A stretch of 44,869 bases of DNA from Caloramator sp. (GTDB lineage Bacteria > Bacillota > Clostridia > Clostridiales > Caloramatoraceae). Positions 1-44,869 of the stretch are shown here, one piece after another; position 1 is the stretch's first letter, and every line of letters starts with the position of its first letter. The DNA lies in NCBI GenBank assembly GCA_026418935.1, contig JAOAAJ010000034.1:1-44869 (forward strand), written 5' to 3'. A model generated the notes under the pieces. The model was not told the DNA's origin and searched no databases. It saw only the letters and a program-made list of their open reading frames with translations. The position numbers and the translations under genes were made by a program.

Positions 1-13
1 TTCTTCACTCCTT

Positions 14-43
14 TAAAAATAAAAGGCCTACTGCTGTAAGCCT
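14..43 (-). terminator. Rho-independent terminator after sigA
   Basis: Read on the minus strand, AGGCTTAC and GTAGGCCT form an 8-bp stem with one G-U pair around the loop AGCA, followed by TTTTATTTTT. It lies directly after the sigA stop codon and should end the dnaG-sigA transcript. Confidence 0.85.
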
Positions 44-44
44 A

Positions 45-1169
45 TTAATCTAAATAATCCTTTAATTTTTTGCTTCTACTTGGATGTCTTAATTTCCTAA
101 GTGCTTTTGCCTCTATTTGTCTAATTCTCTCTCTTGTAACCTTAAATTCTTTACCTACTTCCTCTAATGTTCTGGCTCTACCATCATCTAATCCAAATCT
201 TAATCTTAAAACCTTTTCTTCTCTTGGAGTAAGTGTGTCTAATACATCCATTAATTGCTCTCTTAACATAGTATATGCTGCTGCTTCTGCTGGTGCTGGT
301 GCATCATCATCAGGTATAAAATCTCCAAGATGACTATCTTCTTCTTCTCCAATAGGAGTTTCAAGAGAAATTGGTTCTTGTGCAATTTTTAAAATTTCCC
401 TTACCTTATCAACTTCCATATCCATCTCTTTTGCAATTTCCTCTGCTGATGGTTCTCTCCCTAACTCTTGAAGTAGTTGCCTTGAAACTCTAATTAGTTT
501 ATTTATTGCTTCTACCATATGAACAGGTATTCTCATAGTTCTTGCTTGGTCAGCTATAGCTCTTGTTATAGCCTGTCTTATCCACCATGTTGCATAGGTT
601 GAAAACTTATAACCTTTTCTATAATCAAATTTTTCAACAGCCTTAAGAAGTCCTAAATTTCCTTCTTGAATTAGGTCAAGAAATAACATTCCTCTTCCCA
701 CATATCTTTTTGCTATACTTACAACAAGTCTTAAATTTGCTTCTGCAAGCTTTTTCTTGGCCTCTTGATCCCCTTTTTCTATTTTTTTAGCAAGTTCTAT
801 TTCTTCATCTGCTGAAAGTAATGGAACCTTACCAATTTCTTTTAAGTACATTCTTACAGGGTCATCAATACTTATTCCTTCTGGTATTGATAAATCAAGA
901 TCTTCTTCTAAAAGTTGTTCTGGATTAAAATCATCCATGTCCTCTAAAACTTCAATACCCATTGATTCTAAAATTTCGTATATCTTATCAATCTGTTCAG
1001 ACGATAAGTCAACATCACCTAAAGTTTCCATTATCTCCTTGTATGTTAAAAACCCAGCCTTTTTACCCCTTTCAATTAACTCTTTAACTACTGACATTTT
1101 AGCGCCCTTTGATTGATTATCTTCTGCCTTTTTTTCTTGTTTCTTTTGCTTTGATGCTTCTTTTTTCAA
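45..1169 (-). CDS. sigA: RNA polymerase primary sigma factor SigA (RpoD)
   Basis: Housekeeping sigma-70 factor that directs RNA polymerase to -35/-10 promoters. An acidic region 1.1 comes first, then region 1.2 ([16 protein letters not shown]), region 2 with the RpoD signature ([16 protein letters not shown] to [14 protein letters not shown]), region 3, and a C-terminal region 4 helix-turn-helix ([20 protein letters not shown]). At 374 residues it has the usual Firmicute SigA length. The open frame reaches a GTG at 1193, but the sequence GGAGG (about 1177-1181) lies inside that extension and is correctly spaced for a TTG at 1169. The protein then starts M-K-K-E-A-S-K, so I use that start. It lies 23 bp after dnaG and is probably cotranscribed, the classic dnaG-sigA arrangement. 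Identity is certain; only the start is inferred. Confidence 0.97.
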
Positions 1170-1192
1170 ATGTATACCTCCCTTCACAGGCA

Positions 1193-2965
1193 CTATATTT
1201 GGTCTAATTCCTTTTGAAGTTCTATTAAGTTTTGCATTAATTGTATAGATTTATGTATATCATTTTCTAGTTCACATTTTTTTATCTCACTTTTTAAGCT
1301 ATTAATCTTATCTTCTAATTTAAAACGTTTAACAGTTTTAATAGCATCATCTAATAATTTTTCCAAATTATCTTGAGAATCTGTAGAGAACGAAAATACT
1401 CTTGCTATATCTTCCATCTTATCCTGTTCTTGATATTTGTTCAAAAAATAATTTTTATCTATTGTTTCACCCTTTGGTATTTTAATTGACATTTCATAAG
1501 CTAATTCTTTATAAACATCTGTTAAAAACTCTTCTGGCTTTAAATTTGAAAATACCTTTTCATAAAATGATGGGTTATTTAAAAGGGATGATAATACAAA
1601 AGCTTCAGCCTTTTTATTTGCTGGAACTAAATTGTAAATATTTCCTTTAATATTATTCCTTATATTTGAATTATTATTCTTAATTGTAATATTTGCTCGA
1701 TTTTTATTAAGTTTATCTATGATAACGTTTAATGAAATTCCTGTTTCTTCTGATAATTGTTCTGCATAATGTTGAATTAAAACCTCATCTTTAAGTTTAG
1801 AGATTATATTTATAACATCATTTATATATTTAACTTTATCAAGCTGATTTTTTATATTCTTTCCTTCTTTTACTTTTAATATCCTATAATCAGTAATAAA
1901 TAATGCATTTTCTATTAATTTTTTAAATTCTTCAATTCCATTTTTCTTTACAAATTCGTCTGGGTCTTTACCGCTTGGAACTGTAATTACCTTTACATTT
2001 AAATCTATGGATTCTAATATTTCTATTCCTTTTAATGTAGCAGCTTGACCAGCAGCATCTGAATCATAACATATGTAAATATTGTTTGTATATCTTTTTA
2101 ATAATTTTGCATGTTCTATTGTTAAGGCTGTTCCTAATGATGCAACTACATTATTTAGACCAAATTGATGAAGTTTAATACAATCCATGTATCCTTCTAC
2201 TACAATTATACTGTATAGGTTTTTATTCTTTACTACATAGTTTAAACCATATAAATTTTTACCTTTTTCAAATACCAATGTTTCTGAGGTATTTAAATAT
2301 TTAGGTTTGCTATCATCTAATACACGACCGCCAAATCCTATAACTCTACCTTTAACATCAAAAATAGGGAACATAATTCTATTTCTGAATCTATCATAGA
2401 TACCTTTTTCTGATTTTACTAATAAACCAGCTAAAGACATTTCTTCTATTGAATATCCAATTTTTTTTAGATAATTTATCAATGCATCCCATTCATTTAA
2501 GCTAAAACCTAAACCAAATCTATTAATTATTTTATTATCTATACCTCTTGAATATAAATAATTTAATGCTGTTTTTGATGTTCTTATATTATTATAAAAA
2601 TATCTAGCAGCATCAAGGTTTATCTTATACAATCTTTCTTTTAAATCTTTATCTTTGTCTTTACCTTCATCAAAATTTATTTCTATTCCAGCTCTTTCTG
2701 CTAAGTAAAATAGTGCCTCTTTAAAATCACAATTTCTGATTTTCATTACAAATCCTATCGTATTACCTGCTGCACCACAGCCAAAGCAATGGAAGAGCTG
2801 CTTGTCTTGAGAAACACTTAATGATGGGCCTTTATCGTTATGAAATGGACATACCCCAACAAAATTTCGACCAACTTTTTTAAGTTGAACATATTCAGAT
2901 ATAATATCAACTATATCATTATATTCAACAATTTTATTAATTATATCTTCTGGAATTCTACCCAT
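1193..2965 (-). CDS. dnaG: DNA primase DnaG
   Basis: Synthesises the RNA primers for lagging-strand replication and works with the replicative helicase. The N-terminal CHC2 zinc finger is intact: C39, H42, C60 and C63 (CPFH and CFGC). The catalytic core and TOPRIM domain follow, with [11 protein letters not shown] holding the conserved glutamate and [11 protein letters not shown] the D-x-D type acidic pair. A divergent helicase-binding domain makes up the last 140 or so residues. At 590 residues it is full length. The ATG is preceded by AAAGGTGAT. It lies directly upstream of sigA. The 140 bp before it hold no hairpin terminator for dgt, so readthrough from dgt is possible. The C-terminal domain is lysine- and asparagine-rich, as expected in a low-G+C genome. 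Confidence 0.97.
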
Positions 2966-3105
2966 CTTATCACCTTTATATTTCTACAAAATTATTAAAA
3001 ATCCTTTTTTATTTATAAAAATTTTATAATCAATATGTAAATAAATATGACACAATTATATTTAATTCGACAATATAAATATAAATCCTTCTTGTTTACA
3101 AAAAA

Positions 3106-4110
3106 TTAAAATATTTTACCCCATGGCATTGGAACATATATATTCAAAAATTCATTTATTGCATAACGATCTGTCATACCAGCTATAAAATCACAAACAA
3201 CCCTTTCTATACCCCACACATCTATCCTATTTTTAAATTCATTTGGTAACTTTTCTATATTATCTATATAAAAATAATAGAGAGTCTCTATCATTTTAAT
3301 CGCTTTTTCTTCTTCTATTTTTGCCTTTGAACCTATATATACATTCTTAAACATAAAATCTCTTAGTTCCCATGTTGCTTGACCAATTTCACCAGTTAAT
3401 GAAATTTCACCATATTTTAAAGCATGCTCAATTACTGAAGATATCATTGAATTTATTCTTTCTGAGTGACCCTTTCCTAAAACTTTTATACATTCTTTAG
3501 GTAAATCTTCAATTGATAAAATACCCGCTCTTACAGCATCATCAATGTCATGATTTATATAGGCTATTTTATCAGCTAATTTTACAACTTTTCCTTCGTT
3601 TGTGTCAGCAACCAAATTAGATGAATGACACAATATACCATTTCTAACCTCATATGTTAAATTTAGACCAGTTCCTTTTTCCAAATAATCAACAACACGT
3701 AAACTTTGTTCATAGTGTTTAAAACCATTTTGAGTTATTTTGTCTAATACCTTTTCTCCTGTATGACCAAAAGGTGTATGACCAAGGTCATGTCCTAATG
3801 CTATTGCCTCAGTTAAATCATCATTAAGACGTAGTGCTTTTGATATTGTTCTTGCAATTTGTGAAACTTCTAAGGTGTGTGTAAGGCGTGTTCTATAATG
3901 ATCACCTTCTGGTGCTATAAATACTTGAGTTTTATGCTTTAATCTTCTAAATGCCTTTGAATGTATAATCCTATCCCTATCTCTTTGAAAATCTGTTCTA
4001 ATATTACATTTTTCTTCAAGTTTTAATCTACCTTTTGAGTCTTTTGCTTTAGTTGCTAAAGGAGAAAGTATTTTTTCCTCTAACTTTTCATATTGTTCTC
4101 TTATATTCAT
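3106..4110 (-). CDS. dgt: dGTPase-like HD-domain triphosphohydrolase
   Basis: Member of the dGTP triphosphohydrolase family, which hydrolyses dNTPs to deoxynucleoside and tripolyphosphate. The HD metal-binding signature is clear: an early histidine in RLTHTLEVSQIAR, then ALGHDLGHTPFGHTGE, and a late aspartate in KLADKIAYINHDIDDA. The N terminus has the family motif RTDFQRDRDRIIHSKAFRRL. At 334 residues it belongs to the shorter subfamily found next to dnaG in many Firmicutes, whose exact substrate is less certain than that of E. coli Dgt. The frame reaches a GTG at 4122, but GGTGG there acts as the ribosome binding site for the ATG at 4110. Placement before dnaG and sigA suggests a link between nucleotide pools and replication. 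Confidence 0.9.
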   Translation of the reverse strand: MNIREQYEKLEEKILSPLATKAKDSKGRLKLEEKCNIRTDFQRDRDRIIHSKAFRRLKHKTQVFIAPEGDHYRTRLTHTLEVSQIARTISKALRLNDDLTEAIALGHDLGHTPFGHTGEKVLDKITQNGFKHYEQSLRVVDYLEKGTGLNLTYEVRNGILCHSSNLVADTNEGKVVKLADKIAYINHDIDDAVRAGILSIEDLPKECIKVLGKGHSERINSMISSVIEHALKYGEISLTGEIGQATWELRDFMFKNVYIGSKAKIEEEKAIKMIETLYYFYIDNIEKLPNEFKNRIDVWGIERVVCDFIAGMTDRYAINEFLNIYVPMPWGKIF

Positions 4111-4289
4111 ATTAACCACCACAATATTTTAATCTATCAATTTATAATATACAACAAAAATTTTCTTTTACCTTCTAAATTAGATAATTTATTTTTTTCT
4201 AACAATTTTATTATTGTTGATATAATACATATTTATTCTAATGCTTACATAAAAAACATATAATTTTATTGATAAAAGAGGTGATATGT

Positions 4290-5339
4290 ATGGAATATAA
4301 TGTTGTAGAAGCTTCAAGAAAAAATTACTCAAAAGATGAAATTAAAAAAATATTAAGCTTTTATAATTACAATATAACTAAAATTGAAAATATAAAAGTT
4401 AAAGATTCTGATAAAGCAAGAGCGGTATATAAAATTTATACCGAAACAGGAATTAAATGTTTAAAAAAAACTTATCATGATGAAGATACGCTTCTATTTA
4501 TTTATTCAGTTATTGAATGGTTAAATATTTTCAACATAAAATGTCCTCGATTTTTGAAAACTAATTCAGGCATTCCTTATGTAAACTACAAGGGAGATTT
4601 TTTTGTATTAATGGATTGGATAGATGGACGTAAGTGTGATTATGATAATATTAACGATGTGATAGATGCATCATATAATTTAGCAAAAATACACTTACAA
4701 ACAAGGAATTTTAAAAGTATAAACGGAAGTAAAATAATATATGGAGATGCTAATCTATATGATAGTTATGAAAAGCATTTTTACCAGCTACTTAATTCAT
4801 CAAATAAAGCTTTTTATTATAAAGATGATTTTTCAAAATTATTCATTGAAAATGCTGAATACTACATAGATTGTGCTAAAGATTCTTTATATTTTTTATC
4901 TCAAATTGATTTTAACAGTAAAGTATTAGAAAAATCAATTTGTCATTATGATTATGTTAATAAAAACATCATTTTTAATAATGATATATATATTATTGAT
5001 TTTGATAAAGTTAAATTTGATTATTCTATTAACGATTTTTATGTTTTTATAAAAAGGATATTAAAAAGAAAAAGCACTTGTTGGGATTTTAGTTTATTTA
5101 AACAAACTATTGAAAACTATGAAAAAATACGTCCTATAAATTACTTAGAATTTAAACTTTTACTTGCTCAACTAATGTTTCCAAATAAAGTTTGGAAAAT
5201 AACTCGTGATTATTATAAAAACGTTCGTCACTGTAATAAAAAGGCATTTTATAAAATTTTAAAAGAAATAACAGATCAAAAAGAAAGCCACAAGCAATTT
5301 ATAACAAATGTTTTCGATTACTTTAATAATAAATATTAA
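4290..5339 (+). CDS. CotS-family spore coat protein / APH-fold kinase-like protein
   Basis: A 349-residue protein of the aminoglycoside-phosphotransferase (APH) fold, closest in layout to the CotS/YtaA/YsxE spore-coat family of clostridia and bacilli. An N-terminal lobe of about 95 residues contains the lysine-rich strand KCLKKTY, then the hinge LMDWIDGRKC, and the catalytic loop ICHYDYVNKNIIF followed by IIDFDKVKFDY. These resemble the H-x-D-x-x-x-x-N and I-D-F/W-D motifs of the fold, so ATP binding is plausible. The substrate is unknown. The frame opens at a TTG at 4269, but GAGGTGAT places the start at the ATG at 4290. It is a single-gene plus-strand unit with very AT-rich coding sequence. 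No mother-cell (sigma K) promoter could be identified with confidence upstream. Confidence 0.75.
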   Translation: MEYNVVEASRKNYSKDEIKKILSFYNYNITKIENIKVKDSDKARAVYKIYTETGIKCLKKTYHDEDTLLFIYSVIEWLNIFNIKCPRFLKTNSGIPYVNYKGDFFVLMDWIDGRKCDYDNINDVIDASYNLAKIHLQTRNFKSINGSKIIYGDANLYDSYEKHFYQLLNSSNKAFYYKDDFSKLFIENAEYYIDCAKDSLYFLSQIDFNSKVLEKSICHYDYVNKNIIFNNDIYIIDFDKVKFDYSINDFYVFIKRILKRKSTCWDFSLFKQTIENYEKIRPINYLEFKLLLAQLMFPNKVWKITRDYYKNVRHCNKKAFYKILKEITDQKESHKQFITNVFDYFNNKY

Positions 5340-5364
5340 GGGGCTATATGTCAGCCCCTTATTT
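5338..5364. terminator. Bidirectional terminator between the CotS-like gene and ppdK
   Basis: AAGGGGCT (5338-5345) and AGCCCCTT (5353-5360) form an 8-bp perfect stem with a 7-nt loop. It is followed by ATTTTA on the plus strand and AATATTTATT on the minus strand, so it can serve both convergent genes. Confidence 0.8.
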
Positions 5365-7997
5365 TAGTTTCTTGGATTTTTAACTTGTGCTTGTGCAGCA
5401 GCTAATCTGGCTATAGGAACTCTAAATGGTGAACATGATACATAATTTAGTCCAACATTATGGCAAAATTCAACTGAAGTAGGTTCTCCACCATGTTCTC
5501 CACAAATACCAAGTTTAATATCTGGTCTAGTTTGCTTTCCTAATTCACAAGCCATCTTAACAAGTTTACCTACACCTGTTTGATCAAGTTTTTGGAATGG
5601 ATCATACTCAAATATTTTCTTATCATAGTAATCCTTTAAGAATTTACCTGCATCATCTCTTGAGAATCCAAATGTCATTTGTGTTAAATCATTAGTACCA
5701 AATGAGAAGAACTCTGCTTCCTTTGCAATTTCATCTGCTGTTAAAGCAGCTCTTGGAATTTCTATCATAGTACCAACTTTATAATCTAATTCTACATCTG
5801 AATTCTTTATTATTTCATCAGCAACCTTAACTATTATATCCTTTACATACTTTAATTCCTTTACTTCACCTACAAGTGGAATCATAATTTCTGGTATAAT
5901 GTTATATCCCAATCTCTTTTTAACATCTATAGCTGCTTCAATTATAGCTCTTGTTTGCATTTCAGCAATTTCAGGATATGTAACTGCTAATCTACAACCT
6001 CTATGACCAAGCATTGGATTAAATTCCTTTAAGCTATCAACAGTTGCCTTTAGTTCTTCATATGTTATTCCCATTGTACTTGCAAGTTCTCTTATATCCT
6101 CATCTTCCTGTGGTAAGAATTCATGTAGTGGTGGGTCTAACAACCTAATTGTTACAGGTCTATCTTGCATTTCTTCATATATACCAATAAAATCTTGTCT
6201 TTGCATTGGTAATAATTTATCTAAAGCTTTTCTTCTTTGTTCTTCTGTTTTAGCAACTATCATTTCTCTAACTGCTGGTATTCTATCTTCATCAAAGAAC
6301 ATATGCTCTGTTCTACAAAGCCCTATTCCTTCAGCTCCAAATTTTACTGCTTGAGCTGCATCCCTTGGAGTATCTGCATTTGTTCTTACTTTAAGTTTTC
6401 TTATACTATCAGCCCATTCCATAAATGTTCCAAAATATCCTGATATTTCAGGTTCAACAGTCTTTATTTTTTGTCCATAAACCTTTCCTGTACTACCATC
6501 AATTGATATGTAATCTCCTTCTCTTATAATAATATCTTGTACTGTGAAGTATTTACCTTCTTCATTTATCTTTATTTCACCACAACCTGCAACACAACAT
6601 TTACCCATTCCTCTGGCAACAACAGCAGCATGTGATGTCATTCCACCTCTTGCGGTTAAAATACCTTCAGCTGCAACCATACCTTCAATATCTTCAGGTG
6701 AGGTTTCTGTTCTTACTAAAATTACTCTTTCACCTTGTTGTCTCTTTAATTTTGCTTCTTCTGCAGTAAAATAAACCTTTCCACAAGCAGCACCTGGTGA
6801 TGCTGGTAAGCCCTTTGCGATTTCTTTTGCATTCTTTAATTCTACTTGATCGAACATTGGATGTAATAGTTGATCAAGTTGCTTTGGTTCAACCTTAAGC
6901 ATTGCTTCCTCTTTAGTAATTAAACCTTCTTCTACCATTTCAACAGCAATTCTTAATGCTGCCTGAGCTGTTCTTTTTCCATTTCTTGTTTGAAGGAAGT
7001 ATAATTTGCCTTGCTCAATAGTAAACTCCATATCTTGCATATCTTTATAGTGTTTTTCAAGTATATTAGCTATTCTTATGAATTCATCATAGCATTCTGG
7101 CATTACTTCTTTTAGCGTCTCAATACTTTGAGGAGTTCTAATACCAGCAACAACATCTTCACCTTGTGCATTCATTAAAAACTCTCCAAATATTTTGTTT
7201 TCACCAGTTGATGGATTTCTTGTAAATGCAACTCCTGTACCTGATGTTTCACCCATATTACCAAATACCATCATTTGTACATTAACTGCTGTTCCCCAAT
7301 CACTTGGAATATCATTAAGCTTTCTATAAACTATTGCTCTTGGATTATTCCATGAACGAAATACTGCCTTTACAGCTTCTAATAATTGCATCTTTGGATC
7401 TGATGGAAAATCTTCTCCCTTTTCCTTTTTATATAATTCCTTATATCTTCTTACAACTTCCTTTAAATTCTCTGCAGTTAAATCTGTATCATATTTAGCA
7501 TTATTTTCTTCTTTAATTTCATCTAAAATGTTTTCAAATAAATTCTTGTCTATTTGCATAACAACATCGCTAAACATTTGAATAAATCTTCTATAGCTGT
7601 CATATGCAAACCTTTCATTATTAGTTAACTTTGCAAGTCCTTCAACTGTCTCATCATTTAATCCTAAATTTAAAATTGTATCCATCATACCAGGCATAGA
7701 TGCTCTTGCACCTGATCTTACTGAAACAAGCAATGGATTTGATGGATCACCAAACTTTTTACCTGAAATATCCTCTAATTTTTTCAAATGTTCAAAAATT
7801 TGTTCTACAATATCTTCCCCTACTACCTGACCATCCTCATAATATCTTGTACATGCCTCAGTTGTTACAGTAAACCCTTGTGGCACAGGCAAACCTATAT
7901 TTGTCATTTCAGCCAGGTTTGCACCTTTACCTCCCAATAAATTCTTCATACTTGCGTTACCTTCACTAAAAAGGTAAACATACTTTTTTTGGTTCAT
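5364..7997 (-). CDS. ppdK: Pyruvate, phosphate dikinase
   Basis: Interconverts pyruvate, ATP and Pi with PEP, AMP and PPi in the cytosol, at the pyruvate/PEP node of anaerobic glycolysis or gluconeogenesis. The N-terminal ATP-grasp domain starts with the family sequence LLGGKGANLAEM. The central swivelling domain carries the phosphohistidine motif GGMTSHAAVVARGMGK. The C-terminal TIM-barrel PEP/pyruvate domain has GIGLCRTEHMFF and ends in KLGICGEHGGEPTS. At 877 residues from the ATG at 7997 it has the normal family length. The open frame continues to 8081, but AGGGGGT just before the ATG at 7997, and the absence of family similarity further upstream, fix the start. It follows a CcpN-like regulator, and a 17-bp palindrome lies in the leader. 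Both suggest carbon- or energy-responsive control. Confidence 0.97.
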   Translation of the reverse strand: MNQKKYVYLFSEGNASMKNLLGGKGANLAEMTNIGLPVPQGFTVTTEACTRYYEDGQVVGEDIVEQIFEHLKKLEDISGKKFGDPSNPLLVSVRSGARASMPGMMDTILNLGLNDETVEGLAKLTNNERFAYDSYRRFIQMFSDVVMQIDKNLFENILDEIKEENNAKYDTDLTAENLKEVVRRYKELYKKEKGEDFPSDPKMQLLEAVKAVFRSWNNPRAIVYRKLNDIPSDWGTAVNVQMMVFGNMGETSGTGVAFTRNPSTGENKIFGEFLMNAQGEDVVAGIRTPQSIETLKEVMPECYDEFIRIANILEKHYKDMQDMEFTIEQGKLYFLQTRNGKRTAQAALRIAVEMVEEGLITKEEAMLKVEPKQLDQLLHPMFDQVELKNAKEIAKGLPASPGAACGKVYFTAEEAKLKRQQGERVILVRTETSPEDIEGMVAAEGILTARGGMTSHAAVVARGMGKCCVAGCGEIKINEEGKYFTVQDIIIREGDYISIDGSTGKVYGQKIKTVEPEISGYFGTFMEWADSIRKLKVRTNADTPRDAAQAVKFGAEGIGLCRTEHMFFDEDRIPAVREMIVAKTEEQRRKALDKLLPMQRQDFIGIYEEMQDRPVTIRLLDPPLHEFLPQEDEDIRELASTMGITYEELKATVDSLKEFNPMLGHRGCRLAVTYPEIAEMQTRAIIEAAIDVKKRLGYNIIPEIMIPLVGEVKELKYVKDIIVKVADEIIKNSDVELDYKVGTMIEIPRAALTADEIAKEAEFFSFGTNDLTQMTFGFSRDDAGKFLKDYYDKKIFEYDPFQKLDQTGVGKLVKMACELGKQTRPDIKLGICGEHGGEPTSVEFCHNVGLNYVSCSPFRVPIARLAAAQAQVKNPRN

Positions 7998-8060
7998 GTT
8001 GATAACCCCCTGTCTTTGTTGCTTTATATTAATATTATTAAATTTTATACCAAACCCTAC

Positions 8061-8077
8061 GGGACATATTATGTCCC
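8061..8077. promoter_or_regulatory. 17-bp perfect palindrome in the ppdK leader (candidate operator)
   Basis: GGGACATA-T-TATGTCCC is a perfect 8-1-8 inverted repeat in the 100-bp gap between the CcpN-like gene and ppdK. It is conspicuously GC-rich at its ends in an AT-rich spacer and has no U-tract, so it is not a typical terminator. As RNA it could fold into a 6-bp hairpin. It may be an operator for the adjacent regulator or another protein. The binding protein is not known. Confidence 0.5.
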
Positions 8078-8097
8078 ACATTCTAATGAAATCCCCT

Positions 8098-8733
8098 TTA
8101 CTTTCCTTCCCCTAATTTAACAAATAACTTTGTTATGTTTGTTTTAGATACCTTACCTGTTATTTTATATAATTCTTTTCCATCTTCTTGTATAACTTTT
8201 TCTACAACTGGAAGACTATCAACTTCATGTTCAATTATCTTTTTTGCAGCATCAAATGCTAAATCTTCGTCTGTAACAGTTATAATATTAGGCATTCTTG
8301 TCATGATTATTCCAACAGGTACTTTATGCATATCTGAATTTCCCATTGCAATTTTCAAGAAATCTTTTCTTGAAACTGCACCTGTTAAATAACCATTATT
8401 GACTATAAAAATTGTACCTGCATCATTTAAAAACAATTGAACTATTGCATCATATATTGTTGTATCCTCTGATACAATTGCTGGTTTTGACTTTATTTCT
8501 GAGACTTTTATATCCCTAATTGCTTCGAATAATAAGCTATTGTTACTTCTTTTTGAATATAAATAACCAACTTTAGGTCTAGCCTCTAATATACCAGTCA
8601 TAGTAAGAATGGCCAAATCTGGTCTTAATGCTGCTCTTGTTACATTTAACATTTCAGCAAGCTTTTCACTTGTTATCGGTTGATTTTTTTTAACTAATTC
8701 AATTATCTCTTCTTGTCTTTTTGTCAGTTTAAT
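8098..8733 (-). CDS. CcpN/YqzB-type transcriptional regulator, HTH plus CBS pair
   Basis: Transcription regulator with an N-terminal helix-turn-helix of the HTH_11/DeoR-like kind (KLTKRQEEIIELVKKNQPI through LNVTRAALRPDLAILT). Two CBS domains follow (roughly residues 75-210), which usually sense adenine nucleotides. This is the layout of B. subtilis CcpN, and clostridial relatives commonly lie beside ppdK, as here. The likely role is control of ppdK in response to energy state. Start choice is unusual. The longest frame opens at an ATG at 8772 with no ribosome binding site. A strong AGAGGGTGAT lies inside that extension, and the codon at the right distance from it is ATT (8731-8733), directly before KLTKRQ. 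I use that ATT, giving 211 residues. The alternatives are a GTG at 8742, with no spacing to the Shine-Dalgarno sequence, or the ATG at 8772. Confidence 0.85.
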   Translation of the reverse strand: MKLTKRQEEIIELVKKNQPITSEKLAEMLNVTRAALRPDLAILTMTGILEARPKVGYLYSKRSNNSLLFEAIRDIKVSEIKSKPAIVSEDTTIYDAIVQLFLNDAGTIFIVNNGYLTGAVSRKDFLKIAMGNSDMHKVPVGIIMTRMPNIITVTDEDLAFDAAKKIIEHEVDSLPVVEKVIQEDGKELYKITGKVSKTNITKLFVKLGEGK

Positions 8734-8745
8734 AGTAATCACCCT

Positions 8746-8816
8746 CTCTGCATTTATTATGCATAAATACATCTAATATTATATATTATTATATAAATGC
8801 AGAGAAATAATTACAA
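8746..8816 (-). promoter_or_regulatory. Promoter of the CcpN-like gene with overlapping 12-bp inverted repeat
   Basis: On the minus strand, TTGTAA (8811-8816), a 17-bp spacer and TATAAT (8788-8793) form a strong vegetative promoter. A perfect 12-bp inverted repeat, CTCTGCATTTAT (8746-8757) and ATAAATGCAGAG (8793-8804), brackets it with 35 bp between arms. One arm sits between -35 and -10 and the other just before the ribosome binding site. A third partial copy, TGCATAAAT, lies at 8760-8768. This geometry suits autorepression by the CcpN-like protein. The promoter is read directly; the identity of the binding protein is inferred. Confidence 0.65.
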
Positions 8817-8955
8817 TATATTTTATATAAAAACAACAAATTGTAATAATTTTTTGTACATTTTTTATTTTATTTAATTTCTGGTATATTTGTATATTTA
8901 ATCTTTTATGTATATTTTATCACTATTTCAATATTTTGCAATAGTTTATATTGTC

Positions 8956-8993
8956 AAAAAATTAGAATAAGTCAGAATAAACTGACTTATTCT
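8956..8993 (-). terminator. Terminator after the DUF4342 gene
   Basis: AGAATAAGTCAG (8964-8975) and CTGACTTATTCT (8982-8993) form a perfect 12-bp stem with a 6-nt loop. On the minus strand AATTTTTTG follows. The stem includes the stop codon of the gene at 8987 and closes the cdd-era-recO-DUF4342 transcript. Confidence 0.85.
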
Positions 8994-9532
8994 TTCTTTT
9001 TATTTAATTCCTTTGCAAATTCCTCAATTTTTTCTTCTACATCCGACTTAATATTTGTTGTATTTTCTTTTATTTCACTTACTTTTTCTTGTATATTTTC
9101 TTTAACTACATCATATTTTTCCTTTATAATATCATTTATTACTTCAACGTTTCCATTTGGTCTTTCTATTTCAAGAGAAACTTTAGTTGCAAGCGCTGCA
9201 ATAGCACCAATTACTAATAAATATGGATTAAGTAATGATAATGCACCAGCCGCTACACCTGCATTAACAGGTATATCAACTAAAACCCTTGAATCTTTTT
9301 TAACTTTTATTCTTGTAACATTTCCTTTTTTTATAATCTCTTTAATAGTTTCAGTCAATTCATTACTTACTTCTACCACATTTTGCGTAAAGGTTTTTTG
9401 TTTGGATTCCAATTCAATGAGAGCCTCAATTAAATTACCATTATTTTTTTGTAGTATTTCTTTTGCTTCAGCATAACTAACATTTGCACGTTGCCTTAAT
9501 ATATCGATTTTTTCTAAAGTTATTTCTTCCAT
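8987..9532 (-). CDS. DUF4342 domain protein with N-terminal UBA-like motif
   Basis: A 181-residue protein in three parts. Residues 1-45 are a UBA-like three-helix motif (ILRQRANVSYAEAKEILQKN, then GNLIEALIELE) of the kind found in EF-Ts and NAC. Residues 65-120 are the DUF4342 core, with VKKDSRVLVDIPVNAGVAAG and a hydrophobic helix LLNPYLLVIGAIAALATKV that may associate with the membrane. A charged, probably coiled C-terminal tail follows. The function is unknown. It is the last gene of the cdd-era-recO series, 11 bp after recO, with a good GGAGAT ribosome binding site. The UBA motif suggests protein binding, but there is no direct evidence for a partner. Confidence 0.75.
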   Translation of the reverse strand: MEEITLEKIDILRQRANVSYAEAKEILQKNNGNLIEALIELESKQKTFTQNVVEVSNELTETIKEIIKKGNVTRIKVKKDSRVLVDIPVNAGVAAGALSLLNPYLLVIGAIAALATKVSLEIERPNGNVEVINDIIKEKYDVVKENIQEKVSEIKENTTNIKSDVEEKIEEFAKELNKKKE

Positions 9533-9543
9533 ATAACCATCTC

Positions 9544-10284
9544 CTAAAAGATATTTTTTATAAAATCTATCGTATTGAGCTTTAAGGATAAATAGTAATT
9601 AGTATATTGCTGTAAGAGTTCATCTATAAACTTTAAATTTGTTTTATCATAATATATTTTACCCAAATCTTCTAATTTTATATTCCTTATTTTAGTTAAT
9701 ATTTCTAATTCTTTATTATTAATTCTAATATATGACACATTATTATTACAGGATTTACATATCAAACCACCTTCAATTATACTAAAAAAGGCTTCATCTA
9801 ATGTTTTTTTCCCGCATTTAATACATTTTAATACTTGAGGAGTATATCCAAGTAAAGAAACTAATTTAAAATCGAAGGTTACTTTTAGGAGATAGTTATC
9901 AATAGTTCCATCTTCTAATAAATATAAGGTTTTTAGTAAAAGTGCCAAAACATATACATTTTTATTTTCATTTTCAATAGATTTATCTATAAATTCTAAA
10001 AAATACGATCCTAACATTAATTTTTTATAATCGTTTAACAATGATTGAAATGAATTATTAAGGCTTCCTGAATTTAAAACATACATATCCTTGCTTTTAG
10101 ATAAGACATATTCACCAAAGCAAAACTGTTGTGTTAAATGAAGTTGCTTACTTTTTGTTCTTCTTGCCCCATTGCACAGTATATCTATTTTTCCGTATTT
10201 ATCAGAAAAAATAGTGATGATTTTGTCATACTCACTATAGTTACATGTTTTTAAAACAACGCCTTGAACTTTATGTATTGACAA
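9544..10284 (-). CDS. recO: DNA repair protein RecO
   Basis: Recombination mediator that anneals single-stranded DNA and, with RecR, loads RecA at gaps. It shows the N-terminal OB-fold (VQGVVLKTCNYSEYDKIITI, then KYGKIDILCNGARR), a helical middle, and a zinc-binding pair of CxxC motifs (CIKCGK and CKSCNN), as in Gram-positive RecO. At 246 residues it is full length. The frame includes a GTG at 10293 and an ATG at 10290, but GGAG at 10293-10296 is too close to either. The TTG at 10284 is 8 nt from it and gives the usual start M-S-I-H-K. It is 15 bp after era, the common era-recO order in Firmicutes. Confidence 0.93.
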   Translation of the reverse strand: MSIHKVQGVVLKTCNYSEYDKIITIFSDKYGKIDILCNGARRTKSKQLHLTQQFCFGEYVLSKSKDMYVLNSGSLNNSFQSLLNDYKKLMLGSYFLEFIDKSIENENKNVYVLALLLKTLYLLEDGTIDNYLLKVTFDFKLVSLLGYTPQVLKCIKCGKKTLDEAFFSIIEGGLICKSCNNNVSYIRINNKELEILTKIRNIKLEDLGKIYYDKTNLKFIDELLQQYTNYYLSLKLNTIDFIKNIF

Positions 10285-10299
10285 AATCATCACTCCTTT

Positions 10300-11193
10300 T
10301 TATTTATATCCTAAGCTTTTTAAAACAGAATCACTGTCTCTCCAGTCCTTTTTTACTTTAACCCATAATTCTAAATAAACATTTGACCCTAAAAATCTTT
10401 CAATTTCAATTCTTGCTGTTTGCCCTATTTTTTTAAGCATTTGTCCACCTTTACCTATTATTATAGCCTTATGCGAGTCCTTTTCGCAATAAATTGTTGC
10501 ATTAATGTTAATACAATTTTTATCTTTATCTTCTTTCATTGTAACAATTTCAACTGCAGTACCATGAGGAACTTCTTCTTGTAAGTTATGTAATAGTTTT
10601 TCTCTTATTATTTCAGCAACAACAAATCTTTCAGGTTGGTCTGTTATCATGTCATCTGGGAAATATTTTGGGCCGTATGGTAAATTATTAACAATAACTT
10701 TTATTAACTCTTCAATATTTTTTTGTTTTAGTGCTGATATTGGAACTACCTCATCAAAAGCAAAATAACTATAATAAGTTTCAATTGTTTTTGCAATCTT
10801 CTCTTTGTTAACTGTATCTACTTTGTTTATAACTAAAATTTTTCTTGATTTTGAATTTTTTATTTGATCTATAATATATTTATCGCCAATATTAAGTTCT
10901 TCTTCTGGAGTTGTAACAAATACTATTACATCCACCTGAGATATAGTACTCTGTGCAACTTTAACCATATATTCGCCTAATTTATGCTTTGGTTTATGTA
11001 AACCAGGTGTATCCATAAAAACTATCTGATAGTTTTCCTTTGTTAAAATTGCTTGTATAGTATTTCTTGTTGTTTGTGGTTTATTTGAAGTAATAAGAAG
11101 TTTTTCTCCCATTATGGAATTAATTAATGTTGATTTTCCTACGTTAGGTCTACCAACTATTGTAACATAACCTGATTTAAAATCATTATTCAT
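10300..11193 (-). CDS. era: GTPase Era
   Basis: Ras-like GTPase that binds the 3' end of 16S rRNA and helps 30S subunit maturation. The G motifs are all present: G1 [10 protein letters not shown]2 around PQTTRN, G3 DTPGLH, G4 NKVD and G5 SALK. A C-terminal KH RNA-binding domain carries [13 protein letters not shown]. At 297 residues it has the normal length. Its start overlaps the end of cdd by 8 bp (ATGAATAA), which implies translational coupling, and recO follows. Era and YbeY, both 16S rRNA maturation factors, lie within 2 kb of each other here. Confidence 0.97.
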
Positions 11194-11596
11194 TTATATT
11201 GCTCCTTTCAATATCATCACTTGTAAAAGCATATGGAAGTAATTCTGTTATTTTATAAACTTTGAATTCACCATTTTTATTTGAACATATCACTTCAATA
11301 TCTTTACCAAATTCTATTATTACCTGTCTACAAATACCACAAGGATATGTATAGTTTGAACTATCACTAATTATAGCAATTTTTTTAAAATTTTTGTATC
11401 CTTCAGAAACTGCTTTGAAAATTGCTGTTCTTTCAGCACAATTAGTTGCACCATAGGTTGCATTTTCAATATTGCATCCAGTGAAAACTTTTCCTTCCTC
11501 AGTTAATAATGCTGCTCCTACTCTAAACTTAGAATGTGGTACATAAGCCTTCTTCATTGCTTGCTTTGCTAATTCAACTAAGTTTCTATACTCCAT
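11186..11596 (-). CDS. cdd: Cytidine deaminase
   Basis: Zinc enzyme that deaminates cytidine and deoxycytidine to uridine and deoxyuridine in pyrimidine salvage. The catalytic motif [11 protein letters not shown] supplies one zinc cysteine and the proton-shuttling glutamate, and PCGICRQ supplies the other two cysteines, as in tetrameric Cdd. At 136 residues it has the family length. The frame extends to 11617, but GAGGGGG within it is the ribosome binding site for the ATG at 11596. It is the first gene after the dgkA terminator and has its own promoter. Confidence 0.95.
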
Positions 11597-11632
11597 ATTT
11601 TTTCCCCCTCTATTCATACTTTAGGAATTATT

Positions 11633-11660
11633 ATTATATATAATTTTATGAAAAATTCAA
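11633..11660 (-). promoter_or_regulatory. Promoter of cdd-era-recO-DUF4342
   Basis: On the minus strand, TTGAAT (11655-11660), a 16-bp spacer and TATAAT (11633-11638) lie about 40 bp before the cdd start, just downstream of the dgkA terminator. A vegetative SigA-type promoter is the simplest reading. Confidence 0.6.
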
Positions 11661-11696
11661 TAGTTTTATAAAAAATTTTATTATTTATTTTAAGTC

Positions 11697-11773
11697 ATAA
11701 TAAAAAGGGCATTACCCTCTATGATAACAACTTAAAAATAAAGATTGTTATCAAGATTCCAAGCAATGCCCCT
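11697..11773 (-). terminator. Two-part hairpin terminator at the end of dgkA
   Basis: An inner 9-bp stem pairs TGATAACAA (11722-11730) with TTGTTATCA (11745-11753). An outer 7-bp stem pairs GGGCATT (11707-11713) with AATGCCC (11765-11771). On the minus strand TTTTTATTATG follows. The 5' arms lie inside the last codons of the dgkA/PAP2 gene. Confidence 0.65.
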
Positions 11774-12417
11774 ACAATGGTTTCATAAAGAGAATGTATT
11801 TTTCCCTCTACTCTACTTTGTGCAACAAGAAATGCTAAAAAATAAACCAGAGTAATTATTAGTAAATCCTGTATAAATAGTGATATTGCAGTTGCTGCTG
11901 CAAATGCAAGAGCACTATGCCCACTTGGCATACCTCCCTTTAAAGGTGTCCCCTCTCCATAAATAGCTTTTATTATAACAGTTGCTATTATAACTAATAT
12001 TAAGCATATGAAAACTACAGTTATATCAGACTGTTTTATTTTAAATAGAACTGTGTTTGATATTGGTTTTAATCTATCAAAAAATAATAAATATCCTACG
12101 ATTACAGCATTAATAGCCGAAATTAATACAGCTCCAGCAGCTACATTTTTTGCTATTTTTGCTAATGGATGATAATAATTTGCAGTTACATCTATAGTCG
12201 CTTCAATTGCAGTGTTGATCATCTCTAAAACAATTACTAAAGTTATCGTAAAAAACAAGATAAGTATTTCTAATTTAGAAAAATCAAAGAATAAACTCAA
12301 AAATAATACAATTATTGCTGCTAAAAGATGTATTTTCATATTTCTTTGTGTTTTTATAGCGTATATTATACCCTCAATAGCATAGTTAAAACTGTCAGAT
12401 AGCTTTTTTAGCTTCAT
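11719..12417 (-). CDS. Diacylglycerol/undecaprenol kinase fused to PAP2 phosphatase
   Basis: A 232-residue membrane protein with two enzymatic halves. Residues 1-115 match the small DgkA-type kinases, with three membrane segments and the active-site motif VLEMINTAIEATID. Gram-positive members phosphorylate undecaprenol. Residues 130-232 match a PAP2 phosphatase, with GGMPSGHSALAFA (the P-S-G-H motif) and SRVEGKIHSLYE (the S-R-x5-H motif, with E where D is usual). Four or so membrane segments accompany this half. A kinase and a phosphatase in one chain could set the level of undecaprenyl phosphate, the lipid carrier of the cell wall. The net activity cannot be read from sequence. The gene follows ybeY by 9 bp in the yqfC-to-dgkA cluster. 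Confidence 0.88.
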   Translation of the reverse strand: MKLKKLSDSFNYAIEGIIYAIKTQRNMKIHLLAAIIVLFLSLFFDFSKLEILILFFTITLVIVLEMINTAIEATIDVTANYYHPLAKIAKNVAAGAVLISAINAVIVGYLLFFDRLKPISNTVLFKIKQSDITVVFICLILVIIATVIIKAIYGEGTPLKGGMPSGHSALAFAAATAISLFIQDLLIITLVYFLAFLVAQSRVEGKIHSLYETIVGALLGILITIFIFKLLS

Positions 12418-12426
12418 ATTTTCACC

Positions 12427-12924
12427 TTACCTTGTAAGACCTATATTATTTAATATATCTTCTTCTTTACGCCTCATAATTATCCTATCTTCTTCTATTT
12501 CATGATCATAACCTAATAGATGAAGAGTACTATGGACGACTAAAAACGCCAATTCACGTTCAAAGGAATGTCCATATTCTATAGATTGTTCCTTTGCTTT
12601 TTCTAAAGATATAACCATATCACCTAATACAACAGCTCCACTTTCTGGATTTATGTCTTCTATATCTACTTCAATTTCACCTTCTTCATAATATCCTTCA
12701 TCATACTCTAACATTGGAAATGATAAAACATCTGTTTCTTTATTAATTCCTCTAAACTGTTTATTTATTTCTCTTATTTCTTCATTATCAGTAATTATAA
12801 TACTCAATTCATATGGTTTATTAAAATTTTCATATTTCATAGTAAATTCAACAGCCCTATTAATTAAATTTCTCATTTCATCAGTAAATTCAATTTTATT
12901 TTGCCTATTATCATATTCAATCAT
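12427..12924 (-). CDS. ybeY: Endoribonuclease YbeY
   Basis: Metal-dependent endoribonuclease of the UPF0054 family, involved in maturation of the 16S rRNA 3' end and ribosome quality control. The zinc motif H-x3-H-x2-G-Y-D-H is perfect (HSTLHLLGYDH). The upstream motifs NKQFRGINKETDVLSFP and GDMVISLEKA are also typical. At 165 residues it is full length. The start lies one nucleotide after the pgpH stop, and its ribosome binding site AAGGAGG is in the last codons of pgpH, so the two are probably translationally coupled. Confidence 0.95.
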   Translation of the reverse strand: MIEYDNRQNKIEFTDEMRNLINRAVEFTMKYENFNKPYELSIIITDNEEIREINKQFRGINKETDVLSFPMLEYDEGYYEEGEIEVDIEDINPESGAVVLGDMVISLEKAKEQSIEYGHSFERELAFLVVHSTLHLLGYDHEIEEDRIIMRRKEEDILNNIGLTR

Positions 12925-12925
12925 T

Positions 12926-14974
12926 TTAATCCTCCTTTGTAGTATCAGGATATTCTATTCTTGTATGAAATATCCCTAATAAAACTTTTATGAATACTTC
13001 TTTTATTTTTTCTATATCTTTAAAAGTTAATGGACAATCACTTAATTGATTATCAAACAATTTTTCGTTAATTATTTTTTCAACCATATTTTTAATGTCA
13101 TCAACTGTAGGACTATTTAACGACCTTACTGCAGCTTCTACACTATCCGCTAACATTATTATTCCTGATTCTTTAGAATTTGGTTTAGGCCCTTCGTATC
13201 TAAAATTTTCTTCAACAATATTTTCACCTTCATTTAGTGCCTGTACATAAAAATATTTTACAAGTGTTGTTCCGTGATGTTGCATTATAATGTCTTGAAT
13301 AGCCGTAGGTAACTTATTTTTTTGAGCTAATTCTAAACCATCTCGTATATGTGAAGTTATAATTGAAACACTTAGTTTAGGTGTAACTTTATCATGAGGA
13401 TTATCATTTGTTATTTGGTTTTCTTTGAAAAAATACGGTCTTTTTATTTTACCAATATCATGATAATATGCACCTACTCTGGCAAGTAATGCATTTGCTC
13501 CAATTTCATTAGCAGCTGCTTCTGCTAAATTACCAACTAAAATACTGTGATGATATGTACCAGGTGCTTCAAATAACAATTTTTTTAATAGTACTTGATT
13601 TGGATTAGATAGCTCTAATAGTTTAATTGGAGTTAAAACATCAAATACTTGCTCAAAAATTGGTAAAACACCTATTGCAAAGATTGCTGAAACAAGTCCA
13701 TTAACAAAAACAAAAAGACTGCTATATAAGGCTTGTAAATATATATTATTATTTAATATATTTATAGCATACACTAATAAAAAATTTATTATTCCTACAT
13801 ATAAACCACTTAGTAAAATATTGTTTCTTTCATGTACCTTTGAAGTAAAAAATGTTCCTAATATACAACTCATTATATACATAATAGAAACATTAATATT
13901 AAAGTTAGTAATAATTATAACTATGAGTGTATTAATTAGAGATAAAAGCAATCCTGTCTTTGGACCAAATATTAACGTAGATAATATAGGTAAAAAACTC
14001 GCAGGTATAAAGTAAATAGATATAATTTTAAAAGCAAAAGTTAATATCGCTGTTATTACAAGTAAAATACATGTAATAATATAAAAACTTAAATTTGAAT
14101 TATTAATATTTTCATTTTTAACTAATAATACTAATAATATCAAAGTTGATAAAATTAATATAGTTACACCTACGAATAAAATAAAATCATTTTTACGATT
14201 TTGTGATAATATGCCTGCTTTAGCCATAAGGTTAAGATGATGTTCATTTATTACTTCACCTTTTAATACGATATTTTGATTCTTTTTTATAATTACTGGT
14301 TCAATTTGTCTTCTTATTTGCTGCTTCATTTCTTCTGTTTTCTCATAATCATAAAACATATTTGGTTTAATTGATGCTACGCCAATTGAATTTGCTAAAT
14401 CCTTTAAATTTTTATTTAAAGTAGATGATTTGATATAAAAATCAAGGTCTTGTTGTGCTTTTTTAATATCATCTAAATTGTTTTCCCTAATATCTAAAGA
14501 AAGTACCTTTATTAAAATGTCATTTAAAAACTTTTTTAAAACGTCTATTTCTTGTTCACTTAATTTTAACAATAATCTAATGTCATCATCACTTAAATTA
14601 AGCTTAGATAATTTCTTTAAATTTTCAATTTTTGAAACATCATCAGTAATTTGTTCCTTTTGTAATTTAACATTATCTATTAATTCATTTATATCTTCAA
14701 TAGATTTCTTTACAATATTTAGATCTTTATTGTATTTAGGTAAAACTTCACTTAAAGCTTTATTTATCTTTTCTTGTGTTGCTTCTTCATCTTCAAAATC
14801 TCGTGGTGCTTTTATATCAATAGGTGCAATATCTCCAATTTGTAATGAATATTTCTTTGGAATAACAGTTAGAACGCTAATTAAAAACAAGATTATAAAA
14901 GTAATTAAAAAAACAACCACTTTCTTTAATCTTTCATTTATTAATTCCTCAATTATTTTGCTTTTGTAACTCAT
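12926..14974 (-). CDS. pgpH: PgpH/YqfF-family membrane HD hydrolase (c-di-AMP phosphodiesterase)
   Basis: A 682-residue membrane protein with the 7TMR-HD layout. One N-terminal membrane helix (VVVFLITFIILFLISVL) is followed by a large extracytoplasmic 7TMR-HDED domain, then about seven membrane helices between residues 265 and 455, and a cytosolic HD domain. The HD motif is intact (YHHSILVGNLAEAAANEIGA, AYYHDIGKIKRP, and IIMQHHGTT). The Listeria and Bacillus relatives degrade the second messenger c-di-AMP. The frame extends to 15004, but ATAGGTGAT directly precedes the ATG at 14974, which I use. It sits between phoH and ybeY, a conserved Firmicute arrangement. Confidence 0.92.
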   Translation of the reverse strand: MSYKSKIIEELINERLKKVVVFLITFIILFLISVLTVIPKKYSLQIGDIAPIDIKAPRDFEDEEATQEKINKALSEVLPKYNKDLNIVKKSIEDINELIDNVKLQKEQITDDVSKIENLKKLSKLNLSDDDIRLLLKLSEQEIDVLKKFLNDILIKVLSLDIRENNLDDIKKAQQDLDFYIKSSTLNKNLKDLANSIGVASIKPNMFYDYEKTEEMKQQIRRQIEPVIIKKNQNIVLKGEVINEHHLNLMAKAGILSQNRKNDFILFVGVTILILSTLILLVLLVKNENINNSNLSFYIITCILLVITAILTFAFKIISIYFIPASFLPILSTLIFGPKTGLLLSLINTLIVIIITNFNINVSIMYIMSCILGTFFTSKVHERNNILLSGLYVGIINFLLVYAINILNNNIYLQALYSSLFVFVNGLVSAIFAIGVLPIFEQVFDVLTPIKLLELSNPNQVLLKKLLFEAPGTYHHSILVGNLAEAAANEIGANALLARVGAYYHDIGKIKRPYFFKENQITNDNPHDKVTPKLSVSIITSHIRDGLELAQKNKLPTAIQDIIMQHHGTTLVKYFYVQALNEGENIVEENFRYEGPKPNSKESGIIMLADSVEAAVRSLNSPTVDDIKNMVEKIINEKLFDNQLSDCPLTFKDIEKIKEVFIKVLLGIFHTRIEYPDTTKED

Positions 14975-14978
14975 AAAA

Positions 14979-15944
14979 TCACCTATTTTCATTTTCTTCT
15001 TCAAATTTGTTATATGCTTTTATAATTTCTGAAACTAATTTATGTCTAACAACATCTTTATCATTAAAATAAATAAAATCTATGCCTGGAATATTCTTTA
15101 AAATTTTTGTTACTTGTTTTAATCCTGAAATCTTACCTTGTCCTAAATCTATTTGAGTTAAATCACCTGTTACAACTATTCTTGAACCATATCCAAAACG
15201 TGTTAAAAACATTTTCATTTGTTCTGGAGTAGTATTTTGTGCCTCATCAAGTATTATAAAACAATCATCAAGCGTTCTTCCTCTCATGTAGGCAAGTGGT
15301 GCTACCTCAATTATACCTGATTCCATATATTTGTTAAAACTTTCTACTCCTAAAATATCAAATAAAGCATCATACAATGGTCTTAAATATGGGTTTATTT
15401 TTTCTTGAAGATCACCTGGTAAAAAACCTAATCTTTCACCTGCTTCTACAGCAGGTCTTGTTAAAACAATTCTATTTACTTTTTTATCTCTTAAAAATTT
15501 AACAGCCATAGCAATTGCAAGGTAAGTCTTTCCTGTTCCTGCAGGTCCAATCCCAAAAACTATTTCATTTTTTCTTATAGAATCAATATAGGATTTCTGT
15601 CCTAAAGTTTTACACTTAACTGGTTTTCCCTTTGCTGTTGTAATTATTACATCATCTAAAATATTTTCAATTTTTTCTTCACTATCTTCTAAAACAAGAC
15701 TAATTATATAATTTACTGTTTGTTTTGTAATTATTTCATTTCTTTTTGCTATATCAAGTAGCTTTAATATTACTTTAGTAGCTAAATCTACTTGTCCCAC
15801 ACCTGTAACTTTAATTTCATTATCTCTATTAATAATAAAAACATTAAAGCATTGTTCAATAATTTTGATATTTTCATCAAATTTACCAAATAAATTAACT
15901 AACGTTTCTAAATTATCAATAACTATTTTTGACTCTTTTTGCAT
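14979..15944 (-). CDS. phoH: PhoH-like ATPase
   Basis: P-loop ATPase of the PhoH family. A short N-terminal KH-like region comes first, then Walker A GPAGTGKTYLA, the family motif VLTRPAVEAGERLGFLPGD, and Walker B FIILDEAQN. Members are thought to act in RNA metabolism, often next to ybeY as here; the precise reaction is not settled. At 321 residues it is normal in length. Two adjacent ATG codons (15947 and 15944) follow AGGAGG. The second has the better spacing, so I use it. It ends 4 bp before the pgpH start. Confidence 0.93.
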   Translation of the reverse strand: MQKESKIVIDNLETLVNLFGKFDENIKIIEQCFNVFIINRDNEIKVTGVGQVDLATKVILKLLDIAKRNEIITKQTVNYIISLVLEDSEEKIENILDDVIITTAKGKPVKCKTLGQKSYIDSIRKNEIVFGIGPAGTGKTYLAIAMAVKFLRDKKVNRIVLTRPAVEAGERLGFLPGDLQEKINPYLRPLYDALFDILGVESFNKYMESGIIEVAPLAYMRGRTLDDCFIILDEAQNTTPEQMKMFLTRFGYGSRIVVTGDLTQIDLGQGKISGLKQVTKILKNIPGIDFIYFNDKDVVRHKLVSEIIKAYNKFEEENENR

Positions 15945-15958
15945 CATTAACCTCCTAA

Positions 15959-17146
15959 CTATCTATGCTGTTCGTAAGAAATATTTTCTTCTGTTATTAC
16001 AAGTAATCTAACTGTTACTTTATTTTTTTCTATTATTTTATCATATTTTTTGTCTATTATAGTAGCATCTTTAGGAATTTGTTTGTTAATTTCATATTCT
16101 GCTTTATTTGTTGCAATAATAATAGCTTCATCAATAGAATAACTTGTTTTAGTAACTTTTACTTCATATAATTTTTCTTCAACTTTTTCTATTGGTAAGT
16201 TATATCCTAACAAATTAATTTTTGTTCTCTTTTCTATTTTATCATAATTTTCAAATTTAGCATCATTTTTGTTTATGTATATCTTTTTTCCATTAATAAT
16301 ATAATATTCATTAATTACATATTCACCTGTACGCTCTGATTTAATACTTAATAAATCCTGTTCTTCAAATATTTCATACCATACTTTAGCGTAAACAGTA
16401 CCAAATGAATGAACTGTTTTTACCAACTCCTTTGAATTGTCATTTCGATTAGTCCTAAATATATCACCAGTGATTAAAATCTGTCCCTTTTTTACATATT
16501 CCCCAGATTTAATTAATGGTGTACCTCTATAACAAAATATTTTTGTAACAATGCCATCTTTTTTTGCAATAATGTCAACTGGGCTTTCTGTATCTACTAT
16601 TTCAGGGGGTAATGTTCTTTCTACTACCTCTACTTTTAATTTAACACCATCTATAGATAAATTAATTAGCGAAATCTGGTTTATTTCATTAACAAGAATG
16701 TTTTCTATTTGTTTTAAATTTATTTTATTTTTCTTTACGCCTATTTTAACACCATTTTTATAAAGACTTTTAACAATTTCATCATTAGATATATTTTTAT
16801 TACCACTTATATCAATAATCCAAATTAAATTGGATAAGTAATATAAAATAAATATAAAGATTACAATACCTATTAAAAAAAGTCTTCTCCTTAATATTTT
16901 ATTAAGGTAAAAAACTACTCCTCTTTTTTCTATTATTCTGATTTTAGAATTAGTGATCTTAGCAACCTTTTTTAATTTTTTAAAATCATTTGTGGATATT
17001 CTAAATTGTGTGGTTATTAAATCCTTTCGTTTTACATCCCATAACTTAATTCCATTAATATATGATAAATTTATAAATTTTTCTATACTAAGGGATTTTA
17101 ATTCAACAATTAAATATCCATCTAAAAAATCTCGCTCCCTTCCCAT
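15959..17146 (-). CDS. yqfD: Sporulation protein YqfD
   Basis: Membrane protein required for efficient sporulation in Bacillus and conserved in spore-forming Firmicutes. It has an N-terminal cytosolic part of about 90 residues, a single membrane helix (RLFLIGIVIFIFILYYL) and a large outer domain. In that domain NKNISNDEIVKSLYKNGVK resembles a POTRA-like fold and GIVTKIFCYRGTPLIKSGEYV is the most recognisable family motif. At 395 residues it is family length. It follows yqfC by 12 bp and precedes phoH by 14 bp. This matches the conserved yqfC-yqfD-phoH order, in which both yqf genes are reported to be mother-cell expressed in Bacillus. Confidence 0.92.
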   Translation of the reverse strand: MGRERDFLDGYLIVELKSLSIEKFINLSYINGIKLWDVKRKDLITTQFRISTNDFKKLKKVAKITNSKIRIIEKRGVVFYLNKILRRRLFLIGIVIFIFILYYLSNLIWIIDISGNKNISNDEIVKSLYKNGVKIGVKKNKINLKQIENILVNEINQISLINLSIDGVKLKVEVVERTLPPEIVDTESPVDIIAKKDGIVTKIFCYRGTPLIKSGEYVKKGQILITGDIFRTNRNDNSKELVKTVHSFGTVYAKVWYEIFEEQDLLSIKSERTGEYVINEYYIINGKKIYINKNDAKFENYDKIEKRTKINLLGYNLPIEKVEEKLYEVKVTKTSYSIDEAIIIATNKAEYEINKQIPKDATIIDKKYDKIIEKNKVTVRLLVITEENISYEQHR

Positions 17147-17158
17147 ATACCCCTCCAG

Positions 17159-17431
17159 TTAAAACCTAATAAATTCTAAATTTTTTATTTTTCCCGTTAA
17201 TACTACTAATTCAGGGTTAATCTCTTTTATAATAAAATTTTCCCCCTCTATTTTGATAATACCAATGCTACTCCTTAAACGTACAACATCAGTACTATAT
17301 TCAACTATGCCCTTATGATTTTCTATTTGTAGCTCATCATTACCTAAAATTTTAATAGAAGGTATATTTAAAATTATTTCCTTAGGCAACTCAAGTGATT
17401 CACTAATTTTATTTTTCACTTTATTTTTCAT
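17159..17431 (-). CDS. yqfC: Sporulation protein YqfC
   Basis: A 90-residue YabP/YqfC-family protein, recognisable from its size, its beta-rich composition, the N-terminal sequence LELPKEIILNIPSIKILG and its position directly before yqfD. The exact function is unknown. The start has an AGGTGG ribosome binding site. It lies downstream of the yqeY terminator, so it should have its own promoter within 17432-17509. A plausible sigma-E element there has poor spacing and was not annotated. Confidence 0.88.
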   Translation of the reverse strand: MKNKVKNKISESLELPKEIILNIPSIKILGNDELQIENHKGIVEYSTDVVRLRSSIGIIKIEGENFIIKEINPELVVLTGKIKNLEFIRF

Positions 17432-17501
17432 AGTCCACCTAAAATATAATTGCTTAATTTAATAATATGCTAATAATTTTAATATTATTAAGACTAAAAT
17501 A

Positions 17502-17536
17502 TAAAATTTAAGGGGTTAACCTTAGTTAACCCCTTT
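17502..17536 (-). terminator. Terminator after yqeY
   Basis: AAGGGGTTAAC (17510-17520) and GTTAACCCCTT (17525-17535) form a perfect 11-bp stem with the loop CTTA. On the minus strand it runs into AAATTTTAT. It separates rpsU-yqeY from yqfC. Confidence 0.8.
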
Positions 17537-17539
17537 ATA

Positions 17540-17983
17540 TTATTGCAGATACTGCTTTACTATTTGATTTACTAATTTTCCATCTGCTCTTCCTTTAACT
17601 TTTGGCATTACTATTGCCATTACTTTTCCCATATCCTTGATTGAATTTGCTTGAACCTCATTCACGGCTTCTTTAACTATTTCAGATATTTCTTCTTCTG
17701 TTAATTGCTGAGGAAGGTACTCAAGCAAAATCTCTATCTCTTTACTTGTTTGTTCTATAAGATCCTGCCTGTTCCCTTTTTCAAACTCCTCAATGGAGTC
17801 TCTTCTTTGTTTAACCTCTTTATTTAAAACTTCAATTACTTGTTCATCATCAAGTTTACTTCCATCAACTTTTTCTGCTTGTAGTATCGCTGCTTTAGCC
17901 ATATTTAGAACATTTGCTCTAAATCTGTCTTTGTTTTTCATAGCAGCTTTCCAATCTTCTTGAATTCTTTCTTTGAGTGACAT
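17540..17983 (-). CDS. yqeY: GatB/YqeY domain-containing protein
   Basis: A 147-residue YqeY-family protein, almost wholly helical. It is related to the C-terminal tail domain of the GatB amidotransferase subunit, which contacts tRNA. The N-terminal block (LKERIQEDWKAAMKNKDRFR) and the GatB-like tail (DMGKVMAIVMPKVKGRADG, ending VNQIVKQYL) are both present. Its function is not established; pairing with rpsU suggests a translation role. AAGGGTGA sets the start at the ATG at 17983, two codons inside the longest frame. It follows rpsU by 16 bp. Confidence 0.92.
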   Translation of the reverse strand: MSLKERIQEDWKAAMKNKDRFRANVLNMAKAAILQAEKVDGSKLDDEQVIEVLNKEVKQRRDSIEEFEKGNRQDLIEQTSKEIEILLEYLPQQLTEEEISEIVKEAVNEVQANSIKDMGKVMAIVMPKVKGRADGKLVNQIVKQYLQ

Positions 17984-17999
17984 ATTCACCCTTCTTTCA

Positions 18000-18176
18000 T
18001 TACTTAAACTTTCTCTTTCTAGCAGCTTGAGACTTCTTCTTACGCTTTACGCTTGGCTTTTCATAATGTTCTCTCTTTCTTATTTCAGAAAGAACACCTG
18101 CCATCGCACACTTTTTCTTAAATCTTCTTAGTGCGCTATCTAATGATTCGTTTTCGCCAACTCTAATTTCTGACAC
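18000..18176 (-). CDS. rpsU: 30S ribosomal protein bS21
   Basis: A 58-codon gene for the small, very basic ribosomal protein bS21, translating to [19 protein letters not shown] and continuing to the C terminus AARKRKFK. Family features are the N-terminal strand, the [10 protein letters not shown] helix and the lysine/arginine-rich tail. The start is GTG, with GGAGGG six nucleotides upstream. It is the first gene of the rpsU-yqeY unit and has a strong promoter. Start and identity are both well supported. Confidence 0.96.
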
Positions 18177-18258
18177 CTTTATCCCTCCCTCCGCTTAACA
18201 TATTGCATACATTATTATGATGTTCCGTGAATTAAGCACACAATCAAGGACACATTAT

Positions 18259-18288
18259 ATTATATATTATGAGTGTAAATATTGTCAA
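18259..18288 (-). promoter_or_regulatory. Promoter of rpsU-yqeY
   Basis: On the minus strand, TTGACA (18283-18288), an 18-bp spacer and TATAAT (18259-18264) lie about 80 bp before the rpsU start. The leader between them is GC-richer than its surroundings and could hold weak structure, but no known leader motif was recognised. Confidence 0.7.
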
Positions 18289-18327
18289 TAAAATATAATA
18301 AATTTGTTAATTTTTGATTTAATATCA

Positions 18328-18666
18328 TCAACCTGGTGGCCATTGAAAATCTCTTCCACCTAAAAGATGAAAATGTATATGCTTTACTGTTTGACCTGCT
18401 TTTTCTCCTGTATTTGTAACAAGTCTAAATCCTTCATCTATTAAATTCATCTGCTGTGCTATAATTTTTGCTACTTTAAATATATTATTTAATATGTTTC
18501 CTTCTGTATCAATTTCTAATACTGATTCATAATGCTTTTTAGGTATAATCAAAATATGAACAGGAGCAACTGGATTTATGTCTTTAAATGCAATTACATT
18601 TTCATCTTCATAAACCTTTGATGCTGGTATTTCATTATTTGCAATCTTACAAAATATACAATCCAT
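18328..18666 (-). CDS. hinT: HIT family protein (HinT-like nucleotide phosphoramidase)
   Basis: A 112-residue histidine-triad protein that hydrolyses AMP phosphoramidates in vitro. The triad HIHFHLLGG is intact near the C terminus, and the N terminus has CIFCKIANNEIPASKVYED with the family's CxxC. The short tail ends in W-P-P-G. GGGAGGTGA precedes the ATG at 18666; the longer frame to 18702 would overlap mtaB and lacks a binding site. It lies 22 bp after mtaB. There is no clear terminator after it, so some transcription may continue into rpsU. Confidence 0.94.
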   Translation of the reverse strand: MDCIFCKIANNEIPASKVYEDENVIAFKDINPVAPVHILIIPKKHYESVLEIDTEGNILNNIFKVAKIIAQQMNLIDEGFRLVTNTGEKAGQTVKHIHFHLLGGRDFQWPPG

Positions 18667-18688
18667 ACTCTCACCTCCCATAGACATA

Positions 18689-19981
18689 TTATACCATTTC
18701 ACCTACTAATATGTCATTATTAACATCAAGAATTTTAGTATTTATTATTTCACCCTCTATATTTTTTTCAGAACTAACTTCTACTTTTATATAATTTCGT
18801 GTGTATCCATAGTAGAATTCTTCTCTTTTTTCTTCAATTAATACATCCATTATTCTTCCAATAAATTTTTTATTAAATTCCTTTTCACAGTTATCGCTTA
18901 ATTCAATTAATAATTTACTTCTTTTTTCTTTTTCTTCATTGTCTACAGTCTCCTTAAACTCAGCTGCTTTTGTTCCTCTCCTCGGGCTGTACTTAAAAAC
19001 ATGTAATTTATTCAATTTTATTTCTTGTAGAAATTCATATGTTTTTTTGAATTCTTCAGCAGTTTCACCAGGAAAACCTACAATAACATCAGTTGTAACT
19101 GAAACATCTTTAAAATATTCTCTTAAATTAACAACTGCCTCTTTATATTCATCTGTTGTATAGTGCCTATTCATTCTTTTTAATGTTTCATTGCATCCAC
19201 TCTGCAATGAAAGATGAAAATGCTCACATAACTTTTCACATTTAGCAAGCCTTTTAATATTATCTATATTAAAAAATGATGGTTCTACGGAACCTATTCT
19301 TATTCTTTCTAAACCCTTAATTTCATTTAGTCTCTCTATTACATCAACTAAAGTAACATTTCCAATATCCTTTCCATAGGAAGCTACATGTATACCCGAC
19401 AATATAATTTCTTTATAACCGTTATCAACAAGTTTATTTACTTCTTCAATTATTGTTTCAAATTTTTTACTTCTAACAGGACCTCTTGCATAAGGAATTA
19501 AGCAGTAGGAACAAAATCTATCACATCCATCCTGTATTTTAAGGAATGCTCTTGTTTTATCTTGATAGTGGTCTATTTCCATTTCTTCAAACTCTCTAAC
19601 TGTCATTATATTCTTTACTTTATTTAATTTTTTCTTTGTTTGATTAAATTCATCAATATAATCTAATATTTTACTTTTATTATCTGTCCCAATTATTATA
19701 TCAACATCTTCTATTTTTGAGACTTCATCTGGTGCAACTTGAGCATAACATCCAACAGCTATTACTATTGCGTCTTTATTATTCTTTTTCGCCCTTCTAA
19801 TCATCTGCCTTGATTTTTTGTCACCAATACTTGTCACTGTACAAGTATTTATCACATAAATATCAGAAAAGTCTTCAAAATCAACAACTTCATACCCATT
19901 TTTTTCGAATATTTCTGCCATTGCTTCTGTTTCATATTGATTAACCCTACATCCTAATGTATAGAATGCTACCTTTTTCAT
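18689..19981 (-). CDS. mtaB: tRNA t6A37 methylthiotransferase MtaB
   Basis: Radical-SAM methylthiotransferase that converts t6A to ms2t6A at position 37 of tRNAs reading ANN codons. An N-terminal UPF0004 domain carries three cluster cysteines (TLGCRVNQ, INTCTV and VGCYAQ). The radical-SAM core has the C-x3-C-x2-C motif CDRFCSYC, and a C-terminal TRAM-like RNA-binding domain follows. At 430 residues and with this N terminus it fits MtaB rather than MiaB or RimO. Its start overlaps the rsmE stop by 4 bp (ATGA), indicating coupling. Confidence 0.95.
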   Translation of the reverse strand: MKKVAFYTLGCRVNQYETEAMAEIFEKNGYEVVDFEDFSDIYVINTCTVTSIGDKKSRQMIRRAKKNNKDAIVIAVGCYAQVAPDEVSKIEDVDIIIGTDNKSKILDYIDEFNQTKKKLNKVKNIMTVREFEEMEIDHYQDKTRAFLKIQDGCDRFCSYCLIPYARGPVRSKKFETIIEEVNKLVDNGYKEIILSGIHVASYGKDIGNVTLVDVIERLNEIKGLERIRIGSVEPSFFNIDNIKRLAKCEKLCEHFHLSLQSGCNETLKRMNRHYTTDEYKEAVVNLREYFKDVSVTTDVIVGFPGETAEEFKKTYEFLQEIKLNKLHVFKYSPRRGTKAAEFKETVDNEEKEKRSKLLIELSDNCEKEFNKKFIGRIMDVLIEEKREEFYYGYTRNYIKVEVSSEKNIEGEIINTKILDVNNDILVGEMV

Positions 19982-20727
19982 TTCATTCCTCCTATATCTG
20001 ATAACTCATAAAGCAAGATAGTGCTTGCTACTAAACCTGCTGTTTCTGTCCTAAGAATTCTTGGACCTAATGTTATTGGTTTAAAACCATTTTCAATAAA
20101 ATGGTTTATTTCTTCTTCAGTAAATCCACCTTCAGGTCCAATTATAACTGCAATGTTTTTATAATTTCTATTTTCTCTAAATACGTCTTTAAAACTTACA
20201 GATTTTTCTTTTTCATAGGGTACAACTACTAAATCAAATTTTTTTAGCTTCTCAATAGCTTCTTTGAAACTTAATAGGTTATTTACAGTTGGTACAATAC
20301 CTCTATTAGATTGTTTTGCAGCTTCATATGCTATTCTATTCCAACGTTCTAATTTATTACTAATGTCCTTTCCTTCAGTTTTAACAACAACTCTTTCTGT
20401 TAATATTGGATAAAATTCTTTTATTCCAATTTCAACACCCTTCTGTATAATAAGCTCCATTTTTTGGGCTTTCGGCAATCCTTGAAAAAGTACTATGTTT
20501 ATATTAGATTCATTTTGGTTTTTAAAGCTTTCTTTTATTTTACATATCACATCTTTTTTATTTATTTCAATTATATCACATATAAATTCGTTTTCATTTC
20601 CATCGCAAACTTGAATTGTATCTCCAATTTTTAATCTTAAAACTTTTGATATATGTTGTACATCTTCTCCTTTTATATGTATTTTATCATTTATGATATT
20701 GTCTCTTATGACAAAAAACTTATTCAT
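19978..20727 (-). CDS. rsmE: 16S rRNA m3U1498 methyltransferase RsmE
   Basis: SPOUT-fold methyltransferase that methylates N3 of U1498 in 16S rRNA with S-adenosylmethionine. The C-terminal knot has the family motifs VIIGPEGGFTEEEI and LGPRILRTETAG. The N-terminal PUA-like part binds rRNA. At 249 residues it is full length. AAGGAGG precedes the ATG. It sits in the conserved prmA-rsmE-mtaB order of clostridia, overlapping mtaB by 4 bp. Confidence 0.95.
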   Translation of the reverse strand: MNKFFVIRDNIINDKIHIKGEDVQHISKVLRLKIGDTIQVCDGNENEFICDIIEINKKDVICKIKESFKNQNESNINIVLFQGLPKAQKMELIIQKGVEIGIKEFYPILTERVVVKTEGKDISNKLERWNRIAYEAAKQSNRGIVPTVNNLLSFKEAIEKLKKFDLVVVPYEKEKSVSFKDVFRENRNYKNIAVIIGPEGGFTEEEINHFIENGFKPITLGPRILRTETAGLVASTILLYELSDIGGMK

Positions 20728-20737
20728 AAAATCCTCC

Positions 20738-21676
20738 TTACTTTCTTGCTACTATTGCAACCCATTCTCCTTTGTTATTTTCATCAATTATCTTAAAACC
20801 ATTTTGAACTAAAGCATCTTCCACTTCCCTTTGCTTATCCTTTATTATTCCTGAAGATATAAAAAGTCCATCATCTTTTATGTAATCTTTTATAAATGAT
20901 GATAGATATATTACTACATCTGCTATTATATTTGCTATAACTATGTCTGCTTTTCCATCTACGACATCAACTAAATTACCATGTAATATTTTAACATTAT
21001 TAACCTTGTTATATTCAACATTAATTTTAGCGGCATCTACAGCTACCTCATCCAAATCAACTCCTATTACTTCCTCAGCCCCTAATTTTGATGCAACTAT
21101 AGATAATATTCCTGAACCAGTTCCTATATCAAATACCCTATCTCCTTTTTTGCAATATTTTTCTAAAAACTCAATACACATCATTGTAGTTTCATGAGTT
21201 CCTGTTCCAAAGGCCATACCAGGATCTAATTCTACTATAATTTCACCTTCTTTTGGATTGTAGTCTTCCCATTTTGGTTTTATAATTATTGAATTTCCTA
21301 TTTTAGTTGTCTTATAATACTTTTTCCATTCATTTGCCCAGTCCTCTTCTTGTACTTTATTCTTTATTATTTTTCCCATCCCAATATCAATTCCTAAACT
21401 CTTTAATTCATTTAACTTTTCTTCAATAATATTAAGTATTTCTTCTATTTTATCTTCCTTGCTAAAATATGCTTTAACAATAGCAGCGTCCTTACCATAT
21501 TCAAATATATTATAATCAGCATAATCCCAAGTAAATGGTCCTGATGGACGTTCAGTTATATCATTAGGGTCTTCAATTGCAACCCCTTTAACATCAAGAG
21601 CGTAAAAAATACCTGCCACAGGTTCAACAGCTTCACTTTTTGTAACAACTTTAATTTCGATCCATTCTCCCTTCAT
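20738..21676 (-). CDS. prmA: Ribosomal protein L11 methyltransferase PrmA
   Basis: S-adenosylmethionine-dependent enzyme that trimethylates ribosomal protein uL11. The N-terminal substrate-recognition domain starts WIEIKVVTKSEAVEPVAGIF. The linker motif LDPGMAFGTGTHETT is diagnostic. The Rossmann core has VFDIGTGSGILSIVASKLGA and the N-I-I-A catalytic motif (IVIANIIADV). At 312 residues it is family length, and AAGGAGG precedes the ATG. It is the first gene of the prmA-rsmE-mtaB-hinT unit, behind its own promoter. Confidence 0.96.
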   Translation of the reverse strand: MKGEWIEIKVVTKSEAVEPVAGIFYALDVKGVAIEDPNDITERPSGPFTWDYADYNIFEYGKDAAIVKAYFSKEDKIEEILNIIEEKLNELKSLGIDIGMGKIIKNKVQEEDWANEWKKYYKTTKIGNSIIIKPKWEDYNPKEGEIIVELDPGMAFGTGTHETTMMCIEFLEKYCKKGDRVFDIGTGSGILSIVASKLGAEEVIGVDLDEVAVDAAKINVEYNKVNNVKILHGNLVDVVDGKADIVIANIIADVVIYLSSFIKDYIKDDGLFISSGIIKDKQREVEDALVQNGFKIIDENNKGEWVAIVARK

Positions 21677-21708
21677 AGCATTTCCTCCTTAGTTAATTTT
21701 ACCGTTTT

Positions 21709-21736
21709 ATTATATCATAATAATATTTTATAACAA
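21709..21736 (-). promoter_or_regulatory. Promoter of prmA-rsmE-mtaB-hinT
   Basis: On the minus strand, TTGTTA (21731-21736), a 16-bp spacer and TATAAT (21709-21714) lie about 33 bp before prmA. They follow the dnaJ terminator, so prmA is not simply the tail of the heat-shock operon. Confidence 0.6.
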
Positions 21737-21761
21737 TTGCATTTTATTAATTTTTATTATA

Positions 21762-21790
21762 TGTAAAAAGGCATGTATTAAAACATGCCT
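21762..21790 (-). terminator. Terminator of the heat-shock operon after dnaJ
   Basis: AGGCATGT (21769-21776) and ACATGCCT (21783-21790) form a perfect 8-bp stem with a 6-nt loop. On the minus strand TTTTTACAT follows. It overlaps the dnaJ stop codon. Confidence 0.8.
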
Positions 21791-22922
21791 AACTAAACAT
21801 ATCTTTAACTTTATCAGCCAAAGTTTTCTTTTTATCTATATCCTCACCAAATTCTTCTGCAAGTTTCTTTAGCAATTCTCTCTGTTTCGAATTAATATTC
21901 TTTGGTATTTCTACCTTAATTTTTGCATATAAATCTCCTCTACCATTACTTCGTAACTTAGGTACACCTTTACCTTTCAACTTAATAACTTCACCAGGTT
22001 GAGTTCCTTCAGATAAAACATGTTGAACATCTCCATCAAGTGTAGGAATTTTAATTTCTCCTCCTAATATGGCCTTGATAAAGGACACAGGAACTTCACA
22101 GAATATGTCTGTTCCTCTTCTTTCAAATTTAGGATGTGGTTTAACTCTAATGTTAATATATAAATCCCCTGGCATTCCACCTCTAACTCCAGGTTCTCCC
22201 TGACCTCTAAGTGGAATTGTGTTACCATTATCAACACCTGCTGGTATATTTATAGTTATAATTTTTTTCTTTCTGACTCTTCCTTTTCCTCCACAGTTTG
22301 TACATGGAGAATCAATTACCTTACCTTCACCATGGCATTTATCACAGGTTGTAACACTAACAAAGCTGCCAAATGGTGTATTCCTTTGAACCTTAACTTG
22401 CCCAGTACCATGACATTTATCACAAGTTTTTGGCGTAGTACCAGGTTTTGCACCTGTACCATGACAAACATCACAATCTTCATTTCTATATATTTCTATA
22501 TCCTTTTTTACACCAAATACTGCCTCTTTAAATGAAAGTTCAAGATTATATTCTAAATCGGCACCTCTTTTAGGACCAGTTCTTTCTCTTCTCTGTCCAA
22601 ACATACCGCCGAATATATCCCCTAAATCATCAAATATATCAGAAAATCCTCCAAAACCTCCAAAATTGGAGAAATCAAATCCTCCAAAACCACCTTGGCC
22701 ATTAAAATCTGTTGTACCAAATTGATCATATTGAGCTTTCTTTTGAGGATCTGACAGGACTTGATAAGCTTCATTTATCTCTTTAAACTTTTCTTCCGCC
22801 TCTTTGTTTCCAGGATTTCTATCTGGGTGATACTTTAAAGCTAATTTTCTAAACGCACTTTTTATTTCTTCATCAGTTGCATTTTTCTCTACGCCTAATA
22901 TTTTATAATAGTCCTTTGCCAA
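21789..22922 (-). CDS. dnaJ: Chaperone protein DnaJ
   Basis: Hsp40 co-chaperone that delivers unfolded proteins to DnaK and stimulates its ATPase. It is a full class I protein. The J domain has [15 protein letters not shown] (the H-P-D motif), followed by a Gly/Phe-rich stretch. The zinc region has four C-x2-C-x-G-x-G repeats ([32 protein letters not shown]), and two C-terminal substrate-binding domains follow. The longest frame opens at a GTG at 22934, but GGGTGGTG in that extension points to the TTG at 22922, giving the standard start M-A-K-D-Y-Y. It is last in hrcA-grpE-dnaK-dnaJ. A GC-rich hairpin just upstream may tune its expression relative to dnaK. Confidence 0.96.
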
Positions 22923-22946
22923 ACAATTCACCACCCTTCATTATAT

Positions 22947-22968
22947 AAGGAGGGAATAATCCCTCCTT
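22947..22968 (-). other. Stable hairpin in the dnaK-dnaJ gap
   Basis: AAGGAGGGA (22947-22955) and TCCCTCCTT (22960-22968) form a perfect 9-bp stem with a 4-nt loop, just after the dnaK stop. No U-tract follows on the minus strand (ATATAATGAAG), so it is unlikely to terminate fully. An mRNA processing or stability element that raises dnaK over dnaJ output is more plausible. Confidence 0.55.
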
Positions 22969-22976
22969 GTTGAAAA

Positions 22977-24803
<1,827 letters not shown>

Positions 24804-24806
24804 TTA

Positions 24807-25391
24807 TTAGTTTGCAACTTTAACCATACTATATCTTAATATTTTTTCTTTATATTTATATCCTTTTTGAAAAACTTCAACAATGATATTCTCCTCAAGG
24901 GTTTCATCTTCTATATGCATTACAGCATTATGAAAATTTGGATCAAATTTTTCATTTAATGCAGGTATTTCCTCAATACCTAATTTTGATAGCGTATCTT
25001 TAAATAATTTTAATGTCATTTCAACACCTTCATAAAACGGTGTTCTTTCTTCTGACGAAAGAACTGCTCTTTCTAAATTATCTAAAATTGGTAATATATT
25101 TTTAATCGCATCTGCAAAACCATCATCATATATAGTCTCTTTTTCCTTTTGTGTTCTTCGTCTATAATTGTCAAACTCAGCCTTTGTTCTTTTTAGAAGT
25201 TCCAAGTACTCATTGCATTCCTTAGTCTTTTCATCAAGCTGATTTTTTATAGAGATTATATCCTCTTTAGTTTCATCATTAGTATCTCCGTTTTCCTCAT
25301 CCTGAATAGATGGGCTATCAACTTCTTCAGATAAAGCATCCTTCTCATCATTTTCAAGTTCATTTTCATTTACTTTTATTTCTTCTGTCAC
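24807..25391 (-). CDS. grpE: Nucleotide exchange factor GrpE
   Basis: Homodimeric exchange factor that releases ADP from DnaK. A very acidic, poorly conserved N terminus is followed by a long coiled coil (roughly residues 45-110, containing LKRTKAEFDNYRRRTQKEKE). The C-terminal beta domain has GVEMTLKLFKDTLSKLGIEE and VFQKGYKYKEKILRYSMVKV. At 194 residues it is normal. The start is GTG, with GAGGTGAT upstream. It lies 18 bp before dnaK. Confidence 0.96.
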   Translation of the reverse strand: MTEEIKVNENELENDEKDALSEEVDSPSIQDEENGDTNDETKEDIISIKNQLDEKTKECNEYLELLKRTKAEFDNYRRRTQKEKETIYDDGFADAIKNILPILDNLERAVLSSEERTPFYEGVEMTLKLFKDTLSKLGIEEIPALNEKFDPNFHNAVMHIEDETLEENIIVEVFQKGYKYKEKILRYSMVKVAN

Positions 25392-25404
25392 ACTATCACC
25401 TCAA

Positions 25405-26430
25405 CTATAGAGTTTTTTCAAATATCTCACTTAATACATTGGATATCGATTTCAATATTCCAATAACTCTTGCATAGTCCATTCTTTTTGGACCAATTAT
25501 TCCTATTGTTCCTGCAGTTTTATCTGCAATATTATATGTTGCTTTTACAATACTACAATCTTTAATTTTGTCGTTTTCATTTTCACAGCCTATATAAACA
25601 CAGAATTTATTTGTATCATCTGAAAAAATATTTGTTAATGACTTTTTATCTTCAATAAATGATAAGAATGTTCTTGCTTTGTCCTTGTCATCATATTCAG
25701 GATATTCAAATATATTAGTCGTTCCCTCAAGATATACCTCTGCATCATCTTCCTTTAAACTTTCATATACAACAGATATGATGGCAGAAAATATTTCACT
25801 ATATTCCCTCATATGACTCTGTATATCAGAAATAACTGTAAGCCCTATGTCATTTATAGTTAATCCTGATAATTTCTCATTTAATAAATTATTCAATTTT
25901 AATATTTTAGAATCATCAACTGCATTAGGCGATTTTATAACAACATTTTTTATAATACCTGTATCTGTAACTACAACAGCAACAATGTCATAATCACTTA
26001 CACGTATTAATTGCAAAGACCTAATTGAACTTTTTCTAACAGAAGGAGTAAGTACTGCAGATGTATATTTTGTAATATCGGATATTAATTTAGTTGTTCT
26101 TTTAATAATTTTATCTAATTCATTTATAGTTTGTATTTGAAGCATATATTTAATTTTTTCTATTTCTTGTGGGGATGGATATTTTATTTCCATTATTTGA
26201 TCTACATAATACCTGTATCCTCTGTCAGATGGTACTCTTCCAGCTGATGTATGGGGTTGTTCTAAAAGTCCTAGATCCTCTAAATCCGCCATTTCATTTC
26301 TAATTGTTGCCGGACTTATATCAGTCAAATATTTTTTAGCTATAGTTCTTGATCCAACAGGTTCAGCAGTTTCTATATAATCTGTAACAATAGCTTTTAA
26401 TATTTTCCTTTTTCTTTCACCTAGTTCCAT
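25405..26430 (-). CDS. hrcA: Heat-inducible transcription repressor HrcA
   Basis: Repressor that binds CIRCE and controls the dnaK and groE operons; its folding depends on GroE. The N-terminal winged helix is clear (LGERKRKILKAIVTDYIETAEPVGSR up to TIRNEMADLEDLGLLEQPHT, the DNA-recognition part). A GAF-like middle and C-terminal dimerisation part follow. At 341 residues it is full length. The frame extends to 26457, but GGGGGTGG sets the ATG at 26430, and the longer frame would run into CIRCE. It is first in its operon, so it represses itself. Confidence 0.96.
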   Translation of the reverse strand: MELGERKRKILKAIVTDYIETAEPVGSRTIAKKYLTDISPATIRNEMADLEDLGLLEQPHTSAGRVPSDRGYRYYVDQIMEIKYPSPQEIEKIKYMLQIQTINELDKIIKRTTKLISDITKYTSAVLTPSVRKSSIRSLQLIRVSDYDIVAVVVTDTGIIKNVVIKSPNAVDDSKILKLNNLLNEKLSGLTINDIGLTVISDIQSHMREYSEIFSAIISVVYESLKEDDAEVYLEGTTNIFEYPEYDDKDKARTFLSFIEDKKSLTNIFSDDTNKFCVYIGCENENDKIKDCSIVKATYNIADKTAGTIGIIGPKRMDYARVIGILKSISNVLSEIFEKTL

Positions 26431-26450
26431 TACACCACCCCCTTTTCTTG

Positions 26451-26477
26451 TTAGCACTCATTACTCACGAGTGCTAA
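26451..26477. promoter_or_regulatory. CIRCE operator (HrcA binding site)
   Basis: TTAGCACTC (26451-26459), nine bases, then GAGTGCTAA (26469-26477) is a perfect match to the CIRCE consensus. It lies between the promoter and the hrcA ribosome binding site, the standard position for HrcA repression. Confidence 0.98.
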
Positions 26478-26490
26478 TCACTACGATTTT

Positions 26491-26519
26491 AAAATATCAC
26501 TATTAAAATATTTTGTCAA
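26491..26519 (-). promoter_or_regulatory. SigA promoter of the hrcA-grpE-dnaK-dnaJ operon
   Basis: On the minus strand, TTGACA (26514-26519), a 17-bp spacer and TATTTT (26491-26496) lie just upstream of CIRCE. The -35 is consensus and the -10 is weaker, as fits a promoter controlled by a repressor. Confidence 0.75.
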
Positions 26520-26543
26520 TATATGCATTATTATAATAAAATT

Positions 26544-27647
26544 TCATTTTAAAAAGGAAACAAAGACTAAATTAGATAAATCTCGTCCTTTCTCTGTTAA
26601 TCTTATGTTTTCTCCACATTTCTCTATTAACCCTTTATCTTTTAGATCTATTATCTCATCCCCATAAACCTCCATAATATCCTGACTGAATTTATTTTTG
26701 AATTTGTTTATATTAATTCCACAATTCATTCTTAAACCTAAAAACATAAACTCTGACATGTGCTCTTCCTTGGTTAAAACATTTTTTTCATCTATTGCAT
26801 TACCATCATTATTTATATCATAAATATATTGTTTTATATCTTTTACATTACTATACCTTATACCTTTTATATATGAATGTGCACCTGCACCAACTCCAAT
26901 ATATTCTTCATCACTCCAATAAATTATATTATGTTTGCATTCATAACCTAATTTTGCAAAATTTGATATTTCATACTGTCTATATCCATTATCTATAAGT
27001 ATGCTTATCATTGTATGATAAAGCACCCTTTCTTCATCCTCATCTAATAATTTTAGCTCATCTCTTTGATATAGATCATAAAACTTAGTACCTTCTTCGA
27101 TAATCAAACTATAACAGGAAATGTGTTGTGGATTTAATTTTGTTACATTTAATATTGTTTTTAAAAATTCTTCACCTTTTTGATTTGGTAGATTAAACAT
27201 CAAGTCCACATTAATATTATTAAACCCTAAGCTCTTTGCATCATAATAATTAGCTAAAAACTCCTCATAGGTATGAATTCTTCCTAATCTTTTTAATATA
27301 GAATTATCTGTACTTTGTAGGCCAATCGACAACCTATTTATACCATATTTTTTTAATATTTTAAGTTTTTCTCTATTTAAAGTACCAGGATTTGCTTCTA
27401 TTGTAAATTCACTTGGTATAAACTTTGAAATTCTATATAGTAGTTTTTCTAAATTATTTATAGATAAAATGGTGGGAGTGCCCCCACCAATAAAAATCGT
27501 GTCAAAATTCTTTTCTTTTAATGAGTCTATTTCTTTAATAAGTGCCTCAATGTATTCATCCTGATATTCTATATTCACAATTGAATTGAAATCGCAATAA
27601 AAACATTTACTTTTACAAAATGGTATATGAACATAAAGTCCCTTCAT
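26544..27647 (-). CDS. hemW: Radical SAM heme chaperone HemW
   Basis: Radical-SAM protein related to coproporphyrinogen dehydrogenase HemN but lacking that activity; family members bind heme and pass it to target proteins. The cluster motif is CKSKCFYC (C11, C15, C18, i.e. C-x3-C-x2-C), without the extra cysteine that marks true HemN. FIGGGTPTILS is the glycine-rich SAM motif, and GLQSTDN is a family signature. A C-terminal HemN-like domain follows. At 367 residues it is HemW length. It starts where lepA ends, which is the conserved lepA-hemW-hrcA order of Firmicutes. Confidence 0.94.
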   Translation of the reverse strand: MKGLYVHIPFCKSKCFYCDFNSIVNIEYQDEYIEALIKEIDSLKEKNFDTIFIGGGTPTILSINNLEKLLYRISKFIPSEFTIEANPGTLNREKLKILKKYGINRLSIGLQSTDNSILKRLGRIHTYEEFLANYYDAKSLGFNNINVDLMFNLPNQKGEEFLKTILNVTKLNPQHISCYSLIIEEGTKFYDLYQRDELKLLDEDEERVLYHTMISILIDNGYRQYEISNFAKLGYECKHNIIYWSDEEYIGVGAGAHSYIKGIRYSNVKDIKQYIYDINNDGNAIDEKNVLTKEEHMSEFMFLGLRMNCGININKFKNKFSQDIMEVYGDEIIDLKDKGLIEKCGENIRLTEKGRDLSNLVFVSFLK

Positions 27648-29449
27648 TATTCCACCTTCAATACTGCCATAAATGCTTCTTGTGGAACTTCAACAGTTCC
27701 TATTTGTTTCATTCTCTTTTTTCCTTCCTTTTGCTTTTCAAGTAGTTTCTTCTTACGTGAAATATCTCCACCATAACATTTTGCTAAAACATCTTTTCTT
27801 AATGCCTTTACAGTCTCTCTGGCAATTACTTTTGAGCCTATAGCTGCTTGAATTGGTATCTCAAACAATTGTCTTGGTATTATTTCTTTTAATTTTTCAG
27901 CAATTGCTCTTCCCTTTTGATATGCCTTTTCCTTTGGAACAATCTGTGATAAGGCATCTACAGGGTCACCATTTAATAATATATCAAGCTTAACAAGCTC
28001 TGATCTTTTATATCCTGCAAGTTCATAATCAAGGGATGCATATCCCTTTGTTCTTGACTTTAATGCATCAAAGAAATCATAAATTATTTCATTTAATGGT
28101 ATTTCATAGTGAAGCATAACTCTTGTAGTCTCTAAATACTCCATATTTTTAAATATTCCTCTTTTTTCTTGACATAATTCCATAACAGCCCCTACATAAT
28201 CTGAAGGACAAATTATACTTGCATTAACAATTGGTTCTTCCATATAACTTATTTCAGTTGTTGGTGGCATATTAGTTGGATTAGTAAGTTCTATAACTTC
28301 ACCATTTGTCTTAGTAATTTTATATATAACACTTGGAGCAGTAGTCACTAAATTTAAGTTGTATTCTCTCTCTAATCTTTCTTGTATTATCTCCATATGA
28401 AGAAGACCTAAAAATCCACATCTAAAACCAAAACCTAATGCTACAGAAGTTTCTGGTTCAAATGTTAATGCAGCATCATTTAATTGTAGCTTTTCTAAAG
28501 CATCCTTTAAATCATTATAGTCTGAACTATCTGCTGGATAAATACCACTATAAACCATAGGAATGGCAGGTCTATAGCCAGGTAATGGCTCAGTAGCTGG
28601 TCTTTCTGCTTCAGTTATAGTATCTCCAACTCTTGCATCCCTAACATTTTTTATGCTTGCTGTTACATAACCAACATCACCAGCTTGTAATTGTTCAACT
28701 TCCATAAAGCTTGGTCTAAATATACCAACTTCAGTAACTTCATACTCCTTACCTGACATCATAAGTTTTATTTTAGTACCCTTTTTTATAGTACCTTCTT
28801 TCACTCTAACATAACACACAACACCCTTATATGGATCATAGTAACTATCAAATATAAGAGCCCTTAAAGGTGCATCTTCATCACCATTTGGACAAGGAAT
28901 TTTTTCAACTATTGACTTTAATACATCCTCTATTCCTAATCCAACCTTTGCTGATATTAATGGTGCATCACTACAGTCAAGACCAATTACATCTTCAATT
29001 TCCTTTTTTATTTCTTCAGGTCTTGCACTCGGTAAATCTATTTTATTTATTACTGGTACTATTTCTAAATCGTGTTCTAATGCCAAATAACAGTTAGCAA
29101 GTGTTTGTGCTTGAATTCCTTGAGTTGCATCTACTACTAATATTGCACCTTCACAAGCTGCTAAGCTTCTTGATACTTCGTAATTAAAATCTACATGCCC
29201 AGGTGTATCTATTAAATTTAATATATATTCATTATTGCCATCATTATGAATTAATCTAACTGCTTGTGCCTTAATTGTTATTCCTCTTTCTTTTTCAAGC
29301 TCCATTGTATCTAATACCTGTTCTTCCATTTCTCTTTGAGTTAATGTACCTGTTTTTTCTATTAATCTATCTGCTAATGTTGACTTTCCATGATCTATAT
29401 GAGCTATAATACAGAAATTACGAATTTTCTTTTGTCTATCACTTGGCAT
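27647..29449 (-). CDS. lepA: Elongation factor 4 (LepA)
   Basis: Ribosome-binding translational GTPase that affects initiation and elongation under stress. GTPase motifs are [10 protein letters not shown] (G1), DTPGHVDF (G3) and NKIDLP (G4). Domains II to V follow as in EF-G but without domain IV. The LepA-specific C-terminal domain includes [20 protein letters not shown]. At 600 residues it is full length. AAGGAGG precedes the ATG. The stop overlaps the hemW start codon. Confidence 0.97.
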
Positions 29450-29499
29450 AGCCTAACCTCCTTAAAAATAATACAAATATACAAAAATAGTCATAATTG

Positions 29500-29530
29500 A
29501 TTATAACACAATATTTTATAAATATGTCAA
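29500..29530 (-). promoter_or_regulatory. Promoter of lepA-hemW
   Basis: On the minus strand TTGACA (29525-29530) and TATAAT (29500-29505) are 19 bp apart, wider than ideal. The -10 is extended by TG (TGTTATAAT), which may compensate. It lies about 50 bp before lepA. Confidence 0.6.
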
Positions 29531-29539
29531 CATAGATTT

Positions 29540-29572
29540 TATAATATAAAAGGAATGTCCTTAGACATCCCT
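29540..29572 (-). terminator. Terminator after spoIIP
   Basis: AGGAATGTC (29551-29559) and GACATCCCT (29564-29572) form a 9-bp stem with one G-U pair and a 4-nt loop. On the minus strand TTTTATATTAT follows. The stem touches the spoIIP stop codon. Confidence 0.75.
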
Positions 29573-30644
29573 ATTTTAAATATATAGCAATTGCCTTTGC
29601 AATTATTTTACTTGATCTCACCGCTTCATCTAATGAATTAAGGTTAGAACCTACTTCAAGTAAAACCATTTTATCAGATAAATCTTGATTATATTTTGCA
29701 TTTTGCTTAACTATACCTCTGCTAAAATTAGGATACATATTATTTATTATAGTATTTAATTTTTCTGCTTTATCATAATTAGCTTTATAATTTTTATTTT
29801 TTGCACCTACTACAAACATTGGTCTTGCATATCTTTCTTCATTTATAATAACAGTTGTTTTGCTTGATGAAGTAGTTGCATCTCTATGTAAATCTATAAT
29901 TATTTTTAAACTTGGATACTTTTTTAAATAAGCAGAAACTGTGGGCCTTGATTTTTCATATCCCTTTTCTCTTGTGGGTAAATCATGTATTGTTATGTCG
30001 TGAACCACTGCAATACCATATTTTTCTTCTAACTCCTTTTTAAGCTCTTCACCAACCTTAACAATATTTAGATTATAATCAGTTGTAAAATTTCTATCCT
30101 TTGAATTGTTAGGATTAAAACTTTCAGTTGTATGTGTATGAAAAATCAAAACAAGCGGTTTGCCCTTATCTATCTTTTTCTTTTCCACATCATTTTTATC
30201 ATTAGGTTTAACAACAGTTATTGAATCATTATCCTTTTTGGTAGGCTCTTTAGGTTCTTCTATGTCAATATCATTTTCGTTTTGCTCTTTTTTATCATTA
30301 TCAGCTACAATGATTACTGGATTGTCATGATTAGTAAATAGATTTGATATATCAATATATCCAATCAAAGGTATCTGGGTTTCAAAATAGCTTGTTGGAT
30401 CTTCTATATCTACACCAATTATATGTTTTAAAATCAAAGGAAATAAATTAACTTTATCTTCATCTTCAATATTTTTATATATATAATCCATTGTACTGTT
30501 TGATTTACTAATTGTACTAATATAAAAGCTATTAAAGTACAAATTTTTTGCCAACATTATAGGCGAAAATATAGATATAGAAAGCCAAATCAACAATAAA
30601 ATATAAATAATATTTAGTATAATTATCTCATATCTTTTTTTCAT
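29571..30644 (-). CDS. spoIIP: Stage II sporulation protein P
   Basis: Membrane-anchored peptidoglycan amidase and endopeptidase of the SpoIID-SpoIIM-SpoIIP engulfment machine. An N-terminal membrane anchor (YEIILNIIYILLLIWLS) is followed by a low-complexity acidic linker rich in D, E, K and N (about residues 110-155). The catalytic domain has LVLIFHTHTTESFNP and IIIDLHRDA, holding the conserved zinc-site histidines and glutamate. The C-terminal part ends in LLEVGSNLNSLDEAVRS. At 357 residues it is a normal length. It lies 58 bp after gpr, and gpr-spoIIP is a common clostridial and bacillar order. Confidence 0.94.
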   Translation of the reverse strand: MKKRYEIIILNIIYILLLIWLSISIFSPIMLAKNLYFNSFYISTISKSNSTMDYIYKNIEDEDKVNLFPLILKHIIGVDIEDPTSYFETQIPLIGYIDISNLFTNHDNPVIIVADNDKKEQNENDIDIEEPKEPTKKDNDSITVVKPNDKNDVEKKKIDKGKPLVLIFHTHTTESFNPNNSKDRNFTTDYNLNIVKVGEELKKELEEKYGIAVVHDITIHDLPTREKGYEKSRPTVSAYLKKYPSLKIIIDLHRDATTSSSKTTVIINEERYARPMFVVGAKNKNYKANYDKAEKLNTIINNMYPNFSRGIVKQNAKYNQDLSDKMVLLEVGSNLNSLDEAVRSSKIIAKAIAIYLK

Positions 30645-30702
30645 TCCCTCATCCCCTTTGTAAATAACCTCTTAAAAATATATTATTTTTTACTCTAAAA
30701 TA

Positions 30703-31680
30703 TTACTGAAGGTATTTATTTAAATCTTCCTTATCAAGGGATGGATGTAGTGCTAAATTTATTGAATTAGCTATTATTTTTGACATATCATCTATTAATG
30801 CATCTATTTCCTTCGGAGTTACCATTAAATCACTTATGTATGGACTTAAAATCTCTTTTATTAAAATATATTTTTCATTTTTATCAACTTTTTTAACTAT
30901 ATCATAAAACTCTTTATTATCCTTACTCTGCTTTATCAATTCATCTATAATCATATCAATTGTATCATTTGCCATTGTAGCTGCATCAACCACGGTTGGT
31001 ACACCAATTGCGATTACAGGTACTCCTAAAGTATCTTTATTTAGAGCCATTCTTTTATTTCCAACACCCGAACCCGGTCCAATGCCTGTATTTCCTATTT
31101 GAATAGTAGATGCAACTCTCTCCATCTTTCTTGACGCTAATGCATCTATTGCTATAACATAATTAGGTTTAACCTTTGAAATTACACCCTGTATTATTTC
31201 TGCTGTTTCAATACCTGTTAAACCTAAAACCCCTGGTGCTAATGCACAAACTGGATTTATTCCTTCATCAATATGCTCAGGCATTAATTGTTTTAAATGC
31301 CTTGTAATTAGTAATTTAGAAACTACCTTTGGACCTAAGGCATCGGGAGTTACATTCCAATTTCCTAAACCTGCAACTAAAACTGTATCCCCATCCTTGA
31401 TTCCTATCATGCTTTCTAATTCTTTAGCTAAAACCTCACTTATTTTATCATGTGCCTCAGCATCATAGTGTTTTATCCCAGGAATCTCTATTGTTACATA
31501 CCTGCCTATTTCTTTGCCCATTATTTTTGCACCACGTTCATCCTTTATTTCAACAACAGTAACAGAAACATCCTCATAAGGCTTTTTTACATCAACTTCA
31601 ACCCCAGGAACTTCTGTATTATTATCCTTTTTATAAATTTCTCTTGCCTCAACAGCTAAATCAGTTCTAATATTTATCAC
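30703..31680 (-). CDS. gpr: Germination protease GPR
   Basis: Endopeptidase that degrades small acid-soluble spore proteins (SASP) in the first minutes of germination. It is made as a zymogen in the forespore and removes its own short propeptide. The N terminus is INIRTDLAVEAREIY, a conserved family start, and later conserved blocks are VAGLGNWNVTPDALGPKV and IGNTGIGPGSGVGNKR. At 325 residues it is family length. The longest frame reaches 31713, but GGAGGG lies inside it and precedes a GTG at 31680 by six nucleotides. It is transcribed divergently from rpsT. Expression in other spore formers is from a sigma-G promoter; I could not place one here with confidence. Confidence 0.95.
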   Translation of the reverse strand: MINIRTDLAVEAREIYKKDNNTEVPGVEVDVKKPYEDVSVTVVEIKDERGAKIMGKEIGRYVTIEIPGIKHYDAEAHDKISEVLAKELESMIGIKDGDTVLVAGLGNWNVTPDALGPKVVSKLLITRHLKQLMPEHIDEGINPVCALAPGVLGLTGIETAEIIQGVISKVKPNYVIAIDALASRKMERVASTIQIGNTGIGPGSGVGNKRMALNKDTLGVPVIAIGVPTVVDAATMANDTIDMIIDELIKQSKDNKEFYDIVKKVDKNEKYILIKEILSPYISDLMVTPKEIDALIDDMSKIIANSINLALHPSLDKEDLNKYLQ

Positions 31681-31745
31681 ATTAATCCCTCCTTTAGTAT
31701 TTAGTATATACATACAAATTTTTTTTATTTTTATTTTAAATTTAC

Positions 31746-31774
31746 TTGCTTATTTTAAATCATAATGATATAAT
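31746..31774 (+). promoter_or_regulatory. Promoter of rpsT
   Basis: TTGCTT (31746-31751), a 17-bp spacer and TATAAT (31769-31774), the latter preceded by TGA, lie upstream of an untranslated leader of about 80 nt. The leader holds a 5-bp hairpin, CGAAC (31785-31789) with GTTCG (31795-31799), and is unusually GC-rich for this genome. It could carry an S20 autoregulatory site. Confidence 0.7.
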
Positions 31775-31859
31775 ACAATCGTTACGAACAAACAGTTCGC
31801 CGTGTCCCCAAACTGCTGTAATGTCCCACTTACTAAAATATTTCAGGAGGGATATTAAA

Positions 31860-32126
31860 ATGGCAAATATTAAGTCAGCTATTAAAAGAATAAGAGTTAC
31901 TGAAAGAAGAACTCTAAGAAACAAAATGGTAAAGTCAGCTGTTAAAACTGCTATAAAGAAATTTGAATTAGCACTAAACAGCGGCAATATCGACGAAGCA
32001 AAGGTTTTATATGCAGAAGCAGTTAAAGCACTTGATAAGGCTGCAGCAAAAGGTGTAATACATAAAAATGCTGCATCAAGAAAGAAGTCAAGACTTACTG
32101 TAAAGCTAAACAAAGCCCTTGCATAA
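31860..32126 (+). CDS. rpsT: 30S ribosomal protein bS20
   Basis: Small basic ribosomal protein that binds 16S rRNA early in 30S assembly. It is 88 residues and starts [17 protein letters not shown]. The family's three-helix pattern, rich in lysine and alanine, is complete ([45 protein letters not shown]). CAGGAGGG precedes the ATG at 31860; the frame continues upstream to 31746 but that part is the promoter and leader. It is a single-gene plus-strand unit between gpr and holA, a conserved Firmicute setting. Confidence 0.97.
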
Positions 32127-32158
32127 TAAAAACACCCTTTTGGGTGTTTTTATTATGC
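32121..32158. terminator. Shared bidirectional terminator of rpsT and holA
   Basis: GCATAATAAAAACACCC (32121-32137) and its exact complement (32142-32158) form a 17-bp perfect stem with the loop TTTT. The inner base pairs are GC and the outer ones A/T, so each strand ends in a U-tract. Both genes end in GCA TAA within the stem, so the same palindrome supplies both last codons. Confidence 0.9.
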
Positions 32159-33139
32159 ACATAATTCTATTATTAAATTTTCAATAGCAACTGTAGAATT
32201 TAGCTCCCCTTGTTTTATCTTTAAATCATATTCATAGCATTTTTTTATATTTTTTTTCAAATCCTTTAATTCGTATTTTTTAATCCACTTCAAATAATTT
32301 TTAAGTGCAAAATCTCTAATATTATATTTTTTTACTACATCATTGTAATTTTCTATATAAATTTTTAACAAGTACATAATTTTAAAATTTCTAAATATCA
32401 TACTCAAAATCATAAGTTCTTCTTCTCCTTGAAGAATCATTTGATTATAAACTTTTATTGCATCATCAATTTCCTTAATTGTAATATAATCTAAAAGTCT
32501 AAAAACATTATTTTCAATACTTTTAGATATAATTATTTCTATATCCGTTTTATCAACTGTTTTCTTATCTCCTAAATAATCAACTAATTTTTTTAATTCT
32601 AAATCAATATTTTCATTTGAAAGCGCAAGTTCTGATGTTAAATATAATAAGTTTGACTTTGTAATTGTTTTATTTTCTTTAATTAAATAGTTTTGAATAT
32701 ATTCTTGAAGGTTCTCTCCCTTTAATTTTTTATATTCTATAACCATTCCATTTGTCTTAAATAACTTATATAAGTTACCGATTTTATCAATGTTTGTATA
32801 GCTTGACAATAGCAAAATATTTGTATTAGGTATTTTATTTAAATATTTTACAAGATCATTTGAAAGTGCATTATTTTCAAATATATAATTAGCATTTTTT
32901 ATATGTATTAGCCTCTTATCTGACATAAAAGGAGTAGTTTCGCAGGCATTAATTATAGACTCTATATTTACACTTTCACCATCCATAATCAATATATTTA
33001 ATTCTTTAAACTGTGTAATCAAATCATATACTAAATCAATAGTATTATTTATTATGGATTTTTCTTGTCCATATACTAAAATTAATGATTTTATATTTTT
33101 AATATTCTTTTTAAAATCATCAAAATTATTTAATTCCAC
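32153..33139 (-). CDS. holA: DNA polymerase III delta subunit
   Basis: Clamp-loader delta subunit, which opens the beta sliding clamp. The divergent AAA+-like N-terminal domain (SLILVYGQEKSIINNTIDLV) lacks a working Walker A site, as is normal for delta. The family motif TPFMSDKRLIHIKNANYIF is present. The helical lid and C-terminal collar domain follow, ending VAIENLIIELCA. At 328 residues it is normal. The start is GTG, with AGGATGAT upstream. It lies 15 bp after comEC; comEC-holA-rpsT is a common neighbourhood. Confidence 0.93.
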   Translation of the reverse strand: MELNNFDDFKKNIKNIKSLILVYGQEKSIINNTIDLVYDLITQFKELNILIMDGESVNIESIINACETTPFMSDKRLIHIKNANYIFENNALSNDLVKYLNKIPNTNILLLSSYTNIDKIGNLYKLFKTNGMVIEYKKLKGENLQEYIQNYLIKENKTITKSNLLYLTSELALSNENIDLELKKLVDYLGDKKTVDKTDIEIIISKSIENNVFRLLDYITIKEIDDAIKVYNQMILQGEEELMILSMIFRNFKIMYLLKIYIENYNDVVKKYNIRDFALKNYLKWIKKYELKDLKKNIKKCYEYDLKIKQGELNSTVAIENLIIELCA

Positions 33140-33154
33140 TTCGCATCATCCTTT

Positions 33155-35245
33155 TTATCTATATGATTTTATATTATATTTATAACCATCTGTCTTTACT
33201 TGTATTGTACTATCTCTATCTGTTCTATAATATTTTATACTATTCTCTTCTAACAAATCAATAACCTCTTTAGCCGGATGATTAAAATTATTTTTGCCTA
33301 CAGTAAATATGGAGTTTTGTATTTTTAAGTTTCTTAATATTTCATCATTAAAGGAATATCTTGAACCATGATGTGGCATTTTCACTATTTCAAACTCTCC
33401 TATTATTTTTTGCATTAGAGACAGTTCTGCATCAGCTGTAAGTAGGAAATCAAATTCTTTATACCTACCTATTATTACTAAACAATTCTCATTAACATTT
33501 TCACTCTGTTCTGATTCATTAGATATTATATTAAGCTCAACCCCATCAACTACTAATTTATCATTATTTTTTAATTCAATGAATTCTTTATTATTGGGCT
33601 GATATGCGAATTTTGAATCTACCTTTAGATTATCTACAATGTATTGTAATCCACCAGCATGGTCATTATGAAAATGAGTAATTATTAAAACATCAATGCT
33701 TTTATAGCCTTTCTTTTTAATAAAAGGTACAACTCTCTTTTGTGCCATATTATATCCATTTATATTTCCTCCAGTATCTATTAATATTGTCTTTTTATTA
33801 GGTGTTTCAATAAATATAGAATCTCCTTGACCTACATCTATAAAGCTAATTATTAGTTGATTACTTGGATAAAAATTGAATAGCAAAGCTATTGATAAAA
33901 TAATTAGCATTAATTTTCTTAAATTATGGTTTACTTTTATTAAATTAAATGATAAAAATATAATCAAGTAACTTATTATAAGCATACATAAAGAAAAATT
34001 AGGAACATATAAATTTATGTTTATTACTTTTAAAAAATGTACCAACTTTATAAATATTTCTCCTAAAACTATCACAGGGTATAAAACTATCTGTAGGTTT
34101 ATTAACGAAAATATTATAAAGGTTATTATGGTAATTATTGTTATAAAAGCTACCAAAAATGAAATAAGTAAATTTGTTAAAACAGAAAATATAGAAACAT
34201 ATCCATTTAAGTATAATATAATTGGCATAGAAAATATAAAAGCGGATAAATTAATAGCTATTCTTTTATCTATCCTCTGCTTCAAAATTGGTGTAAGTGT
34301 TATTATGCCAAAGGTTGATGCAATAGATAATATAAACCCAATATCATAAACAATATATACATTGCTTGCAGTCATTAAAATAAAGGTAGTAACTAAAATA
34401 TTTAGCGAGTTGGGATATTTTTTTAAAATTTGTGCTAAAGTTGCTAAAAAAATCATTATAAATGCTCTAACAGCAGAATGTGAGAAATTGGCCAAAACAA
34501 CATAGCTATAAGTAAAAAATAATAAAAAGGTATATCTAATTTTGAAGTTTGATGAAAATAGTATTAGCGTAAACAAAGCTAAAATTCCAAGATGGCTTCC
34601 TGAGACAGCCACTATATGGCTTATGTTTAATTCCTTTAAAATATCCTTTGTATATACATCTAACCCCTCTGTATCTCCTGTAAGAAAACCATTTATTAAA
34701 GCTCCTGAATTTCTATCAATTCTAATTAGCTGCCTTTTAAAATTATTACTTATTCTGTATAATCCTATAATTAAGCCTCGATTTGCTCCTATCTTTTTTA
34801 ATTCTTTTACTTTAATATAAGCATTTAAATTTTTACTATATATTTTATTAACATTTATCTCCTTTATAATTTTACCTGTAAATTTTACTTCATCCCCTAC
34901 AGATAAATTTTTATTGCTATCAAAATATAACTTTAAAACATATTTTTTATTCTTAATAATGCAACTTTTATAATCTAATGAAACATTAGTTATAACACCT
35001 GTAAAATTATCAGTCTTTTCTATTTGCTCCAATTTACTTTTGAAAGTATAAGATGAAATAAACGCAGCAAATAAACCTAACAATAAAAATAAAATAAATA
35101 TATGTAAATCCTTTTTATAAATAATTATATAAACGAAAAATAGTGCAACAGCTGTTGCACTTACATATAGACCATACTCCTCTAAAAATAAAAATATACC
35201 TAATATATATGGTATAATGCATCTTATCAAAACACTTTTAAACAT
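33155..35245 (-). CDS. comEC: DNA uptake channel protein ComEC/Rec2
   Basis: Membrane channel for single-stranded DNA in natural transformation. It has an N-terminal membrane pair with an OB-fold domain (about residues 75-155), then a competence domain of roughly eight to ten membrane helices. That domain contains GFLTGDTEGLD and the signature ISHIVAVSGSHLGI. A C-terminal metallo-beta-lactamase domain has FIDVGQGDSIFI and THFHNDHAGGL, with intact metal ligands, later ADAELSLMQ and PHHGSRYSF. At 696 residues all three parts are present. Whether the organism is competent cannot be told, since comEC is widely kept in non-competent clostridia. Confidence 0.93.
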   Translation of the reverse strand: MFKSVLIRCIIPYILGIFLFLEEYGLYVSATAVALFFVYIIIYKKDLHIFILFLLLGLFAAFISSYTFKSKLEQIEKTDNFTGVITNVSLDYKSCIIKNKKYVLKLYFDSNKNLSVGDEVKFTGKIIKEINVNKIYSKNLNAYIKVKELKKIGANRGLIIGLYRISNNFKRQLIRIDRNSGALINGFLTGDTEGLDVYTKDILKELNISHIVAVSGSHLGILALFTLILFSSNFKIRYTFLLFFTYSYVVLANFSHSAVRAFIMIFLATLAQILKKYPNSLNILVTTFILMTASNVYIVYDIGFILSIASTFGIITLTPILKQRIDKRIAINLSAFIFSMPIILYLNGYVSIFSVLTNLLISFLVAFITIITIITFIIFSLINLQIVLYPVIVLGEIFIKLVHFLKVININLYVPNFSLCMLIISYLIIFLSFNLIKVNHNLRKLMLIILSIALLFNFYPSNQLIISFIDVGQGDSIFIETPNKKTILIDTGGNINGYNMAQKRVVPFIKKKGYKSIDVLIITHFHNDHAGGLQYIVDNLKVDSKFAYQPNNKEFIELKNNDKLVVDGVELNIISNESEQSENVNENCLVIIGRYKEFDFLLTADAELSLMQKIIGEFEIVKMPHHGSRYSFNDEILRNLKIQNSIFTVGKNNFNHPAKEVIDLLEENSIKYYRTDRDSTIQVKTDGYKYNIKSYR

Positions 35246-35255
35246 AAATTACCTC

Positions 35256-35513
35256 TTATTGTCTTTTTGCATTTCCAATATATTTAAGATCTGCCTCTAT
35301 GTTTATAATATGAGCATTTCTATTATGATTTATGTTTATATTTTGTGGTTCACCATCATCCTGATGTATTTTCAGATAGTGATTTAATATTTCCGATGCT
35401 ATATTTTCTGATACATTATCATATACTAAAAAGTACTCCTTTTCTGGTATTTGTAGAGAAAGGTGATATACTCCATCTTTAACCGTTCTCGTTTCTCTTG
35501 ATTCATTAAACAT
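35256..35513 (-). CDS. Uncharacterised 85-residue protein upstream of comEC
   Basis: I do not recognise a named family. It is a short, soluble, mixed alpha/beta protein with no signal peptide, no membrane helix and no cysteine. The N-terminal half is strand-rich (DGVYHLSLQIPEKEYFLVYD), then comes an amphipathic helix (SENIASEILNHYLKIHQ) and an asparagine/histidine-rich segment (NININHNRNAHIINIE). The ATG is well placed after AGGAGG. It ends 10 bp before comEC and is probably cotranscribed with comEC and holA. A 31-bp inverted-repeat element lies just upstream. Real by its ribosome binding site and placement; function unknown. Confidence 0.75.
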   Translation of the reverse strand: MFNESRETRTVKDGVYHLSLQIPEKEYFLVYDNVSENIASEILNHYLKIHQDDGEPQNININHNRNAHIINIEADLKYIGNAKRQ

Positions 35514-35525
35514 ATTATCGCCTCC

Positions 35526-35556
35526 TATGTTAATAGCTATTTAAAGTATTAACATA
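35526..35556. promoter_or_regulatory. 10-bp inverted repeat before the 85-residue gene and comEC
   Basis: TATGTTAATA (35526-35535) and TATTAACATA (35547-35556) form a perfect 10-bp inverted repeat with an 11-bp spacer, directly upstream of the AGGAGG of the next gene. A TATAAT on the minus strand at 35568-35573 could be the -10 element, putting the repeat at the start of the transcript. Either an operator or a 5' mRNA hairpin is possible; no known regulator consensus was matched. Confidence 0.5.
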
Positions 35557-35573
35557 TTTTTTCTTAATTATAC

Positions 35574-35607
35574 AAAATAAAGAGGATGACTTAACATCCT
35601 CTTTATT
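35574..35607 (-). terminator. Terminator after the ECF S-component gene
   Basis: AATAAAGAGGATG (35576-35588) and CATCCTCTTTATT (35595-35607) form a perfect 13-bp stem with a 6-nt loop, including the stop codon of the upstream gene. On the minus strand TTTATTTTG follows. Confidence 0.85.
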
Positions 35608-36115
35608 GTTGATTTATTAATTTGAACTTTGTCTTTTTTATAGCCAGAATAACTGGTACTGATACAAAAGCACTTACTAATCCTTGAATTAAATCTCCTG
35701 TTATAAAAGATTCAAAGGCACCCGCATAGCCAGTCATAAAATAATTAAAAATAAAATATCCAGCCATCATCTCTGAAGCAGCAATAAGCCCAGCTATAAA
35801 TGTAGCAATCGTAGTTTCTTGTTTTAGTTTTTCATAAATCAATGCAAATAAAAGACCTTCAACACCTTTTATTACAAATGTTGCAGGTGCATAAATGAAA
35901 TATCCACCTAATAAATCTGCCAACATTGAACCTAATCCACCTGCTATAAAACCATATTTTCTTCCTAAAATTGCAGCAATAACAAAAATCATAATATCTC
36001 CAAAATTTGTATAACCTTTTACTGTTGGAATTCTTATAATCATTGTACATACAGTAACTAATGCAATGGCCATAGAAAGTGTCACGATTTTAGATACTTT
36101 TTGATTGTTATTCAA
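35603..36115 (-). CDS. ECF transporter S component, substrate unassigned
   Basis: A 170-residue integral membrane protein with five or six hydrophobic helices, of the substrate-binding (S) component type used by energy-coupling-factor vitamin transporters. The central motif GFIAGGLGSMLADLLGGYF followed by APATFVIKGVEGLLFALI is typical of the riboflavin/HmpT-like S-component families. No vitamin can be named from sequence, and there is no riboswitch in its leader. No EcfA or EcfT gene is in the window, so it probably shares a module encoded elsewhere. The longest frame runs to 36193 but overlaps the -35 element; AAAGGGGG points to the TTG at 36115. Confidence 0.82.
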   Translation of the reverse strand: MNNNQKVSKIVTLSMAIALVTVCTMIIRIPTVKGYTNFGDIMIFVIAAILGRKYGFIAGGLGSMLADLLGGYFIYAPATFVIKGVEGLLFALIYEKLKQETTIATFIAGLIAASEMMAGYFIFNYFMTGYAGAFESFITGDLIQGLVSAFVSVPVILAIKKTKFKLINQQ

Positions 36116-36172
36116 TTTAATTCCCCCTTTATAATTGTTTCGATACACTTTAAATATAATATATTTTTTTAT

Positions 36173-36200
36173 ATAATACACTTTTAATAACAATTGTCAA
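36173..36200 (-). promoter_or_regulatory. Promoter of the ECF S-component gene
   Basis: On the minus strand, TTGACA (36195-36200), a 16-bp spacer and TATTAT (36173-36178) lie about 58 bp before the TTG start. Two copies of AAAGTGTAT occur on the minus strand around and after the -10. Their meaning is unclear. Confidence 0.6.
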
Positions 36201-36270
36201 TACTTAATTTTTACTTTATAAAAAATTTATAACACCAATAAATTAATATATAATTATTAAGATTTCTTTT

Positions 36271-36307
36271 AGAAAAAAGCCTAAGGTTTTTCTCCTTAGG
36301 CTTTTTT
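36271..36307 (-). terminator. Terminator after the P-type ATPase gene
   Basis: AAAAAAGCCTAAGG (36273-36286) pairs with CCTTAGGCTTTTTT (36294-36307) in a 14-bp perfect stem with a 7-nt loop. The stem includes the end of the ATPase gene and ends in a U-rich tract on the minus strand. Confidence 0.85.
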
Positions 36308-38887
36308 TCTAAATAATTTTGCTATCTCAACTGCAATTAAAATGGAAATTGAGCAAATTGCCACAACTATTATTTGTTCTGAATTCAACAGTTCTATTTT
36401 AAATATTCTTCTTGTTAATGGAGTTATAAATACAACCATTTGAATTAGTAAAGATAGCAATACACCATAATTTAAATATTTATTACTAAACATATTATTA
36501 AAAATTACTGACCTACTATGGTATCTCACATTGAATGCATGGACTAATTGAGATAAACTCAATGTATAGAAGGCCATTGTTCTGGCTATATCCTCATTAA
36601 ATTTTTCTCCATACTTAAAGGCAATTAATGTTGCTATACCTATAAAAATTCCCTGTAAAATTATTCTAAATCCTAATCCCTTTGAGAAAAATCCCTCATC
36701 AGGATCTCTTGGTGGCTCTTGCATAACATTACTTTCTGGAATTTCCATTCCAAGTGCTAATGCAGGGAAGGTATCTGTAACCAAATTCACCCATAGTATG
36801 TGTATTGGTAGTAGCGGTTCAGCCCAGTTAAAAAGTGTTGCTATAAACAGAGTTAAAATCTCTCCAATATTACAGGATAATAAAAAGCTTATAGCTTTTC
36901 TTATATTCGAATAAATTGTTCTTCCTTCCTCTACAGCTGATACAATCGTAGCAAAATTATCATCAGTAAGTATTAAATCAGCTGCCTCTTTAGAAACGTC
37001 AGTTCCAGTTATCCCCATAGCTACTCCTATATTAGATTTTTTAAGTGCAGGTGCATCATTTACACCATCACCTGTCATTGCTACAATTTGACCATTTGCC
37101 TTCCACGCCTCAACTATTCTAACTTTATGTTCTGGTGATACTCTGGCATATACAGAATAATTCTTAACTTTTTCAACTAATTCGTCTTGTGGCATGTTTT
37201 CTAATTCTGCACCTGTTATTGCTTCATTATCATTTTTTAAAATACCTAATTCCTTTGCAATTGCAACTGCTGTTATTTTATGATCTCCAGTTATCATCAC
37301 AGGCTTAATACCAGCAGTTCTACACTTTTTAACAGCCTCCTTTGCTTCTTCTCTTGGTGGGTCTATCATACCAACTAACCCTACAAATATAAGATTCTTT
37401 TCTGCTTCATCTTTATTTATATTATCTACTGTTTTAAAAGCAAATGCTAATACTCTCAATGCCTCTTTTGCCATTTCTTCGTTTGCAGATTTTATCTTTT
37501 TAATATCATCTTCATTTATTTCTCTTATATTTTCACCGTCTAAAATATATGAACATCTTGATAACAGTACATCAGGTGCGCCTTTAACATTAATTTCTAA
37601 TTTATCTTCCACTTTATTAAATGTAGTCATTAGTTTTCTATCTGAATCAAATGGTATTTCATCTATTCTTGGATATTTCTTATCTAATTCTCTTTTATCT
37701 ATTGATACATTTAAAGAAAAGTCAATTAAAGCAGTTTCTGTCGGATCTCCTAATAGTTTAACCTTTCCTTTTTCTTCTACAATCTTTGTATCATTACAAA
37801 GATTAGCAATATGAAATAACTTATTAGCATCTACTATATCGTCTGCAAAAGCATTTGATGTATAAACTTTCTTTACAGTCATTTTGTTTTGTGTTAGAGT
37901 ACCAGTTTTATCAGAACAAATAACTGTCGCACAACCTAATGTTTCTACAGCAGGTAGTTTTCTAACAATAGCATTTTTCTTTATCATCTTTTGTACTCCA
38001 ACTGCAAGAACAATAGTAACAACTGCTGGAAGTCCCTCAGGTATTGCTGCAACAGCAAGGGATACCGATGTCATAAACATATTAAATACTTCTCTTCCTT
38101 CAAAAACACCTATTCCAAACATTATTCCACATATAGCAAGTGCTGATATACCCATCCACTTACCTGCTTCCTCAAGTTTTTCTTGTAGAGGAGTTTTTTC
38201 CTCTTCTACCTTAGCTATCATATCTGCAATTTTACCAATTTCTGTATTCATTCCAGTTTGTACAACCACGCCCAATCCTCTACCATAGGTTACCATAGAA
38301 GACATAAAAGCCATATTCCTTCTATCACCTATTGGTATATTATTTTCTACTAATGTTTCACTATTCTTATCTACAGGGACAGACTCACCAGTTAATGCAG
38401 CCTCCTCAATTTTTAAATTTGATGCTTCAATTAATCTTAAGTCAGCAGGAACATACTTACCAGCTTCAAGTACAACTATATCACCTGGAACTAACTCTCT
38501 TGCAGGTATTTCTTTAGATATTCCATCTCTAATAACATGTGCAAGAGGAGCAGCCATCTTTTTAAGAGCATTTAATGACTCCTCTGCTTTATTTTCTTGA
38601 ATAACACCTAAAACAGCATTTAATACCACAACTAACAAAATAATTACTGTATCTGCAGCCTCTCCTACAAGCCCTGATATAACTGCTGCTACTATTAATA
38701 TAATTACTAAAAAATCTTTAAACTGGTCTATAAATTTTTGAAAAGTCGTTTTTCCTTTTCTTTCCCTAAATTCATTGAAGCCATTTTTTTCAATTCTTTT
38801 TTTAGCCTCTTCATCCGATATACCCTTTTCTGTTGTTTTTAATTCATTAAAAAGTTCTTCCTTTGTTAAGTTGTAAAATTCTTTCAT
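36296..38887 (-). CDS. P-type cation-transporting ATPase, probable Mn2+/Ca2+ exporter
   Basis: An 863-residue P2A-type ATPase. It has an N-terminal cation ATPase domain, an actuator domain with the dephosphorylation motif EEAALTGESVP, and M4 with AAIPEGLPAVVTIVLAVGV. The phosphorylation site is CSDKTGTLTQNKMTV, and the hinge is MTGDGVNDAPALKKS. M6 holds NLVTDTFPALALGME, and ten membrane helices are expected. By homology alone it would be called a Ca2+ ATPase. However, the 5' leader is a yybP-ykoY riboswitch, a class that binds Mn2+, and Mn2+-inducible P-type ATPases are known in lactic acid bacteria and streptococci. Mn2+ export is therefore the better hypothesis, with Ca2+ transport still possible. 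It is a single-gene unit. AAAGGAGG precedes the ATG. Confidence 0.93.
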   Translation of the reverse strand: MKEFYNLTKEELFNELKTTEKGISDEEAKKRIEKNGFNEFRERKGKTTFQKFIDQFKDFLVIILIVAAVISGLVGEAADTVIILLVVVLNAVLGVIQENKAEESLNALKKMAAPLAHVIRDGISKEIPARELVPGDIVVLEAGKYVPADLRLIEASNLKIEEAALTGESVPVDKNSETLVENNIPIGDRRNMAFMSSMVTYGRGLGVVVQTGMNTEIGKIADMIAKVEEEKTPLQEKLEEAGKWMGISALAICGIMFGIGVFEGREVFNMFMTSVSLAVAAIPEGLPAVVTIVLAVGVQKMIKKNAIVRKLPAVETLGCATVICSDKTGTLTQNKMTVKKVYTSNAFADDIVDANKLFHIANLCNDTKIVEEKGKVKLLGDPTETALIDFSLNVSIDKRELDKKYPRIDEIPFDSDRKLMTTFNKVEDKLEINVKGAPDVLLSRCSYILDGENIREINEDDIKKIKSANEEMAKEALRVLAFAFKTVDNINKDEAEKNLIFVGLVGMIDPPREEAKEAVKKCRTAGIKPVMITGDHKITAVAIAKELGILKNDNEAITGAELENMPQDELVEKVKNYSVYARVSPEHKVRIVEAWKANGQIVAMTGDGVNDAPALKKSNIGVAMGITGTDVSKEAADLILTDDNFATIVSAVEEGRTIYSNIRKAISFLLSCNIGEILTLFIATLFNWAEPLLPIHILWVNLVTDTFPALALGMEIPESNVMQEPPRDPDEGFFSKGLGFRIILQGIFIGIATLIAFKYGEKFNEDIARTMAFYTLSLSQLVHAFNVRYHSRSVIFNNMFSNKYLNYGVLLSLLIQMVVFITPLTRRIFKIELLNSEQIIVVAICSISILIAVEIAKLFRKKA

Positions 38888-38917
38888 TGTCTATGACCTC
38901 CTTTATCATTATTATTA

Positions 38918-38961
38918 CAAAACAAAAAGACCTTTATCCATTTTTATATGGATAAAGGTCT
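38918..38961 (-). terminator. Riboswitch-controlled terminator before the P-type ATPase
   Basis: AGACCTTTATCCAT (38928-38941) and ATGGATAAAGGTCT (38948-38961) form a perfect 14-bp stem with a 6-nt loop, followed by TTTTGTTTTG on the minus strand. Its 5' arm contains CCTTTAT, which also closes the aptamer's P1 stem. Aptamer folding and termination therefore exclude each other. Confidence 0.88.
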
Positions 38962-39051
38962 TACTCACAAGCAATGCTTGTTAACCAACCGGGCATTTGC
39001 CGCGATGACGATTGGTTATACTCTAATGAGTCGAGTTACTCCCCTTTATAG
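38948..39051 (-). ncRNA. yybP-ykoY (Mn2+) riboswitch
   Basis: The minus-strand leader of the P-type ATPase gene has the hallmarks of this class. The 5' strand is AAAGGGGAGTA, the core contains CGTCAT and CCGG, and the 3' strand is GTAAGACCTTT, close to the lactococcal yybP aptamer. Three helices branch from P1: ACTC/GAGT, AACCAA/TTGGTT with an inner GGC-AAAT-GCC, and ACAAGC/GCTTGT. P1 pairs ATAAAGG with CCTTTAT, the same bases used by the terminator. Ligand binding should stabilise P1, break the terminator and turn the gene on. The Mn2+ ligand is known for the class; its action here is inferred. Confidence 0.93.
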
Positions 39052-39054
39052 GAA

Positions 39055-39083
39055 ATTTTATACCCTTTAATTGTTATTGTCAA
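39055..39083 (-). promoter_or_regulatory. Promoter of the riboswitch-ATPase transcript
   Basis: On the minus strand, TTGACA (39078-39083), a 17-bp spacer and TAAAAT (39055-39060) immediately precede the aptamer. The -35 is inside the last codons of the TVP38-family gene. Confidence 0.65.
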
Positions 39084-39753
39084 TATCTGAAAGTAAACTT
39101 TTTACAACTTGTTCATTATTTTTGTTTCCCTTATGTTGGATTTTTAATAATAAAGGAATTAATGAAAGAAGTATAATCATAACAACTGAAAATATAAATT
39201 GTCTTGAATAAATATTATTTAAAGAACTACCAAAATTACTATATATAAACGTTCCAGGTATAATACCCAAAAATGAAGCTAATGTATATTTAATAATATT
39301 TATTCTTGATAATCCACATATATAACTAACAACATCACAGGGTAGAATAGGTATAACCCTCATTAAAAATGTTATCTTAAAAGCATTTCTTTCATCAAAG
39401 GAATACTTTTTAATTTTATCTCCAAAATACCTTTCAAAAAAATCCGCACCTAAAAACCAAGATATATAATATGCAATTATTGAACCAACAGTACTACCTA
39501 AAACTGTAAGTACCGTTCCCTTTACAGAACCAAATAATATTCCTCCAAGAACTGAAAATAGGCCTATTGGTAATAATAGTATAGGTCTTAATATACATAA
39601 TAGAAAAAATATAAAAGGAGCGAGCTTCCCATAAGAAGTAACTAAAAGTTTAACATCATTTAAATTATATAAATGAAACTTAATAACTATAATCGTAATT
39701 AAAGTTAAAAATGAAGTTAAAATTATAAATTTTAAATTTCCTAACCTATACAT
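39067..39753 (-). CDS. TVP38/TMEM64 family (DedA-like) membrane protein
   Basis: A 228-residue integral membrane protein with about five or six hydrophobic segments, of the TVP38/TMEM64/VTT (formerly SNARE-associated) family, related to DedA. Recognisable blocks are RPILLLPIGLFSVLGGILFG, GSTVGSIIAYYISWFLGADFFERYF, and FLMRVIPILPCDVVSYICGL with the conserved arginine and proline. The basic C-terminal tail is cytosolic. Family members are implicated in lipid scrambling and membrane homeostasis; the role here is unknown. The start codon overlaps the stop of a 54-codon gene (TAATG), so the two are coupled. Its last codons hold the promoter of the Mn2+-responsive ATPase. Confidence 0.88.
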   Translation of the reverse strand: MYRLGNLKFIILTSFLTLITIIVIKFHLYNLNDVKLLVTSYGKLAPFIFFLLCILRPILLLPIGLFSVLGGILFGSVKGTVLTVLGSTVGSIIAYYISWFLGADFFERYFGDKIKKYSFDERNAFKITFLMRVIPILPCDVVSYICGLSRINIIKYTLASFLGIIPGTFIYSNFGSSLNNIYSRQFIFSVVMIILLSLIPLLLKIQHKGNKNNEQVVKSLLSDIDNNN

Positions 39754-39917
39754 TAATCCATCTCCATTAAACTTTTCATATTACGAAGAAATTCTTTTTT
39801 ATTTTTAGTCAATTCTTCATATTCTTCATTTGTAATTTTATTTTCCTGTAACAAATCTTCTGCAAGTTCAATAAACCTCTCACATAGTAAAATTAAGTCA
39901 TCTTTAACCTTGTCCAT
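39753..39917 (-). CDS. Small 54-residue protein between dacF and the TVP38 gene
   Basis: A 54-codon open frame encoding an acidic, fully helical peptide that starts MDKVKDDLILLCERF and continues with the charged stretches ELAEDLLQENKI and NEEYEELTKNKKEF. It looks like a helix hairpin or short coiled coil with no membrane segment. Its ATG lies inside the last codons of dacF in another frame (25-bp overlap), with GGGGTGG five bases upstream, and its stop overlaps the next ATG as TAATG. Tight packing on both sides supports it as real. I recognise no family. Confidence 0.6.
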   Translation of the reverse strand: MDKVKDDLILLCERFIELAEDLLQENKITNEEYEELTKNKKEFLRNMKSLMEMD

Positions 39918-41080
39918 CCAAACCACCCCAACCCTTTTAAAAAATTATAAATATATTCCTTTATTTTGAAAAAAATGCTTTTTTTATTAAAATTAGCAGT
40001 CGCAACTGCATCTACTTCAACTTGATTAATACTTGTTTTAATAATTATTTTACCAATAATATCTCCTTTATTTATTGTTCTTTTTAGCCTCTCATTTAAT
40101 TGTAACCTTACTTCTGGAATCTCACTTTTTTTCTTCAGTACTACAGCATCTTTTGTAGCTTTATATATTAATTTATTTCCAATATAATCTTTATTTTCTA
40201 CTTGAAATTTATCTTGTTCTAATACAACATAATTTTCGTAATTTTCAATTGCATAATTTAATATTTTTTTTGTATCTTCAAATCTATCTTCTTTTGTGTC
40301 ACATCCTAATACAACGCTTATAAACCTTAAGGGCTTTCCATTTCCATTAGATTTAGTTACATCTATAGTTGATATTAAGCAATACCCTGCTTCTTCTGTA
40401 TAACCTGTCTTTAAACCATCTACCCCTTTAAATTTCCCCAATAACTTATTTGTTGAATAATATATTACATCTTTGTATTTGAATCTATGTAAAGAAGTAT
40501 ACTTTAAAATATCCTTATGTTTAATTAAAATATTATATGCAAGTAATGCCTGTTCATAGGCTGTAGATACATTGTAAACATTATCTCTTGTTAGTCCTGA
40601 AGAATTAACATAATGAGTATTGTTTAAGCCTAATAATTTTGAATTAACATTCATTCTATCAATAAAATCTTCCTTTTTTACTCGTTTAAACTCTTGTTCA
40701 AGTACTTCTGGTGCATTGTTGGCAGAAAAAACTAACATTGCAGTTAATAAATCTTCTATTTTCACTTTTTCTCCAAAGTTTACATTTAATATTGGTTCAT
40801 CATAATTAAATTTTTTATTATCTATATCGTATATTACATAGTTATTTTTATACTTAATACCTAATTCATCAATAAATGTATAATATGTCATTAATTTTGT
40901 TAAAGAAGCTATTGCTCTTTTTTCATCTTTATTCTTTTCAAATAAAACTTTTCCTGTTTCTGCATCAATTAAAACCGCTGATTTACAATTCAACTCATAT
41001 TTTAATTCACCTGCATTAACACATACAATGTTAGAAAAAAATATAATTACAGTACAAACAAAAATAAATATCTTCTTCAT
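39893..41080 (-). CDS. dacF: D-alanyl-D-alanine carboxypeptidase (DacF/PBP5-like)
   Basis: Low-molecular-weight penicillin-binding protein that trims the terminal D-Ala from peptidoglycan stem peptides at the outer face of the membrane. A signal peptide (residues 1-23, MKKIFIFVCTVIIFF) comes first. The active-site triad is complete: SLTK (S59, K62), SAN (in FSANNAPE) and KTG (in DGLKTGYTEEAG). The PBP5 C-terminal domain and a C-terminal amphipathic segment (IYNFLKGLGWFGWTRL) that could anchor it to the membrane follow. At 395 residues it is full length. Whether it is sporulation-specific (DacF) or vegetative (DacA) cannot be decided. It overlaps the small gene downstream. Confidence 0.92.
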   Translation of the reverse strand: MKKIFIFVCTVIIFFSNIVCVNAGELKYELNCKSAVLIDAETGKVLFEKNKDEKRAIASLTKLMTYYTFIDELGIKYKNNYVIYDIDNKKFNYDEPILNVNFGEKVKIEDLLTAMLVFSANNAPEVLEQEFKRVKKEDFIDRMNVNSKLLGLNNTHYVNSSGLTRDNVYNVSTAYEQALLAYNILIKHKDILKYTSLHRFKYKDVIYYSTNKLLGKFKGVDGLKTGYTEEAGYCLISTIDVTKSNGNGKPLRFISVVLGCDTKEDRFEDTKKILNYAIENYENYVVLEQDKFQVENKDYIGNKLIYKATKDAVVLKKKSEIPEVRLQLNERLKRTINKGDIIGKIIIKTSINQVEVDAVATANFNKKSIFFKIKEYIYNFLKGLGWFGWTRLKMT

Positions 41081-41140
41081 TTTCCACCTCTCTAATTATT
41101 TTAACAATTTATTCCTATATATGCAATATTTTTTTAATTA

Positions 41141-41170
41141 TTGATGATATCACTTTACTTAATATATAAT
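41141..41170 (+). promoter_or_regulatory. Promoter of birA
   Basis: TTGATG (41141-41146), an 18-bp spacer and TATAAT (41165-41170) lie about 30 bp before the birA start, in the 121-bp gap to the divergent dacF. No BirA operator was seen here, so birA is probably not autoregulated. Confidence 0.6.
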
Positions 41171-41201
41171 AAAATAATAATACAAGCAATGGGGTGATTC
41201 T

Positions 41202-42173
41202 ATGAAATCCAAAATATTAAATATTTTAAAATCTTCTCATACATACGTTTCAGGTGAAGATATAAGTAAAATATTAGGAATTTCTCGTGCTGCTATATGG
41301 AAGCATATTAATCAATTAAAAAAAGAAGGTTATATAATAGATTCATTAACTAAAAGTGGATATAAACTTATTAGTTCTCCTGATATTCTTTCATTAGATG
41401 AAATAAACCCATATCTAAATACAAAATTCATCGGTCGCAATATATTATATTTTCAAAGTATAGATTCAACTAATTCTTATGCAAAATCATTATCAACAGA
41501 TTGTATAGACGGATTGGTTATAATATCAGAAGAACAAACAAAAGGTAGAGGCAGATTAGGTAGAACCTGGATTTCTCCAAAAGGAAAAGGAATTTGGATG
41601 TCAATAGTTCTTCATCCTAACCTTCCTCCATCTGAAGCACATAAACTTACTATTATTGCTGCCTCTTCAATATATGCTACTCTATCCCCTTTTAATGTAG
41701 ATGTAAAAATTAAATGGCCAAACGACATATTAATAAATGGGAAAAAAATATGCGGAATTTTAACTGAAATGAATGCAGAGTTAAATCATATAAACTATTT
41801 AGTAATAGGAATTGGAATAAATGTTAACTTGGAACTTGAAGATTTTAATGAAGATTTAAAGCAAATTGCAACTTCATTAAGGATAGAAACAGGTAACTTA
41901 ATTGATAGAAAAAAATTAACCGCCGAAATACTTAATAATTTAGAAAAATTTTATATAGACTATCTATCTTATAAAAACATAGCACCATATTTAGAAATAG
42001 TACGTAAAAACTCTGCAATAATAGGTAAAGATGTTGAAATAATTAAGCCAAATGAAAAATTTATTGCAAGAGTAGTTGACATAGATGAAGATGGTCAATT
42101 AATTATAGATAAAAATGGTAATTTAGAAAAACTTCTATCAGGTGAAGTGAGCCTGCATAACACGTATAAATAG
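41202..42173 (+). CDS. birA: Bifunctional biotin ligase / biotin operon repressor BirA
   Basis: Attaches biotin to carboxylase carrier proteins and, as the biotinyl-AMP-bound dimer, represses biotin genes. The N-terminal winged helix (SGEDISKILGISRAAIWKHI) shows it is a group II, DNA-binding BirA. The ligase domain has GRGRLGRTW (residues 115-123), binding biotinyl-AMP, and IKWPNDILINGKKICGIL. The C-terminal SH3-like domain follows (residues 275-323). At 323 residues it is full length. The spacing GGGGTGATTCT supports the ATG. It is convergent with bioY, whose promoter carries a matching operator. Confidence 0.96.
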   Translation: MKSKILNILKSSHTYVSGEDISKILGISRAAIWKHINQLKKEGYIIDSLTKSGYKLISSPDILSLDEINPYLNTKFIGRNILYFQSIDSTNSYAKSLSTDCIDGLVIISEEQTKGRGRLGRTWISPKGKGIWMSIVLHPNLPPSEAHKLTIIAASSIYATLSPFNVDVKIKWPNDILINGKKICGILTEMNAELNHINYLVIGIGINVNLELEDFNEDLKQIATSLRIETGNLIDRKKLTAEILNNLEKFYIDYLSYKNIAPYLEIVRKNSAIIGKDVEIIKPNEKFIARVVDIDEDGQLIIDKNGNLEKLLSGEVSLHNTYK

Positions 42174-42176
42174 TAA

Positions 42177-42211
42177 AAATTCCGATATAATTTAAATTTA
42201 TATCGGAATTT
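42177..42211. terminator. Bidirectional terminator between birA and bioY
   Basis: AAATTCCGATATAA (42177-42190) and TTATATCGGAATTT (42198-42211) form a perfect 14-bp stem with a 7-nt loop between the convergent genes, with A/T-rich flanks on both sides. Confidence 0.85.
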
Positions 42212-42226
42212 CATTTATACTCATTT

Positions 42227-42763
42227 TTAACCTAATATCTTTTTTATTTTTAATCCAACTACTGCTGCTATAAAACATTTTATTAAATCAAATGGCAAAA
42301 ATATTAAAATACCATTTTTAACTGCCCAGAACATAGTTACACCCTTTTTAAAATATAAATTCAAAATAATATATAGATAAGATACACCAAATAAATATAC
42401 AATCAAAAGTCCTAAGAGAGCTGCTGATGTAAAAACAATCAGATTTTGTTTTTTGCTTTTTTCAACCACTTTTCCCGTTGTATATGCGCCAATTATAAAA
42501 CCTAAAATATAACCAAAGCTTGGTTTTAATATAACCTGTATTCCTCCTGTACCACCAGCAAAAACTGGAATACCTATGAGCCCCATCAAAAGATATACAA
42601 TTTGTGAAATTGCAGCCTTTTTAGAATCTAATACAATACCTGACATAATAACAAAAACTATCTGTAAAGTAAACGGAACATAAAATATTGGAATATTTAT
42701 GTATGCACCAACAGCTGTTAAAATTGAAAATAAACTTATAATCACTAAATCTCTTGTTTTCAT
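42227..42763 (-). CDS. bioY: Biotin transporter BioY (ECF S component)
   Basis: Membrane S component for biotin uptake, with six hydrophobic segments. The family motifs are complete: PFTLQIVFVIMSGIVL, GLIGIPVFAGGTGG, and KPSFGYILGFIIGAY, which contains the biotin-binding region. At 178 residues it is normal. AAAGGAGG precedes the ATG. No EcfA/EcfT genes are nearby, so it shares an ECF module or acts alone. No biotin biosynthesis genes are in the window. The BirA operator at its transcription start means it should be repressed when biotin is plentiful. Confidence 0.95.
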   Translation of the reverse strand: MKTRDLVIISLFSILTAVGAYINIPIFYVPFTLQIVFVIMSGIVLDSKKAAISQIVYLLMGLIGIPVFAGGTGGIQVILKPSFGYILGFIIGAYTTGKVVEKSKKQNLIVFTSAALLGLLIVYLFGVSYLYIILNLYFKKGVTMFWAVKNGILIFLPFDLIKCFIAAVVGLKIKKILG

Positions 42764-42775
42764 AAGTACCTCCTT

Positions 42776-42805
42776 TGTAAACTTTTTATTTATTATTGGT
42801 TTACA
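42776..42805. promoter_or_regulatory. BirA operator of bioY
   Basis: TTGTAAAC and GGTTTACA half-sites (core TGTAAAC at 42776-42782, GTTTACA at 42799-42805) are 16 bp apart. This matches the Firmicute BirA box, two inverted half-sites about 14-16 bp apart. It lies between the -10 and the ribosome binding site, so bound BirA would block initiation. Confidence 0.88.
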
Positions 42806-42808
42806 TTT

Positions 42809-42837
42809 ATTATAAAAAATTTTATTTTGATTGTCAA
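42809..42837 (-). promoter_or_regulatory. Consensus promoter of bioY
   Basis: On the minus strand, TTGACA (42832-42837), a 17-bp spacer and TATAAT (42809-42814) are a perfect consensus SigA promoter. It abuts the BirA operator. The next 100 bases toward the tRNA gene hold nothing recognisable apart from its terminator. Confidence 0.88.
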
Positions 42838-42927
42838 ATTTTTTATTATATAATACTTAATTTAAATTATTAAAAAATTAAATGATTCAAAAACTTATTA
42901 TAATAATTAAAAAGCTTCAGTAGTAAA

Positions 42928-42952
42928 AATAAAAAACGCCCTTTAGGCGTTT
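42928..42952 (-). terminator. Terminator after tRNA-Sec
   Basis: AAACGCC (42934-42940) and GGCGTTT (42946-42952) form a 7-bp stem with a 5-nt loop. On the minus strand it is followed by TTTATTTTTAC. It lies 10 bases after the CCA end of the tRNA. Confidence 0.85.
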
Positions 42953-42962
42953 AAATACATTT

Positions 42963-43059
42963 TGGCGGGAGTATGTGGGAATCGAACCCACCCAACGGGT
43001 TATTAGCCCGTCAACTCGGTTTTGAAGACCGGTAGGCACACCAGCACCTATCTACCCCC
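42963..43059 (-). tRNA. selC: tRNA-Sec (anticodon TCA)
   Basis: A 97-nt tRNA with encoded CCA. The anticodon is TCA (43023-43025) in the loop CTTCAAA. The acceptor stem is long (GGGGGTAG against ATACTCCC), as is usual for bacterial tRNA-Sec. The variable arm is long (ACGGG paired with CCCGT), and the T arm is GTGGG-TTCGATT-CCCAC. It has its own promoter and terminator and lies just after selB. It reads UGA as selenocysteine together with SelB. Confidence 0.95.
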
Positions 43060-43069
43060 GTGCCCTTTT

Positions 43070-43098
43070 ATTATATATTAAATAATTATATTTGTAAA
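43070..43098 (-). promoter_or_regulatory. Promoter of tRNA-Sec
   Basis: On the minus strand, TTTACA (43093-43098), a 17-bp spacer and TATAAT (43070-43075) end 11 bp before the tRNA. The region also forms a 15-bp near-perfect inverted repeat (43062-43076 with 43098-43112). Confidence 0.65.
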
Positions 43099-43129
43099 TA
43101 TAATAAAAGAGCAAAAACTATTAATTTTA

Positions 43130-44869
43130 TCAATAAAGCACCCTTTTATCTTCTATTCTTTTAGTAAATTTTATTGAGTCTAAATATTCCAAAATCATCA
43201 CGGCATATTTTCTATTAATTTGCAGTTGATCTCTAAATTCCGCAGTGGTAATTTCACCTTTATTTACTATATAATCCATAATCCAACTTTTAATATAATC
43301 TATTTTTTCTTTCAAAATACAATATTCATTATCAATTTTTATTAAAACTTCATCCTCTATTAATAAATCTAATATTTTTTTTGCCGTCTCCTTCTCTCTC
43401 CCAAAATTATTAAGTATAGTCTCTATTTTTGGTGGCATTAAATTTGCTCTGTTTAACTCATCTAATATTTTATCCTTTATCTCTGTTTGTCTTTTATTAA
43501 ATTTTACCTGAAAACCTTTAAGTTTTACATATTTTGTTTTTATATCAATTGTATCCTCTTGTAGTATATTAAATAGTATTTCTACTAACTTAGGTCTTTT
43601 TTCTTGTTCTAATAATTTGCTCTTAAATTCTTCTTTATTCATACCATTATTTAAAGGATTTTTATTGTTATACTCTTTTAATATTTCTTCTGCATCTTCT
43701 TTTAATTTTTTCACATACAAGTTATGAACATAAATTTTTTCACTTCCTATATCCAATAAATAAACTTTATTTGTAGTACATAAATTATCAATAATTTTTT
43801 CTATATTTTCTATACCTTTACCAGCCAATTTTTTTATTTCATCTAAATTAGGAAAATCTTTACTGTGTTGTTCGATAGTCTTTTCTATCAATTCTTCTAC
43901 GCTACCTTCTTCTTTAATTAATAATTCTTCTATTACTTTAATATCTCCAATCTTGTGTTTTTTTGCATTTGGTTCTAATATTGTACCTCCCCCTATTGTA
44001 ATCATAGGAGAGTATGTTCTAATAATAAATTTATCTCCTCTTCTTGCCGCTATTGGTTCTTCTAATCTAAATTGAACTAATGCAGTATCTCCTGGTTCTA
44101 ATTCTTCTCTATCTAATAATATTACTCTTCCAATAATCTCTTTTGTACCGTGATATAATTTTATTCTATCTCTATTTTTTAGTTTTTTACCTGCATCCTC
44201 TAAATAATTTAATCTACAATCAATCATCAGAGAATTTTCCAAACTTCCTACCCTTGCAACAACATCTCCTCTTTCTATATCATCCTTTTTGACACCCGAA
44301 ATATTTATTGCTACTCTTTGGCCTGCAAAGGCTGTTTTTACATCTTTTTCATGTACTTGTAAATTTCTTATTTTTCCCCTAATCCCCTTTGTATATATCT
44401 CACATTCTTGTCCAACTGTAATGCTTCCTGAAATTAGTGTTCCTGTAACAACAGTACCAAATCCCTGTACAGTAAAGGATCTATCAACTGGTAGCCTAAA
44501 ATCTGTTGCTAAATCTCTTTCACTTATTTCTTTAGTTAACCTATCAATAGTATTAACAAGAATATCAAGCCCTTGTCTTTTAGTTGAAGATACAGGAACT
44601 ATAGGTGAATCTTTAAAAGGAGTAGACTTTAAAAATTCTCTTATGTCATCTATAATAAATTGAAGCCATTCTTTATCAACCAAATCAATTTTTGTTATAA
44701 CAACAATTCCTTTTTTTATATCAAGTAACTTCAAAATATTTAGATGTTCCCTTGTTTGTGGCATAATTCCTTCATCTGCAGCAATTACAAGTAGAAAAAT
44801 ATCAATTCCACTTACACCTGCCAACATATTTTTTATAAACTTTTCATGACCAGGAACATCAACTATACC
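43130..44869 (-). CDS. selB: Selenocysteine-specific elongation factor SelB (5' end missing)
   Basis: GTPase that delivers Sec-tRNA to ribosomes stalled at a UGA with a SECIS hairpin. The frame continues to the right edge of the window, where it reads GIVDVPGHEKFIKN, so the true start lies outside and 580 residues are visible. The G3 motif DVPGHE and G4 motif ITKIDLVD are present; G1 is off the window. Domains II and III follow, then four C-terminal winged helices (the last ending MILEYLDSIKFTKRIEDKR) that bind SECIS RNA and separate SelB from EF-Tu. It is followed by tRNA-Sec, the usual selB-selC neighbourhood. selA and selD may lie beyond the edge. Confidence 0.96.
   Translation of the reverse strand, partial: GIVDVPGHEKFIKNMLAGVSGIDIFLLVIAADEGIMPQTREHLNILKLLDIKKGIVVITKIDLVDKEWLQFIIDDIREFLKSTPFKDSPIVPVSSTKRQGLDILVNTIDRLTKEISERDLATDFRLPVDRSFTVQGFGTVVTGTLISGSITVGQECEIYTKGIRGKIRNLQVHEKDVKTAFAGQRVAINISGVKKDDIERGDVVARVGSLENSLMIDCRLNYLEDAGKKLKNRDRIKLYHGTKEIIGRVILLDREELEPGDTALVQFRLEEPIAARRGDKFIIRTYSPMITIGGGTILEPNAKKHKIGDIKVIEELLIKEEGSVEELIEKTIEQHSKDFPNLDEIKKLAGKGIENIEKIIDNLCTTNKVYLLDIGSEKIYVHNLYVKKLKEDAEEILKEYNNKNPLNNGMNKEEFKSKLLEQEKRPKLVEILFNILQEDTIDIKTKYVKLKGFQVKFNKRQTEIKDKILDELNRANLMPPKIETILNNFGREKETAKKILDLLIEDEVLIKIDNEYCILKEKIDYIKSWIMDYIVNKGEITTAEFRDQLQINRKYAVMILEYLDSIKFTKRIEDKRVLY

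Follow-up and report, generated by a model that had tools for sequence, protein, structure and literature searches.

A predicted Mn2+-responsive ON riboswitch of the yybP-ykoY class ahead of a P2A-type ATPase gene in Caloramator sp.

Introduction

The closest described counterpart of the element reported here is the yoaB switch of L. lactis (PDB 4Y1I), whose metal site comprises G9, U39, C40, A41, U44 and C45, the N7 of A41 providing the Mn2+-specific contact (PMC9190785). X. oryzae has ACA48UACU in place of the L. lactis UCA41AUUC, and its Mn2+-specific adenosine is A48 (PMC6754395). The L. lactis switch is described as an ON switch in which P1.1 is set against the terminator (PMC11087558). 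It precedes the gene for YoaB, a P-type ATPase orthologous to the one considered below and credited with protecting L. lactis against toxic Mn2+ (PMC11477304). The same review labels the whole class OFF switches and describes a C. difficile Mn2+ riboswitch before CD2503; by that description it matches our element in class, in lying in the Clostridia and in the kind of gene that follows, a cation-translocating P-type ATPase. The switch class, its ON mechanism and its linkage to P-type ATPases are therefore already in print (PMC9190785, PMC11087558, PMC6754395, PMC11477304).

The Caloramator element extends this known kind of switch; what it adds concerns the many switches that fall below the threshold of the Rfam model RF00080 and a lead on the type of pump that they control. 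Going by their titles, papers of Price (2015), Dambach (2015) and Martin (2019) are said to treat the class and its ATPase linkage. The last of these (Martin et al., NAR) reportedly deals with a riboswitch-activated Mn2+/Ca2+ ATPase in Streptococcus, which resembles the present locus by title alone. The literature found on Caloramator and riboswitches had histidine regulation as its sole topic, and no title or abstract opening in the RF00080 literature, PMC3766115 included, was about missed members.

Results and Discussion

Organization of the locus

The window, the whole 44,869-nucleotide stretch analysed here, comes from a 2.0 Mb genome assembled in 134 contigs. The original prediction had described a promoter, a yybP-ykoY aptamer and a terminator ahead of a P-type ATPase gene; all were found on the minus strand from the sequence and a promoter/terminator scan, and the features are as follows.

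39055..39083, minus strand: sigma-70-type promoter, TTGACA-17-TAAAAT, 11/12 consensus positions
39083-39078, minus strand: promoter -35 box TTGACA, within the final codons of the upstream VTT-domain gene
39060-39055, minus strand: promoter -10 box TAAAAT
about 38950..39051, minus strand: predicted yybP-ykoY (Mn2+ riboswitch) aptamer, L. lactis type, four-way junction P1/P2/P3/P4 (alignment, covariation, covariance model, fold)
39043..39049, minus strand: 5' strand of the P1.1 switch helix, AUAAAGG (alignment and pair counts)
39037..39042, minus strand: L1 loop GGAGUA, the metal-site loop, invariant (14/14 rows)
39002..39011, minus strand: 5' side of the L3 loop, UCGUCAUCGC (alignment)
38989..38991, minus strand: 3' side of the L3 loop, CGG, invariant (14/14 rows)
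38952..38958, minus strand: 3' strand of the P1.1 switch helix, CCUUUAU, common to the terminator (sequence)
38927..38962, minus strand: intrinsic terminator AAGACCUUUAUCCAU-AUAAAA-AUGGAUAAAGGUCUU, mutually exclusive with P1.1
38926-38917, minus strand: U-rich tail of the terminator
38897..38904, minus strand: ribosome-binding site AAAGGAGG (sequence)
36296..38887, minus strand: regulated gene, P2A-type (SERCA/PMR1-like) cation-transporting ATPase, 863 aa, start codon at 38887

The aptamer sequence is AAAGGGGAGUA...UCGUCA...GAGUAAGACCUUUAU (about 39051-38950), and its motifs follow one another along the leader as AUAAAGG-GGAGUA-...-UCGUCAUCGC-...-CGG-...-GAGUAAGA-CCUUUAU, after which comes the terminator. 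The promoter scored highest among the 6 promoter-like sites in 801 scanned bases; as chance alone would give 4.2 such sites at a looser threshold, the call rests on its score and its place. A similar promoter is present in the sequence of a Caloramator relative (L010). The terminator (38962-38927) has 15 pairs followed by a U tract, one such structure being found against 0.1 expected. The leader folds at -47.6 kcal/mol, compared with -24.9 +/- 3.4 for shuffled sequences (z -6.66), and the aptamer, when folded freely, forms a junction with P2, P3 and P4.

Directly upstream, and overlapping the -35 box, lies a gene for a VTT-domain (DedA/TVP38-like) membrane protein (39067-39753, minus strand). 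About 100 bases past the ATPase gene is that of an ECF transporter S component with a riboflavin-type Pfam match (35603-36193, minus strand), which is perhaps part of the ATPase transcript.

Switch mechanism and polarity

The stretch CCTTTAT, proposed from the outset to be both the 3' strand of P1 and the 5' arm of the terminator, was located at 38958-38952 in P1.1, where it takes part in two mutually exclusive pairings. Since the P1.1 3' strand sits inside the terminator 5' arm, ligand very probably turns the switch ON. At 37 C the terminator state (-47.6 kcal/mol) lies 12.2 kcal/mol below the P1.1 state (-35.4 kcal/mol), yet a transcript ending with the aptamer has P1.1 in its best fold at 37, 50 and 60 C. 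The choice would therefore be made during transcription, termination being the default unless the aptamer is held, which again argues for ON. In relatives, the P1.1 3' strand forms a terminator arm in 148 of the 150 distinct matches listed, a proportion to be read against the high background of such overlap (28% of other 8-mers of the same leaders, 21% of shuffled arms).

RNA polymerase would start near the P1.1 5' strand, and the nascent leader would fold into the four-way-junction aptamer, with L1 (GGAGUA) and L3 (UCGUCA...CGG) docking around metal ions. Mn2+ filling the site beneath the conserved L3 adenosine would keep P1.1 (AUAAAGG/CCUUUAU) shut and so deny CCUUUAU to the terminator, allowing the P2A ATPase gene to be read; without Mn2+ the stabler terminator would form and transcription would stop. 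The pump would then remove Mn2+, possibly along with Ca2+.

The yybP-ykoY class and the ON polarity, both part of the original prediction, are supported by homology, by covariation and by the published L. lactis mechanism (PMC9190785, PMC11087558). The OFF label of the review (PMC11477304) disagrees with what the L. lactis papers report, and the anatomy of the present leader says ON. We give a transcriptional ON riboswitch of the yybP-ykoY (Mn2+) class a probability of about 0.83, class, ligand and polarity taken jointly, the ligand, the docking and the polarity being predicted by analogy with the L. lactis and X. oryzae work.

Covariation of the helices

The very stable terminator is what a constitutive attenuator, or a simple terminator devoid of a ligand-binding aptamer, would also display, and the best Rfam match of the stretch is to the FourU thermometer (19.6 bits, gathering score 60, E 0.12). 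Either possibility is exceedingly improbable in view of the covariation in P1 and P3 and of the invariant L1 and L3 motifs. The thermometer was rejected as a candidate, its weak match spanning P4 and the terminator hairpin (38983-38919) and missing the ribosome-binding site.

Covariation was observed directly in alignments of related leaders. In 13 distinct leaders with a UCGUCA-type L3, standard pairs make up 95.2% of the paired cells, and 10 pairs (38 cells) are changed on both sides compared with at most 2 after sliding the partner columns. The counts cover P1.1, P1.2, P3a and P3b; the double-changed pairs fall in P1.1 (2), P1.2 (3) and P3a (5), P3b being invariant in this set and hence uninformative. 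A wider set of 19 leaders, which adds the genome's own GDT1 leader and leaders of the UCAACA type, has 86.6% standard cells and 17 pairs (70 cells) changed on both sides, against at most 12 pairs (22 cells) after sliding. In a shuffling control, four of five covariation measures were reached in 0/500 shuffles, while the fifth, further pair types, was reached in 478/500 and 49/500 for the two sets. The L1 motif GGAGUA together with the preceding G (GGGGAGUA in the L1 test) is invariant in 19/19 rows. Compensatory change thus supports P1 and P3 as real helices. In the alignment, Thermoanaerobacter-type aptamers (L015, L016, L060, L069) apparently lack P2, which would leave a three-way junction.

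Covariance models and homology

A search with the Rfam yybP-ykoY model had been put forward as a check on the class, and here the prediction found no support: RF00080 (Rfam 15) did not match the element at the gathering score (45 bits), nor at E<=10 in a 241-base stretch, and a whole-genome search at E<=10 gave nothing at its place. The sole match over the cut-off in the genome is a second switch, L001 (C16:18501-18631, 50.2 bits), which precedes the gene for a GDT1/TMEM165-type antiporter. It has the same L1, the same P1/P3 plan and the same overlap of P1.1 with a terminator as the window element, and differs in its L3, UCAACAUACU/UGG there and UCGUCAUCGC/CGG here, and in being detected by RF00080.

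The behaviour of RF00080 on related sequences bears on how its miss is to be read. Of 18 related ATPase leaders carrying these motifs (16 motif-bearing ATPase loci of 63, and 2 from a DNA-pattern search), none reached the cut-off. At E<=0.01, the model matched E. coli, B. subtilis and Caulobacter only among 14 control genomes; the L. lactis control genome had no match at that level and a weak one somewhere in its sequence at E<=10 only. Among the listed matches in relatives of a second model, R1 (below), RF00080 scored over its cut-off in 0/51 of the UCGUCA type and 16/96 of the UCAACA type. The candidate reading of the miss as a refutation of the switch was rejected on these grounds, namely the failure of the model on the L. 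lactis control at E<=0.01 and on all 51 UCGUCA-type matches listed; as RF00080 is insensitive to such leaders, the class was judged by homology and covariation. The structure line of RF00080, as seen on L001:1501-1631, is without a P1 helix, runs to 177 columns and has a late segment paired across the terminator region. This P1-less consensus with cross-terminator pairing may explain the low sensitivity, and we regard the miss as a property of the model copy rather than as a defining biological feature.

Homology was assessed with covariance models of our own. Model R3 was made from ten UCGUCA-type ATPase leaders of other genera and contains neither a Caloramator sequence nor L001. In the window at E<=10 its single match is the element (78.7 bits, E 1.6e-18), and it also finds L001 (45.3 bits, E 9.1e-10). 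As one model holding neither sequence detects both the element and the RF00080-accepted L001, the element is homologous to members that RF00080 accepts. Model R2 (10 pairs) gave 62.4 bits on the element; its automatic structure missed P3, and it is free of any Caloramator ATPase leader but includes L001 from the same genome, so that it is no clean hold-out and R3 was used instead. R1, which includes the window sequence, gave 92.7 bits; it was built mostly from ATPase leaders, with E-values as its only control against decoys.

Metal site

At the metal site the window reads U-C-A-U-C-G-C. Placed by motif, and compared with yoaB by published bases only, the listed L. lactis site bases are the same in the window except U44, which is a G here; the shared features of the two switches thus comprise the L3 UCA with the sensing adenosine, the metal-site bases bar one, the P1.1/terminator overlap, the ON polarity and the downstream ATPase gene (PMC9190785, PMC11087558, PMC6754395, PMC11477304). 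By motif, the Mn2+-sensing A41 corresponds to the A at 39006, and the L3 hexamer ends in CA in 155/156 aligned matches.

At the U44 place, the 50 relatives with a 10-nucleotide L3 of the UCGUCA type have mostly A (39), followed by U (6), G (4) and C (1). The G at this place in the window could alter the metal preference. That the base is a purine in 43 of these 50 relatives, and that the downstream gene is annotated in a Ca2+ pump family, would fit a switch of the yybP-ykoY fold whose preference has moved, for instance to Ca2+ or some other divalent ion, in keeping with a Ca2+ pump. We consider such a shift improbable. The Mn2+-specific adenosine (A41 in L. lactis, A48 in X. oryzae) is kept in the window, and U44 is not required, as X. 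oryzae has C51 there and still senses Mn2+ (PMC6754395). Moreover, A at the U44 place also occurs beyond the pumps, before 4 HtpX-like, 4 CitMHS/ArsB-like and 2 Na_Ca_ex genes. Both kinds of L3 sense Mn2+ elsewhere, and by analogy Mn2+ is the probable ligand here too, the G adding a small uncertainty.

Distribution and linked genes

A scan of named genomes yielded 63 loci with the ATPase, and the element lies upstream in 16 of them, including loci of Caloramator, Thermoanaerobacter, Clostridium, Eremococcus and Aerococcus; the remaining 47 are mostly Neobacillus and Bacillus pumps. The first DNA pattern hit 2/147 genomes, a figure that does not measure frequency, and failed on the window, where the gap is 2 bases shorter than the minimum it allowed.

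R1 at E<=0.01 matched 93/147 relatives, compared with 71/147 for RF00080 at the same E-value and 16/147 over the RF00080 cut-off. In 398 genomes drawn from the phylum, R1 at E<=0.001 matched 204, and RF00080 matched 63 at E<=0.001 and 9 over the cut-off. Stricter filters were used in these many-genome scans, in which some misses may be filter losses. The 150 R1 matches listed for the relatives come from 92 genomes and are the basis of the gene counts; by L3 they divide into 51 of the UCGUCA (or CCGUCA) type, 96 of the UCAACA type and 3 others. For 65 of the 150 there is an overlapping RF00080 match at E<=0.01, over the cut-off in 16, and among the ATPase switches listed 64/80 have no RF00080 match at E<=0.01. 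Mn2+ switches would thus seem to be undercounted in RF00080 scans. R1 is incomplete too, as 21 of 86 RF00080 rows (E<=0.01, 147 relatives) overlap no listed R1 match and 11 of 71 RF00080 genomes are without one. In the phylum sample, with the lists compared by eye, 59 of the 63 RF00080 genomes also match R1 and 4 do not.

Linkage to such ATPases is recurrent. Taking as the downstream gene the longest frame starting within 700 bases, the 150 listed matches precede 80 P-type ATPase, 34 GDT1, 8 MntP, 7 Na_Ca_ex, 5 CitMHS/ArsB-like, 4 M48 (HtpX-like), 3 OAD_beta, 3 Zn_peptidase_2, 2 TerC, 1 MntR-like and 1 lactate-dehydrogenase-like gene, and 2 without a family. The shares are biased by the origin of R1 mostly in ATPase leaders; labels were checked in Pfam for one member of each of ten clusters, those of HtpX and lactate dehydrogenase being given by eye. 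Among the matches listed, all 34 GDT1 and all 8 MntP switches are of the UCAACA type, and the UCGUCA type is divided among 40 ATPase, 5 CitMHS/ArsB-like, 4 M48 and 2 Na_Ca_ex genes.

Both an ATPase switch and a GDT1 switch occur in 21 of the 92 genomes, 17 of these with UCGUCA at the ATPase (among the matches listed). Two Mn2+ switches in one cell, one at a GDT1 antiporter and one at an ATPase, may serve different thresholds or metal preferences. We advance only tentatively, and doubt that it will hold in every part, the joint picture of a widespread, mostly P2A-linked UCGUCA branch nearly invisible to RF00080, of two-switch cells, and of switched TD[S/T] pumps set against a TDG clade of Ca2+ pumps.

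Some R1 matches precede genes whose products are not obvious Mn exporters: an M48 (HtpX-like) protease (L163:61-167), a Zn_peptidase_2 protein (L243:1701-1795), the oxaloacetate decarboxylase beta subunit (L141:1701-1802) and a CitMHS/ArsB-like transporter (L237:1701-1812). Another, with an L3 of UCGACA (L218:61-166, plus strand), is followed by a DtxR/MntR-type regulator gene (217-630), apparently a Mn2+ switch ahead of the gene for a metal-dependent repressor.

The pump and its choice of metal

The regulated ATPase scores 707.6 against the SERCA-type family TIGR01116, over the cut-off of 703.4, and 794.4 against the PMR1-type family TIGR01522, just under the cut-off of 798.3. It has the Pfam domains E1-E2_ATPase, Cation_ATPase_N and Cation_ATPase_C and is 91% identical to its Caloramator proteoclasticus counterpart; the closest chains of solved structure belong to the Listeria Ca2+ ATPase (E 1.1e-236) and to human SPCA1. 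The same genome encodes a second P2A ATPase (contig C102), of the TDG type, with G after the M6 Asp, and its upstream DNA has no R1 match.

A G after the M6 Asp is found in 0/69 riboswitch-linked ATPases compared with 65/101 unlinked ones (170 sequences of enough length, near-copies kept and four short rows dropped; 80 of 120 listed ATPase places without loci were sampled, by a rule that drops every third). On a FastTree tree, which warned of long branches, built from 129 rows out of the 170 (34 of the 40 unlinked Neobacillus/Bacillus-type rows and 7 near-copies dropped), the TDG state changes once, and the TDG clade, including the genome's own paralogue, has a switch in 0/30 rows. Switch presence changes 12 times, gains and losses taken together, always on the non-TDG side. 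A row counts as switch-free here if R1 gave no match at E<=0.1 in an upstream stretch of as a rule at least 450 bases, fewer at contig ends (L332), and L018 was labelled UCGUCA for the tree from its P2 sequence where alignment A2 has UCAACA.

A rule by which a residue other than G after the M6 Asp would denote a Mn2+ pump was considered and rejected, given the single change on the tree, the 36 unlinked ATPases that are also without G and the S of the Listeria Ca2+ ATPase. The residue would seem to mark a clade, with no evident say in the choice of metal. The residue five after the M6 Asp, which we take to be the place of PMR1 Gln783, did not separate linked from unlinked groups in the order sample. 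The position of the pump on the tree, opposite the switch-free TDG clade, does place it on the side of the family that has repeatedly come under Mn2+ switches, and Mn2+ export by the pump is the likelier prediction. The switch and the named homologues are the basis for the predicted Mn2+ transport, and nothing in the pump's own sequence proves it; a double Mn2+/Ca2+ role and a role in Mn2+ alone appear equally likely.

The leader might also be a Mn2+-sensing switch as proposed above and the enzyme a Ca2+ pump that relieves Mn2+ stress indirectly. Its M5 retains the SERCA N-x-x-E (CNIGE), and the nearest solved structures are named calcium-transporting ATPases. This is nevertheless unlikely when set against the recurrence of the Mn2+ aptamer among ATPases, with its 12 changes on the tree, and the presence of the same aptamer class before MntP and further families connected with Mn export. 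The Streptococcus homologue is reportedly titled a Mn2+/Ca2+ ATPase (Martin 2019), and the switch-free TDG-type paralogue of the genome would be the more natural Ca2+ pump. With Mn2+ export as the preferred prediction, one 'calcium pump' annotation shifts towards manganese homeostasis, and riboswitch-linked and TDG-type pumps offer pairs for testing the determinants of Mn2+ versus Ca2+ in P2A ATPases.

An Fe_dep_repr_C (MntR/DtxR) domain was absent at E<=0.001 in 5/5 genomes of the genus, of which three have a completeness of 90% or more and low contamination, and no Nramp importer was found in the genome of the window. On this basis much of the Mn2+ control may fall to RNA switches, the regulators covered by the search being those of the MntR/DtxR type.

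Two further observations concern the relatives and the window. R1 matches occur in pairs on the same strand, about 160 to 1600 bases apart, at L178, L187, L190, L221, L249 and L250, and are possible tandem Mn2+ switches. In the window, a tRNA-Sec gene (42967-43059, minus strand, 68.4 bits) adjoins SelB (43130-44827, minus strand), and the host should accordingly be capable of selenoprotein synthesis.
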